Shown piece after piece: positions 1 to 45,795 of a DNA stretch of 45,795 nucleotides (positions within the stretch are counted from its first letter, which is position 1; each line of letters starts with the position of its first letter). The notes below the pieces were generated by a model. That model did no database searches. It was given only the letters and a program-made list of their open reading frames with translations, and was not told the origin of the DNA. The position numbers and the translations under genes were made by a program. The DNA comes from Elusimicrobiaceae bacterium. Its GTDB lineage: Bacteria; Elusimicrobiota; Elusimicrobia; Elusimicrobiales; Elusimicrobiaceae. The stretch covers positions 1-45,795 of the forward strand of contig JAEEIL010000018.1 of the NCBI GenBank assembly GCA_016281355.1. The letters run 5' to 3'.

Positions 1-321
1 TTCTTCAGCAACTTCTTTATCATCAATTTTAATTCTGCCTACTGAACGACCATAACGGTCTATATTTATGACAGTAACATCAATTGTTTTACCTGCCACA
101 AGTTCAGCCAAATATTCTCTGGAAACTTTGCCAAAATCTTGAGTCTTTTCCGGCGCATCTATCCCGTAAAGACGAATTTTTATTTGTTTGTTTTCTGAGT
201 CTAAAATTGTGATAGTATCACCGTCAGCCACTTTGACTACTTTGCCATGAATATCATTTTTACCGCTTAATAATACTACGGGGAAAAGCAGAAGAATTAT
301 GAAGAAGAAAACTTTGTTCAT
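1..321 (-). CDS. Secreted thermonuclease-like (SNase) protein, 3' end outside window
   Basis: This reading frame covers 107 codons and runs off the left edge without a stop. It begins MNKVFFFIILLLFPVVLLSG, a hydrophobic signal peptide or N-terminal anchor, followed by the staphylococcal-nuclease signatures VADGDTITI and IRLYGIDAPEKTQDFG, then DRYGRSVGRI. In the SNase family the Asp of DGDT binds Ca2+, and the Arg of RLYGIDAPE is catalytic; both are present. Expected role: an exported or periplasmic phosphodiesterase that degrades nucleic acid. The ATG at 321 has a clear GGAG ribosome site just upstream. The gene sits about 30 nt downstream of the T-run of a strong minus-strand terminator, so its expression may depend on read-through of the structured leader. 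Confidence 0.85.
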   Translation of the reverse strand, partial: MNKVFFFIILLLFPVVLLSGKNDIHGKVVKVADGDTITILDSENKQIKIRLYGIDAPEKTQDFGKVSREYLAELVAGKTIDVTVINIDRYGRSVGRIKIDDKEVAEE

Positions 322-349
322 TTTTGTCTCCAATAATCTGTTTATGGAA

Positions 350-550
350 ACAAAAAAACGGCTGTTTGCTGGCTACTCAAGACTAGGGTATACCCAACAA
401 CAGCCGTAGTTACAAAATTCTTCGAAAAGAATATGTAACATTTGGCAAATAACATTGAGCTCATGACTTCCCAATATTATCTACCTAAACGACCATTTTT
501 GGACTAGTCTTGATTTTGGGTTTCCCCAATAACCATCCCTTTTGGGATTC
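350..550 (-). ncRNA. Candidate structured leader RNA or small RNA upstream of the nuclease gene
   Basis: Read on the minus strand, this intergenic segment folds into several perfect helices. There is a 5-bp hairpin with loop AAAA (548-544/539-535), a hairpin TTGGG-GAAA-CCCAA with a GNRA tetraloop (529-516), and a stem-loop made of GTTAC/GTAAC (439-435/413-409) plus a 6-bp inner stem (432-427/422-417). A long-range 10-bp helix pairs 513-504 with 386-377 and is extended by GGTTA (534-530) with TAGCC (375-371). The downstream strand of that helix lies in the loop of the terminal hairpin, so the two together make a pseudoknot or two alternative states. The segment ends in a T-run directly before the nuclease ribosome site. 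I do not recognise a known riboswitch or RNA family, and both ends are estimates. Confidence 0.5.
352..407 (-). terminator. Intrinsic terminator before the nuclease gene
   Basis: On the minus strand ACGGCTGTT (407-399) and AACAGCCGT (366-358) form a perfect 9-bp stem followed by a run of T (358-352). The 32-nt loop is unusually long; it contains the palindrome GGGTATACCC and a strand complementary to 504-513. This placement between a folded leader and the nuclease ribosome site suggests attenuation. Confidence 0.7.
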
Positions 551-775
551 CAAAAACAGATAAATTACATATTGTCCCTCAATAGGACTTTTACTACAAT
601 CTCCTTCAAATTATTATACACGTCTCAAATCTGCTTAGAACTTTTTCAGAATTTTCTTTCAAAAGTTTCTGTCTATATTTTACTATATTATTCCATCCAT
701 ATCTACAAAATTATACTTTCCCATTGCATATTTTGGACAGAATTAATATAGCAATACGGGTAAAACTGCTATTGT
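551..775. other. Intergenic, no gene supported
   Basis: This is AT-rich DNA between the structured leader and the SnoaL-like gene. A minus-strand TATAAT (638-633) could serve as the -10 of a promoter for the leader RNA, but no convincing -35 is present. A 69-codon plus-strand frame here has no ribosome site and a composition typical of random AT-rich DNA. Confidence 0.4.
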
Positions 776-1189
776 TTATGATTGCAAAGCTTGCAAAATA
801 CCAATCATGCCAACCCCGGCTATATCTTTGGTAATTTGACCTTTATCGTTGAAATAATAAAAGTTCATAAATGTAGTTTTAAATTGTTTTTGCGTAGCAG
901 GTATCCCCATAAAATCGCCTTTATGTGTGCCGGTGCACTCCCACAAAACTGCCACTTTATCTTCTTGCGCTACCATATCTAATGCGTGCCACTGAACATC
1001 AGGAAATGACTGCCTTAACCAATGCACAAGGGAAAGATACCCTTTCCCGCCATATAAAGGTGTAGGGCTTGCCGGAGTGATAAATGAGGCATCTTGTGCA
1101 ATTAACTGTTCGGCTTTTGCCTCATCTGCGGTATTTATGACTTGCTCAAATTGTTTCATTACAATCAAATTATGTTGTGTGTTAGGCAT
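776..1189 (-). CDS. SnoaL-like / NTF2-fold ester cyclase-type protein
   Basis: The 137-residue product has the length and pattern of the SnoaL-like polyketide-cyclase branch of the NTF2/ketosteroid-isomerase fold. An N-terminal helix (MKQFEQVINTADEAKAEQLI) leads to a strand with LYGGKGYLSLVHWLRQSFPD, then strands WHALDMVAQEDKVAVLWECTGTHKGDFMGIPATQKQF and FMNFYYFNDKGQITKDIAG. In the family the conserved FPD, W.G.H.G.F and G..P motifs line a small hydrophobic pocket. The substrate cannot be assigned. A ribosome site (AAGGGGG) precedes the ATG. A decayed second copy of the same gene lies at 32023-32150. Confidence 0.75.
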   Translation of the reverse strand: MPNTQHNLIVMKQFEQVINTADEAKAEQLIAQDASFITPASPTPLYGGKGYLSLVHWLRQSFPDVQWHALDMVAQEDKVAVLWECTGTHKGDFMGIPATQKQFKTTFMNFYYFNDKGQITKDIAGVGMIGILQALQS

Positions 1190-1324
1190 ATTTCCCCCTT
1201 ACCAAAATAACAAATTTAGAATAATTAAGCGACAGATATCCTTCTAAATTATTATATCAATTATGGAGATTATGAAGTTAAAACGATTTTACACTGCTGA
1301 GGTATATACTTGTGGAGAGAATGA

Positions 1325-1361
1325 ATAATAAAAAACACCCTATACTTTTTGTAAAGGGTGT
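1325..1361 (-). terminator. Intrinsic terminator after the two-gene module
   Basis: On the minus strand a perfect 7-bp stem pairs ACACCCT (1361-1355) with AGGGTGT (1341-1335), and is followed by TTTTTATTATT. It lies about 75 nt past the stop codon of the gene that ends at 1437, as expected for the end of this leftward module. Confidence 0.7.
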
Positions 1362-1380
1362 GTTTATTCTAATCATCTCT

Positions 1381-1430
1381 TATATATCGAACTTGGCGAA
1401 ATTATAGTATCCAAATTACATACTTTTTGC
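1381..1430. repeat. Left copy of a flanking direct repeat
   Basis: These 50 bases align without gaps to 25801-25850 in the same orientation with 39 of 50 positions identical; the shared core is AAATTATAGT. The two copies bracket the whole accessory block that contains the recombinase, the restriction system and the WYL regulon. The divergence is too high for a freshly made attachment-site pair, so this may be an old att-like duplication or a dispersed intergenic element. Confidence 0.4.
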
Positions 1431-1436
1431 CAGAAT

Positions 1437-2006
1437 CTAGTAATCCCATTCATGGTCTTTGTCTTTTAATGCTTTTTGTGTCGCAGAAATAGATGACAAT
1501 ACCTTAAATGGAGACTCTGAGGCCAATATATTAATGCTTTGTAAAGCCAAAGACAATTGTTCATTATTTCTATTCTCAATAGCTTTATCTACAATTGAAA
1601 ATAATTTATCAAAGCATTTCCTACGTTCATCAAAAGCTTCTTTTAAATATTCTAATATTATTTCTTTTTCACGTTCTATTTGTCCAATTAAAACATCTCG
1701 TTTAGCATTAATTTCTGCTCTCTTAGTTTGCTGAACCTCACAAAATTTTTGAACTTCATTTGCTCTACTAATAAAATCTTTAACAAAACTCATCATTTTA
1801 TCTGAAGTGATATCGGTTATAGATACTGCCATGTCGTTTTCCATTTCTTTAATAAAATTGTCGCCATCTTCATATTTTTTAGTATCTAAATTCATAGAAT
1901 TTACAAGTCGTTTTGACTTGTTATTGGAATTTAAAGATTTTAAAGTATTTGTTGCCAATTTGATTCCATGTTTTTTTATAAAATTAATTAATTTCTCATT
2001 ACTCAT
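1437..2006 (-). CDS. Unrecognised coiled-coil protein, second gene of a two-gene module
   Basis: This 189-residue protein is soluble, with no signal peptide. Its middle (about residues 80-150) is a long charged helix with the pattern EVQQTKRAEINAKRDVL followed by EREKEIILEYLKEAFDERRK, which predicts a coiled coil. The C-terminal half has NNEQLSLALQSINILASESPF. I have seen similar Q.TKR.EI-to-DERR-to-LS.AL patterns in uncharacterised bacterial proteins but know no function. Its start overlaps the end of the upstream gene by 8 nt, so the two are probably translationally coupled and act together. Confidence 0.65.
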   Translation of the reverse strand: MSNEKLINFIKKHGIKLATNTLKSLNSNNKSKRLVNSMNLDTKKYEDGDNFIKEMENDMAVSITDITSDKMMSFVKDFISRANEVQKFCEVQQTKRAEINAKRDVLIGQIEREKEIILEYLKEAFDERRKCFDKLFSIVDKAIENRNNEQLSLALQSINILASESPFKVLSSISATQKALKDKDHEWDY

Positions 2007-3429
2007 AAGTAACTAACTCCGTATTTTTAATCATTTTTTTTGTAGATTCAATAATATTCTTTCCTTCAACATATATTTTTCCTGTTTCATCTGTGACAGG
2101 TGTATTGATAATTCTAATTAATGATTCTATCAATAAAGCTGTTTGCTGAAATGTTTTAATATAGTAAGTATCATCGTAATCGAAATCGGGAATTAGAGGA
2201 ATCAGTGAATTTAAACTATTCTCTACTTTAGAATATAATTTATTAGCGATATCAATTAATTCATTTGAACGGTCAATAATAGCATCTAAAACGATCCATG
2301 CTTTTTCTATTTTCTTAGTTTTAGTTACAATTTTTGCGGCATTTTTTGTAATTTGGGTTAATTTACTGGAATAGTAACAAGTAGCCATTAATCCACCTGA
2401 TATTACTACCACTCCTCCTGTCGCAGCAAATTGAGCTATTCCAAGTATCGTTGCACCAGCTGCAACTCCGCCACCACCACTTGCTAGTGTCCCTCCACCT
2501 AACCAAGCCAATGTAGCATTCGTAGCAGTAGCACCACTAAGGGTCGATATAGCTGTTCCCGTTGAAGCAGTAGCTAAAGCACCAACTGTTGAAGTAATTG
2601 CCGCCGGAACAGCACTCGCAGTAAGAGCACCCGAAGTGCCAACTAATAATGTCTTGAGTGTAATCTGTCCCGTTGACATGTCAATTTTCTTCATATCATT
2701 CAGCAATGGTGTCATTTGTTTAATTTGATTTTTTAATTTCCTATCTATCTCGACATCTTCAAGTATTTCATAATATTTCTCTTTATTCTGCTGTTCCAAA
2801 TCTTTCAAACATCCAAGAAATTTTCCAACACATTTTTGAAGTAAAAAGAATTTTTGTTTATTTAAAGTATCAATAACTTCCTTCATCTTCTTTTCACGAT
2901 ATTCTGTAATTTTTCGAGCTTCGTTATAGAAGGCAAAAGCGCTTTCTTCTATTTGTTTAGATTTTTTTCTTTTTTCTAGTCCTGTAATTCCTGTTAAGTT
3001 CTTGCCAAATTTTATAAATGTAGCAACAACTCCTTTTTTAAATATTTTTTCTACAGATATTTGTTTGTATTTTTCAAAGCAACATTCATATTTCTTTTCT
3101 AATTTTTTAACATATGGTTTGTATGATAAAATTGGACTCTTTTTGATTTTAATATTTTGCGGATAAATATCAGCTTTTTCTTGCCTTTTCCCCGATTTAT
3201 ATTTCTGAGAAATATAGAGAGCACCCGATGGATAGTAAATATTAAGTTTACCATCTAATTTCCCTTTCACAAATGAACACTTTTTATTTAATTTGCCAGA
3301 ATGATAGAAAAATTTTTCAGGGCCATTTTTTTTGTTATACCTGACATAATACTCGTGACGAATATCGTTTGTTCCATTATAATATTCTATTTGTTTTTTC
3401 CCATATTTTATGCGTTCTAATAAATTCAT
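1999..3429 (-). CDS. Protein with YwqK/MORN-like repeats and a Gly/Ala-rich membrane segment
   Basis: The N-terminal part contains short beta-hairpin repeats of the YwqK/MORN kind (YHSGKLNKKCSFVKGKLDG, then YPSGALYISQKYKSGKR). A charged helical stretch follows, then a striking hydrophobic Gly/Ala/Thr-rich region of about 100 residues with LAWLGGGTLASGGGGVAAG and VVVISGGLMATCYYSSKL. The C-terminal end is helical. The hydrophobic region could insert in a membrane as a glycine-zipper-like hairpin, so a membrane-damaging effector is possible; this is inference. A TTG at 3462 would extend the frame, but it lies only a few nt from a possible TATAAT -10 (3477-3472), so the ATG at 3429 is preferred (476 residues). 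It is separated from hsdR by about 200 nt and probably has its own promoter. Confidence 0.65.
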   Translation of the reverse strand: MNLLERIKYGKKQIEYYNGTNDIRHEYYVRYNKKNGPEKFFYHSGKLNKKCSFVKGKLDGKLNIYYPSGALYISQKYKSGKRQEKADIYPQNIKIKKSPILSYKPYVKKLEKKYECCFEKYKQISVEKIFKKGVVATFIKFGKNLTGITGLEKRKKSKQIEESAFAFYNEARKITEYREKKMKEVIDTLNKQKFFLLQKCVGKFLGCLKDLEQQNKEKYYEILEDVEIDRKLKNQIKQMTPLLNDMKKIDMSTGQITLKTLLVGTSGALTASAVPAAITSTVGALATASTGTAISTLSGATATNATLAWLGGGTLASGGGGVAAGATILGIAQFAATGGVVVISGGLMATCYYSSKLTQITKNAAKIVTKTKKIEKAWIVLDAIIDRSNELIDIANKLYSKVENSLNSLIPLIPDFDYDDTYYIKTFQQTALLIESLIRIINTPVTDETGKIYVEGKNIIESTKKMIKNTELVTYE

Positions 3430-3668
3430 AAATAATATCTGAAATTTATCCTTTCTTATCAATAAAACTATATTATAATTTTAGCAAAAATATATCAGTA
3501 ATAATACAAAAAGAAATTTTATAAGATAGTATAAAACTCTTTATTGTCAAATTCTATGTTTCAAATAGAAATAGCCCCCATATTATAACATCCTTTTTGT
3601 ATACTCTTGGGCAAACTTTGATTCCGAATATATATTTAGAACTGCTTGCGAACGGGATATATATATAT

Positions 3669-6600
3669 TCACTTTATCCAATTAGCATTCTGGTTGATTG
3701 ATTGGATAGCAGAATAAATATTATTCCAAACTGCAACATCTGGAAATAAGTCCACAACACTTCCTTGATCAGTGAAGGGGGTGCGTTGAAGAATGCTCAT
3801 ATCTTTTAGCACACCATTTTGAGCAATATATTCCTTAATCCTATCTACGAAGTAGATTTGATTAGAATTTAGGTTGTGTTCATCTATAAATTTAGAAAAG
3901 GCTTCGTTGATGCTTTGTATGTCTAGCCCCAACGTAGCACGCACAAATTCGCCTAATGGAACATCTCCTATATCATGTTTATAATTGTCTTTTGTACCTA
4001 ATTGGTTCCACAAGATCCCCTCCAACTCATTAATATCTTGTTCGGATAAGGGCTCATTGGTGGTTAGCTTCGCAATTGAGGGCAAATGTTTGTTTTCGCG
4101 CAGGAAATGCTCTGCTTTCTTTCTGTAATTTTCTAATTCTATAGTATCAGGATGAAATCCATCTTCATTATATCCCGTCACACAATCCTTAAAGTTCGTT
4201 TCATAGCGAGTACGAACCGTAAGCGGAACAAAACGCATAATATCACGTAATCTTTTGCGGATATTTTCAAAATCGGGAAGTTCCGCACGAGTTAAATAAT
4301 CCGTGTGTAAAATTTGTTCTATTAGATCTTTTTGAGAAAGAACCTCAGGTATATTACCACAAGACGTTAGTCCTGTTACTCTCTTCACAAGATCTTTGTA
4401 TGCTCTTGCACAAGATGTCCCACGTAATTTAGCTAATTCTATTCCATACACCAAAGAATCAAAGCGTAATGCTTCAAAATCATCTTGTTCCGGTAACACA
4501 AGTGGAGCGACTTCTGTACTTAAAGCATATACATCACTCTCGGTCAATTGCCGGAATGCCTCTATCGATGAGAAACGATCTAAAATTTGCAGATGTTGGC
4601 GCACGGCAAAATTATTGCGGTTTAGATGTATGATGCTTTTATGAACGGCCTCTACCAGTTCTTTTCGCCAAGCAGTAAAGAAGTCATTTTGTAAGGACAG
4701 ATCCTGTAACTTCTGAGCTAGCTCTAGTTTTAATTTGAATAGTTGTTCCTGCAAAGATACCGCCACGTTTCCCGTATCCTGACGAGCCGTTTGGAAAAAC
4801 TCAAAATTAGAACAATAATCAAAGATATAGAATCCGTTCTTATCTTCAGCATCCAAAAGACCGGGGCATAAGCGTGTTCCACGTCCAATCATCTGCCAAA
4901 ATTTGGCCTTACTCATTACTTTTTTAAAAAATACTAAGTTTAAGATTTCTGGTATATCGATGCCAGTATCCAACATATCCACAGAAATGGCAATTTGCGG
5001 CATTTTACGGGCATTGGAAAAATCATCTATCAAACTTTGCGCGTAATTGGTATAGTTGTCAATTACACGACAAAAACCGGTAGGAAAATTGGGATATTCT
5101 TCATTAAATACTTGTAAAATTTTCTCAGCGTGCAAATGGTTCTTGGCAAAAATAATGCTTTTGCCAATTTTAGTTCCATATTCAACCTTTAGCCCCTTAT
5201 TTATAAGATCGTCTAATACCTGAACGATTGTATTCTTGTTAAATACCCAATCATTAAGTGCCGAACCACCAATCTTGTCGGGAATATTTCCATCTTCATC
5301 GGCAAATTTTTCCTCGTACTCTTGCTTTTCGGATTCAGAAAGATCGCTATATACAATTCCTTCATTTAAAAATTTAAGTTTGGTCTCGAAAGTTTTATAA
5401 TCAACCAGATATTTATCCTTTACAGCTTGGGCTAATTCGTAGCCATAGGTCGGCACGCCCTCTTCTAGGCCAAAAATCTCGTAGGTATTGCGGTCAATAT
5501 CGCTCTTTGGGGTAGCGGTTAAACCAACCATTAAGCCATCAAAGTAGTTGAATATGCTTTGGTATTTTTTATAAATACTGCGGTGTGCTTCATCAACGAT
5601 AATTAGATCAAAGTGCCCACATGTAAACATCTTGCTTCCATCCGTATCTTCCGATTCATCAATACAGTTCATCATAGTCGGATAGGTGGAAAATATTCCG
5701 CGTGCCTGTAAATTAGGCTTTGATTCACATAAATTGCTAACGGACACGCTGGGAAGTAAGTTTACAAATGCGCGGTTAGCTTGATTCACAAGTGCTGTGC
5801 GGTCCGCTAAGAATAAGAAATTACGAATCCATCCTTGTTGTAAGAGAACTTTAACAAGAGAGATCACCGTGCGTGTTTTTCCGCTCCCTGTGGCCATCGC
5901 CAATAGGGCTCTGCGACGATTTCTCTGTCCAAAGGTTTCACAAACTGCTTTGATAGCTTCTTTTTGGTAGTAACGATTTGTTATATTATCGTCAATTAAA
6001 ATATGGTCTAAGGATTGTTTTTGTTCTAATAAGCTAAATAACTTCTCTAAATCTTTTTTGCCATAGATACTGGCCACCTTACGCTCGGGGTATCCACCTT
6101 CTTGATCTACCCAAATGCGCGTATCATATCCATTAGTTAAGAAAATGACCGGACGGCGGCCATAGCGGCGTTCTAAATCGTCTGCGTATAGTTTGGCCTG
6201 CTGACGGCCTTTAGCGGGGTCTACGCTCGTTTTCTTGGCTTCTACAACTGCTAACGGTCGGCCATCATCCCCATAAAGCACATAATCAGCAAATCCCTCA
6301 CCGGAGGCATTAGGCATTTTTTCTATGGGCACTTCATTTTGCCAATTCTTGCCTTGTATCCACCCGCCATCCGTAAGCATAACATCAATATAGGCCTTGC
6401 GGGTTTCGGCTTCGGTTGGATCAATAGGAACGACCACATAGGTAGATTCCTTGGCTTCACGTTGCTTCGTCAGTTTAGGTGCAACCGTTTTATTAGAGGC
6501 CAATAGCGTATCTAAAGATACTTCTGCGACTACCGGAGGCATGCCTGGAGCAGGTTGCTTGCCAACTAAATCGCGGTTAAAAGTGTGTTTTTGATAATTT

Positions 6601-6980
6601 TTGCCATAATGGAAGGCAATAAAGTCCATAAAGTAGAATAAATTTTCAAGCGCAAAGAGTGTTTGCCCTTTGGTTATATAACGGGAGCTATGAGTTGCGT
6701 TATTACCTACTTTTTGAATATATTTAATGCGGTTAAATAAATCTTCTTTAACAAGATTGTGAAATTCATCGGTATAAATAAGCGCAGAAAGAGTATCTTC
6801 ATAAGGCCGAACAAGTGAAGAATCTACGGAATACAACCATTTGACCCCTAACTCAAGGGCTCTGCGGCATGTCATTATACAGAAAGCGGTATCAATAGCG
6901 AAGATGTTCTCCGCCGCTACTGCTGCGCAGGAAAACGCTTCAAACCGCTTATCTTGAGTTAAAAAATCAAAGTTCGTCAT
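3669..6980 (-). CDS. hsdR: Type I restriction enzyme R subunit (motor and nuclease)
   Basis: The 1103-residue protein has the full HsdR layout, preceded by a DUF4145-like N-terminal domain (about residues 1-125). The PD-(D/E)xK nuclease follows with D232 (GFADYVL) and E247-x-K249 (VVEAKK). The superfamily 2 helicase has Walker A ATGSGKT (363-369), DEAH (463-466) and GLTAT (486-490), and later SVDMLDTGIDIPE and QMIGRGTRL. The C-terminal half matches the EcoEI-type R-subunit end domain. HsdR translocates DNA using ATP and cuts at a distance after M2S binds an unmethylated site. It is the last of five tightly packed genes; only 8 nt separate it from the gene upstream. All core catalytic residues are intact, so it should be active. 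Confidence 0.95.
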   Translation of the reverse strand: MTNFDFLTQDKRFEAFSCAAVAAENIFAIDTAFCIMTCRRALELGVKWLYSVDSSLVRPYEDTLSALIYTDEFHNLVKEDLFNRIKYIQKVGNNATHSSRYITKGQTLFALENLFYFMDFIAFHYGKNYQKHTFNRDLVGKQPAPGMPPVVAEVSLDTLLASNKTVAPKLTKQREAKESTYVVVPIDPTEAETRKAYIDVMLTDGGWIQGKNWQNEVPIEKMPNASGEGFADYVLYGDDGRPLAVVEAKKTSVDPAKGRQQAKLYADDLERRYGRRPVIFLTNGYDTRIWVDQEGGYPERKVASIYGKKDLEKLFSLLEQKQSLDHILIDDNITNRYYQKEAIKAVCETFGQRNRRRALLAMATGSGKTRTVISLVKVLLQQGWIRNFLFLADRTALVNQANRAFVNLLPSVSVSNLCESKPNLQARGIFSTYPTMMNCIDESEDTDGSKMFTCGHFDLIIVDEAHRSIYKKYQSIFNYFDGLMVGLTATPKSDIDRNTYEIFGLEEGVPTYGYELAQAVKDKYLVDYKTFETKLKFLNEGIVYSDLSESEKQEYEEKFADEDGNIPDKIGGSALNDWVFNKNTIVQVLDDLINKGLKVEYGTKIGKSIIFAKNHLHAEKILQVFNEEYPNFPTGFCRVIDNYTNYAQSLIDDFSNARKMPQIAISVDMLDTGIDIPEILNLVFFKKVMSKAKFWQMIGRGTRLCPGLLDAEDKNGFYIFDYCSNFEFFQTARQDTGNVAVSLQEQLFKLKLELAQKLQDLSLQNDFFTAWRKELVEAVHKSIIHLNRNNFAVRQHLQILDRFSSIEAFRQLTESDVYALSTEVAPLVLPEQDDFEALRFDSLVYGIELAKLRGTSCARAYKDLVKRVTGLTSCGNIPEVLSQKDLIEQILHTDYLTRAELPDFENIRKRLRDIMRFVPLTVRTRYETNFKDCVTGYNEDGFHPDTIELENYRKKAEHFLRENKHLPSIAKLTTNEPLSEQDINELEGILWNQLGTKDNYKHDIGDVPLGEFVRATLGLDIQSINEAFSKFIDEHNLNSNQIYFVDRIKEYIAQNGVLKDMSILQRTPFTDQGSVVDLFPDVAVWNNIYSAIQSINQNANWIK

Positions 6981-6988
6981 AAGATTAT

Positions 6989-7828
6989 TTAAGCATTTTT
7001 TTGTTTATTATCATCTTTATTAATACAAATCTTGCAAAAGGCACGACCAAATGGAGTCATTTCAAAATAATTTCTTTCGAAATCAAAACTTTCAAAACCA
7101 CGAGATTTATATTCCTGCGGTTGGATTAAAGATGCAATTGCTTCATGTTTTTCCAAAGGAAGATATTTTGTCTTATCTACAATAGATGCTGAAGTTACTA
7201 TTTCAATTAGACCCAGTCGTTCCAAATTAGAAATATACCTTGTAATCCAATGAGGATATTCACAATTCGCTAAATATCCAACATCTGAAAAATTTCGCAC
7301 TTGGTAAAAATATCCTTTCTTATCCGGGAAAAAGTATTTAATATGAATTAGGGGCCAATTATGTATCTCTAAAATCTTTTTTAATATTTTTGCTTCATCA
7401 GGACATAGTTGTTTAATAATTTCCACATAACTAGGATGCACTTCGTTCTTTACAACTTTATTCATCGAGCTTGCCAACAAATTGGCATACATATCGCGTA
7501 ATTCTTCGTTATCCATACAATACGAAATATACTGTAAGGCAGGCACCGCAATATGGGCCTCGGGTGGAACGACATTTTCCGCGCCCACTTTTTGTAATTT
7601 GATTTCTAGCAGTTTGTCAATTTCCGCGACACTATATTCTTTTTGCAGAACCCATTTTTCTAAACCACTTAACACTGCACGTATCGTACGCGGCAAAAGA
7701 CCTGCCGTGGCAGCTGCGGGTTTTATTAGTGTAGGTCCAATATCTTGGTATCCTTGCTTAACAATTTCTTTTCCCACTTCACTTGCAACTGTTCCAACTT
7801 GTTCTATCATCTTTTCATTTTCATTCAT
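6989..7828 (-). CDS. DUF4393 / Abi-alpha-like protein inside the hsd operon
   Basis: The 279-residue product begins with an amphipathic/hydrophobic helix region (IKPAAATAGLLPRTIRAVLSGLEKW) and continues with VPPEAHIAVPALQYISYCMDNEELRDMYANLLASSMNK, the hallmark of the DUF4393 (Abi-alpha, PF14337) family. Family members are linked by genome context to abortive infection and other phage defences; the biochemical activity is unknown. The C-terminal half looks like a winged-helix-type domain (ISNLERLGLIEI). The start overlaps hsdS by 4 nt (ATGA type), so it is translated together with the restriction genes and may act as a back-up toxin or as a partner of the R-M complex. Confidence 0.75.
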   Translation of the reverse strand: MNENEKMIEQVGTVASEVGKEIVKQGYQDIGPTLIKPAAATAGLLPRTIRAVLSGLEKWVLQKEYSVAEIDKLLEIKLQKVGAENVVPPEAHIAVPALQYISYCMDNEELRDMYANLLASSMNKVVKNEVHPSYVEIIKQLCPDEAKILKKILEIHNWPLIHIKYFFPDKKGYFYQVRNFSDVGYLANCEYPHWITRYISNLERLGLIEIVTSASIVDKTKYLPLEKHEAIASLIQPQEYKSRGFESFDFERNYFEMTPFGRAFCKICINKDDNKQKNA

Positions 7829-8913
7829 CCAAAATACTCCTGCATGAGGGATTTGTATAAGGTTTCAAGGTGTGTTAAGCGATTAGTCAGTAAACCTTTT
7901 TGCGCTTCTATTTTTGTCACAAAATCTGAAAATTGAGTTTGTAAAGACATTGGTGGGATTGGTATCTGTAAACCGCGGATAGTCTTAAGTGCCAAAAATT
8001 TCTGTGTTCCACCGCGCTGTTGATTCTTTATTATGTTATCCAAGAACGATGAACGTAATAAATACAAAATGTACAAGTTGCTACATCTCGATTGGGGTAA
8101 AAACTTAATTAAAGCCATGTTTTTAATTGCATAATTTGGTTCTTGCTTTACCAATGCAGGGTTGCCAATAGTTCCTATCATCGGCAATAATATATCTCCG
8201 ACATCCACTTTGGAACGTTTGTTTATATTGTCAAAGTCTAATTTGGTTATAAAATTTACTTCTTCGAGACTAATATTTCCATTTACGATGTTTTTTGAGG
8301 TAATCAACGGATATCCTTTCAAAACATACTCAGGTGAATCATGGGTCCCGTCTCTAACATCACAAATATTATTTAATGTATCAATTTTAAATTTTTTTGA
8401 ATTTGTAATAGGGTCGCCGAAGAGGTCTATAAAACGGCTTTTGATAAGCTCATCTAATTTTGTAAGTTGTTCTTTTTGCAGCGCAATCAATTCCTGCACT
8501 TTATCCAACCGCTCCGCAATCCGCTTTTGCTCCTTTTGATCAGGTACATTAATGGATGAACCTTTCAACCACTTAAAATGTCGGTTATACCCCGTATTTG
8601 GAATTTTTACGTTACTTAGAGCATAAAATAAATATTTGTAATTTGCATCTTGAAGTGTAGATTTTAATACTTTGACCCCATCTGCTCCGATAAAAAAGGG
8701 GGTATCAATGTATTTGACAATACGTGTATGATCGCCAAAAATAAGGGCTGGAATGTCCGTAAACAATCCTTGGTAATTATTGGTATATCCCGTAATTTGA
8801 GATTGTCCCTGATCCACGATAGGATACTGACCACTAGGCAAGTAGTTAGCTTGTGGAATTTTGGTTGCTAATTTAGTGCAATCTGTAAAAATCTGTTTAA
8901 AAAGTTTTTTCAA
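7825..8913 (-). CDS. hsdS: Type I restriction-modification specificity subunit
   Basis: The 362-residue protein has the usual two target-recognition domains separated by helical spacers. TRD1 covers about residues 1-125 (YPIVDQGQSQITGYTNNY; LIFGDHTRIVKYID) and is followed by the coiled-coil spacer QKEQKRIAERLDKVQELIAL. TRD2 covers about 175-325 (DVRDGTHDSPEY; VDVGDILLPMIGTIG) with a second spacer at the C-terminus. HsdS sets which bipartite DNA sequence is methylated or cut; the target cannot be read from sequence alone. It overlaps the neighbours on both sides by 4 nt. The N-terminus lacks the usual lead-in helix and starts directly in TRD1, which makes it slightly short for the family. Confidence 0.9.
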   Translation of the reverse strand: MKKLFKQIFTDCTKLATKIPQANYLPSGQYPIVDQGQSQITGYTNNYQGLFTDIPALIFGDHTRIVKYIDTPFFIGADGVKVLKSTLQDANYKYLFYALSNVKIPNTGYNRHFKWLKGSSINVPDQKEQKRIAERLDKVQELIALQKEQLTKLDELIKSRFIDLFGDPITNSKKFKIDTLNNICDVRDGTHDSPEYVLKGYPLITSKNIVNGNISLEEVNFITKLDFDNINKRSKVDVGDILLPMIGTIGNPALVKQEPNYAIKNMALIKFLPQSRCSNLYILYLLRSSFLDNIIKNQQRGGTQKFLALKTIRGLQIPIPPMSLQTQFSDFVTKIEAQKGLLTNRLTHLETLYKSLMQEYFG

Positions 8914-9737
8914 TTCTGCCCCCTAGCACATTCATTTTTCGCTTCTTCGATAAATTTTTTTACATGTTTAGAATAGGACAAAATAGAAAGACCCTCTTCT
9001 TCTTTATTATTTTCAACAAAATTGTATCCATTGTTCTTGGCGTATTTGTTAAACACGCCAATCATTTCATCCAGCGTGGCGGCCGCATAATAAACGAGGA
9101 AAATTTCTTCTCCATTGTTATACTTCTGTCTTTTTACAAAAGGCGCAATAACAAGTTTCTGACTCCCCGGATAAACTTTTTCCAACCCTCGTCTTAATTC
9201 GTCGAGATCTTTTCTAAAAGTTTCAATGCCAAAAGAATGTGAATTATTAAACCGCTGAATAGCTGTTTCCAGTTTTGCCAACGTGTAGATAAATAGAGGG
9301 TCGTTATTTGTGAACGAAAGATCTTTCCAATTGTTATCAAATTTTGACGAGAAATCCGCAAATACCACGCTTACATCATCTAAATCCTTATCAGATAATT
9401 GGTATTTGTTTTGTTTGATCTTATCGTAGAGCTGTTGCTTGGCTTGTAATTTCTGATAGCAGTCATACAGCTCATCAGCACAAAAATGCAAATAGGTCTG
9501 TAAATAGTTTAATCGTAAAAGTTGTGTTAGTCGTTGCTCCTTTCTTTCTTCGTCTTTTCGTTCTTTATCCCATTGCTTTTGTTGTCGTAAATTCAACAAA
9601 TAAGCAGTCCAAGAACCTAACCCCGCTGCTAACAATGTTGCCACACAATTCGCCCAATTAACATCTAGATGGAAATGTAATGCTAGAACAATTATTAAAA
9701 TTAATCCGAGAAGGACAGCAAGTATCTCTTTTTTCAT
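8910..9737 (-). CDS. Membrane-anchored coiled-coil protein between hsdM and hsdS
   Basis: The 275-residue protein starts with two hydrophobic segments (EILAVLLGLILIIVLALHF, then ANCVATLLAAGLGSWTAYLL) and a strongly charged coiled-coil (RQQKQWDKERKDEERKEQR). The remaining 200 residues are cytosolic and helical, ending in LVYYAAATLDEMIGVF. I do not recognise a named family. It is not a standard type I subunit, yet it overlaps hsdM and hsdS by 4 nt each, so it is co-translated with them. A role in tethering or in a linked abortive response is possible but is inference. Confidence 0.7.
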   Translation of the reverse strand: MKKEILAVLLGLILIIVLALHFHLDVNWANCVATLLAAGLGSWTAYLLNLRQQKQWDKERKDEERKEQRLTQLLRLNYLQTYLHFCADELYDCYQKLQAKQQLYDKIKQNKYQLSDKDLDDVSVVFADFSSKFDNNWKDLSFTNNDPLFIYTLAKLETAIQRFNNSHSFGIETFRKDLDELRRGLEKVYPGSQKLVIAPFVKRQKYNNGEEIFLVYYAAATLDEMIGVFNKYAKNNGYNFVENNKEEEGLSILSYSKHVKKFIEEAKNECARGQN

Positions 9738-11200
9738 TTCAACAACCCTTCCAACTCTTTCATTCCCTTGGTAATATCTTTTTCCAACCCGGCAATGTTC
9801 GCCAGGAGTTCTTTCGGGGCAGGATATTCCTCGGGTACATATTCAATTTGTTTGTATTTATTAATAGATAAATCGTAACCGTTATCGCGGATTTCCTTTA
9901 CAGGCACGAAAAAGCTCTTGTCCGTACGTTTGCGTTTGACTTCGTCTTTTAAGTTCTTAAAACGGGCGATAATATCGGGAATGTCGTTCTCTTGGATAGG
10001 ATCACGCTTATCGTCTAAACTAAATCCGTCGGCTTGCATATCGTAAAACCACACGTTATCCGTGCCACCATGGTTTGTTTTAGTAAAAATCAGCACCGCC
10101 GTAGATACCCCTGCATATGGCTTAAACACGCCACTAGGCATGCTAATAACGGCTTCCAAACGGTTGCCGTCAATAATTTCCTTACGAATAGATTTATGTG
10201 CGTTAGATGCTCCAAAAAGCACGCCATCAGGCACGATGGTAGCACAACGGCCACCCATAGACAACATACGCAAGAATACCGCCAAGAAGAGTAGTTCCGT
10301 CTTTTTGGTTTTGACTACTTTGGTTAAATCTTGAGAGACGATATTTTCATTTAAGCTGCCTTTAAACGGCGGATTTGCCAAAATCTTGGTAAAGCAGTTC
10401 TTTTTGCTGTTTTGGTCCGAAAGACTATCCTGGTAAGCAATGGCCGGGTTTTCAATATCGTGCATCATCATGTTCATGGCCCCAATACGGAGCATGGTGC
10501 GGTCCATATCATAGCCAAAGAACATGCCATTATTAAAATGATCGCGGTTTTGCTTGTTATAGAAAACTTCTTTTAAGTATTTTTCTTTCAAATACTCGCC
10601 TGCTGCCACTAAAAAACCCGCTGTACCACAAGCCGGATCACAAATGACGTCATTGGGCTTAATATCCAAAAGTTCTACCATCATGCGGATGATGTGGCGA
10701 GGAGTGCGAAATTGGCCGTTTGTACCTGCGGTGGCAATTTTGGAAAGTAAATACTCGTACACATCCCCACGCATGTCTTTCTCGGCATACGACGGGTTGG
10801 ACATAATATCATCCAATGCCGACACGATGCTATCCAAATGTTGGGCAGTCGGGATTTTGAAAATAGCATCAGCCATATACTTGGAGTAGGTGCTATTCTT
10901 GTCCCCATGCAGGTTTTTGATAAATGGGAAAACGCCTTCTTGCACTACGCGGTACATTTTTTCAGGCGGAAAATTACGGAAGGTAGACCATTTAAAATCG
11001 GTTTTGTCCCCAAAGATGCTATGAAAAGGCACTTTGAGCATTACGCTCTCTCTGCGGTGTTTATCTTCCAACGCGTCCAAATCGTGAATGAACATTAGGT
11101 AAGTAATTTGTTCAATCACGTCGAGAGGGTTAGTAAGCCCACCGGAAAAGAAAATTAGCCAAAGGTTATCAATTTTGTTTCTTAATTCGCCTGTAATCAT
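9734..11200 (-). CDS. hsdM: Type I restriction-modification DNA adenine methyltransferase
   Basis: The 488-residue protein has the N-terminal HsdM helical domain, the GQFRTPRHI segment (162-170), SAM-binding motif I DPACGTAGF (188-196) and the N6-adenine catalytic motif NPPF (276-279). This is the normal size for HsdM. It methylates adenine in the site selected by HsdS and is needed, as M2S, for both modification and restriction. It is the first gene of the five-gene leftward operon, with AAGGGG a few nt upstream of the ATG. The 250 nt upstream are very AT-rich and divergent from the recombinase gene. Confidence 0.95.
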   Translation of the reverse strand: MITGELRNKIDNLWLIFFSGGLTNPLDVIEQITYLMFIHDLDALEDKHRRESVMLKVPFHSIFGDKTDFKWSTFRNFPPEKMYRVVQEGVFPFIKNLHGDKNSTYSKYMADAIFKIPTAQHLDSIVSALDDIMSNPSYAEKDMRGDVYEYLLSKIATAGTNGQFRTPRHIIRMMVELLDIKPNDVICDPACGTAGFLVAAGEYLKEKYLKEVFYNKQNRDHFNNGMFFGYDMDRTMLRIGAMNMMMHDIENPAIAYQDSLSDQNSKKNCFTKILANPPFKGSLNENIVSQDLTKVVKTKKTELLFLAVFLRMLSMGGRCATIVPDGVLFGASNAHKSIRKEIIDGNRLEAVISMPSGVFKPYAGVSTAVLIFTKTNHGGTDNVWFYDMQADGFSLDDKRDPIQENDIPDIIARFKNLKDEVKRKRTDKSFFVPVKEIRDNGYDLSINKYKQIEYVPEEYPAPKELLANIAGLEKDITKGMKELEGLLK

Positions 11201-11451
11201 AACCGCCCCTTATTGTAAGGATAACTTGAATATCTAAATAATATTTTATCATATCTTTTGACATTAAAATATATATAAATTTGATATTAAAAATATTTAA
11301 ATTTACTTCTAAAAAATGACTTGATAGTACTCCAAAGAAGAGTTAATATGTTCATGATGCTAGACGGAAGGCACTTCTCAAAAAGAACCTAAAAAGTACT
11401 TTAAAAAATGCCCCGCTAAGCACTGAAAACATAACATTTAAGGAGGAAATT

Positions 11452-12600
11452 ATGGGTATCAGAAAAACTACTAAATCTCCGTATTATTACGCAGAGTACA
11501 GAGATGCCTCGGGTATCAGAAGATGTGTTTCGTTGCAAACTAAAAACATGCGTGTCGCACGTATGAAATATGACGAAATTATCCGGCGCAGAAATGCTAT
11601 TAAAGAAAAAATACACATCCATATAACTTGGCAAACTTTCAAAGATAAACTGTTCTATTTTATGTCGGTTGAAAGGTCACAATGCACTATAAACCATATG
11701 AAACTCGCTATCCGGTATTTTGAGGAAGTAAAGAAACCACGGTTTTTACAGGATGTTACGCCTGAATTATTACAAAAATATAAGCAACATCTTATCACAA
11801 AAGGGTGCAGTAACTCTCATATAAACGGTTTGGTGCAACGGATGAAAATCGCTATGCACTTGGGCGAAAAATGGCAACTTATCCACAAGCAAGAGTGGAG
11901 TGTCGTAACCAGACTTAAAGCACCTCGCGGCAGAGTGGTATTTCATACTCCGGAAGAGATTGATAAAATTTTGGCCGCCTGCCCAGATGAAAAATGGAGG
12001 ATAATTGTTCTCCTCGGTGCTGATGCAGGGCTACGCCGCGGCGAAATAATGCAACTCAAATGGGAAGATGTAGATTTTCAAAACAATCAACTTTATATTG
12101 CCCCAAACAAGACGGAATATTTCCGCTATGTGCCTATGACAGAAGCCCTAAGCAAGGCCTTACAAAGGGCTAAAATTGCGGCACAAAACAAGTTTGTAAT
12201 AAACTTGGGGACTACGCGCAACACAGGCACTCTAACGACCATGTACCGAAGAATGGTCCAAAAAGCCAATGTCCCGAGTTTCATGCATAAACTGCGTCAC
12301 ACTTTTGCAAGCCAACTTGTGCAAAACGGTGTTGAACTTTATATGGTATCTAAATTGTTAGGCCATAGAAGTCTCAAAATGACCGAAATCTATGCCCATT
12401 TAGCCCCTGCGCATCTTCAAAACGCGGTTATTAAATTGCCGAAACATAATGATTTATCAATACACACCAAACCTTCTTTGCATGTTAAGCCGACTTTGCA
12501 TATTGAATCCAAAAGGGTTTGCGGTCCTAACAAAGCATGCCTTCGACTAACATCAGATTTTAGCGAGTTTATTAAAAAAGAATATAGTTCTCACAATTGA
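11452..12600 (+). CDS. Tyrosine recombinase / integrase
   Basis: The 382-residue protein has an Arm/SAM-like N-terminal domain and a catalytic domain with the complete active site: R195 (AGLRRGE), H279-x-x-R282 (HKLRHTFA), H305 (LLGHRS) and the nucleophile Y314 (TEIYAH). Such enzymes integrate or excise mobile elements or move cassettes such as hsdS. The last 50 residues after the tyrosine form a repetitive tail (HTKPSLHVKPTLHIESK). A very strong ribosome site (AAGGAGG) sits upstream of the ATG. It is divergent from the hsd operon and lies in the middle of the accessory block, consistent with an integrated island. Confidence 0.93.
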   Translation: MGIRKTTKSPYYYAEYRDASGIRRCVSLQTKNMRVARMKYDEIIRRRNAIKEKIHIHITWQTFKDKLFYFMSVERSQCTINHMKLAIRYFEEVKKPRFLQDVTPELLQKYKQHLITKGCSNSHINGLVQRMKIAMHLGEKWQLIHKQEWSVVTRLKAPRGRVVFHTPEEIDKILAACPDEKWRIIVLLGADAGLRRGEIMQLKWEDVDFQNNQLYIAPNKTEYFRYVPMTEALSKALQRAKIAAQNKFVINLGTTRNTGTLTTMYRRMVQKANVPSFMHKLRHTFASQLVQNGVELYMVSKLLGHRSLKMTEIYAHLAPAHLQNAVIKLPKHNDLSIHTKPSLHVKPTLHIESKRVCGPNKACLRLTSDFSEFIKKEYSSHN

Positions 12601-12683
12601 CGTTTCCATATACAATTCAATTTATCGGCAAAATTCTAAATTTATTTAACAAGTAATTTTAGTTTTTTTACCGATAATTTGAA

Positions 12684-12730
12684 AAACACATATAATGATT
12701 TTTGCTATAATAGACCTATATTATGTGTTT
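12684..12730. promoter_or_regulatory. Inverted repeat around a -10 box upstream of the Cys-rich gene
   Basis: AAACACATA (12684-12692) and TATGTGTTT (12722-12730) are exact reverse complements and flank a TATAAT (12706-12711), about 40 nt before the ATG at 12753. This could be an operator or a folding element; no -35 at normal spacing was found. Confidence 0.35.
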
Positions 12731-12752
12731 TATATAACAATTCGGAGATTTT

Positions 12753-14126
12753 ATGAGCAATTACAGCAATGATGTATTTTTTAAACCTTGGGTAGGAGAT
12801 AAATACGAAGATGGTATTAAACTTAATGAAAAAGGAGAGATAATCGTGGGGACAAAAGATAATAAAGGCCTAAAAGTAATGATACTAGGTCTAGAACATT
12901 ATTGCACATCTGAATATTGTCACAGTAAAAACGAAGAACAATCTTTCTATATAGAATGTTTGAAAAAAATAAACGCAAGGTGGTCAGAGAATAATCCAAA
13001 CAATATTGATACTATTAATAAGGAAATAGAGAAACTAGAAAAATTATATCAGAATATAGAAAAAAATAGTGATTTATCCAAAGTATTAGACGATAAACAG
13101 AAAATATATAAAGATAAAATTTATGTATTGTGTGAGAATTTAAAGAAACGCGGAAATAAAATTTTACAGTTAGAAAATCAAAAAATCAATTTAGATAGTC
13201 CTAATTATGGTATAAATACAGATTCAAATAATAGTCTCTTATTAAGTATGGCAATTGAAAAAGTTCTTACTGTAAATGTATTGTGGGAAAAAACCAATCG
13301 GGCAAAAAAAATAATAGAAATAGCAAATGCCTATTTTGCAATAAAAGATTGTCAATGCCATATAAACTCTCCTTGTAAAGGCAATATACAATGTAATTAT
13401 AAATTAGAAGATACTAACTGTGGTATTTGTACAAATATACCAATTTGCATGCAAAGAACAAAAAGACAAATACACGGTTATATAATGCATGAAAAAGAAC
13501 ATCCAAGCCATAAAAAATTTAGAGAAGCTTTTTTCGGTCCGAAAAGTATTCATAAAGATTGGGAAAATGTAGGATTTTTTAATTTTTTTCAAATAGGAAT
13601 GCCATATAAAAAATCAGATAAAAATGAAGATTATCGCAACAAGGCAAAAATAAATGAGACCGAAAGGGAAAATGCTGTAAAGGCTTTTATTGATATGGTT
13701 GAAGAATATAAACCAAATATTATTATAGCATGGGAAACTAAGAAATCAAATGTATATACTACCATTCGAAATTATTTAATAGATCACAACAAAAATGTAA
13801 AAATGAGATATATAAATGTCCGAAAAAAGCCCCATATACCTCGAATTAAAATAGATTTTATCGAACAACCTTTTACAGTATTAGATTACGGGAATAATGA
13901 AAAATGTTTAATATCTTTCTTACAACATCCTGCCGCACATAACTATAATAAAGAAAACAATCTTCTACTTATACATTGTCTTTTAAAATTTTATCCTGAT
14001 TTAATTCAGTGGACAGATACTCATCCAAAAAATATCAAAACAAAAAAATCAATTAAACCTGCTATCTTTAAATACAATACACAATTTACGCCACAAAATA
14101 GCACACTAAATTTATTAGAATTTTAA
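12753..14126 (+). CDS. Uracil-DNA-glycosylase-fold-like protein with a Cys-rich insert
   Basis: The 457-residue protein starts FFKPWVGDKYEDG and KVMILGLEHYC (41-51), similar to the PWVG...LGESHYC start of an uncharacterised family. Later come GFFNFFQ (274-280), YKPNIIIAWE (319-328) and FLQHPAAHNYN (389-399), which line up with the UDG superfamily order: Gly-rich first strand, N-containing loop, P..ii.. strand and the HPS-like motif. Residues 60-190 are helical and 200-232 hold a cysteine cluster (C200, C202, C208, C214, C223, C226, C232; also C51 and C56), which may bind zinc or an Fe-S cluster. The UDG link is inference from motif order. Base composition is clearly more AT-rich than its neighbours, a sign of transfer. 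Confidence 0.55.
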   Translation: MSNYSNDVFFKPWVGDKYEDGIKLNEKGEIIVGTKDNKGLKVMILGLEHYCTSEYCHSKNEEQSFYIECLKKINARWSENNPNNIDTINKEIEKLEKLYQNIEKNSDLSKVLDDKQKIYKDKIYVLCENLKKRGNKILQLENQKINLDSPNYGINTDSNNSLLLSMAIEKVLTVNVLWEKTNRAKKIIEIANAYFAIKDCQCHINSPCKGNIQCNYKLEDTNCGICTNIPICMQRTKRQIHGYIMHEKEHPSHKKFREAFFGPKSIHKDWENVGFFNFFQIGMPYKKSDKNEDYRNKAKINETERENAVKAFIDMVEEYKPNIIIAWETKKSNVYTTIRNYLIDHNKNVKMRYINVRKKPHIPRIKIDFIEQPFTVLDYGNNEKCLISFLQHPAAHNYNKENNLLLIHCLLKFYPDLIQWTDTHPKNIKTKKSIKPAIFKYNTQFTPQNSTLNLLEF

Positions 14127-14152
14127 CATGCTATTTATATCATTGTCTATCA

Positions 14153-14338
14153 TCATAATGAGATAATATCCGTCATAATTCGTGCTATGCGGTAGGGTTC
14201 TGAAATTAAGCAATAAGCAATAATACCTAAAATAAATCCCAAACAAACAGCACGCTTTATATACTTTTTAAAAGGTATAAAATATAATACTACTACACTT
14301 AAAATTATAATAAATAATATAGCACTTATATATATCAT
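14153..14338 (-). CDS. Small two-helix membrane protein
   Basis: This 61-residue protein is almost entirely two transmembrane helices (ISAILFIIILSVVVLYFI and AVCLGFILGIIAYCLI) linked by a short positive loop (PFKKYIKR). A strong ribosome site (TAAGGAGG) lies upstream of the ATG, and only 9 nt separate it from the stop of the TPR gene, so it is a real gene and the last one of that unit. Its function is unknown. It might serve as the membrane partner of the TPR protein. Confidence 0.65.
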   Translation of the reverse strand: MIYISAILFIIILSVVVLYFIPFKKYIKRAVCLGFILGIIAYCLISEPYRIARIMTDIISL

Positions 14339-14347
14339 AATTCCTCC

Positions 14348-15478
14348 TTAAATTAATGCGGTTAATTCGCGCTCGCTTACGCGGTCTTGAAAATGCGGCT
14401 CTTTGCGTTGCTCTTGGCGTAATTTTTCTATATCTTCTTTGCGGTTTTGCCTTTGATAAAAATCATACAAAACATTATAGCGGAGTATAGGGGAAGAATT
14501 TTCCTGCAAATAATATTCCTCTGCGGTTTTTAAATCACCCATAAGTTCATACACTTTCCCCTTTTCGGATAAATGGTATTGGTTTATTCTGTGCCAATAC
14601 CCCTTTTCAAGCGAATTTAATACTTCAATGGCTTTTTCTTTTTGCCCCATACAGGCATAAATTTCTGCCCTTTGTAAATGAAAACCGTAAAATTCAGACC
14701 ACAAAGCAATTGCTTTTGCATTTTCTAAAAGCGCTTGCGGATAGTCCCCCTTTTCCGTCAGCAAATCTGCATATTTTTTATACAAATTATAGTCCAGCGG
14801 TTTTACGGACAAAACCGTTTCCAAAGCAGTTAATGTCTGTTGTAAATAATATTTTAGATTTTTAGTATTCCCCACTGTTTTATGGAGTTTGTAACGTTCA
14901 TAATAAATATCAGGTTTGTCTACATAATTTTCCATAATCAAGGCAAAATCAAATAAACGGAACGCCTCTTTATAATCCTTCTTTTTCAGCAAAAACGGTA
15001 CACGGTAATAAGAATTTTTATCACGGACAGACAGTTCTATATCAATACTTTGCAAAAACTTATTTTTGGCTTCATCCATATTACCCAATAAGAAATGGCA
15101 TTTGGCAATATCTTCCAACACTTTGGCACGCGGTTGGCGGAAACTAGGCCAATCAAGTGCTGTTTCTTTTAAAGGGACAGTATCTGCTATAAGTTCAAAA
15201 ATACCCAATGCTTTTTTATACTCGCCTTGGTCAGCAAAAGTAACTGCTTTTTCATACATTTCTTTATAAATTTCCATTTTATCTTTTGGCTTTCCCGGTT
15301 TGGGTTCTTCCTCAAAATCTTCATTTTCGCAAATATCTGCTATACACTTTTCGCAATAAGCGTAAAGGTTATATAACTCATTTTTATTTGGGTTTTCGGC
15401 AATTATTTTCTTTAATTCTTCCTGCGCTTGCCCGTAATCTTCTCTTGCAACTAAGTTTAAAACATCTTGTATCTTCAT
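14348..15478 (-). CDS. TPR-repeat protein
   Basis: The 376-residue protein is made of tetratricopeptide helix pairs from start to end: EDYGQAQEELKKIIAENPN, DQGEYKKALGIFELIAD, GDYPQALLENAKAIALWSE, GQKEKAIEVLNSLEKG and others. There is no signal peptide, so it should be cytosolic. TPR proteins serve as scaffolds for peptide or protein binding. It is read from its own promoter with an 18-bp palindromic operator (15521-15538) and a TATAAT at 15510-15505, even though the AAA+ gene lies just upstream in the same direction. A ribosome site (AAAAGGAG) precedes the ATG. Confidence 0.85.
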   Translation of the reverse strand: MKIQDVLNLVAREDYGQAQEELKKIIAENPNKNELYNLYAYCEKCIADICENEDFEEEPKPGKPKDKMEIYKEMYEKAVTFADQGEYKKALGIFELIADTVPLKETALDWPSFRQPRAKVLEDIAKCHFLLGNMDEAKNKFLQSIDIELSVRDKNSYYRVPFLLKKKDYKEAFRLFDFALIMENYVDKPDIYYERYKLHKTVGNTKNLKYYLQQTLTALETVLSVKPLDYNLYKKYADLLTEKGDYPQALLENAKAIALWSEFYGFHLQRAEIYACMGQKEKAIEVLNSLEKGYWHRINQYHLSEKGKVYELMGDLKTAEEYYLQENSSPILRYNVLYDFYQRQNRKEDIEKLRQEQRKEPHFQDRVSERELTALI

Positions 15479-15504
15479 ATAATCTCCTTTTGAAAGTAAT
15501 AAAT

Positions 15505-15538
15505 ATTATAAAAAAATTAAGCGACAACAGTATGTCAT
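15505..15538 (-). promoter_or_regulatory. WYL-regulon promoter 1: operator and -10 box
   Basis: On the minus strand ATGACATACTGTTGTCGC (15538-15521) is followed after 10 nt by TATAAT (15510-15505). The outer arms RYGACA/TGTCRY are palindromic. The operator is centred 22 bp from the -10 centre, so it covers the -35 position. The same geometry recurs at three other promoters in this window. Confidence 0.75.
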
Positions 15539-15544
15539 CCTATT

Positions 15545-17482
15545 CTAACCCATACAAAACCCGATATTGGCAGTATTTTGCGGATGTTTTAAGTTTTGCT
15601 CTTCACTTAACATCTCAATTAAACGCGTGGGTTGATTTTTTAAACCGAATATTTCCGCTTTGCTTTTAATGACGGTAAAATCCGCCGGGGTTAATTTGTT
15701 TAGGTGGCTGATTTCCCCCTCTTCAACTTTAAGGCCGAAAAAGAAATCAAAAGCAATTTTAACTTGCGTAGGAGTCAAAAAATCATACTTAACTTTAAAG
15801 GTAAAACGTCTTAAACTTGCAGGGTCAATATCGTTCATTAAATTAGTTGTGCAAATAAACGGGTAAGGATGGTTTTCCATCCAGGTAAGCATTTCGTTGA
15901 CGGCAGTTTTCTCCCAAGCATAATGTGCTTTGGAGCGGTTTTGCAAAAAGGAATCCGCCTCATCAAAAATAAGCATATAATTTTCTTCCCTCGCTTCTTC
16001 AAAAGCGGTGGCTATATTATGCTCCGTTCCGCCGACATAAGGGCTTATTAAATCTGATGCTCTTTTTTGGCGATATTTAATTTTAAGTGTTTCCGCTAAA
16101 TATCTGGCATAAAAAGATTTGCCTGTTCCGCTTGCGCCGTATAAGCATAAAGAAAAGTTTAATTTGCCTAGTTTTATCAGACGGTTTTTTAACTGTTCCA
16201 AATCCAAATCACTGTTAACCAAATCGGCACAAAAAACAATATCTTTTTTATGCTCAACTATTTGCTTGTGTCCGTTATTTAGGGCTTGATTCATTATATT
16301 TATATGTTGTTTTACCGTCTCAATATTACCTTTAACCATTTTTGTAGTCTTAACCGCACCTGCAATTATTGAGGGCGGGACATTATAGTCCTCCGCTAAT
16401 GCCTTAATATCTTGCGTTTGCGTGATTATTTTACTGTCTTGCAAATATTTATTCCAAATACTTTGCCTGACTTCCAAAGGCGGTGTTTGGAAATGTATTG
16501 CCAAAGTGAAACGCCTGACAAAAGCACGGTCCATCGCCATTATATTATTGGTACACCAAATTATTGGGCTTTTGTTTTCTTCTAAAAGGCGGTTAATTTC
16601 CACCTTATTTATTTTAGTGCATCTGCTTGAAAACATATCTTCCGCTTCATCAAAAAGCAAACACGCCTTTTTATTTTTGCTTGCTACTTTTAAATTTCTG
16701 TATAGGGCTTGAACGCGGTAATTGTTCTCACTTTCCCCTTCGCTGTTTTCACCAATGGTATATAGGTTTTTATTTGCTTCCTTTACAAGCATTTTGGCAA
16801 ATTCGGTTTTGCCCGTTCCGGGGTTACCGTAAAGTAAAATATTTATACCGTTTTTAGCGGATGACTTCATTATTTTTAAGGCAAAATCCAACTCGGAAAT
16901 ATATTTAAAATCTTTTGCCGTCAGTTCCGTTGTTAAATTTTTACCGAGCAAAGTATTAATAAAATCTTTTTCGGTTTTTTGTTTATTACTTATTAAATCA
17001 ACGAAATACAAAGTTAATCTTATATCACACGATTCAGGGTTAATAAAACCGAGTTTAGCAAGCAAGGAACTGCGCCCTACGTATTTAATAATAAATTTAT
17101 CAAGCATAGCACCTAAAACCCGTACGGCTATGCCTGAAGAATAATGCTGAATTTGCCCCTTAAAATCTTTAAACAAACGGTTATTATGCGGCAAATATAA
17201 TACCGATAAAATCTCTTTTTCTATCTCAGACAATTTAAATATTTTTGCTAAAGTATCAATATTTTTTTCTTCTATTGTTTTTTGAGTTTTATCATATTTA
17301 TTTGCAAGTTCTTTAATCTTTGTTTTTATGACTTGGCAAATACCCTTTTTATCTTCATCTTTGTCTTTGTGTATGATGAATTTGGCTTTTCTGCACCAAT
17401 TGGTAAGGTCATAGTCATTTACCTCATCATTTTCCACCATTTTGTTAATATAATACATGGCTTTATAATCTTGGTTATTCAT
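15545..17482 (-). CDS. Tandem AAA+ ATPase
   Basis: The 645-residue protein has two AAA+ modules. Module 1 has Walker A GNPGTGKT (219-226) and Walker B LLFDEAED (D278, E279), with VRRF as the likely arginine finger. Module 2 has Walker A GASGTGKS (449-456), Walker B LIFDEAD (D507, E508) and SLRRF (556-560). Both sites look competent for ATP hydrolysis. The N-terminal 200 residues are helical and unrecognised. Two-ring AAA+ proteins usually remodel or unfold protein or nucleic-acid complexes. An ATG at 17497 would add five residues, but the ATG at 17482 has the better ribosome site (GAGAGG) and was chosen. It is the only gene of its unit, with operator 2 immediately upstream. Confidence 0.88.
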   Translation of the reverse strand: MNNQDYKAMYYINKMVENDEVNDYDLTNWCRKAKFIIHKDKDEDKKGICQVIKTKIKELANKYDKTQKTIEEKNIDTLAKIFKLSEIEKEILSVLYLPHNNRLFKDFKGQIQHYSSGIAVRVLGAMLDKFIIKYVGRSSLLAKLGFINPESCDIRLTLYFVDLISNKQKTEKDFINTLLGKNLTTELTAKDFKYISELDFALKIMKSSAKNGINILLYGNPGTGKTEFAKMLVKEANKNLYTIGENSEGESENNYRVQALYRNLKVASKNKKACLLFDEAEDMFSSRCTKINKVEINRLLEENKSPIIWCTNNIMAMDRAFVRRFTLAIHFQTPPLEVRQSIWNKYLQDSKIITQTQDIKALAEDYNVPPSIIAGAVKTTKMVKGNIETVKQHINIMNQALNNGHKQIVEHKKDIVFCADLVNSDLDLEQLKNRLIKLGKLNFSLCLYGASGTGKSFYARYLAETLKIKYRQKRASDLISPYVGGTEHNIATAFEEAREENYMLIFDEADSFLQNRSKAHYAWEKTAVNEMLTWMENHPYPFICTTNLMNDIDPASLRRFTFKVKYDFLTPTQVKIAFDFFFGLKVEEGEISHLNKLTPADFTVIKSKAEIFGLKNQPTRLIEMLSEEQNLKHPQNTANIGFCMG

Positions 17483-17516
17483 AATTTTACCTCTCATTTC
17501 CTTAATTTATACTAAT

Positions 17517-17550
17517 ATGATACAAATTGTTTGCGCCAACATAATGTCGC
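17517..17550 (-). promoter_or_regulatory. WYL-regulon promoter 2: operator and -10 box
   Basis: On the minus strand GCGACATTATGTTGGCGC (17550-17533) is followed after 10 nt by TATCAT (17522-17517). One position of the palindrome deviates (TGGC in place of TGTC). It drives the tandem AAA+ ATPase gene that starts at 17482. Confidence 0.7.
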
Positions 17551-17578
17551 AATTTAAAAAAGTTTTTTTGTTAGTTTT

Positions 17579-18418
17579 TTACTGCCGATATTCTTTTGTA
17601 AGGCAATGCACCGCACCGCCATACTCTGCTATTTTGGAGCAGTCCACTTTTACAACAGGTTTTTCGGTATGTGCTTTTATTGTTTTTATGGCAATATCGT
17701 CATACGGTAAATTGTACTGTGGAACAAAAACCGCAAGTGATGTTTCCAAAAAATTGACATATATGCCCTTGGCAGATAAATAATTATTAGCAGCGGCACA
17801 AGGTAAACTTATTGTGGTATTGATATTTATAACGGGTTTTAAAATATGTTCCCTTTTTTGCCACAAATCACACCCAGATAAATGAACTTCATTACTGATA
17901 CATAATTTACTACCCAAGAATTGCATAAAGCCGTCTATATGGCAAATTTTATCACCGATTTCACGCGGAACCCATACAACCTTATCAATACCGAGTGCGG
18001 TTTTTAATTCTTGTTCTGCTTTTTGTTTTTCTTCGGGTTTTGATTTGCAGAAAATAGTTTGTTTTTCAAAGCAAAAAACAGTATCTTGCTTTGGGTTTAA
18101 TACCATATTACCGCCGTCTATACGCAAATCACAAGGTTTTGCTTGCGGAAAGCAATTATGCACCGCGGGACGTATAAGCGCAGTAAATCGCGGAGTATAA
18201 TTTGCATAACGCGGATCAAAAAACATCTGGTGCAACTGCCCTGTTTTTACATTTTGTACAGGCAAAAAATCACGCACCCAAATATCGGGCAGGTCCAAAA
18301 TTTCTACCTTGTGATATTCCTTTAATTGGGCGGAAAAATTTTTATAAAACCTTGCATACCCAGGATATATCTTTTCTATATACTGAGTAGGTTTTGCTAT
18401 AAAAACAATCTCACTCAT
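17579..18418 (-). CDS. Agmatine-deiminase-family (peptidylarginine-deiminase-fold) enzyme
   Basis: The 279-residue protein has the guanidine-modifying fold with every catalytic motif of the agmatine deiminase/PAD_porph family: DIWVRD (45-50), RIDGGNMV with GGN at 102-104, CHIDGF with H160 and D162, and GGAVHCLT with the nucleophile C272 near the end. These enzymes hydrolyse a guanidine group to a ureido group plus ammonia. It is 60-90 residues shorter than typical agmatine deiminases, mostly at the N-terminus, and shows no signal peptide. It overlaps the upstream small gene by 8 nt and belongs to a unit with operator 3. In this context a role other than polyamine synthesis, such as modifying an arginine on a protein or a small signal, deserves attention; that is inference. 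Confidence 0.85.
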   Translation of the reverse strand: MSEIVFIAKPTQYIEKIYPGYARFYKNFSAQLKEYHKVEILDLPDIWVRDFLPVQNVKTGQLHQMFFDPRYANYTPRFTALIRPAVHNCFPQAKPCDLRIDGGNMVLNPKQDTVFCFEKQTIFCKSKPEEKQKAEQELKTALGIDKVVWVPREIGDKICHIDGFMQFLGSKLCISNEVHLSGCDLWQKREHILKPVININTTISLPCAAANNYLSAKGIYVNFLETSLAVFVPQYNLPYDDIAIKTIKAHTEKPVVKVDCSKIAEYGGAVHCLTKEYRQ

Positions 18419-18869
18419 GGCATAATCTCCAAAATACTTCTTTTTTATGTTCTGCCGGAATTATTGTTTTATCGTTAGGCCAATAATACTCCATATCAAT
18501 AATTGCCACCGCATCAATCACTTTTTGCGGCATAATATATTCATAACCGTTAATTTGTTTTAGTAAACCAAAATTTACAAGTTCCTGCCAAGCACTTGAA
18601 TTTTTGAGATAGAAATTAGGTATATTTAATGTTTGCTCTATTTCGGCAATTTTTACGAGTTTTGAAATTTGATACACATAATAATAACTGAATATCAATT
18701 TGGCCTCATTTGATAAAGTAGGCAAAAAAGTATCTAATTCTTTTAATGCTTTTTGTACTTTCGGCTGGGATAAAGCAACTAAACCGATACTTTCCACAGC
18801 GTCTAAAACCGTGTCAAAATGCTTAAACAAACTGAATTGCATAATAAAAGCCATTTCTTGATTTTCCAT
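18411..18869 (-). CDS. Unrecognised 152-residue helical protein, possibly winged-helix
   Basis: The longer open frame (to 19061) starts with a Phe/Tyr-rich stretch that overlaps the divergent gene and the operator, so I take the ATG at 18869 (MENQEMAFIMQFSLF). The protein is helical and the segment IEQTLNIPNFYLKNSSAWQ followed by LVNFGLLKQINGYEYIMP looks like a winged helix (recognition helix plus wing). No catalytic motif was seen. The predicted -10 (TACAAT, 18881-18876) lies so close that the message may be leaderless; an internal ATG at 18842 is an alternative. It is coupled to the deiminase gene by an 8-nt overlap. Confidence 0.65.
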   Translation of the reverse strand: MENQEMAFIMQFSLFKHFDTVLDAVESIGLVALSQPKVQKALKELDTFLPTLSNEAKLIFSYYYVYQISKLVKIAEIEQTLNIPNFYLKNSSAWQELVNFGLLKQINGYEYIMPQKVIDAVAIIDMEYYWPNDKTIIPAEHKKEVFWRLCHE

Positions 18870-18875
18870 ACAAAT

Positions 18876-18909
18876 ATTGTAGCAAGTGTAAATGACAACA
18901 TATTGTCGC
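18876..18909 (-). promoter_or_regulatory. WYL-regulon promoter 3: operator and -10 box in the divergent gap
   Basis: On the minus strand GCGACAATATGTTGTCAT (18909-18892) is followed after 10 nt by TACAAT (18881-18876). It drives the unit of the 152-residue protein and the deiminase. The same operator lies upstream of the oppositely directed operon that encodes the WYL regulator, which would allow autoregulation. Confidence 0.75.
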
Positions 18910-18936
18910 AAATGTAAAATTTGATAAAAGATATTG

Positions 18937-18942
18937 TATAAT
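18937..18942 (+). promoter_or_regulatory. -10 box of the regulator operon
   Basis: A perfect TATAAT lies 17 nt upstream of the ATG at 18960, with an AAAGGAG ribosome site between them. No good -35 is seen at 17 bp; operator 3 (18892-18909) ends 27 nt upstream of this box. Confidence 0.5.
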
Positions 18943-18959
18943 TTGATAAAGGAGAATTT

Positions 18960-19715
18960 ATGTCGGCAATAATAAAAGAAGAAATAAAAAAGAAATTTGA
19001 AGGAAAAATTAATCAATTGTTGAAACAAAATGATAGAGAAGAAATACTCAAACAACTTCAAAAAATTAATGATTTATTTCTAACAGAATGCATTTTAGAA
19101 ATTGATAATATGGAAATTATTCCTATAGAAACTGAAATATATTATGACAATGAAAGCAAAAATTTTAATGACGGAATGATATATAAAGACAAATTACAGA
19201 AAAATAGATTCGGTAAACTTTATTTCCATAGATACCAAAAGAATGGTCAAATAAACCATCGGGATGGTGGCGTTGATATTTGTTTATCAAATAAAGAAGA
19301 TTTTTATTTATCCATTCTCTTACGTAGCGCCTACATTAACGGAAAATTGTTTACGGGCCCGAATAAAATTCAAGAAAAATTTTATTATGACATTTTAGAA
19401 AATAGAATTTTAAGTTTAGAAGGAGAAACTAAAGAAGAAGTCCAAGCTAAACAGAAAGATAAAAATGAACAAAACAAAGATATAAATACCGAAAATATAT
19501 ATCATCAACCTAGAATTATAGGAAAACATTATAATATAGCAGAAGAACAAGAAGAAGAACAAGAACAAGAAAAAGAAGAATATTACTTAAACAGCTTAAA
19601 TTTGGGCAATGAATATCAGTATTTAAAAGAAATTGAACATAATTTTTATACAAAAAAGAGAAAAGAAGAAATAATAAAGAAATTCGAAGAAAGGGCTAAA
19701 AATAATGGAAAATAA
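18960..19715 (+). CDS. Unrecognised charged protein co-transcribed with the WYL regulator
   Basis: The 251-residue product has an N-terminal helix, then a compact beta-rich segment (RFGKLYFHRYQKNGQINHR, DGGVDICLSNKEDFYLSILL, RSAYINGKLFTGPNKI) and a long acidic coiled-coil tail very rich in Glu, Lys and Gln (about residues 155-215). I do not recognise the family. The central GVDI...Y.S.L.RSAYING....GP pattern looks like a conserved fold core. It ends 11 nt inside the regulator gene, so the two are translationally coupled; it may be a partner or sensor of the regulator. It is very AT-rich. Confidence 0.7.
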   Translation: MSAIIKEEIKKKFEGKINQLLKQNDREEILKQLQKINDLFLTECILEIDNMEIIPIETEIYYDNESKNFNDGMIYKDKLQKNRFGKLYFHRYQKNGQINHRDGGVDICLSNKEDFYLSILLRSAYINGKLFTGPNKIQEKFYYDILENRILSLEGETKEEVQAKQKDKNEQNKDINTENIYHQPRIIGKHYNIAEEQEEEQEQEKEEYYLNSLNLGNEYQYLKEIEHNFYTKKRKEEIIKKFEERAKNNGK

Positions 19716-20622
19716 AATTACACGGCTTTTGTATGTTTTAAATCAATTGGATAAAGGTGAGGTCTGCTTAAAAACTATGGCAGATGAAATGGGCATTTCA
19801 TTAAGAAGTGTGCAAAGATATATACAAACTATTGATGATGCTGATTTCCCTATCTATGACGTTCGCCCCGGTGTTTATGCTTTTACGGAAGGGTTTAATT
19901 TGTCTAAATTTCAACTTGATACCGAGGAAGCCGGCGTGCTTGTGTTTTTATCTGATATTGCTAATACTTTGGGCGGGAATATTGCAACAACTTTTAAAAA
20001 TCTCCGCCGCCGCATAACTGCACCGAACCAAGAAAATCCGTTTTTCCTTAAAATCGCAAAAGGTTTAAATTTTGAAGACACACCGCTTACGCAAACATTA
20101 CGCCAGGCAATACGCAAGAAAAAATATCTTCTGGTAACTTATAAAAGTCAGACGGGACAAAAGGTCAAGGAACATCTTGTTATACCGATAAAAATTGCGT
20201 GGTACGACGGTTTTTGGTATCTTGTCTGCCTTGGCAAAAACGATTATATTTTTAAATTCCGCCTTGACAGAATTTTAAAAGCCGCGGTACAAAAAAAGAG
20301 TTTTAAAATTGATTCCGCTAAATTTACCGAGTTAATGAATAAGAGCGTAAATATATTTTTTGAAGACGAACGCAATATTTTAGTTACCTTAAAAATTGCC
20401 GCACAAGTAGCGCATTATTTTAAACAAAGGTCATATTTCCCCGAGCAAAAAATTATTAAAGAAGCCAAGAACGGGGAACTGACTATAACCTGCAGAATCA
20501 GCAAACCCGAAGAAATTTTAATGATAATTTTCCACTGGCTTCCGCACATTAAGGTAATAAGTCCGAAGCCCCTTCAAACTGCCGTGAAAGATACCATTAA
20601 AGGGTATTTAAAAGGGATATAA
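19705..20622 (+). CDS. WYL-domain transcriptional regulator
   Basis: The 305-residue protein has an N-terminal winged helix-turn-helix of the HTH_11 type (KTMADEMGISLRSVQRYIQ), a WYL domain (about residues 130-205) with the literal WYL in FWYLVCL and FKFRLDRI, and a C-terminal WCX-like extension. BrxR, CapW and PafBC have this architecture; they bind palindromes and control phage-defence or DNA-damage genes, and the WYL domain is thought to sense nucleic-acid ligands. It lies at the centre of four promoters with the same palindrome, so it is the natural candidate to bind them. It is coupled to the preceding gene by an 11-nt overlap. Confidence 0.9.
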   Translation: MENKITRLLYVLNQLDKGEVCLKTMADEMGISLRSVQRYIQTIDDADFPIYDVRPGVYAFTEGFNLSKFQLDTEEAGVLVFLSDIANTLGGNIATTFKNLRRRITAPNQENPFFLKIAKGLNFEDTPLTQTLRQAIRKKKYLLVTYKSQTGQKVKEHLVIPIKIAWYDGFWYLVCLGKNDYIFKFRLDRILKAAVQKKSFKIDSAKFTELMNKSVNIFFEDERNILVTLKIAAQVAHYFKQRSYFPEQKIIKEAKNGELTITCRISKPEEILMIIFHWLPHIKVISPKPLQTAVKDTIKGYLKGI

Positions 20623-20630
20623 AAGTAGTA

Positions 20631-22337
20631 TTATTTTATTATTCTTTTTAGTTTCCTAGTTATTTGTTTAATCAACAATTTTTCTCTTTCTTCAAAGAAT
20701 TTTTTACAATATCTTAAATGCAATTTTGTTTTTGGAGGAATAAGGTGTTTATTAAAATCATTTTGACATACTGATGCTAAAAAATCAAGTAATGGTTTGT
20801 CATTTTTGGTACTGTTTTCATCGCCAGGCAAAAGTGATAAATTAGCTAATTGATTATATTTGTTTCTTACGTCATGATATTTGGAAGGATATTTATACCT
20901 AATTTTATTTTCTTTATCTATTAGATTTCTTTTCTCTATCGATTTTTTTTCTTTAAAACTATCATCAGTAGTATTTATACCTTTTTTAAATTCTTTTTTA
21001 GATTTAAAGAATTTTTTAGCGTGCAAATGGTCAACATGTAATTCATTATACTTCTGGTAACCACATAAAAACATCAAAAGTATTAAAGTTTTAGAATTAC
21101 CATATTCCAAATTCATAAAATTTTCAATATCATCATCAGAAATCTTTAATCCTATTTTTTCATTAAATAAAAAATCTTTTTTAAAATCAAACCTTTCTAA
21201 TTTACCTTTCTTGTTTAAATGCTCATTGATAATGTTTCTTATCTCATTCAACACATTGTCACTAGATTTTCCATATTTACCCTTCAAAAATGAAGATAGC
21301 ATATAATATCTTACTAATTCCTTATCTTTAGATGTTTTTAGGTTTAGAGCCTCCTTCATTATTAAATATAACAAAGGTATTATAGCATTACGAGATTGCA
21401 TCGTTCTAGCATAAAAACCCAAATTGTGTAAAGTAGTTAATAAATCTTCTATATTATCCTTTATACTTATTAAAGATTCGAGCATTGCTTCCATACTAAC
21501 ATCTTTAAATGATTTTCCTATTTTCACAGATTTTATCTCTTTAGGATCGGAACAAAATAAAGATGCTTTTATAACGAAATTATAATCTATTGTCGTCCCA
21601 ATTTCAGCTTTTTGTCTATTTATAGTATTGATTATAGTATTTATAATAGTTCTAATATTTTCTTTATTACCATCATTTTTATCCTTATTATTCGCAAAAC
21701 TTTTAGAAATTAATTTAGAAAATAATAAAAATGCTGGTGTTAATTCTGTTCCTTTAGAGTTTAATCTGTTAAATATTAAAGTGGTGTCCTCTATATCGGT
21801 ATCTAAATAATGAAGTACTATTTCTAGTTTTTCTAAATTTTTTCTTAATCTACTCAATTCTTTAGTCCACTTCTTTTCTATAGTTTCGTTTTTCTGACAA
21901 TTCACATACACTTCTTTCCATTCTTCCCCATATCCTTTTTCTTCTTTTTCTTTAAATTTAAATTTCTTTATTTGATTTTTTTCTACTTGGCAATATAATA
22001 TTTTACCGTCAAATGTACCATAAAGTCCAATATTCAATGCGGTAAGTCGTTGTTGCCCATCTAAAATAGCAATTTTTCCCTTATACTCTTTTTTATCTAT
22101 AGGTTTTTCCGTTAATGTGTCTGTTTGATAATCAAGTATCATTTCGAAAGCTCCTATATCCTTTACTGCCTCTTTATTGTTCCAAATCCAAAATGATCCT
22201 ATCGGAAAGCCTTTATATATGGAATCAAATAATTCTTCAATTTGTTTTTCTGTCCACTCAAAATTACGCTGAATATTAGGTAATATAATTTTCGTCCTTG
22301 CTTTCTTAAACCACTTTAAAAAACTTTCAGATTTCAT
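20631..22337 (-). CDS. DUF262/DUF1524 (GmrSD-like) protein
   Basis: From the ATG at 22337 (ribosome site AAGGA) the protein has 568 residues. The N-terminal DUF262 domain has NIQRNFEW (21-28), the ParB-like nucleotide-binding DGQQRLTAL (93-101) and FNRLNSKGTELTP. The C-terminal part has a DUF1524 HNH-type motif, HVDHLHAKKFF, then QLANLSLLPGDENSTKNDK. In the GmrSD/BrxU type IV restriction family these domains use NTP hydrolysis to cut modified phage DNA. An upstream ATG at 22418 would overlap the preceding gene and lacks a ribosome site. No WYL operator was found directly upstream; it could still be read from the unit above through a 71-nt gap. It is strongly AT-rich. Confidence 0.88.
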   Translation of the reverse strand: MKSESFLKWFKKARTKIILPNIQRNFEWTEKQIEELFDSIYKGFPIGSFWIWNNKEAVKDIGAFEMILDYQTDTLTEKPIDKKEYKGKIAILDGQQRLTALNIGLYGTFDGKILYCQVEKNQIKKFKFKEKEEKGYGEEWKEVYVNCQKNETIEKKWTKELSRLRKNLEKLEIVLHYLDTDIEDTTLIFNRLNSKGTELTPAFLLFSKLISKSFANNKDKNDGNKENIRTIINTIINTINRQKAEIGTTIDYNFVIKASLFCSDPKEIKSVKIGKSFKDVSMEAMLESLISIKDNIEDLLTTLHNLGFYARTMQSRNAIIPLLYLIMKEALNLKTSKDKELVRYYMLSSFLKGKYGKSSDNVLNEIRNIINEHLNKKGKLERFDFKKDFLFNEKIGLKISDDDIENFMNLEYGNSKTLILLMFLCGYQKYNELHVDHLHAKKFFKSKKEFKKGINTTDDSFKEKKSIEKRNLIDKENKIRYKYPSKYHDVRNKYNQLANLSLLPGDENSTKNDKPLLDFLASVCQNDFNKHLIPPKTKLHLRYCKKFFEEREKLLIKQITRKLKRIIK

Positions 22338-22408
22338 ATTATTCCTTTTTATATTTGATTTTTGATTAAAAACATGAATTTGTCTTATACCTTCATTATA
22401 CCTTAAAA

Positions 22409-23869
22409 CTACACGCACGTATATAAGAAATCAATTAACTTGACCATTGCCAAAGTGTCTTGATAGCAGTAGGCAAGAAGGTCGGCACGTAATTTCTTGG
22501 CTTCTTCTTGCGGAAGTTTGTCAAAATATAAAAGCATAAAGGCATTCATGGCGTCCCCACCGTGTGCAACGGGCATACCTTCATAAGTCATACTCGGGCA
22601 AACAACGGGCAAAACTTTTTTGATAGAGGCACTACCGCCAAAATCAGGATGAAAATAATATTTGGAAAACACTTCACAGGTATCTTCTAATCTTTCGCGA
22701 AGGGAAAGCAAAAAATCTCTATCTTGCGGGGAAATAGGCAATTGCGCAAGGTCCTTTAATATCGTGCTTTCAAAAGTTGCATAATGTGCTATTATAGAAC
22801 CCTCCGGACCAATAAACTTTTTTATTGCTTCAATACAAGCATAACGAGGATCTTCTTTACCTTCAAACAAAAATTCTTTATGCTCCAAAGGTCCGTGCGA
22901 CTCGTTTTGTATATGCAAAGAAAACTGAAAGGCAATATGCGAATAGGGCTTACTGTTCTTAAAATGAGGTATAGCAAAATTTATTGTTTCAAAGTCAAAA
23001 TAATAAAGCGGATATTTTAAGTTCTTAAGCCAAGTGGAAATTGCTTTACTGTTCACATAGGGCTTGCCTGTTTTAAAAACCTCAACCCATTTATTTTTAG
23101 TAAAACTACTGAAATAATTTGGCGGTATTTGCTTTACATCCAAAATACCATCTTCCTGCAACATTTCGGCTTTCATACCTATACGGGGAATATTAAAAAT
23201 TGAAATTTTTGGCAAATCCGCCCAGCAATAATCTTTAAAAGGGCATTTATCACAAGTCCCCTTTACTTTTAATACATTTTGCGGCTCCGGTCCTTTTGCC
23301 AAAACTGCCATTTGTTTTAAATTTTCTTCTATCTCGGCAGACGGTTTTAATTTATGGGTTAAATTTTCTAAAACAAAGAGATTTTTTATGTCAATTTCTT
23401 CCGTAGTTTTCTCGTAATCGGGGTTTAAGTGCATTAAATAACAAGCATGTATTTTAAGTCCACAATTATCCAAAACATATTTTTGAACGGATAAATCGTC
23501 ATAATGACTATCTTCAACTTTTGTTCCGCTTTTTACTTCAATGATATTATAAGAACCGTCTTTATTTTTCTCTAAAATATCAACAAAAACTATCAAATTA
23601 TTATATTCAAAAGCCGCCTCGTAAATATAATTTTGTTTGGGCAGTAATTCCTGTGTTTTAGCGAGTGCCGCTTTAGGGTTTTGCCAACCGTTTTCCACTA
23701 AAACACCTTGCGGAAAATATTTATAAGCATAAGCACCCACTTCTTTACCTTGGTCAAAAAGGTGCTGCTGAAAGTCAGACGGTGCGGTTTGTTCATTATA
23801 TTTATTTTTATACAACCAAAATTGCTTTGGGCAATTTATAAACTTAATATATTGCGATTTTGAAAACAT
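22409..23869 (-). CDS. DUF2779-type Fe-S PD-(D/E)xK nuclease with DEDD exonuclease-like domain
   Basis: The 486-residue protein begins like Cas4/AddB nucleases (MFSKSQYIKFINCPKQFWLY). Its nuclease core has D97 (FVDILE) and E111-x-K113 (EVKSGT), and the four cluster cysteines C13, C206, C209 and C215 (CDKCPFKDYC). The C-terminal half has an RNase H/DEDD-like exonuclease pattern: YYFDFE (D292, E294), AHYATFE (361-367) and YCYQDT (D471). DUF2779 proteins of this kind are uncharacterised. It starts 29 nt after the stop of the small exported-protein gene and is probably the last or next-to-last gene of the unit driven by operator 4. Confidence 0.85.
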   Translation of the reverse strand: MFSKSQYIKFINCPKQFWLYKNKYNEQTAPSDFQQHLFDQGKEVGAYAYKYFPQGVLVENGWQNPKAALAKTQELLPKQNYIYEAAFEYNNLIVFVDILEKNKDGSYNIIEVKSGTKVEDSHYDDLSVQKYVLDNCGLKIHACYLMHLNPDYEKTTEEIDIKNLFVLENLTHKLKPSAEIEENLKQMAVLAKGPEPQNVLKVKGTCDKCPFKDYCWADLPKISIFNIPRIGMKAEMLQEDGILDVKQIPPNYFSSFTKNKWVEVFKTGKPYVNSKAISTWLKNLKYPLYYFDFETINFAIPHFKNSKPYSHIAFQFSLHIQNESHGPLEHKEFLFEGKEDPRYACIEAIKKFIGPEGSIIAHYATFESTILKDLAQLPISPQDRDFLLSLRERLEDTCEVFSKYYFHPDFGGSASIKKVLPVVCPSMTYEGMPVAHGGDAMNAFMLLYFDKLPQEEAKKLRADLLAYCYQDTLAMVKLIDFLYTCV

Positions 23870-23898
23870 AAATTTCCTTACCTACATTGTACCTTTAA

Positions 23899-24096
23899 TT
23901 ATTTCCTAAAACAAAACAAATTATGGCTTTGGCTTTCAACAAAACACTCCGTATCGCCAAGGTCATAACGGGTTATATCACTCATAGCATAGTTTGTAAT
24001 GCTTTTTACTGCTTCAACTTTTATTTCCAATTTTGCCGCTGCATATCCCAAAGCAGCAAAACAAATTGAACCTAAAATTATAAATAACTTTTTCAT
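23899..24096 (-). CDS. Small exported protein
   Basis: The 65-residue product starts MKKLFIILGSICFAALGYA, a convincing signal peptide, and ends with a short mature part containing two cysteines (TECFVESQSHNLFCFRK) that could form a disulfide. A GGGAAA ribosome site precedes the ATG, and the gene starts 2 nt after the stop of the DnaB-like ATPase gene, so it is translated as part of that unit. Function unknown. Confidence 0.6.
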   Translation of the reverse strand: MKKLFIILGSICFAALGYAAAKLEIKVEAVKSITNYAMSDITRYDLGDTECFVESQSHNLFCFRK

Positions 24097-24098
24097 AA

Positions 24099-25103
24099 TT
24101 ATTTCCCTTTTTGTATTTTTTCCAAAGCCGATTTCACTTTTTTTAGCGTTATTTGGGGTTCTTCATTATATCTATCTTCCCCATCAACGATATTTAAGTT
24201 CCACAGTGCCTGTATAAAACGCTGGTCTAGATTTCCCTGCACAAACTGTTTTAACTGTTCCAATATTTCCAAATTATATTTTTGCCTCTCATATTTACCG
24301 CGCCCGTAATACCTGTCCAAATTTTCCTTAATACGTTTTATGTCTATTTTATCACAGAAATAACAACAATCGGAAAACCAATTAATTTCTATAACTTTTT
24401 GAAAGGGCTTTTTTATTAATATTTCAGCTAAATATTTATATTTGTAATCCTGATTATAATAATTTTCTCTATGTAGCAACAAAACAAGGTCCGCTATATC
24501 AGCAATTTTGGGATATCGCAAATCGGAAATTTCGGGGCGGTTTGGCTCGCCTTCTTTTTTCCTGTACATCTGCGAACATACCAAAACGGGAATATTTAAT
24601 TTTACGGCAAGTTCTTTTAGTGCCTGCATATTTGCGATAGCGTCTTGTTTATTTTTTTGCTTTATCAAGTCAAAATAATCAATCACTATAAGTTCGGGTT
24701 TATTATCTTTTGTTATAAGTTCTTCAATATTATTTTTTATATCTTTTACGTATAAAGCAGGTTTATCACAAATAAATAAAGGGGCTTTTATTAACTCTCC
24801 GATTTTTAATGTTAATGCTTTCCATTGCTCTTTTGTAAGCATATCTTCGGCAACTCTAAATCTTTCTATTGATGCGTTAGCACAAGCCATTCTCTCATAA
24901 ATAACTTTTCCGCCTGTTTCAAGAGAAAATAAAGCTACCGGTAAATTCTGCATAACCGCGACATTATAAGCAATATCCAAAGCCAAGGCTGTTTTTCCTT
25001 GTGCGGGGCGGGATGCCAAAAGTATTAAATCACCCCTCTTAAAACCACCTGTTGCGGCATCTAAATCAGTAAAGTATGTTAAAATATTTGTATTATTGTT
25101 CAT
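24099..25103 (-). CDS. Stand-alone DnaB-C-like RecA-fold ATPase
   Basis: The 334-residue protein consists of the C-terminal RecA-like domain of replicative DnaB helicase without the N-terminal primase-binding domain. Walker A is SRPAQGKT (31-38), the catalytic Glu is in LFSLE (E62), Walker B is LIVIDYFDL (D142), then VLVCSQ (173-178) and DIADLVLLLHR (202-212). The last 100 residues are a unique tail. It could be a translocase or loader, or a signalling ATPase; the housekeeping dnaB would be a separate, larger gene. It overlaps the TPR gene by 4 nt (ATGA). Confidence 0.85.
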   Translation of the reverse strand: MNNNTNILTYFTDLDAATGGFKRGDLILLASRPAQGKTALALDIAYNVAVMQNLPVALFSLETGGKVIYERMACANASIERFRVAEDMLTKEQWKALTLKIGELIKAPLFICDKPALYVKDIKNNIEELITKDNKPELIVIDYFDLIKQKNKQDAIANMQALKELAVKLNIPVLVCSQMYRKKEGEPNRPEISDLRYPKIADIADLVLLLHRENYYNQDYKYKYLAEILIKKPFQKVIEINWFSDCCYFCDKIDIKRIKENLDRYYGRGKYERQKYNLEILEQLKQFVQGNLDQRFIQALWNLNIVDGEDRYNEEPQITLKKVKSALEKIQKGK

Positions 25104-25672
25104 AATATATTCTCCTTCTTTTTTCGTTTCAATTCTTTAAATATTTGGTCTTTAAGAGATAAAATGCAATTGTCTTTAGGGTTGATTTCTAAACCGTTAT
25201 CGCAATCAGCAAGGGCTTTATCGGTTTTACCTGTGCTGTAATAAAAATAAGCTCTGCGATAATAATACATACTGTCATTTTTACCGAACTCTATGGCTTT
25301 TGTATAGTATTTTTCCGCACTTTTATTGCTATGCTTTTGAAAAAATATATCAGCCATATTTAAATAACATGCTGCGTCTTTATCGTCTATTTTAAGTATT
25401 TTTTTATACTCTTTAAGGGCATCATCCCACTTACCTAACTTTCCGAAACAATCTGCACGACAAAACAGATAATAAGTATTTTTAGGGTCTAACTCAAGTG
25501 CTTTTGAATAATCCGTAAGTGCTTTTTCGTATTCTTGATTGGTTATATAAGCCAAAGCCCTGCCTTCATAAAGTTCCTTTGTATTTGGATGTTCCGTAAT
25601 GAACTTTGTATAGCGTTGTATTTCCTCTTCCGGTTTAATTATACCGTTATAAATAACTGTTGCTTCTTCCAT
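25100..25672 (-). CDS. TPR-repeat protein, first gene of the DnaB-like/nuclease unit
   Basis: The 190-residue protein is built from about four tetratricopeptide repeats (QEYEKALTDYSKALELDPKN, GKWDDALKEYKKILKIDDKD, SNKSAEKYYTKAIEFGKN, GKTDKALADCDNGLEINPKD) and ends in a basic tail (KELKRKKKENIL). No signal peptide. A GGAGG ribosome site precedes the ATG, and operator 4 with its -10 box lies about 25 nt upstream. It is the second TPR gene controlled by the same operator type, which suggests it is a scaffold for the products of this regulon. Confidence 0.85.
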   Translation of the reverse strand: MEEATVIYNGIIKPEEEIQRYTKFITEHPNTKELYEGRALAYITNQEYEKALTDYSKALELDPKNTYYLFCRADCFGKLGKWDDALKEYKKILKIDDKDAACYLNMADIFFQKHSNKSAEKYYTKAIEFGKNDSMYYYRRAYFYYSTGKTDKALADCDNGLEINPKDNCILSLKDQIFKELKRKKKENIL

Positions 25673-25695
25673 AAGACCTCCTGCCTGTTAATTAT

Positions 25696-25729
25696 ATGAT
25701 ATAACAAGCAAACGACAACATTGTGTCAT
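25696..25729 (-). promoter_or_regulatory. WYL-regulon promoter 4: operator and -10 box
   Basis: On the minus strand ATGACACAATGTTGTCGT (25729-25712) is followed after 10 nt by TATCAT (25701-25696). It drives the TPR, DnaB-like, small exported and DUF2779 genes. This site lies 7 kb from the regulator gene, which shows the motif is not just a local repeat. Confidence 0.75.
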
Positions 25730-25800
25730 TTCAGCACTTTTTGTATGAAAAAAGAGACGTGTATTCGTCTAATGCACCGTCGGTAGATTCGAGAATAACC

Positions 25801-25850
25801 TATAAATCGAACATTCCAAAATTATAGTGTCCATTTTAAATACTTTTGGA
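25801..25850. repeat. Right copy of the flanking direct repeat
   Basis: This segment aligns without gaps to 1381-1430 (39 of 50 identical, same orientation). It lies between operator 4 and the end of the efflux operon, which is where a boundary of the accessory block would be expected. The rest of the 25730-25954 gap holds a small AGACG/CGTCT hairpin (25755-25770) and no gene. Confidence 0.4.
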
Positions 25851-25954
25851 CGCTATAAAGCCATAAATATTATGATTAACTTTGACAACTTATGTATCAA
25901 AGAGCGTATGAATATTTCAAAAAAAAGAAAATATTGGTCTAATGGTCAAAAATG

Positions 25955-27070
25955 TTAATTAAGTTTGGCTTTGAAATTTTTATAGGCACTGACCGCCAAT
26001 ACCAAAGCCATAGCAAATAAAATGCTAAAATATTGCCAGAAAAACATATAATCACCGCCTTTCAAAATGATATTGCGGAAATTAGTGCAAGCATACATAA
26101 GGGGATTTAAATAACAAATCCATCTAAATACCGACGGGATATTAGCTATTGGGAAAAATACACCGGATAGCAAAATAGCAGGTAACAATATAAGCACTCC
26201 ACCCATCATGGCTTGTTGTTGCGTACTTGCCACTGTACTGATAAGCGTAGCCACGGAAAGGGCACATGCGGCCAATGCCATACCATTAAGTGCCAATTGC
26301 CAAATTGTACCGCGGTAAGCAATGCCAAAGCCAAAGATACCAACAGCCAACATCAAGGATATAACTCCTAACCCAATAAAGAAATACGGCATTGTTTTGC
26401 CCAATAGAATATCCGCAGTGGAAGCCGGAGAAGATATTAGTTTTTCCATAGTTCCCATTTCTTTTTCTTTGGTAATAGCCATACTGCCGATAATCATAAG
26501 GATAATAAAACTAGTCATTACCATAAGTGCCGGCACCATAAAAGCAGCCGTGCTCATTTGCGGATTAAACAAAATGCGCGTATCAAGCACTAATCGTATC
26601 GGTCCGTTTATTTGATAGCCGTGGCTGGCTGCCACGCGCGCTAAAATTTGGCTGATATAAGCATTTACCTGTTGTGCGCGTTGGGCATTGGTAGCATTGA
26701 TAAGTAGTTGGATAGGTTCATTTTGTCGCTCCAAAGCATATTCAAAACCTTGTGCGGGCGCCACCAAAACAGCTTCTGCCTTGTACGTTGTTAATAAAGC
26801 GCTGGGATCTAACACATTAACGCCATCCACATGGTGTACCTTTTTAAACCAACGGGAAGCCACTGCACGCGCTTGAATTTCCCGTGAAATGGCAGATGGT
26901 TTACTGACCACCACCATTTCAATATTTTTAACTTCGCTGGTAAGCGCCAAGCCGAACATAATAAGTTGCATCACCGGGATAAAGAAGATTGCCGTAATCA
27001 TTTTCGGGTCGCGGAATATTTGAATAAACTCTTTGCGAATGAGCCCTTTTACAATCAGTTTGTGTATCAT
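25955..27070 (-). CDS. ABC-2 type permease (second)
   Basis: The 371-residue protein has one N-terminal membrane helix (ITAIFFIPVMQLIMFGLAL), a large external domain (about residues 45-165) and five C-terminal helices including FMVPALMVMTSFIILMIIG and MMGGVLILLPAILLSGVFF. The EKEMGTMEKLISSPAS segment after the second helix is the classical coupling region of the YbhR/YbhS/YadH drug-efflux branch. It is the last gene of a six-gene operon and overlaps the preceding permease by 4 nt. Confidence 0.92.
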   Translation of the reverse strand: MIHKLIVKGLIRKEFIQIFRDPKMITAIFFIPVMQLIMFGLALTSEVKNIEMVVVSKPSAISREIQARAVASRWFKKVHHVDGVNVLDPSALLTTYKAEAVLVAPAQGFEYALERQNEPIQLLINATNAQRAQQVNAYISQILARVAASHGYQINGPIRLVLDTRILFNPQMSTAAFMVPALMVMTSFIILMIIGSMAITKEKEMGTMEKLISSPASTADILLGKTMPYFFIGLGVISLMLAVGIFGFGIAYRGTIWQLALNGMALAACALSVATLISTVASTQQQAMMGGVLILLPAILLSGVFFPIANIPSVFRWICYLNPLMYACTNFRNIILKGGDYMFFWQYFSILFAMALVLAVSAYKNFKAKLN

Positions 27071-28182
27071 GGTTCCACATCCGTTTTAAAATTTTGTACC
27101 GCCAAAGTAACCATCCCCACCATAAATAAAAGCAGTGCAATAAAAGGCCCGATTAAATCAATAAAGCCCGAGCCGCTTAAAAACAAAGCACGGCTAATTT
27201 GTAAAAACCACCGTTGTGGGAAAAGCATTGTTACATATTGAAAAAACAGGGGCATATTCTCAATGGGAAAAACGAACCCCGAAAACATCATAGAAGGCAA
27301 TAACCCGATAGCAAACCCAAACTGAATAGCAGCTTGTTGTTGGCGGGTAATAACTGATATTAATAATCCCAGCGCCAACGCGCCCATAATATAAAACATA
27401 CAAGCCGTCAAATACAATACAAAACTTCCACGGAACGGAATGTGGAACACCAGTAATGCCAAGGCAAACACTAAAAGCACATCAAAAAAGGATAACGCGA
27501 AATAAGGCAGAAGTTTCCCTACTACAATCTCCACCGGGCGCAACGGAGTGGAAAGCATTAATTCCATAGAGCCGTTTTCCCATTCTTTTGCAACGGTAAG
27601 AGCCGTTAAAATAATAGCCAAAAATCCAATGATAATAGTACTAAGGGCAGGAACAATAAACCAGCGGCTATTGAGTTCGGGGTTGAACAGATAACGTGTG
27701 CGAATCATTGAAGTGATCGGCTCATGCTCGGCTAAAAGCGCTTGTTGGGTAGTTTGTACAATGCCTTGCATATAAGTAGAAGACAATGCCGCCATAGTAT
27801 TATCCGTGCCATCTATTAACAGTTGTGCGTGGGCCGCATCCCCTTTTGCAAATGCCTCGTGAAAACTAGGAGGAATAATTAATAGTCCGCGCATACGGTT
27901 TTTAAGAAGTATTTGCTCCGCTTCCAGCGGGCTGTGTACGGAAATTACATCAAAATAGCCGGCAGCACTAGCTTGTGTTAAAAGTTCACGCGAGGTATGA
28001 CTTTGGTCATTATCACGCACCGAAAGAGGAATATGGTGGTAATCTAAATTAATCACAAAGCCGAAAAACACCACAAATACCATAGGAAGCACCAACGCCA
28101 CGGACAATGTAAAAATATCACGTTTGATGTGTTTGGCTTCTTTACTGGCAATGGCCATAATGTGTTTGGCGCGCGTGTTCAT
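27067..28182 (-). CDS. ABC-2 type permease (first)
   Basis: Also 371 residues, with the same plan as its neighbour: an N-terminal helix (LSVALVLPMVFVVFFGFV), an external domain, then WFIVPALSTIIIGFLAIILT, the coupling segment KEWENGSMELMLSTPLRP, and further helices. The two permeases probably form a heterodimer, as for YbhS and YbhR, and export a hydrophobic substrate or ion through the envelope together with the ATPases, adaptor and TolC protein of this operon. It overlaps the ATPase gene by 4 nt. Confidence 0.92.
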   Translation of the reverse strand: MNTRAKHIMAIASKEAKHIKRDIFTLSVALVLPMVFVVFFGFVINLDYHHIPLSVRDNDQSHTSRELLTQASAAGYFDVISVHSPLEAEQILLKNRMRGLLIIPPSFHEAFAKGDAAHAQLLIDGTDNTMAALSSTYMQGIVQTTQQALLAEHEPITSMIRTRYLFNPELNSRWFIVPALSTIIIGFLAIILTALTVAKEWENGSMELMLSTPLRPVEIVVGKLLPYFALSFFDVLLVFALALLVFHIPFRGSFVLYLTACMFYIMGALALGLLISVITRQQQAAIQFGFAIGLLPSMMFSGFVFPIENMPLFFQYVTMLFPQRWFLQISRALFLSGSGFIDLIGPFIALLLFMVGMVTLAVQNFKTDVEP

Positions 28183-29096
28183 TTGGCCCCCGATATTGCT
28201 TTCAAAAATACATCATCAAGAGTAGGATCCACCGGGCGAGTGGTAAAATCATCCTTGTGTTTTTGACAATAGGTTTTAAAATCGGTTTCTTTTGTTATAT
28301 TGATACGCAATTTGCTCCCAAATACGGATACTTCACCCAAAGATAAATTGCGCATTTCTTGAGCAATCGTTTGTTGGTTTCCCCCAGTAAATGTCAGTTC
28401 TACCGGCTTTTGCGGAAAATAGATTGTTTTTAAATTTGCCGGTGTATCGGTAGCCAAAATACGCCCACGTTCCATCAGCACAATGCGGTGGCAATATTCT
28501 GCCTCATCCATATAATGGGTGGTCACAAACACCGTTTTCCCTTGTGAAGAAAGTTTGCGAATCAGCTCCCAAAATGCCTGACGGGTTTGTGGGGAAGTAC
28601 CTGCGGTGGGTTCATCTAAAAAAATAAGATCCGGATCGTGTAAAATAGATGCTGCCAAAGCAATCATCTGTTTAGTTCCGCCTGAGAGTTGACGCACCGG
28701 CCCCTTTGGAATATCCGTAAGCCCAATAAATCGGAACAGTTCTTCCGTGCGATTAAGAATTTGCGTGCGCGGCAGTTCATATAAACTACCTGCGATATCC
28801 ATATTCTCACGCACGGTCAAATCCGGGTAAAGCGTAAATTTTTGAGACATATACCCAATGTGAGGTTTTAGTACAGCCGTAGAGGCCGCTACATCTTTTC
28901 CGTTTACAAGTACCTTGCCGGATGTAGGATTTAAAATACCGCACAGTGTACGGATCGTGGTTGTTTTACCTGCCCCGTTTGCACCCAAGAAGCCAAAAAT
29001 TTCACCACGGGATACTTCAAAGGATATATCATTTACCGCTTTGAAATTGCCAAACGCAATAACAAGATTTTGTACTTGTATAATAGTGTTATTCAT
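28179..29096 (-). CDS. ABC transporter ATP-binding protein (305 residues)
   Basis: This nucleotide-binding subunit has Walker A GANGAGKTT (38-46), the signature LSGGTKQ, Walker B LIFLDEP and the H-loop TTHYMDEAE. After the NBD there is a small C-terminal domain of about 80 residues ending with DPTLDDVFLKAISG, typical of the DrrA/YbhF C-terminal ABC half. It overlaps the second ATPase gene by 8 nt. Confidence 0.93.
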   Translation of the reverse strand: MNNTIIQVQNLVIAFGNFKAVNDISFEVSRGEIFGFLGANGAGKTTTIRTLCGILNPTSGKVLVNGKDVAASTAVLKPHIGYMSQKFTLYPDLTVRENMDIAGSLYELPRTQILNRTEELFRFIGLTDIPKGPVRQLSGGTKQMIALAASILHDPDLIFLDEPTAGTSPQTRQAFWELIRKLSSQGKTVFVTTHYMDEAEYCHRIVLMERGRILATDTPANLKTIYFPQKPVELTFTGGNQQTIAQEMRNLSLGEVSVFGSKLRINITKETDFKTYCQKHKDDFTTRPVDPTLDDVFLKAISGAK

Positions 29097-29805
29097 GTTT
29101 TAAAAATAGTTCCGCAAAATTTGTAACATGTAAATTTTGCATTACAGTATGTGGTTGCCCATCGGCAAGCAAATGCCCGTTTTGCAACACATGTACTTTG
29201 GCGCACCGTTCGGCTTCATCCATATAAGAAGTACTTAAAATAACCGTCATCTCCGGCCCAGCCACATTATAGACAATGTCCCACAATTCTTGGCGTGACA
29301 CAGGGTCTACCCCAATGGTGGGTTCGTCAAGCAACAAAAGCGCGGGGCGGTTTAGCAGCACGCTCATAAGACCCAATTTCTTATACATACCACCGGATAA
29401 TTTCCCGGCCGGGCGATCTTTAAAAGGTGTCATCCCCGTTGCGGCTAATAATTCCACAGCCCGCTTGTTAAAATCTTTTTCGTCCAAATTGTATAAATCG
29501 CGGAAAAACTCCAAATGCTCCCACACACTTAAATCAGGATACAAACTAGGTTCTTGTGGAAAATATCCCATACGGGAGATGGCTTCCTGCGGCGAGCAAA
29601 GTTTTCCCTGATATGCAAATTCAAATTTTCCTTGTGTAGGGTGTAGTAATCCTTTAATTAAGCGCAGAAATGTTGTCTTTCCTGCTCCGTTCGGGCCAAC
29701 AATACCGTGAACCATTCCGGCATCAAAAACGGTGCTTACATCCGTTAGAGCCGTCGTGGTATTGAGCGTTTTGGAGATATGGATTGCCCGAACTTCAATA
29801 GACAT
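29089..29805 (-). CDS. ABC transporter ATP-binding protein (238 residues)
   Basis: A compact NBD with Walker A GPNGAGKTT (37-45), signature LSGGMYKK, Walker B LLLLDEP and STSYMDEAE where the H-loop His would be: the usual His is replaced by Ser/Tyr here (LSTSYMDEAE), which matches the N-terminal ABC half of YbhF-type proteins. In E. coli YbhF both NBDs are fused; here they are two genes with an 8-nt overlap. The missing H-loop histidine predicts that this is the degenerate site of an asymmetric NBD pair. Confidence 0.92.
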   Translation of the reverse strand: MSIEVRAIHISKTLNTTTALTDVSTVFDAGMVHGIVGPNGAGKTTFLRLIKGLLHPTQGKFEFAYQGKLCSPQEAISRMGYFPQEPSLYPDLSVWEHLEFFRDLYNLDEKDFNKRAVELLAATGMTPFKDRPAGKLSGGMYKKLGLMSVLLNRPALLLLDEPTIGVDPVSRQELWDIVYNVAGPEMTVILSTSYMDEAERCAKVHVLQNGHLLADGQPHTVMQNLHVTNFAELFLKHE

Positions 29806-30530
29806 TAGTTTAGGAACTCCGTTTCCAACGTCATCCCTGGTTTAAGGGTTTGGTTTTCATCATTTTCAAAGCGAGTTTTTACACCGTACACAAGCCGTGT
29901 ACGTTCTTCGCGCGTTTGTACGTTTTTGGGTGTAAATTCGGATTGATCGTTAATTGCCAAAATTCGACCTTTGAAAGTTTTATCAGCTTCCGGCAAATAT
30001 CCGCTGACTTCTTGCCCGATAGACAAATTGGCTAATTCCTCGTAGGGAACATAAACCCACACATCCAGTTCTTTCAAATTAGCAACGGTAATCATTTTTT
30101 TACCGGCACCGATAAATTCTTTGGGTTCATAGTATTTATAAAGTACTTGCCCGGTTAACGGACTGGTGAGCGTACACCAACTTTGTTGAAGGGCTGCTTC
30201 ATCATATTGATGTTTTTTAAGATCGTAATTTTCTTTTGAGCCCGCTGTTGTTTTTAAAAGTTGAGCAGCACGGTTGAACTCCGTTTGCGTAATTTCTTTT
30301 TTGAGATTTGCCGCATCACAAGTCAGGCGCGCCACTACTTGACCTTCCGTTACCGTGGATCCTTCTTCTACCAAAATTTCTTGAATCGTATCACTCAAGC
30401 GGGACGAAATATCCACAGACACTGCCTCCGCTACCCCGCTGTAATGAAACGCAGCTTGACGAAAAAACGCTAACGCTATTATTACTAAAATTAAAAGTAC
30501 CACTACGGCAATAATAATTCTTTTTTTCAT
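29805..30530 (-). CDS. HlyD/YbhG-type membrane fusion protein
   Basis: The 241-residue adaptor has an N-terminal membrane anchor (IIIAVVVLLILVIIALAFF), then a biotinyl-lipoyl-like half (ISSRLSDTIQEILVEEGSTVTEGQVVARL), a short helical hairpin, the second lipoyl half (LTSPLTGQVLYKYYEPKEFIGAG) and a beta-barrel domain. It should link the inner-membrane ABC complex to the TolC-like channel through the periplasm. The hairpin is short compared with HlyD. The start overlaps the TolC gene by 4 nt and its last base is shared with the ATPase start. Confidence 0.92.
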   Translation of the reverse strand: MKKRIIIAVVVLLILVIIALAFFRQAAFHYSGVAEAVSVDISSRLSDTIQEILVEEGSTVTEGQVVARLTCDAANLKKEITQTEFNRAAQLLKTTAGSKENYDLKKHQYDEAALQQSWCTLTSPLTGQVLYKYYEPKEFIGAGKKMITVANLKELDVWVYVPYEELANLSIGQEVSGYLPEADKTFKGRILAINDQSEFTPKNVQTREERTRLVYGVKTRFENDENQTLKPGMTLETEFLN

Positions 30531-31867
30531 AAAATCTCCTTCGCTAAACTATTCAAAATGGCTAATTGATTCAATTCTTCCACCTGCACATCTGCCAATG
30601 AAAGTTGGCTCTCCAATAAATCCAAATTGGCACGATCTACTTCAAAAAAAGTAACAGCCCCGGCTTTATAGGCCTGATAAGTAAGGCGGGCGGTTTCATC
30701 GGCTTGTTTAATCGTTTCTTTAAGTAAATTCTCTTGCACCTGTAAACCATACAAACGATCTTTAGCGGACGAAAACAATGCTTCCAGCGTTTGCTGTGCA
30801 TCTTCTTTTTCATAGGATTTGGCACGGGCAAGTTCCTTTTGCGCTTTGGCTTGCTGACGGTCTTTGCCTCCTTCAAAAAGCGGAACAGAAACGGCAGCCC
30901 CTGCACGCCCTAAAAATACATGTTCCCGAATGGCCCCGTTAGGGTATTCAAAATACGCACCACCTTGCAAAATAACACGCGGATATAGGGAAGATTTATA
31001 ACTATTTGCCAAATACTCGTAGTACTGTGCCATTTCATCCAACGCCGCCAGTTTTGGGGAATTTTCATCAAACTCGCTTTGAGCATACGGGCGAAAAACC
31101 CGGAGTGTATTTTCCAGTGAATCCGTATTTAACACGGTAGAAGTTTTACTTTCTTCTTTGGCTTTAGCAAGCCGTTTATCCGTTGGATAAGAGGGATTAA
31201 TGCCATAATCGGTACCGGTTAATTTAAATAATGTCCGCAATTGCCCTGCCAACATACTGCGGGCCCCACTCATAGCGGTTTGTGTTTTAAATACTTGCTT
31301 ACGGGCTATGGAAACATCCAACTTGCTTTTTGCGCCCGCTTTATACGCCGATTGCACATCGGAAAGTTGCTTTTGCGCCACTTCTAATTGACCGTTTAGC
31401 AATACAAGACGCTGTAAAAGTTGTTGTATGGAAAAATAGGCCTGCTGTACCTGCAATAAAATTTGTTTACGTGCAAATTCATACGATTGTTCTTGGGCAT
31501 TTAGAGCTTTAGAGGCACTTTTTTTCAACGCACCTCGTCCCCCATTATCAAACAGCATATAACTGACGGTTGGTCCTAAAGAATATCCCCACGTGTCACC
31601 AAACTTGAGTTCAGTGCCACCCACAGTAAGAGAGGGGACTTCCGATACCCAAGAGACCTTCCCATCCAACGACAGTGTCGGGTAGAGAGAGGAAGATACA
31701 CTTTTTTCTTGTGCCCGAGAGGATCGTACTTGCGCCTGCAAAGATTGCAATTGTGCCGATGAATTTAACGCATCATATTCACATTGAGCCAAAGAAAGGA
31801 ACGAAATATCCAACCCATATACTACGGTTGTAGTAAATAATATAAATAGCCCAAATAGTTTTTTCAT
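30527..31867 (-). CDS. TolC-family outer-membrane efflux protein
   Basis: The 446-residue protein starts with a signal peptide (MKKLFGLFILFTTTVVYG) and has two OEP repeats of long helices and strands, for example YFSIQQLLQRLVLLNGQLEV and the second-half match LLKETIKQADETARLTYQAY with LSLADVQVEELNQLAILNSL. It forms the exit duct of the tripartite efflux pump encoded by the next five genes and is the first gene of the operon. A GGGAG ribosome site precedes the ATG; a short TAT trinucleotide run lies just upstream (31878-31894). Confidence 0.93.
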   Translation of the reverse strand: MKKLFGLFILFTTTVVYGLDISFLSLAQCEYDALNSSAQLQSLQAQVRSSRAQEKSVSSSLYPTLSLDGKVSWVSEVPSLTVGGTELKFGDTWGYSLGPTVSYMLFDNGGRGALKKSASKALNAQEQSYEFARKQILLQVQQAYFSIQQLLQRLVLLNGQLEVAQKQLSDVQSAYKAGAKSKLDVSIARKQVFKTQTAMSGARSMLAGQLRTLFKLTGTDYGINPSYPTDKRLAKAKEESKTSTVLNTDSLENTLRVFRPYAQSEFDENSPKLAALDEMAQYYEYLANSYKSSLYPRVILQGGAYFEYPNGAIREHVFLGRAGAAVSVPLFEGGKDRQQAKAQKELARAKSYEKEDAQQTLEALFSSAKDRLYGLQVQENLLKETIKQADETARLTYQAYKAGAVTFFEVDRANLDLLESQLSLADVQVEELNQLAILNSLAKEIL

Positions 31868-32303
31868 AATTTCTCCCTATTATTATTATTATTCTAGCAT
31901 ATTAGGAGAAATTGCATTTTGAAGGTAAGATACCAAATTACTGTTGATAGTAGTTCTAATGACACGTTACCTGTAATATAAATACGCAAATTTCAAACGC
32001 TTGCAAATAAAAACTACTTTGCTTATGCTTGTAGGGCGTGCAAAATACCAATCATGCCGCCAGGCTATATCTTTGTTGCCCTTTCTAGTTGAAATAATAA
32101 AAGTTCATAAATGTAGTTTTAAAACTCTTTTGTATAGCTGGAATATTCATAAAACAAACACTTGATTATGCATATGCCTTAAAAAATTTTTTCAAAATAA
32201 AAAAGAATGCTGTATTTATATAAAACATCATAGGAATATTTAGGGGTGCCATATTATCAAATTAACCATACTCGGTATTTGGTAAAATATAATTAGGAGT
32301 ATT
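31868..32303. other. Intergenic region between the efflux operon and the metal permease
   Basis: This 436-nt gap holds the efflux-operon leader with its TAT repeat, the SnoaL relic (32023-32150), and the promoter region of the rightward permease gene, which includes TAAAATATAAT about 20 nt before its ATG and an AGGAG ribosome site. Nothing else was recognised. Confidence 0.5.
32023..32150 (-). pseudogene. Relic of a SnoaL-like gene
   Basis: The minus strand translates to MNIPAIQKSFKTTFMNFYYFN, then a TAG stop, and after two frame changes DIA and GGMIGILHALQA followed by a stop. This matches the last 45 residues of the intact gene at 776-1189 (MGIPATQKQFKTTFMNFYYFN...GMIGILQALQS). The nucleotide match includes a 36-nt identical stretch (32089-32124 against 849-884, roughly). 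The first two thirds of the gene are gone. It is a decayed second copy. Confidence 0.8.
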
Positions 32304-33554
32304 ATGGAATTTATAAAAGAAATTGCAATAGTAATATTTTCAATATTTAATGAAATGTCCGTTTATTTGTTACTCGGATTTTTATTTGCCGGCATTTTAC
32401 ATGTACTGGTACCGCAACAATTATTTTCAAAATATCTTTCAAAAAACAGTTGGTCTTCCGTTTTATACGCAACGCTTTTCGGTATACCTTTGCCTTTGTG
32501 TTCATGCGGCGTGATACCGACGGGGATGGCACTATATAGGGAAGGTGCCTCAAAGGGTTCTGTGGTGGCATTTTTAATAGCAACGCCGCAAACAGGGGTG
32601 GATTCGATTATCGCCACTTATTCTTTGCTCGGTTTGCCTTTTGCCGTTATTCGCCCAATAGTCGCTTTATGTACCGCCATGTTTGCAGGCCTTACAACAA
32701 ATATTTTTACTTATAAAGAAAGTTCTGCCACTGTAAAACAGCAAAACAGCAAGAAACAAGAAAACTTTACTTTTGCACAAAAAATAAAAATGGTTTTCCG
32801 CTACGGTTATGTGGAAATGATGGAAGATATCGGCAAAATGCTGATGTTCGGGTTAATTGTAGCCGGGTTAATTTCTTATTTTGTGCCGGATAATTTTTTT
32901 ATGATTTTCGGCAATAATACCATTTTGACAATGTTACTTGTGCTGATAGTTGCCATACCGATGTATGTTTGCGCTACCGGTTCTATACCAATAGCAATAG
33001 CATTAATGATGAAAGGCATGAGCCCGGGCACTGCTCTCGTTTTGCTTATGGCCGGGCCGGCTGCAAATATCGCTTCAATGTTGGTTATCGGCAAAGTTTT
33101 GGGTAAAAAAACATTTGCGCTTTATTTAACAACACTTATTATAGGTGCGATAACTTCCGGTTTAATTATAGATAACTTTTTGCCGGCGACTTGGTTTGAT
33201 GTTTCAAATTTTGCTATGGCAGGCCACCACGGCGGACATTTTTATAATTTTAAAATAATTTGCTCGGTTATTTTGCTTGCCCTTTTTGTAAATGCGGTAA
33301 TATTTCATAAACATACGGAAGAGGAAAATATTATGGAAAATACTTCAAATAAAACCATTGCTTTTAAAATTGACGGTATGAATTGCAATCATTGCAAAAA
33401 TAATGTAACAAAAGCCATAAGTGCTTTAAAATCGGTAAAAACAGTTAATGTGAATTTAAGCAAAGGCATTGCTTATGTTGAAGGCGATGCAAGTGACGCG
33501 GAAATAAAAACCGCGGTTGAGGCTATCGGCTTTGAATTTAAAGGCAGAATTTAA
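32304..33554 (+). CDS. SO_0444-family metal efflux permease with C-terminal HMA domain
   Basis: The 416-residue protein has eight or more membrane helices with the family signature PLPLCSCGVIP in the first half and CATGSIPIAIALM in the second. After residue 345 it continues with a heavy-metal-associated domain (KIDGMNCNHCKNNVTKAI), which carries the CxxC metal-binding pair. The family is proposed to export Cu or Zn, or to be related to ArsP-type permeases. The fused HMA domain suggests that metal is handed to the channel on the cytosolic side. A loop with MAGHHGGHF before it is His-rich. An AGGAG ribosome site precedes the ATG. Confidence 0.9.
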   Translation: MEFIKEIAIVIFSIFNEMSVYLLLGFLFAGILHVLVPQQLFSKYLSKNSWSSVLYATLFGIPLPLCSCGVIPTGMALYREGASKGSVVAFLIATPQTGVDSIIATYSLLGLPFAVIRPIVALCTAMFAGLTTNIFTYKESSATVKQQNSKKQENFTFAQKIKMVFRYGYVEMMEDIGKMLMFGLIVAGLISYFVPDNFFMIFGNNTILTMLLVLIVAIPMYVCATGSIPIAIALMMKGMSPGTALVLLMAGPAANIASMLVIGKVLGKKTFALYLTTLIIGAITSGLIIDNFLPATWFDVSNFAMAGHHGGHFYNFKIICSVILLALFVNAVIFHKHTEEENIMENTSNKTIAFKIDGMNCNHCKNNVTKAISALKSVKTVNVNLSKGIAYVEGDASDAEIKTAVEAIGFEFKGRI

Positions 33555-33561
33555 TAATAGT

Positions 33562-34212
33562 ATGAATATACCAAACCCAAATAAAATATTTCCAAATGAA
33601 AAAATACCAAGCCTTTGCTACATTAAAAATGTAATAAAGAATCCTAATATTATTGTAGGCGATTACACTTATTACGACGACATAAACGGCGCCGAACAAT
33701 TTGAAAAACATGTTACACATCATTATGATTTTATCGGTGATAAATTGATTATCGGTAAATTTTGCGCTATTGCCAAAGGTGTAGAATTTATAATGAACGG
33801 TGCTAATCACAGAATGAACTGTGCAACTACTTACCCGTTTTACATTATGGGCGGTGATTGGGGGAATGCTCTTGCCCCCGTAACAAAGGAACTGCCACTA
33901 AAAGGTGATACCATTATCGGTAATGATGTTTGGATAGGGCAAAATGTTACAATTTTACCCGGCGTACATATCGGGGATGGGGCTATAATAGGCGCTAACT
34001 CCGTAGTAGCAAAAAATATTCCGCCTTACACAATTGCCGCAGGCAATCCTTGCAAAGTTGTCAAAAAACGTTTTGATGATGAATTGATTGATTTACTTCT
34101 CAAATTTAAATGGTGGGATAAAAGCATTGAAGAAATAAATAATCTAATTCCGCTTTTATCTTGCAATGATTTAAACGAAGTTAAACAAGAAATAAAAAAA
34201 CTTATTAAGTAA
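33562..34212 (+). CDS. Vat/CatB-like hexapeptide-repeat acetyltransferase
   Basis: From the ATG at 33562 the product has 216 residues. It shows hexapeptide-repeat turns (IIGKFCAIAKGVEFI, TIIGNDVWIGQNVTILPGVHIGDGAIIGANSVVAKNI) of a left-handed beta-helix, the catalytic-type His in NGANHRMN and the end AAGNPCKVVKKRFDDE. These features define the xenobiotic acetyltransferase branch (streptogramin or chloramphenicol acetylation). Whether this one gives resistance is not decided by sequence. An upstream in-frame ATG at 33517 lies inside the permease gene and was not used. The gene follows the permease after 7 nt, so the two are probably co-transcribed. Confidence 0.9.
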   Translation: MNIPNPNKIFPNEKIPSLCYIKNVIKNPNIIVGDYTYYDDINGAEQFEKHVTHHYDFIGDKLIIGKFCAIAKGVEFIMNGANHRMNCATTYPFYIMGGDWGNALAPVTKELPLKGDTIIGNDVWIGQNVTILPGVHIGDGAIIGANSVVAKNIPPYTIAAGNPCKVVKKRFDDELIDLLLKFKWWDKSIEEINNLIPLLSCNDLNEVKQEIKKLIK

Positions 34213-34230
34213 TCTTTAATTTATACCGAT

Positions 34231-34263
34231 ATAAAAACCGCCCTCGCAGTCAGCAAGAGCGGT
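34231..34263 (-). terminator. Intrinsic terminator of the MerR-controlled operon
   Basis: On the minus strand ACCGCTCTTGC (34263-34253) pairs with GCGAGGGCGGT (34247-34237), 11 bp with two G-T wobbles and a 5-nt loop, followed by TTTTTAT. The plus-strand version would contain C-A mismatches, so the element is designed for leftward transcripts and lies 18 nt past the stop of the last gene of the operon. Confidence 0.85.
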
Positions 34264-34280
34264 GTAGACTTAATTCTTAA

Positions 34281-35027
34281 TTATAACTTAACAATCTTTT
34301 TTTGCTCTAAATTTTCATAACCTTCGGGGCAATGGGTGGAGCAATATACTGTGGGGTTATTTTTGCAGAACTCACGTACACGGGTTAAAGTTTCGCGTGC
34401 TTTTTCTTTATCTTCAAAAACGATGGAAAGTTCATCTTCCTTTAAAGCGGCATCACAGTAAGTTACATCACCATGAAACATATAATATGTGCCGTTATCT
34501 TCCAAAATACCTACGGAATTGCCTTTTGTGTGGCCTTCCGCTTGCACTAAAACAAGATTATCTGTTATGCGTTGGCTTTTGGAGAAATTTTTATAAGGGC
34601 CATCGGTAAATTCCACACGCACGACATTATCCCCTGTTAACTTCATGGCATCCGCTTCTGTTTTTGAGATGTATATTTTAGCATTAGGGAACATCCTAAG
34701 TTCGCCTGTATGGTCGGGGTGTTTATGCGTGATAAAAATTTTAGTTATGTCTTGTGGTTTATAACCTGCTTTGGCAAGGGCTTCGGCAAAAGTGGCAATT
34801 TTATTTCCCATCCAAAGCGGTGCATCATCTTTTTTAGCGATATCGGCAGTTTCATTAGGCAAACCGGTATCAGACAAAATTACATCTTTACCGTCATCAA
34901 TCAAAAAATTTTGCAAACTTGAACGGTATTTAACATCCTTGCATTGTTCTTTCGGACGCGTTCCGCCAAAGGCAAAAGCCTGTGTCATAAAACCGCCGTC
35001 ATAATATTTTAAAGCAATAATTTTCAT
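34281..35027 (-). CDS. MBL-fold metallohydrolase (lactonase-like)
   Basis: From the ATG at 35027 (ribosome site AAAGGA) the protein has 248 residues with the metallo-beta-lactamase zinc motif HKHPDH (ITHKHPDHTG), then the third His in AEGHTKGN, the bridging Asp in FHGDVTYCD and a last His in YCSTHCPEG. The layout is that of N-acyl homoserine lactonase and related hydrolases, but the substrate is unknown. An in-frame upstream ATG at 35072 lies inside the preceding gene and has no ribosome site. It is the last gene of the MerR-controlled operon. Confidence 0.88.
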   Translation of the reverse strand: MKIIALKYYDGGFMTQAFAFGGTRPKEQCKDVKYRSSLQNFLIDDGKDVILSDTGLPNETADIAKKDDAPLWMGNKIATFAEALAKAGYKPQDITKIFITHKHPDHTGELRMFPNAKIYISKTEADAMKLTGDNVVRVEFTDGPYKNFSKSQRITDNLVLVQAEGHTKGNSVGILEDNGTYYMFHGDVTYCDAALKEDELSIVFEDKEKARETLTRVREFCKNNPTVYCSTHCPEGYENLEQKKIVKL

Positions 35028-35053
35028 AATGTTTTCCTTTATTTTTTTATTTA

Positions 35054-35908
35054 TTAATCTTCGGGTTTCCAAGCACCGAGATTCTTTTCTTGTTCTTCTA
35101 AGGTCATGGTAAAAAATCTTTTACCGCTATCTATTTTGCGGATAGAATTCATTTCCTCAGGAGTTAATTCAAAATCAAAAATATCAAGATTTTCCTTCAT
35201 GTGAACAGGGTTCATTGTTCTTGGGAAAATAATATTGCCTTCCTGTATATGCCAACGTAAAATTATTTGGACATTGGTTTTGTTATATTTTTTGGCAAGT
35301 TGCGTAAAAAGCGGTTCTTGAATAAGCCCTTTATCACCGTGGCCGATAGGGTACCAACTTTCAATTACCGTTCCGTATTTTTCAACTCTCTTTTTAAGTT
35401 CTTTTTGTTGATAATATGGGTGGCATTCCACCTGTAAAACGGAAGGGTAAATTTTTGCTATATTTAAAACTTCTTCTAAGCGGTTTGATTCAAAATTACT
35501 AAGGCCGATAGATTTTACTTTGCCGTCTTTTACGGCTTTTTCCATATCCTTCCACGCGCCGATATAATCACCAAACTGTTGGTGAAGTAAAAGCAAATCA
35601 ATATAATTTGTCCCCAAACGCTCTAACATTTTATCTATGGCTTTTGAAGTGACACCTTCACCGTATTCATTTGGCCAAAGTTTAGTGGTAATCCAAATTT
35701 CTTTTCTGTCTATCCCGCTTTCTTTTACGGCTTGGCCTACACTCCTTTCATTTTGATAAGCATGGGCCGTATCAATATGCCTAATACCGAGGGTAAGGGC
35801 ATTTTTTACAACTTCTAAAGTTTCTTTTCCGTCCGGCACTTGGAAAACACCTGTACCGAATTGCGGAATTTTATTACCGTCGTTTAATGTTATAAATAGT
35901 TGTTTCAT
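35054..35908 (-). CDS. Aldo-keto reductase
   Basis: The 284-residue protein has the AKR tetrad D46, Y51 (DTAHAYQNE), K76 (TTKLWP) and H109 (LLLLHQ), and the nucleotide-binding end region SNFE...VLQVECHPYYQQ and IIFPRTMNPVHMKENLDIFDFELT. It matches the AKR5-like NADPH-dependent reductases that detoxify aldehydes such as methylglyoxal. Its presence with flavodoxins and an alcohol dehydrogenase under a MerR promoter fits an aldehyde or electrophile response. Confidence 0.93.
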   Translation of the reverse strand: MKQLFITLNDGNKIPQFGTGVFQVPDGKETLEVVKNALTLGIRHIDTAHAYQNERSVGQAVKESGIDRKEIWITTKLWPNEYGEGVTSKAIDKMLERLGTNYIDLLLLHQQFGDYIGAWKDMEKAVKDGKVKSIGLSNFESNRLEEVLNIAKIYPSVLQVECHPYYQQKELKKRVEKYGTVIESWYPIGHGDKGLIQEPLFTQLAKKYNKTNVQIILRWHIQEGNIIFPRTMNPVHMKENLDIFDFELTPEEMNSIRKIDSGKRFFTMTLEEQEKNLGAWKPED

Positions 35909-35920
35909 ATTATCTTCCCT

Positions 35921-36439
35921 TTATTTTACTTGTGCTTGGGCCCAAGCAAATATTTCTTCTTTGCTTTCTTTGACACTGCTACCGTGAATTGCTATACCTT
36001 TACCGTAAGTCGCGCCCGGGCAATGTGTTTTTAAATCGCGTTCGCTATTTGCAAGGCCGCTGCCTTCATGTGTCATAACGGCAATAACTTTTTTACCTGC
36101 AAAATTAAGTTTATCTAATTGGCTGAAAATAGCCATGGGGAAAGTTCCCCACCAGCAAGGCCCGCAAACAAAAATATTATCATAGGCGGAAATATCGGAA
36201 AGATATTTTTTTAATTCAGGTCTAGCATTTGTGCGCAATTCCTGTTTTGCTTCTTCTATACAAGTGCTGTAACTGGCAGCATAAGGCTTGACGGTATCAA
36301 CTTCAAACAAATCACCGCCGACGGCTTCTTGTATATATTCGGCTACAATTTCCGTATTGCCCTTTTCAATAGAGCGAATAGAACCGTTAAAATAATTTTC
36401 GCCTTTACGTGAATAATAAATTATTAAATTTTTAGCCAT
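35921..36439 (-). CDS. Flavodoxin-like protein
   Basis: The 172-residue product has the FMN phosphate loop near the start (LIIYYSRKGENYFNGSI) and the isoalloxazine loops VCGPCWWGTFPM and VMTHEGSGLANSE. The pattern is that of the flavodoxin_4 family, small soluble FMN proteins often found with aldo-keto reductases. There is no signal peptide. It lies 12 nt upstream of the aldo-keto reductase gene in the operon. Confidence 0.9.
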   Translation of the reverse strand: MAKNLIIYYSRKGENYFNGSIRSIEKGNTEIVAEYIQEAVGGDLFEVDTVKPYAASYSTCIEEAKQELRTNARPELKKYLSDISAYDNIFVCGPCWWGTFPMAIFSQLDKLNFAGKKVIAVMTHEGSGLANSERDLKTHCPGATYGKGIAIHGSSVKESKEEIFAWAQAQVK

Positions 36440-36447
36440 AATATCTC

Positions 36448-37296
36448 CTATTTTAATTTATTGTATTGTTCATCTGTTACCGCTTCAAGCCACTCGTTAG
36501 AAGTATTTTCCCCTTCCAACTCAAAAGCCAAATGGGAAAACCAACTATCAGGTGCAGCACCGTGCCAATGTTTGACATTTGCGGGGATATGGATGACATC
36601 ACCCGGGTTCATTTCAACAGGCTCTTTACCCCATTCTTGGTAATAACCGCGTCCGCCGACTGCTACAAGCATTTGCCCCCCGCCTTTTGTTGCATGGTGT
36701 ATATGCCAATTATTGCGGCATTTCGGTTCAAAAGTAACATTATAAAAAGTTACCTGTTCCGTCGAGATAGGTGCTAAATAACTTTGCCCGACAAAATATT
36801 TTGCATAAGCATCATTAGTTTTACCGATAGGAAACATTATCGTCTTTTGATATTTTTCTTTATCTGTTAAGGGTGTTTCTTTTTCCGTCCAGACTTCTTT
36901 TGCTAAATTAAATACCGCCCATGCTTTTGGCCAACCGGCGTAAAAAGCGGTATGGGTAATGGCGGCAGCAATCTCCGGCCTGGTAACACCATTATTTTTA
37001 GCATTTTGCAAATGATATTTTAAAGAAGAATCAGTTATACCTTGCGACATAAGCGCAATAACCGTAAGCAAGGAACGGGTTTTAAGATCCAAATCGGTAT
37101 TATTCCAATTTTCCCCGAATAAGACATCATCATTATAATGAGCAAATTCAGGTGCGAAATTACCAAGTTGGGTGCGTCCCGCTGTTTGCACTATTTTTTT
37201 ATTTGTCATAGGTTTATTCTCCTTTATTTTTTTGGCATAGCAAATGCCTGCAATTATTCCTAATATAATTACTGATAAAAATAATCTTTTTAACAT
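36448..37296 (-). CDS. Exported carboxymuconolactone decarboxylase-cupin fusion
   Basis: From the ATG at 37296 the product has 282 residues. An N-terminal hydrophobic segment (MLKRLFLSVIILGIIAGIC) suggests export or a membrane anchor. A CMD/AhpD-like domain follows (RSLLTVIALMSQGITDSSLK; AAAITHTAFYAGWPKAWAVF), then a cupin (RNNWHIHHATKGGGQML; MNPGDVIHIPANVKHWHG) with the metal-binding histidines. The CMD part lacks the CxxC of AhpD. The fused architecture is common beside flavodoxins and AKRs in gut bacteria. A start at 37323 would overlap the preceding gene by 11 nt. Confidence 0.88.
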   Translation of the reverse strand: MLKRLFLSVIILGIIAGICYAKKIKENKPMTNKKIVQTAGRTQLGNFAPEFAHYNDDVLFGENWNNTDLDLKTRSLLTVIALMSQGITDSSLKYHLQNAKNNGVTRPEIAAAITHTAFYAGWPKAWAVFNLAKEVWTEKETPLTDKEKYQKTIMFPIGKTNDAYAKYFVGQSYLAPISTEQVTFYNVTFEPKCRNNWHIHHATKGGGQMLVAVGGRGYYQEWGKEPVEMNPGDVIHIPANVKHWHGAAPDSWFSHLAFELEGENTSNEWLEAVTDEQYNKLK

Positions 37297-37312
37297 TTTT
37301 AACTCACAAAAA

Positions 37313-38275
37313 TTATTTATCAATATTTACCAAAGTATATTCGCCTGTTCCCATACCGAGTTCCTTCATATAGGAAATTTGGCGTAAGCCCTCACGTGAT
37401 TCTATGCGTTCCTGTAAGTCATGGAGTTCGTTTTCAGGCAAGGCATATACTTGATCTAAAGATGCTTGGTCCACCGCCACAATATTGGTAGATGCTAAAA
37501 TACCGATGTCGCGCGCCTTAGGTTCTGCGGCGGAAGTCCCTGCACAATCGCAATCAACAGACATACGGCGTAAAACATTGATATAAACAATTTTTTTGCC
37601 GAAGTGATCAACAGTTGCTTTGGCGGACTCTGCCATATTTTCTTGGAAGCGTGCGCCTGTATAACCCCACTGCTCATCACCTTTTTGATGTATCATTTTT
37701 TTACCGATTTTGCCGTCTGCCATACCGATAGCGATATTCTTCATACTGCCACCGTAACCGCCCATAGCGTGGCCTTTAAAGTGTGTTAATACCACTAAAG
37801 AATCATAATTTAAAATATGGCTGCCCATAGACATTTCTTTAAAGTGTTTACCGCCTTTTACAGGTAACATTACTGTACCGTCTTCGTCTAAAATATCTAC
37901 TTTACTGAAAGTCCAACCGTTTGTTTTAAGTGTTTCGCGGTGGCCTTTTGTTGTTTGGCGTGGGGAATCATAAAAAACATTTGTTTCAACAAGCGTGCTG
38001 TTTGGAATATGTTCCCATAATGCTTTTACCATCGGCACAGGTAAAATGTTTGGGCCATGCGGTTCGCCTGTATGAAATTTAATGGCTACTTTACCGTCAA
38101 TATTTTGGGAAATCTTATCATATATTTTGACAAGGCCTTCCGGGCTGATATCTTTGGTAAAATAAACCACCGGTTTATTTTGAGATACAGATTCAACTTT
38201 ATTTATTTCTTTTTGAACATCGTTACAAGCACCTAAAACTACCGATGCGATGATTATACTTATTATTTTTTTCAT
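37313..38275 (-). CDS. DUF362-domain lipoprotein
   Basis: The 320-residue protein starts MKKIISIIIASVVLGACND: a lipoprotein signal with lipobox LGAC, so it should be anchored to a membrane on the periplasmic side. The rest fits DUF362 (VYFTKDISPEGLVKIYDKI; VVLTHFKGHAMGGYGGSMK; MADGKIGKKMIHQK), a family found near ferredoxins and redox enzymes, without a proven activity. No ferredoxin-type CxxCxxC cluster was seen. Position in a redox-response operon supports a redox role. Confidence 0.88.
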   Translation of the reverse strand: MKKIISIIIASVVLGACNDVQKEINKVESVSQNKPVVYFTKDISPEGLVKIYDKISQNIDGKVAIKFHTGEPHGPNILPVPMVKALWEHIPNSTLVETNVFYDSPRQTTKGHRETLKTNGWTFSKVDILDEDGTVMLPVKGGKHFKEMSMGSHILNYDSLVVLTHFKGHAMGGYGGSMKNIAIGMADGKIGKKMIHQKGDEQWGYTGARFQENMAESAKATVDHFGKKIVYINVLRRMSVDCDCAGTSAAEPKARDIGILASTNIVAVDQASLDQVYALPENELHDLQERIESREGLRQISYMKELGMGTGEYTLVNIDK

Positions 38276-38288
38276 TTTAATTCTCCTT

Positions 38289-38903
38289 TTATAAATTATT
38301 TAACCAATGTACAATTTTATTATGTACTTCTGTATTATATTTTGCACTTACATTATTAAAGTTTGCATAAGTACTTATTTGGGCATTTCGGGCATTAGCC
38401 GTAAAATCTTGCAAGAAAGTACCGGGGTTACTGCCTTGTGTTGAAAAAGGAATAACTTTCTTACCCTTAAAATCAATTTGCCCTAAAAAAGAATAAAGCG
38501 GTGTGGACATTGTATACCACCAAACAGGTCCGCCTACAAAAATAGTATCATAATTATTTATGTCGGGCAACTGTCCTTTTAATTTAGGGAAATTCTTTTC
38601 CTTTAAATTCTTTTTAACACGTGCGTAAAAAGCCGGGGAAGATTTAAATTCTTCCTCAGTTTCTATGCGGTAAATATCTGCTTTTGTAAGTTCGGCAATT
38701 TGCTTGGCAATATCTTGTGTATGCCCCGTCCAAGAATAATAAATTACAAGCACTTTACCGAGATTTGCCGTATAAGATTCCGCTTTGGCAAAAGCGGACA
38801 ATTCTTTTTTATTTCGGTATGCCACCCTTAAATTATGTATTATGGCAATTATAGCACCGATAATGGCAATAATGATTAATATAATTAATATTTTTTTAAA
38901 CAT
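38289..38903 (-). CDS. Membrane-anchored flavodoxin
   Basis: The 204-residue protein begins with a transmembrane helix (ILIILIIIAIIGAIIAIIH), then a flavodoxin domain with the phosphate loop IYYSWTGHTQDIA and the loops GGPVWWYTMSTPLY and STQGSNPGTF. It is related to the soluble flavodoxin at 35921-36439 but anchored at the inner membrane. Gene order and short gaps place it in the MerR operon, directly after the regulator. Confidence 0.9.
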   Translation of the reverse strand: MFKKILIILIIIAIIGAIIAIIHNLRVAYRNKKELSAFAKAESYTANLGKVLVIYYSWTGHTQDIAKQIAELTKADIYRIETEEEFKSSPAFYARVKKNLKEKNFPKLKGQLPDINNYDTIFVGGPVWWYTMSTPLYSFLGQIDFKGKKVIPFSTQGSNPGTFLQDFTANARNAQISTYANFNNVSAKYNTEVHNKIVHWLNNL

Positions 38904-38911
38904 AAAACCTC

Positions 38912-39289
38912 CTAAAATTTAAGTTCTTTATCTTTTGATTTTAGTGCTTTATCATAAACGGAAATTTTATAATCTAAGCGTCTAATTGTATCTTGCAATT
39001 CTTTAAATCTTACTTGTAAATTTTCCCTTTCATTGGCAAGCAAATCTCTGCGCGCTTTTAAGGTGCGTTTACCACGCTTAAAGAGTTCAAAATACTTTCT
39101 TAAAACTTCTATGGAAAGCCCCGCACTGCGCATACACTTAATAAATTCTATTTGCTTACAGTCCTGCTCAGTATAATTGCGTACGCCTCCGGGGGTGCGA
39201 TTTATAAAAGATATAAGGCCTGCCTTCTCATAATACCTTAAAGTATCGGCGGAAACATTACATTTTTTACTGACTTCGGAAATGGTCAT
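38912..39289 (-). CDS. MerR-family transcriptional regulator
   Basis: The 125-residue protein has the MerR winged helix at its start (TISEVSKKCNVSADTLRYYEKAGLI followed by RNYTEQDCKQIEFIKCMRSAGLSI) and a C-terminal dimerisation coiled coil (ERENLQVRFKELQDTIRR). It has no C-terminal metal-binding cysteines, so it fits the AdhR/NmlR-like branch that senses aldehydes or electrophiles, perhaps through one of its N-terminal cysteines. It should bind the palindrome at 40497-40516 and control its own operon. Confidence 0.92.
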   Translation of the reverse strand: MTISEVSKKCNVSADTLRYYEKAGLISFINRTPGGVRNYTEQDCKQIEFIKCMRSAGLSIEVLRKYFELFKRGKRTLKARRDLLANERENLQVRFKELQDTIRRLDYKISVYDKALKSKDKELKF

Positions 39290-39292
39290 AAT

Positions 39293-40459
39293 TTATAAAC
39301 TCTCTTTTAATATTTGAACAATTTCTTTACGGTCAAGCACTTTATACCCACCTTTTAAAATAAGTGTGGCATCGGCAATGCCTTCAATCATTTCAGGTGT
39401 TGCACCAAGTTCACTTATTTTTAAAGTAAGGCCTATCTTTTTCATCCAATTTTCCAATGCTTGCAAACCTTCTTTAGCTATTTGTTCATCGGTTTTACCT
39501 TCCGGTTTTATATGCCAAACTTCCATTGCAAAGCGTCTAAACTTTGCTAGCCCGTACGGCAAAATGTGCTTATAATAAGGTAAAGATACCGCCGCAAGCG
39601 TCATACCGTGTGTAGCATCAGTATACGCCCCCACCGCTTGGCCCAGCATGTGCACCATCCAATCGGTAGTTTTACCTTTTGCAATTAAAGTATTTAAGGC
39701 CCAAGTTGCACACCACATAATATTTGAACGTGCTTCATAATTTTTAGGGTCTTCTACCGCTATTAAAGAACTATGAACAACCGAGCGCATTAAACCTTCT
39801 GCCAAATAATCGCTGGTATTATCATCTATGCCGGAAAAGTATTGTTCGCAAATATGGTTAAAAATATCATATATACCGGCCACCATTTGTTTGTGCGGAA
39901 GTGTAAAAGTAAATTTAGGGTTTAATATCGCAAATTTAGGCATAACATCCGTACCGAAAACATGCCCTATTTTAAGGTGCTTTTCATGATTTGTTATTAC
40001 CGAACCGCCGTTCATTTCCGAACCGGTACCTACCATTGTCAAAACACAACCTACAGGTAAAATTTTACAAGAAGGCTCTTCAAAACGAATAAAATATTTT
40101 TCCCATGGATCATCTTCGCAATTAACCGAAACTGAAACCGCCTTGGCATAATCGCAGCAAGAACCACCGCCAACTGCCAAAAGCAAATCGACATTATGTT
40201 TGCGGGCAATTTCAACACCCTATTTCAATTTTTCCACCGTTGGGTTTGGCATTACGCCACCGTCTTCTACGATTTCTTTCCCATTTTCTTTTAAAATTTT
40301 TACTACCGCATCGTAAATACCGTTCTTTTTAATAGAACCACCACCGTAAATTAACTGAACGGTTTTGCCGTATTTCGGCAACTCTTGATTTAAATTATTT
40401 AAAGCATCTTCCCCGAAGTAAAGTTTCGTCGGATTATGATAAGTAAAAGTTCCCAACAT
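39293..40459 (-). pseudogene. Iron-containing alcohol dehydrogenase interrupted by one amber codon
   Basis: Two frames (40459-40220 and 40186-39293) join in the same reading frame over 388 codons if a single TAG at 40219-40217 is read through: VEKLK-stop-GVEIARKHNVDLLLAVGGGS. Homologues usually have K, E or Q at this place. The NAD-binding GGGS, the Fe ligands DIFNH and the histidines in DWMVHMLG and DATHGM are all intact. The rest of the gene shows no decay, so this is a very recent nonsense mutation, a sequencing error, or a codon that is suppressed. It is the first gene of the MerR operon. Confidence 0.85.
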
Positions 40460-40488
40460 AATATTCTCCTTGATTAAGTTATAATAAT

Positions 40489-40519
40489 ATTATATCACTT
40501 GGAGTTGACTCCAAGTCAA
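40489..40519 (-). promoter_or_regulatory. MerR-type promoter with 19-bp spacer and operator
   Basis: On the minus strand TTGACT (40519-40514) and TATAAT (40494-40489) are separated by exactly 19 bp, the long spacer typical of MerR-activated promoters. The spacer holds an inverted repeat with 9-bp arms ACTTGGAGT and ACTCCAAGT (40497-40516), the classic MerR/AdhR-type operator. It drives the operon from the alcohol dehydrogenase leftward. Confidence 0.9.
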
Positions 40520-40598
40520 GCAAAAAATATACATATAATCTATATACAATTATATTGTACCTAGGTAGATATTTACCCTTATTTATTACAATTATTTT

Positions 40599-43500
40599 TT
40601 ATTTTTTTCTTCTGAGTGCGAAGATAATAAGTATCAAAACCGCAGCAACTGCAAGAGCTACTGCTAAGTTGTTATTATCTTGTGTATCCGAAGCAGGTTC
40701 TTCGGATTGGATATCAATTTGCTCGTCTTCGTTTGCAGGAGCATTGGTAACTGTTTCTTCTGCCTTAGTATCTTTTCTTTCTTCAACAATATTTTTGGTT
40801 GTTGTAATTGTTTCTTCAGCTTGAGTATCCTTTTGAGCTATATCAATTTCCTGAGTATTTACAACGAGTTCTTCAACTTTATTGTCTTGTTGTTTCTGGA
40901 CAATTTCTTGTATATCTGAAGCAGATTCTTCGGCTTTAATATTTTCTTGCTCTGCATTGATATTTTGTACTTTCTGAACCGGTTTTTCAGGCAACGGTTC
41001 TTGTATACTTTGAATATCTGCAAAATTTTCAGTCAAATTATTGCCTTCAATTGCTTCATAGTTTTTACTGCCTTTACCGAAGGCCCAGCGTAAACCGCCG
41101 ACAATATTTATACCGTCTCTTCCGCCGTTATAACCCATGACTTGTACAAAGCCGGTAAAATTATCATTGATTGCTTTTTGTACGCCCACATTGTATGACA
41201 AATACGGTTTGATGCTTATTTCAGGTAAGTTCACAGTATCTGCCATTACATCGGTCTTACCCATTAAGTTCCAAACCATTCCGACAGAAGCATACGGCTG
41301 CCATCCATTTAGATTCCCGACAAATCTTAACATCGGATTCAATTGGACACTATTTAATGCCTTAGGATCGATTTTTACCCCTGCTGCATTCGTGTAAGCG
41401 AACGTATTAATCAAACTGTAATTCATTGCCCAAATAGGTTGAAGGATAAAATTGCCTTCACCCAATTCAATATTATAACCGGTTTGAGTACCTAAACCCG
41501 CGGTGAATATGGATGAATTTTCACTTCCGTACATTGTGCGGGCATCTGCGAAGTTAGCACCGATATTGGCGGTAACCCCTGTCCAAAATTTACTTTTATA
41601 TAAAGTTTGAGTTACACCAAACAAACCACCGTTCGTAGAGGCGCTGACTTCCGGATATTTAATTTGAGACCCGTTGTATCCGATGTACCCGCTGGTAACA
41701 CCATACCAATCGCTACCCCAATCTTGGAAACCGGAATCAAGCCCCAAAATAGACCCATAAGATTTAACATCTGTCTTAGGCCCCGGTTTAAGTGAGATAT
41801 CTTCAAAAGTTGCATATGATTTAAACCATATAGCAGAATTGCTGTTATATTGATTGTAGTGACCGCCATTCGTAGCAGGAACCCCTTTCAATATAGCAGA
41901 CCTTTCAACTGCAGAAAATTTGGTGTACCAATCAGCGTGCTCATAAGCATGTTGGAAAGTATTATCCATGATTGCATGTATACCGGCTTGTGCAATTACC
42001 GGGGTGGCTAACACGGCAGGATTGAAGTGAGATATGTCTGAACCTGACCCGGAGTATGTTAACCAACCATCTTCTACGTGACCGATAATTTGGCGAATAG
42101 GCGTCATAATTGTCGGTAAATCCATAGTTATAGAAGTAACATTAGATTGGCCTAACCCTGTTGCATCACCTAAATTAATACTTATATCATCTTGGGTTGT
42201 GGTACCAATCAAGTTAATTTGATTAATATTAAATATACCGCCATTGTTGTTTACGGTAGCAGTAAAAGAATCTGAAGTTAGTGTGCTTAAATCAAAATCT
42301 ATTCCGAGCGTTGCATCTGCGTTTAATTCAACTGTTCCGATATTTGCAGAAGTAATGTTTCCGTCTAATAAATCTATTCCGCCACCGTTAACATTTAACG
42401 CTGTTGCACCGGAAATATCACCGCTATTACCAAATACCAGAGTTGAATCATATAAATCAACATATGTATTTGAAATTGTATTATCAATGGTAAACGGTGC
42501 ATTTGTTCTTAATTCGACATGGGAATTTGTACTGCCATCACCTGTAATATCACTTACTGTTTGGCTTCCGGCATTGTATACCAAAGTACCGTTATTGGTA
42601 ATACCGCTTGAAGCTACTAAATCCTCTGAATTCGTAGTAATTGTTCCGTTATTGGTAATAGCACTTTGGTTTATAGTGCTGCTGTTTGTAAAATCTCCGC
42701 TATTAACAAATGCTCCGTTGCCGCTAATTGAACCTGCATTACTACCGCCGGCGACAGTGATAGTGCCTTCATTTGATACGGTTCCGTTGTTTTGGAAGCC
42801 CGTGGTATCCGTAGTAGTAATAGTGGCTCCGCTATCATTTGTTAGAGTTTCACCACTATCTACGGAAATCGTACCTTGTGTTATATCTGCTGAATTTTGA
42901 ATATTGTTTGTAAATTCTAATGAACCTGAACCTGAAATATCTGAGTTTACTGTGCCGCCGGTTAATTCTAATGTGCCGTCATTGTTTATTGTATTCAACA
43001 AGGCACCGGCATTAGTGGTTAATTGACCACCTGCTTGTACGTCAACAGCATTGACAATTGAATGAGTATCAGTATTGGTTACATTACCGGTAATGTTTGT
43101 TGTTCCGCTTGTGCTCAATATGTCACTAATAATGTTACCGCCGGTTAATTCCAAAGTACCATTGTTTGTTATTCCGGTAGTTGCTGTTATATTGCTTGCA
43201 TTAGATATTAATTCGCCGCCACTAGATATTTGTATTTCATTCTGCGAAATTGTTCCGTTATTTGTTAATTGTCCTATTATATAGGTTGTTCCGCTATCAC
43301 CGGTTATCGTTCCGGCATTGGTCATAGCACTACCCTGTAACGTTAAATCGTTATTGTTCGCAATGGTTCCGTTATTTGTTAACGCGGTATTTATCGTGAT
43401 ATCACCTGTATTTAACAACGAAGTATTTGCAGCTACCACCAATGTTCCCTCTTCAATAGTTCCGGTATTATTAGAATTACCGTTTATAACAAGAGAGCTC

Positions 43501-45795
43501 GTGCCGGTACCCGATATGGTCCCTGCGTTATTTAATGCTGTGTTTACTGTAATTGTTGCATTATCATTTGTTAAAGTGTTTCCGCTTACTACGTTTATGT
43601 TGTTTTGTTCTAAACTATTATTTACTGTGACAGTGGAGGAATTCCCATCAATCCTTGTTGTTATATTTGTTGTACCTGCCCCTGTAAGTGTATCGAATAT
43701 AACGACCCCGGACATGTTTGCTATGCCATTATTATCAATATCCGTGGTATTATTACTAAATTTCGTATCAAAAATATTGAGTGTTCCGTTTGCGTTATTC
43801 GTTACGGCGGTACTAAAATTGTTAAGGCCTGCCCCTGTTACGTTATCAGTACTATCTATACCTATGTTATTTAAAGATAAAGTTTGATTAGCACCAACTA
43901 CTATCCCTGCACCACCATCACCCGTTATTGAATAACCATTACTATTTCCATTTACAGATAATGAACTACCGCCTAATGCAGGTGTACTTGATAATGATTC
44001 ATCTGTGCCCATGGTATAGGCTTTTTCTTCGATTGAGGATGCTATTGCACTTGCCAATGTATTATGTTCAAATTTTAAGAAACCGGCATCTACGCTGTCG
44101 TGTGATGTTTCATAAGTGATAAGAAAACCGTCAGTTCCGCTGCCTGTTATATGTATATTCGCATTTGAACCTAACCCGGCATTATTTCGTAGATTTTCAT
44201 CCGTTACCTGTATCCAAAACGGTATTTGTTCTGTCGGATAACTAGTGATATCAATATTAGCTGCTGAAAATACAAAACTGCCTGATCCGCTAACTGTACC
44301 GGCAGCTGTAATTATATCGGCTACGGGGGTTGTCCCTGCTAACGCTGCATCTATTGCTAACCCTACTGTACCGTTGACTGTTGTGTTTTGACCTAATTGA
44401 TAATTGTGAATTTCGCCGTTACGCAAGTCTAATGTACCGCCATTTGCTGTAAAGTTCGTAACATTTGCTAAAATGTTTGCTGAGCCTAATTTCAGTGCAC
44501 CCGAATTTAATGCAACACTATTGTCTGTTATGGTTTCATTAAATTCAACTGTACCGTTACCACCGATATTGATTGTGCCGTTGGAACCTGTTATTCTATC
44601 ATTAAAGACGATTGAACTGTCCGTACCTGCATTCATGTTTACGGTCCCGGTATTATATATTGCATCTGAAACCCCACCTGCAATGTTACCGGAAAACGTT
44701 GTATTTGCGCCGTCGGACGATGTTATTGTTACAGTTCCTGTGTTATATATCGCACCGCCGTTTGTTGTAGCCGTGTTTGAAGTGAAAGTTCCTGAAAGGT
44801 CACTTATTGTGCCTGTGTTATAAATTGCACCACCGTTTGAGTTTGCGCTGTTAGATGTAAAAGTGCCTGATAATGAAGTTACTGTTCCTTCGTTATATAT
44901 AGCGCCACCGTTTGAGCTCGCACTGTTAGAAGTATAAGTACCTGCAAGTGCAGTTGCTGTCCCTTCATTATATATTGCACCGCCGTTTGATGTTGCTGTG
45001 TTATGATTAAACACTGATGTCGAATCAACAGATAATGTTTTACCTGTAGTATTATAAATCGCACCACCCAAACTTGCGCTGTTACCGTCGGTGGCATTAT
45101 CACCACCGAAGGTGGCATTTATCACATTGGTTATTGTTCCGTCGTTATATAAAGCACCGCCATTTCCTGTAGCGCTGTTAGCTGTATATGTACCGCCTAA
45201 TGCAGTTATTGTATCTAAGTTATAAATTGCACCACCCAAACTTGCGCTGTTAGCTGTGTATGTACCACCGAAATCACTTATTGTACCGCCGTTAAAAATT
45301 GCACCGCCATAACTCGCGCTGTTAAATGTGTATGTACCATCTAAATCACTTATCGTATCATTATTAAGAATTGCACCGCCATTATATGTTGCTGTGTTGT
45401 TTTTAAATATTGACGTAGAAGCAACAGATAAAGTTCCCTCATTATGTATTGCACCACCCGAACTTGCGTTGTTACCGTCGGCCACATTATTACCGCCGAA
45501 AGTGGCATTTATCGCGTTCGTTATTGTTCCGTCATTATATAAGGCACCACCGTTTGAGTCGGCACTGTTAGATGTATAAGTACCAGCTAATGCAGTTATT
45601 GTGCCTTCATTATAAATTGCACCGCCGTTTGTTGTGGCTGTGTTGTTTTTAAACACTGATGTCGAAGCAACAGATAAAGTATTGCCTGTGGTATTATAAA
45701 TCGCACCGCCATTATCTGCAGTGTTACCGTCGGTTACATTGTCACCGCCGAAGGTGGCATTTATCGCGTTGTTTATTGTGCCGTCGTTATATAAA
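40599..45795 (-). CDS. Pmp-like autotransporter with extra C-terminal tail and membrane helix; 5' end outside window
   Basis: The frame is open to the right edge (1731 codons visible). The first part consists of Pmp-type repeats with GGAIYN and FKNNTA/TSNSA motifs, as in chlamydial polymorphic membrane proteins; the middle is rich in NNGTI and TNNGTL turns of a beta-helix passenger. A beta-barrel autotransporter domain follows (about 41950-41080; WFKSYATFEDISL, QTGYNIELGEGNFILQP) and ends with GGLRWAF, the normal C-terminal beta-signal. Unusually, 159 more residues follow: an acidic, repetitive linker (AEETITTTKN, AEETVTNAPAN), then the helix NLAVALAVAAVLILIIFAL and RRKK. The whole protein should be a surface adhesin. 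Confidence 0.9.
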   Translation of the reverse strand, partial: LYNDGTINNAINATFGGDNVTDGNTADNGGAIYNTTGNTLSVASTSVFKNNTATTNGGAIYNEGTITALAGTYTSNSADSNGGALYNDGTITNAINATFGGNNVADGNNASSGGAIHNEGTLSVASTSIFKNNTATYNGGAILNNDTISDLDGTYTFNSASYGGAIFNGGTISDFGGTYTANSASLGGAIYNLDTITALGGTYTANSATGNGGALYNDGTITNVINATFGGDNATDGNSASLGGAIYNTTGKTLSVDSTSVFNHNTATSNGGAIYNEGTATALAGTYTSNSASSNGGAIYNEGTVTSLSGTFTSNSANSNGGAIYNTGTISDLSGTFTSNTATTNGGAIYNTGTVTITSSDGANTTFSGNIAGGVSDAIYNTGTVNMNAGTDSSIVFNDRITGSNGTINIGGNGTVEFNETITDNSVALNSGALKLGSANILANVTNFTANGGTLDLRNGEIHNYQLGQNTTVNGTVGLAIDAALAGTTPVADIITAAGTVSGSGSFVFSAANIDITSYPTEQIPFWIQVTDENLRNNAGLGSNANIHITGSGTDGFLITYETSHDSVDAGFLKFEHNTLASAIASSIEEKAYTMGTDESLSSTPALGGSSLSVNGNSNGYSITGDGGAGIVVGANQTLSLNNIGIDSTDNVTGAGLNNFSTAVTNNANGTLNIFDTKFSNNTTDIDNNGIANMSGVVIFDTLTGAGTTNITTRIDGNSSTVTVNNSLEQNNINVVSGNTLTNDNATITVNTALNNAGTISGTGTSSLVINGNSNNTGTIEEGTLVVAANTSLLNTGDITINTALTNNGTIANNNDLTLQGSAMTNAGTITGDSGTTYIIGQLTNNGTISQNEIQISSGGELISNASNITATTGITNNGTLELTGGNIISDILSTSGTTNITGNVTNTDTHSIVNAVDVQAGGQLTTNAGALLNTINNDGTLELTGGTVNSDISGSGSLEFTNNIQNSADITQGTISVDSGETLTNDSGATITTTDTTGFQNNGTVSNEGTITVAGGSNAGSISGNGAFVNSGDFTNSSTINQSAITNNGTITTNSEDLVASSGITNNGTLVYNAGSQTVSDITGDGSTNSHVELRTNAPFTIDNTISNTYVDLYDSTLVFGNSGDISGATALNVNGGGIDLLDGNITSANIGTVELNADATLGIDFDLSTLTSDSFTATVNNNGGIFNINQINLIGTTTQDDISINLGDATGLGQSNVTSITMDLPTIMTPIRQIIGHVEDGWLTYSGSGSDISHFNPAVLATPVIAQAGIHAIMDNTFQHAYEHADWYTKFSAVERSAILKGVPATNGGHYNQYNSNSAIWFKSYATFEDISLKPGPKTDVKSYGSILGLDSGFQDWGSDWYGVTSGYIGYNGSQIKYPEVSASTNGGLFGVTQTLYKSKFWTGVTANIGANFADARTMYGSENSSIFTAGLGTQTGYNIELGEGNFILQPIWAMNYSLINTFAYTNAAGVKIDPKALNSVQLNPMLRFVGNLNGWQPYASVGMVWNLMGKTDVMADTVNLPEISIKPYLSYNVGVQKAINDNFTGFVQVMGYNGGRDGINIVGGLRWAFGKGSKNYEAIEGNNLTENFADIQSIQEPLPEKPVQKVQNINAEQENIKAEESASDIQEIVQKQQDNKVEELVVNTQEIDIAQKDTQAEETITTTKNIVEERKDTKAEETVTNAPANEDEQIDIQSEEPASDTQDNNNLAVALAVAAVLILIIFALRRKK
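44740..45795 (-). repeat. Tandem Pmp-type repeats in the adhesin passenger
   Basis: Units of about 20-25 residues (NGGAIYNEGTITALAGTYTS, NGGAIYNTGTISDLSGTFTS and so on) repeat at the DNA level with high similarity, with longer super-units containing NATFGG, TLSVAST and GGAIYN. Such arrays expand and contract by slipped recombination and can change adhesin length between strains. Confidence 0.75.

Follow-up and report, generated by a model that had tools for sequence, protein, structure and literature searches.

The minus-strand element in front of the nuclease gene at the start of the DNA analysed here (a contig of 45,795 nucleotides from an Elusimicrobiaceae bacterium, hereafter the window) is one copy of a multi-copy leader RNA family of gut Elusimicrobiota. 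Judging from sequence comparison, this family most probably controls whether transcription continues into the following gene, and we give a probability of roughly 0.78 to the reading that it forms a new dispersed class of cis-acting leader RNAs, working by transcription attenuation through a three-strand exchange. The class itself is real and was previously uncatalogued in Rfam 15, the comparative support for its structure is very strong, and we found no description of it in open-access papers.

In the window the structured leader occupies positions 345-620 (Table 1). The minus strand of 320-600 folds with -94 kcal/mol, against -59.5 +/- 5.1 kcal/mol for dinucleotide shuffles (z -6.8), and none of 200 shuffles was as stable as the native sequence. 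The preliminary description had proposed a pseudoknotted minus-strand leader with a terminator at 350-550, some 30 nt before a secreted nuclease. Strand, pseudoknot, terminator and nuclease were all recovered, the start codon lying 30 nt past the T-run, and the hairpins it listed, including the one with a GAAA loop (P1b), are present in the fold. The element extends beyond those limits to take in the whole of P1, P0, an AAGGAG motif and a TATAAT box. The long-range helix described as 15 bp does enter the terminator loop, where it amounts to 10 contiguous perfect pairs; the 32-nt loop of the terminator exists above a 9-bp lower stem, and in the family the upper stem pairs further. A full -35/-10 promoter was not called at the window TATAAT by a consensus promoter scan. 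The hairpin over the nuclease Shine-Dalgarno (SD) sequence is found also in the orthologue of genome G014, as GUCUCC/GGAGAC, and is not family-wide. Elsewhere in the window, the ORFs of 3669-12600, judged by their sequence, resemble the R, S and M genes of a type I restriction-modification system with a tyrosine-recombinase-like gene behind them, and a repetitive ORF of great length, autotransporter-like and with GGAIYN..GT repeats, occupies 40599-45656.

Table 1. Features of the leader RNA and the nuclease gene (window positions)
Feature	Position	Strand	Basis or remark
Staphylococcal-nuclease-like gene, secreted, cut by window edge	1-321	-	Pfam PF00565 SNase, E 9.5e-11
Nuclease start codon ATG	319-321	-	GGAG just upstream
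Hairpin GUUUCCA..UGGAGAC over nuclease SD in read-through transcript	326-351	-	fold
T-run of intrinsic terminator, seven T	352-358	-	sequence
P4 terminator hairpin	358-407	-	5' strand ACGGCUGUU 399-407, 3' strand AACAGCCGU 358-366; fold
Pseudoknot 3' strand, inside terminator loop	377-386	-	10 perfect pairs with 504-513
P3 hairpin	409-439	-	fold; covariation 11/11 pairs
P2 hairpin, 16 bp	444-485	-	fold; covariation 16/16 pairs
P2 apical loop AAG-UCAUGA-G, palindrome UCAUGA, putative kissing-dimer loop	460-469	-	
Antiterminator 5' part, last 5 nt of P1 3' strand + UCG	490-497	-	complementary to 399-406 (CGGCUGUU)
P1 (549-559 with 493-503)	493-559	-	fold; 94% of cells paired, covariation 10/11 pairs
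Pseudoknot 5' strand, between P1b and P1 3' strand	504-513	-	
P1b, inside P1, GAAA loop	516-529	-	
P1a, inside P1	535-548	-	
AUG-UAA start-stop, weak in window copy	565-570	-	
P0 upstream hairpin GUCCU..AGGGAC	574-588	-	
SD-like AAGGAG near expected transcript start	601-606	-	
TATAAT, likely -10 element of promoter	613-618	-	

The preliminary description had recognised no known RNA family, and Rfam 15 likewise gave no match in the window at the gathering cut-off; in a permissive search of 300-700 the best matches were at chance level (E > 1), and the covariance models of OLE, GOLLD and ROOL gave none. A known RNA family was thereby ruled out as its identity. Among 12 related loci the sole match at cut-off was a SAM riboswitch (RF00162) in L031 (1354-1477), near the family copy but outside it (989-1223).

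A blastn search with the 261-nt region in 59 related genomes gave many partial matches at non-orthologous places. From 21 aligned copies we built a covariance model (R1; 212 positions, 68 pairs), which matches 30 of these 59 relatives and, among 294 Elusimicrobiota genomes, 84, in 8 of 90 genera and mainly two families, with copies detected down to E 1e-54. Positive genomes include nearly all those sampled of the genera g1 and g5, in the window's own family, and several genera of a second family, f15; one weak match lies elsewhere. The RNA is about 210-250 nt long, and its copies number from 1 to about 50 per genome, differing sharply between relatives: 5 in the present genome (G000), 2 to 3 in G001, 2 in G027, 7 each in G017 and G025, 22 in G187, 25 in G130, about 46 in G033 and about 47 in G014. 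A pattern of the conserved sequence was found in 53 contigs from 84,980 species genomes, 52 of them from Elusimicrobiota, several being named for rumen, gut or faecal samples. The remaining one, from Flavonifractor (L221), gives no covariance-model match and is therefore taken as a chance pattern match, so that a presence in Firmicutes was rejected. Searches of viral contigs, phages and plasmids gave no family match.

Read 5' to 3', the family has a TATAAT-like box, often an SD-like AGGAG, P0, P1, P2, P3, P4 and the T-run. P1 (CUGUUUUUGGA with UCCAAAAACAG) encloses P1a, P1b and the pseudoknot 5' strand, and the pseudoknot 3' strand sits in the P4 terminator loop. Across 101 distinct sequences all seven nested helices covary strongly, as does the pseudoknot. 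Changes on both sides occur in 66 of the 68 pairs, 91% of cells are paired against 40-49% in slid controls, and cells changed on both sides number 1208 against 345 in shuffles; the alignment was fitted to R1, which favours structure, but the effect is large nonetheless. The P4 lower helix alone is paired in 91% of cells. Four shortened members (L192, L193, L194 and L197, of which L192 and L197 are orthologous) are without P2 and keep P1, a P3-like hairpin, P4 and the pseudoknot.

The pseudoknot between the P1 domain and the terminator loop is absent from R1. It comprises 10-14 bp of a different sequence in almost every copy, its strand being the most variable part of the RNA (32% mean identity, 120 of 134 distinct). 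Cognate strands nevertheless pair with a median of -17.1 kcal/mol, versus -6.3 kcal/mol for non-cognate ones, and in 94% of copies the cognate pseudoknot beats 95% of the non-cognate pairs. Rare broken pseudoknots include that of L173.

The terminator 5' strand has a second possible partner. AACAGYCG, formed by the end of the P1 3' strand and the three next bases, is complementary to CGGCUGUU, and 90% of these antiterminator cells are paired. In ten copies P4-5' carries a G to A change and the opposing P1-3' base is U in all ten, never C (Fisher P 6e-11, uncorrected for relatedness). Because the change leaves a mismatch in the terminator of several of them (L163, L165 and L170), P4-5' follows P1-3' and not its own terminator partner. 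The covariation of the first J12 base with P4-5' was not significant (P 0.12), and a second hairpin, of P4-3' with GGC past the T-run, was rejected as being at background level (38/143 vs 39). In partition functions, which ignore pseudoknots and kinetics, 125 of 144 copies favour the antiterminator as long as the last terminator strand has yet to be made, with a probability that varies with the truncation point of the RNA; once the RNA is complete, the terminator prevails in 126 and P1 in 117. Within these calculations such an exchange is the logic of attenuation. The comparative support for attenuation is strong. The earlier reading of a terminator-type riboswitch or attenuator is upheld, the strict ligand sense apart, by the covariation of the helices and the pseudoknot, by the absence of an Rfam match and by the antiterminator, a pairing which that description had overlooked.

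We therefore propose the following scheme. Transcription would start just downstream of the TATAAT box, and P0, P1a, P1b, P2 and P3 would fold as the RNA emerges. The emerging terminator 5' strand could then take the P1 3' strand, opening P1; with the antiterminator formed, RNA polymerase would continue into the gene. If P1 instead remains closed, with the terminator loop docked on the P1 domain through the pseudoknot, the terminator would be completed and transcription would stop 30 nt before the gene. P2 would probably make a symmetric loop-loop contact between two RNA copies. Sequence comparison, as far as it can tell, bears out the helices and the pseudoknot, the complementarity of the antiterminator, the placing before genes and a 5' UTR that has the module in one species and lacks it in another. 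We infer three things: cells make use of the switch, its OFF state is the pseudoknotted fold, and one common signal serves the family.

The position of the copies relative to genes agrees with a leader function. An SD-led ORF on the same strand follows within 320 nt in 125 of 139 copies, the median distance from RNA to start codon being 56 nt. A same-strand start lies within 100 nt in 97 copies (70%) versus 11% of random positions, and within 60 nt in 66 copies versus 7%. The intrinsic terminator, P4 with its T-run, lies between promoter and start codon on the strand of the gene. Sites resembling a -10 element were found upstream of 115 of 143 copies versus 78 of 144 random regions, and the consensus promoter scan was not above chance. 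The preliminary description had seen little room for another promoter between terminator and gene. In the family, 42 of the 139 copies have no such start within 100 nt and so leave room for a second promoter, and -10-like hexamers in 36 of the 97 short gaps between T-run and start make a promoter of the gene's own possible there. A few copies are followed by a convergent gene, by an additional terminator or by no evident ORF.

The genes themselves are diverse. Prepilin-like proteins are encoded by 47 of the 125; others encode outer-membrane barrels, glycosyltransferases of families 2 and 8, TPR and zinc-ribbon proteins, DNA methylases, PLD-helicase proteins and nucleases. They are too varied to suggest a shared signal. 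A type III toxin-antitoxin system was ruled out, as the downstream gene varies between copies. A simple association with pilins was also rejected, since G000, G027, G014 and G025 have 36, 106, 108 and at least 150 pilin genes but 5, 2, 47 and 7 RNAs, respectively. In the last three genomes, of 1.4-1.6 Mb, prepilin-like (N-methyl) genes number from about 106 to at least 150, an extreme paralogue expansion.

Individual loci differ in whether they carry the module and in which copy of it they carry. In G000 a family-8 glycosyltransferase (GT8) gene carries the RNA between promoter and gene. G002 has the orthologous gene (75% identical) together with the divergent gene upstream of it and the promoter-like stretch AAATTTGCAAGA..GTAAATTTGnTAnCATTT, and there the GT8 gene stands directly behind the promoter with no RNA, whereas the homologous gene of G006 has a different RNA copy. 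In G001 and G011 a 2.1-kb unit, consisting of the promoter region, the RNA and three ORFs, adjoins a probable tRNA gene; the same site is empty in G008 and in G017 holds an RNA with a different downstream gene. Owing to these cases the module is regarded as both an exchangeable part of 5' UTRs and a companion of accessory genes. L173 and L175 form a mosaic, the gene and the 3' half of the RNA being identical and the 5' half different, and L178 and L184 have nearly identical genes behind unrelated RNAs.

Several other explanations were weighed against attenuation. The one to which we give most credit, tentatively and at less than even odds, is a sub-case of it, a strict ligand riboswitch in which P1-P3 would be the aptamer and the exchange of P1, antiterminator and terminator its expression platform. 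The architecture is that of a terminator riboswitch and the many copies per genome would make up one regulon; against this, none of the mixed genes points to a metabolite, and P2, a part of the supposed aptamer, can be missing. Cyclic di-GMP is possible in principle as the ligand, the genomes having 1-4 GGDEF genes each, and the Rfam c-di-GMP classes gave no match to the RNA. We think it improbable that the RNA is instead a trans-acting small RNA, the terminated product of about 230 nt acting as a homodimer or bound to protein, with the gene behind having its own promoter or being incidental. Such a role would suit the strong terminator, the very ornate fold, a palindromic P2 loop like that of the multimeric OLE RNA and a copy number so variable between relatives. 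It leaves unexplained the closeness of most copies to SD-led starts and the position of the module between a conserved promoter and its gene in G000 as compared with G002, and the antiterminator covariation would be purposeless in a standalone terminated RNA.

Slightly less credible still is a selfish, MITE-like insertion which carries a terminator without regulatory use. Mobility would fit the span of copy numbers (1 to about 50 in related genomes), a gene that occurs both with the module and without it, and the recombinant copies (L173/L175, L178/L184), but recent identical repeats are not what is found: the copies share about 60% mean identity, with structure kept by compensatory change, they have the same orientation to their genes, and the searches of phages, plasmids and viral contigs gave no match to them. 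We give a similarly small chance to a sensor of translation initiation, where an SD and an AUG followed at once by a stop would load a ribosome near the 5' end and set the fate of P0 and P1. Within 90 nt upstream, 92 of 143 copies (64%) have an SD-like motif, versus 26% of random windows, and 20 of 143 have an upstream AUG-stop, versus 0.7% by chance. These AUGs are concentrated in G014, where many copies (L148-L194) have AUG then UAA or UAG, 20-45 nt before P1 and behind a good SD, possibly as a start-stop minigene; most copies elsewhere have no AUG after the SD.

Returning to the attenuator, its P2 hairpin has a further property. Of 36 distinct apical loops, 21 hold a six-base palindrome, versus a mean of 2.6 and a maximum of 8 in shuffles, while palindromes in the P3 and P1 loops are at chance level. 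The palindromes differ (UCAUGA, UAAUUA, UUAUAA, UUGCAA and UCUAGA, with the four-base GAUC and AGCU and a GACG tetraloop type), so the loop stays self-complementary while its sequence changes, as in a kissing loop. We consider it rather probable that P2 forms a homotypic kissing contact between two RNA copies; dimerisation is likely, the support being good but indirect. The contact would not be essential, as some copies have no P2. It is conceivable, though we would not expect it, that leaders sharing a P2 palindrome pair in trans and that the terminated leader RNA feeds back on nascent leaders, making the module an exchangeable 5' UTR cassette. If true, dozens of accessory surface genes would be under palindrome-coded groups of mutual control.

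Terminator riboswitches and attenuators such as SAM-I and the T-box are 5' leaders in which an upstream helix, an antiterminator and a terminator exchange strands and a T-run comes just before the start codon. The Elusimicrobiota RNA is likewise a 5' leader with a three-strand exchange and a T-run near the start, but it differs in its long pseudoknot, which is specific to each copy and reaches into the terminator loop, in the many unrelated accessory genes that it precedes and in the lack of an Rfam match. In the HMP-PP (thiS) riboswitch the aptamer is embedded in the terminator (PMC6478431); here too part of the putative sensing structure lies within the terminator, although the structure and genes are others and Rfam gives no match. 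In OLE the tetranucleotide of the L9.3 loop switches between GGCC, GAUC and AGCU, which was taken to support a symmetric kissing bridge that cryo-EM shows (PMC12286853). Switching palindromes in an apical loop are thus shared with OLE, GOLLD and ROOL, the present RNA using CAUG, AAUU, UAUA, UGCA, CUAG, GAUC and AGCU; unlike these large standalone RNAs it is a short leader with a terminator, and its multimer is putative. Retroviruses use both GACG tetraloops and purine-flanked palindromes as dimer-linkage elements (PMC516450). The AAG-UCAUGA-G loop resembles the purine-flanked palindrome of the HIV-1 DIS, and another P2 type carries a GACG loop, but this is a bacterial leader RNA and the resemblance is one of loops only, with no homology.

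With about 50 copies in 1.4 Mb, few cis-regulatory RNA classes in small genomes would be repeated as densely as this one. Dimerisation between RNAs is rarely seen in natural RNAs (PMC7357161), and the family would connect it with attenuation. A promoter and gene that occur both with the leader and without it are a clean natural experiment, and the RNA would offer a handle on how the little-studied Elusimicrobiota of the gut choose among dozens of pilin and surface genes.
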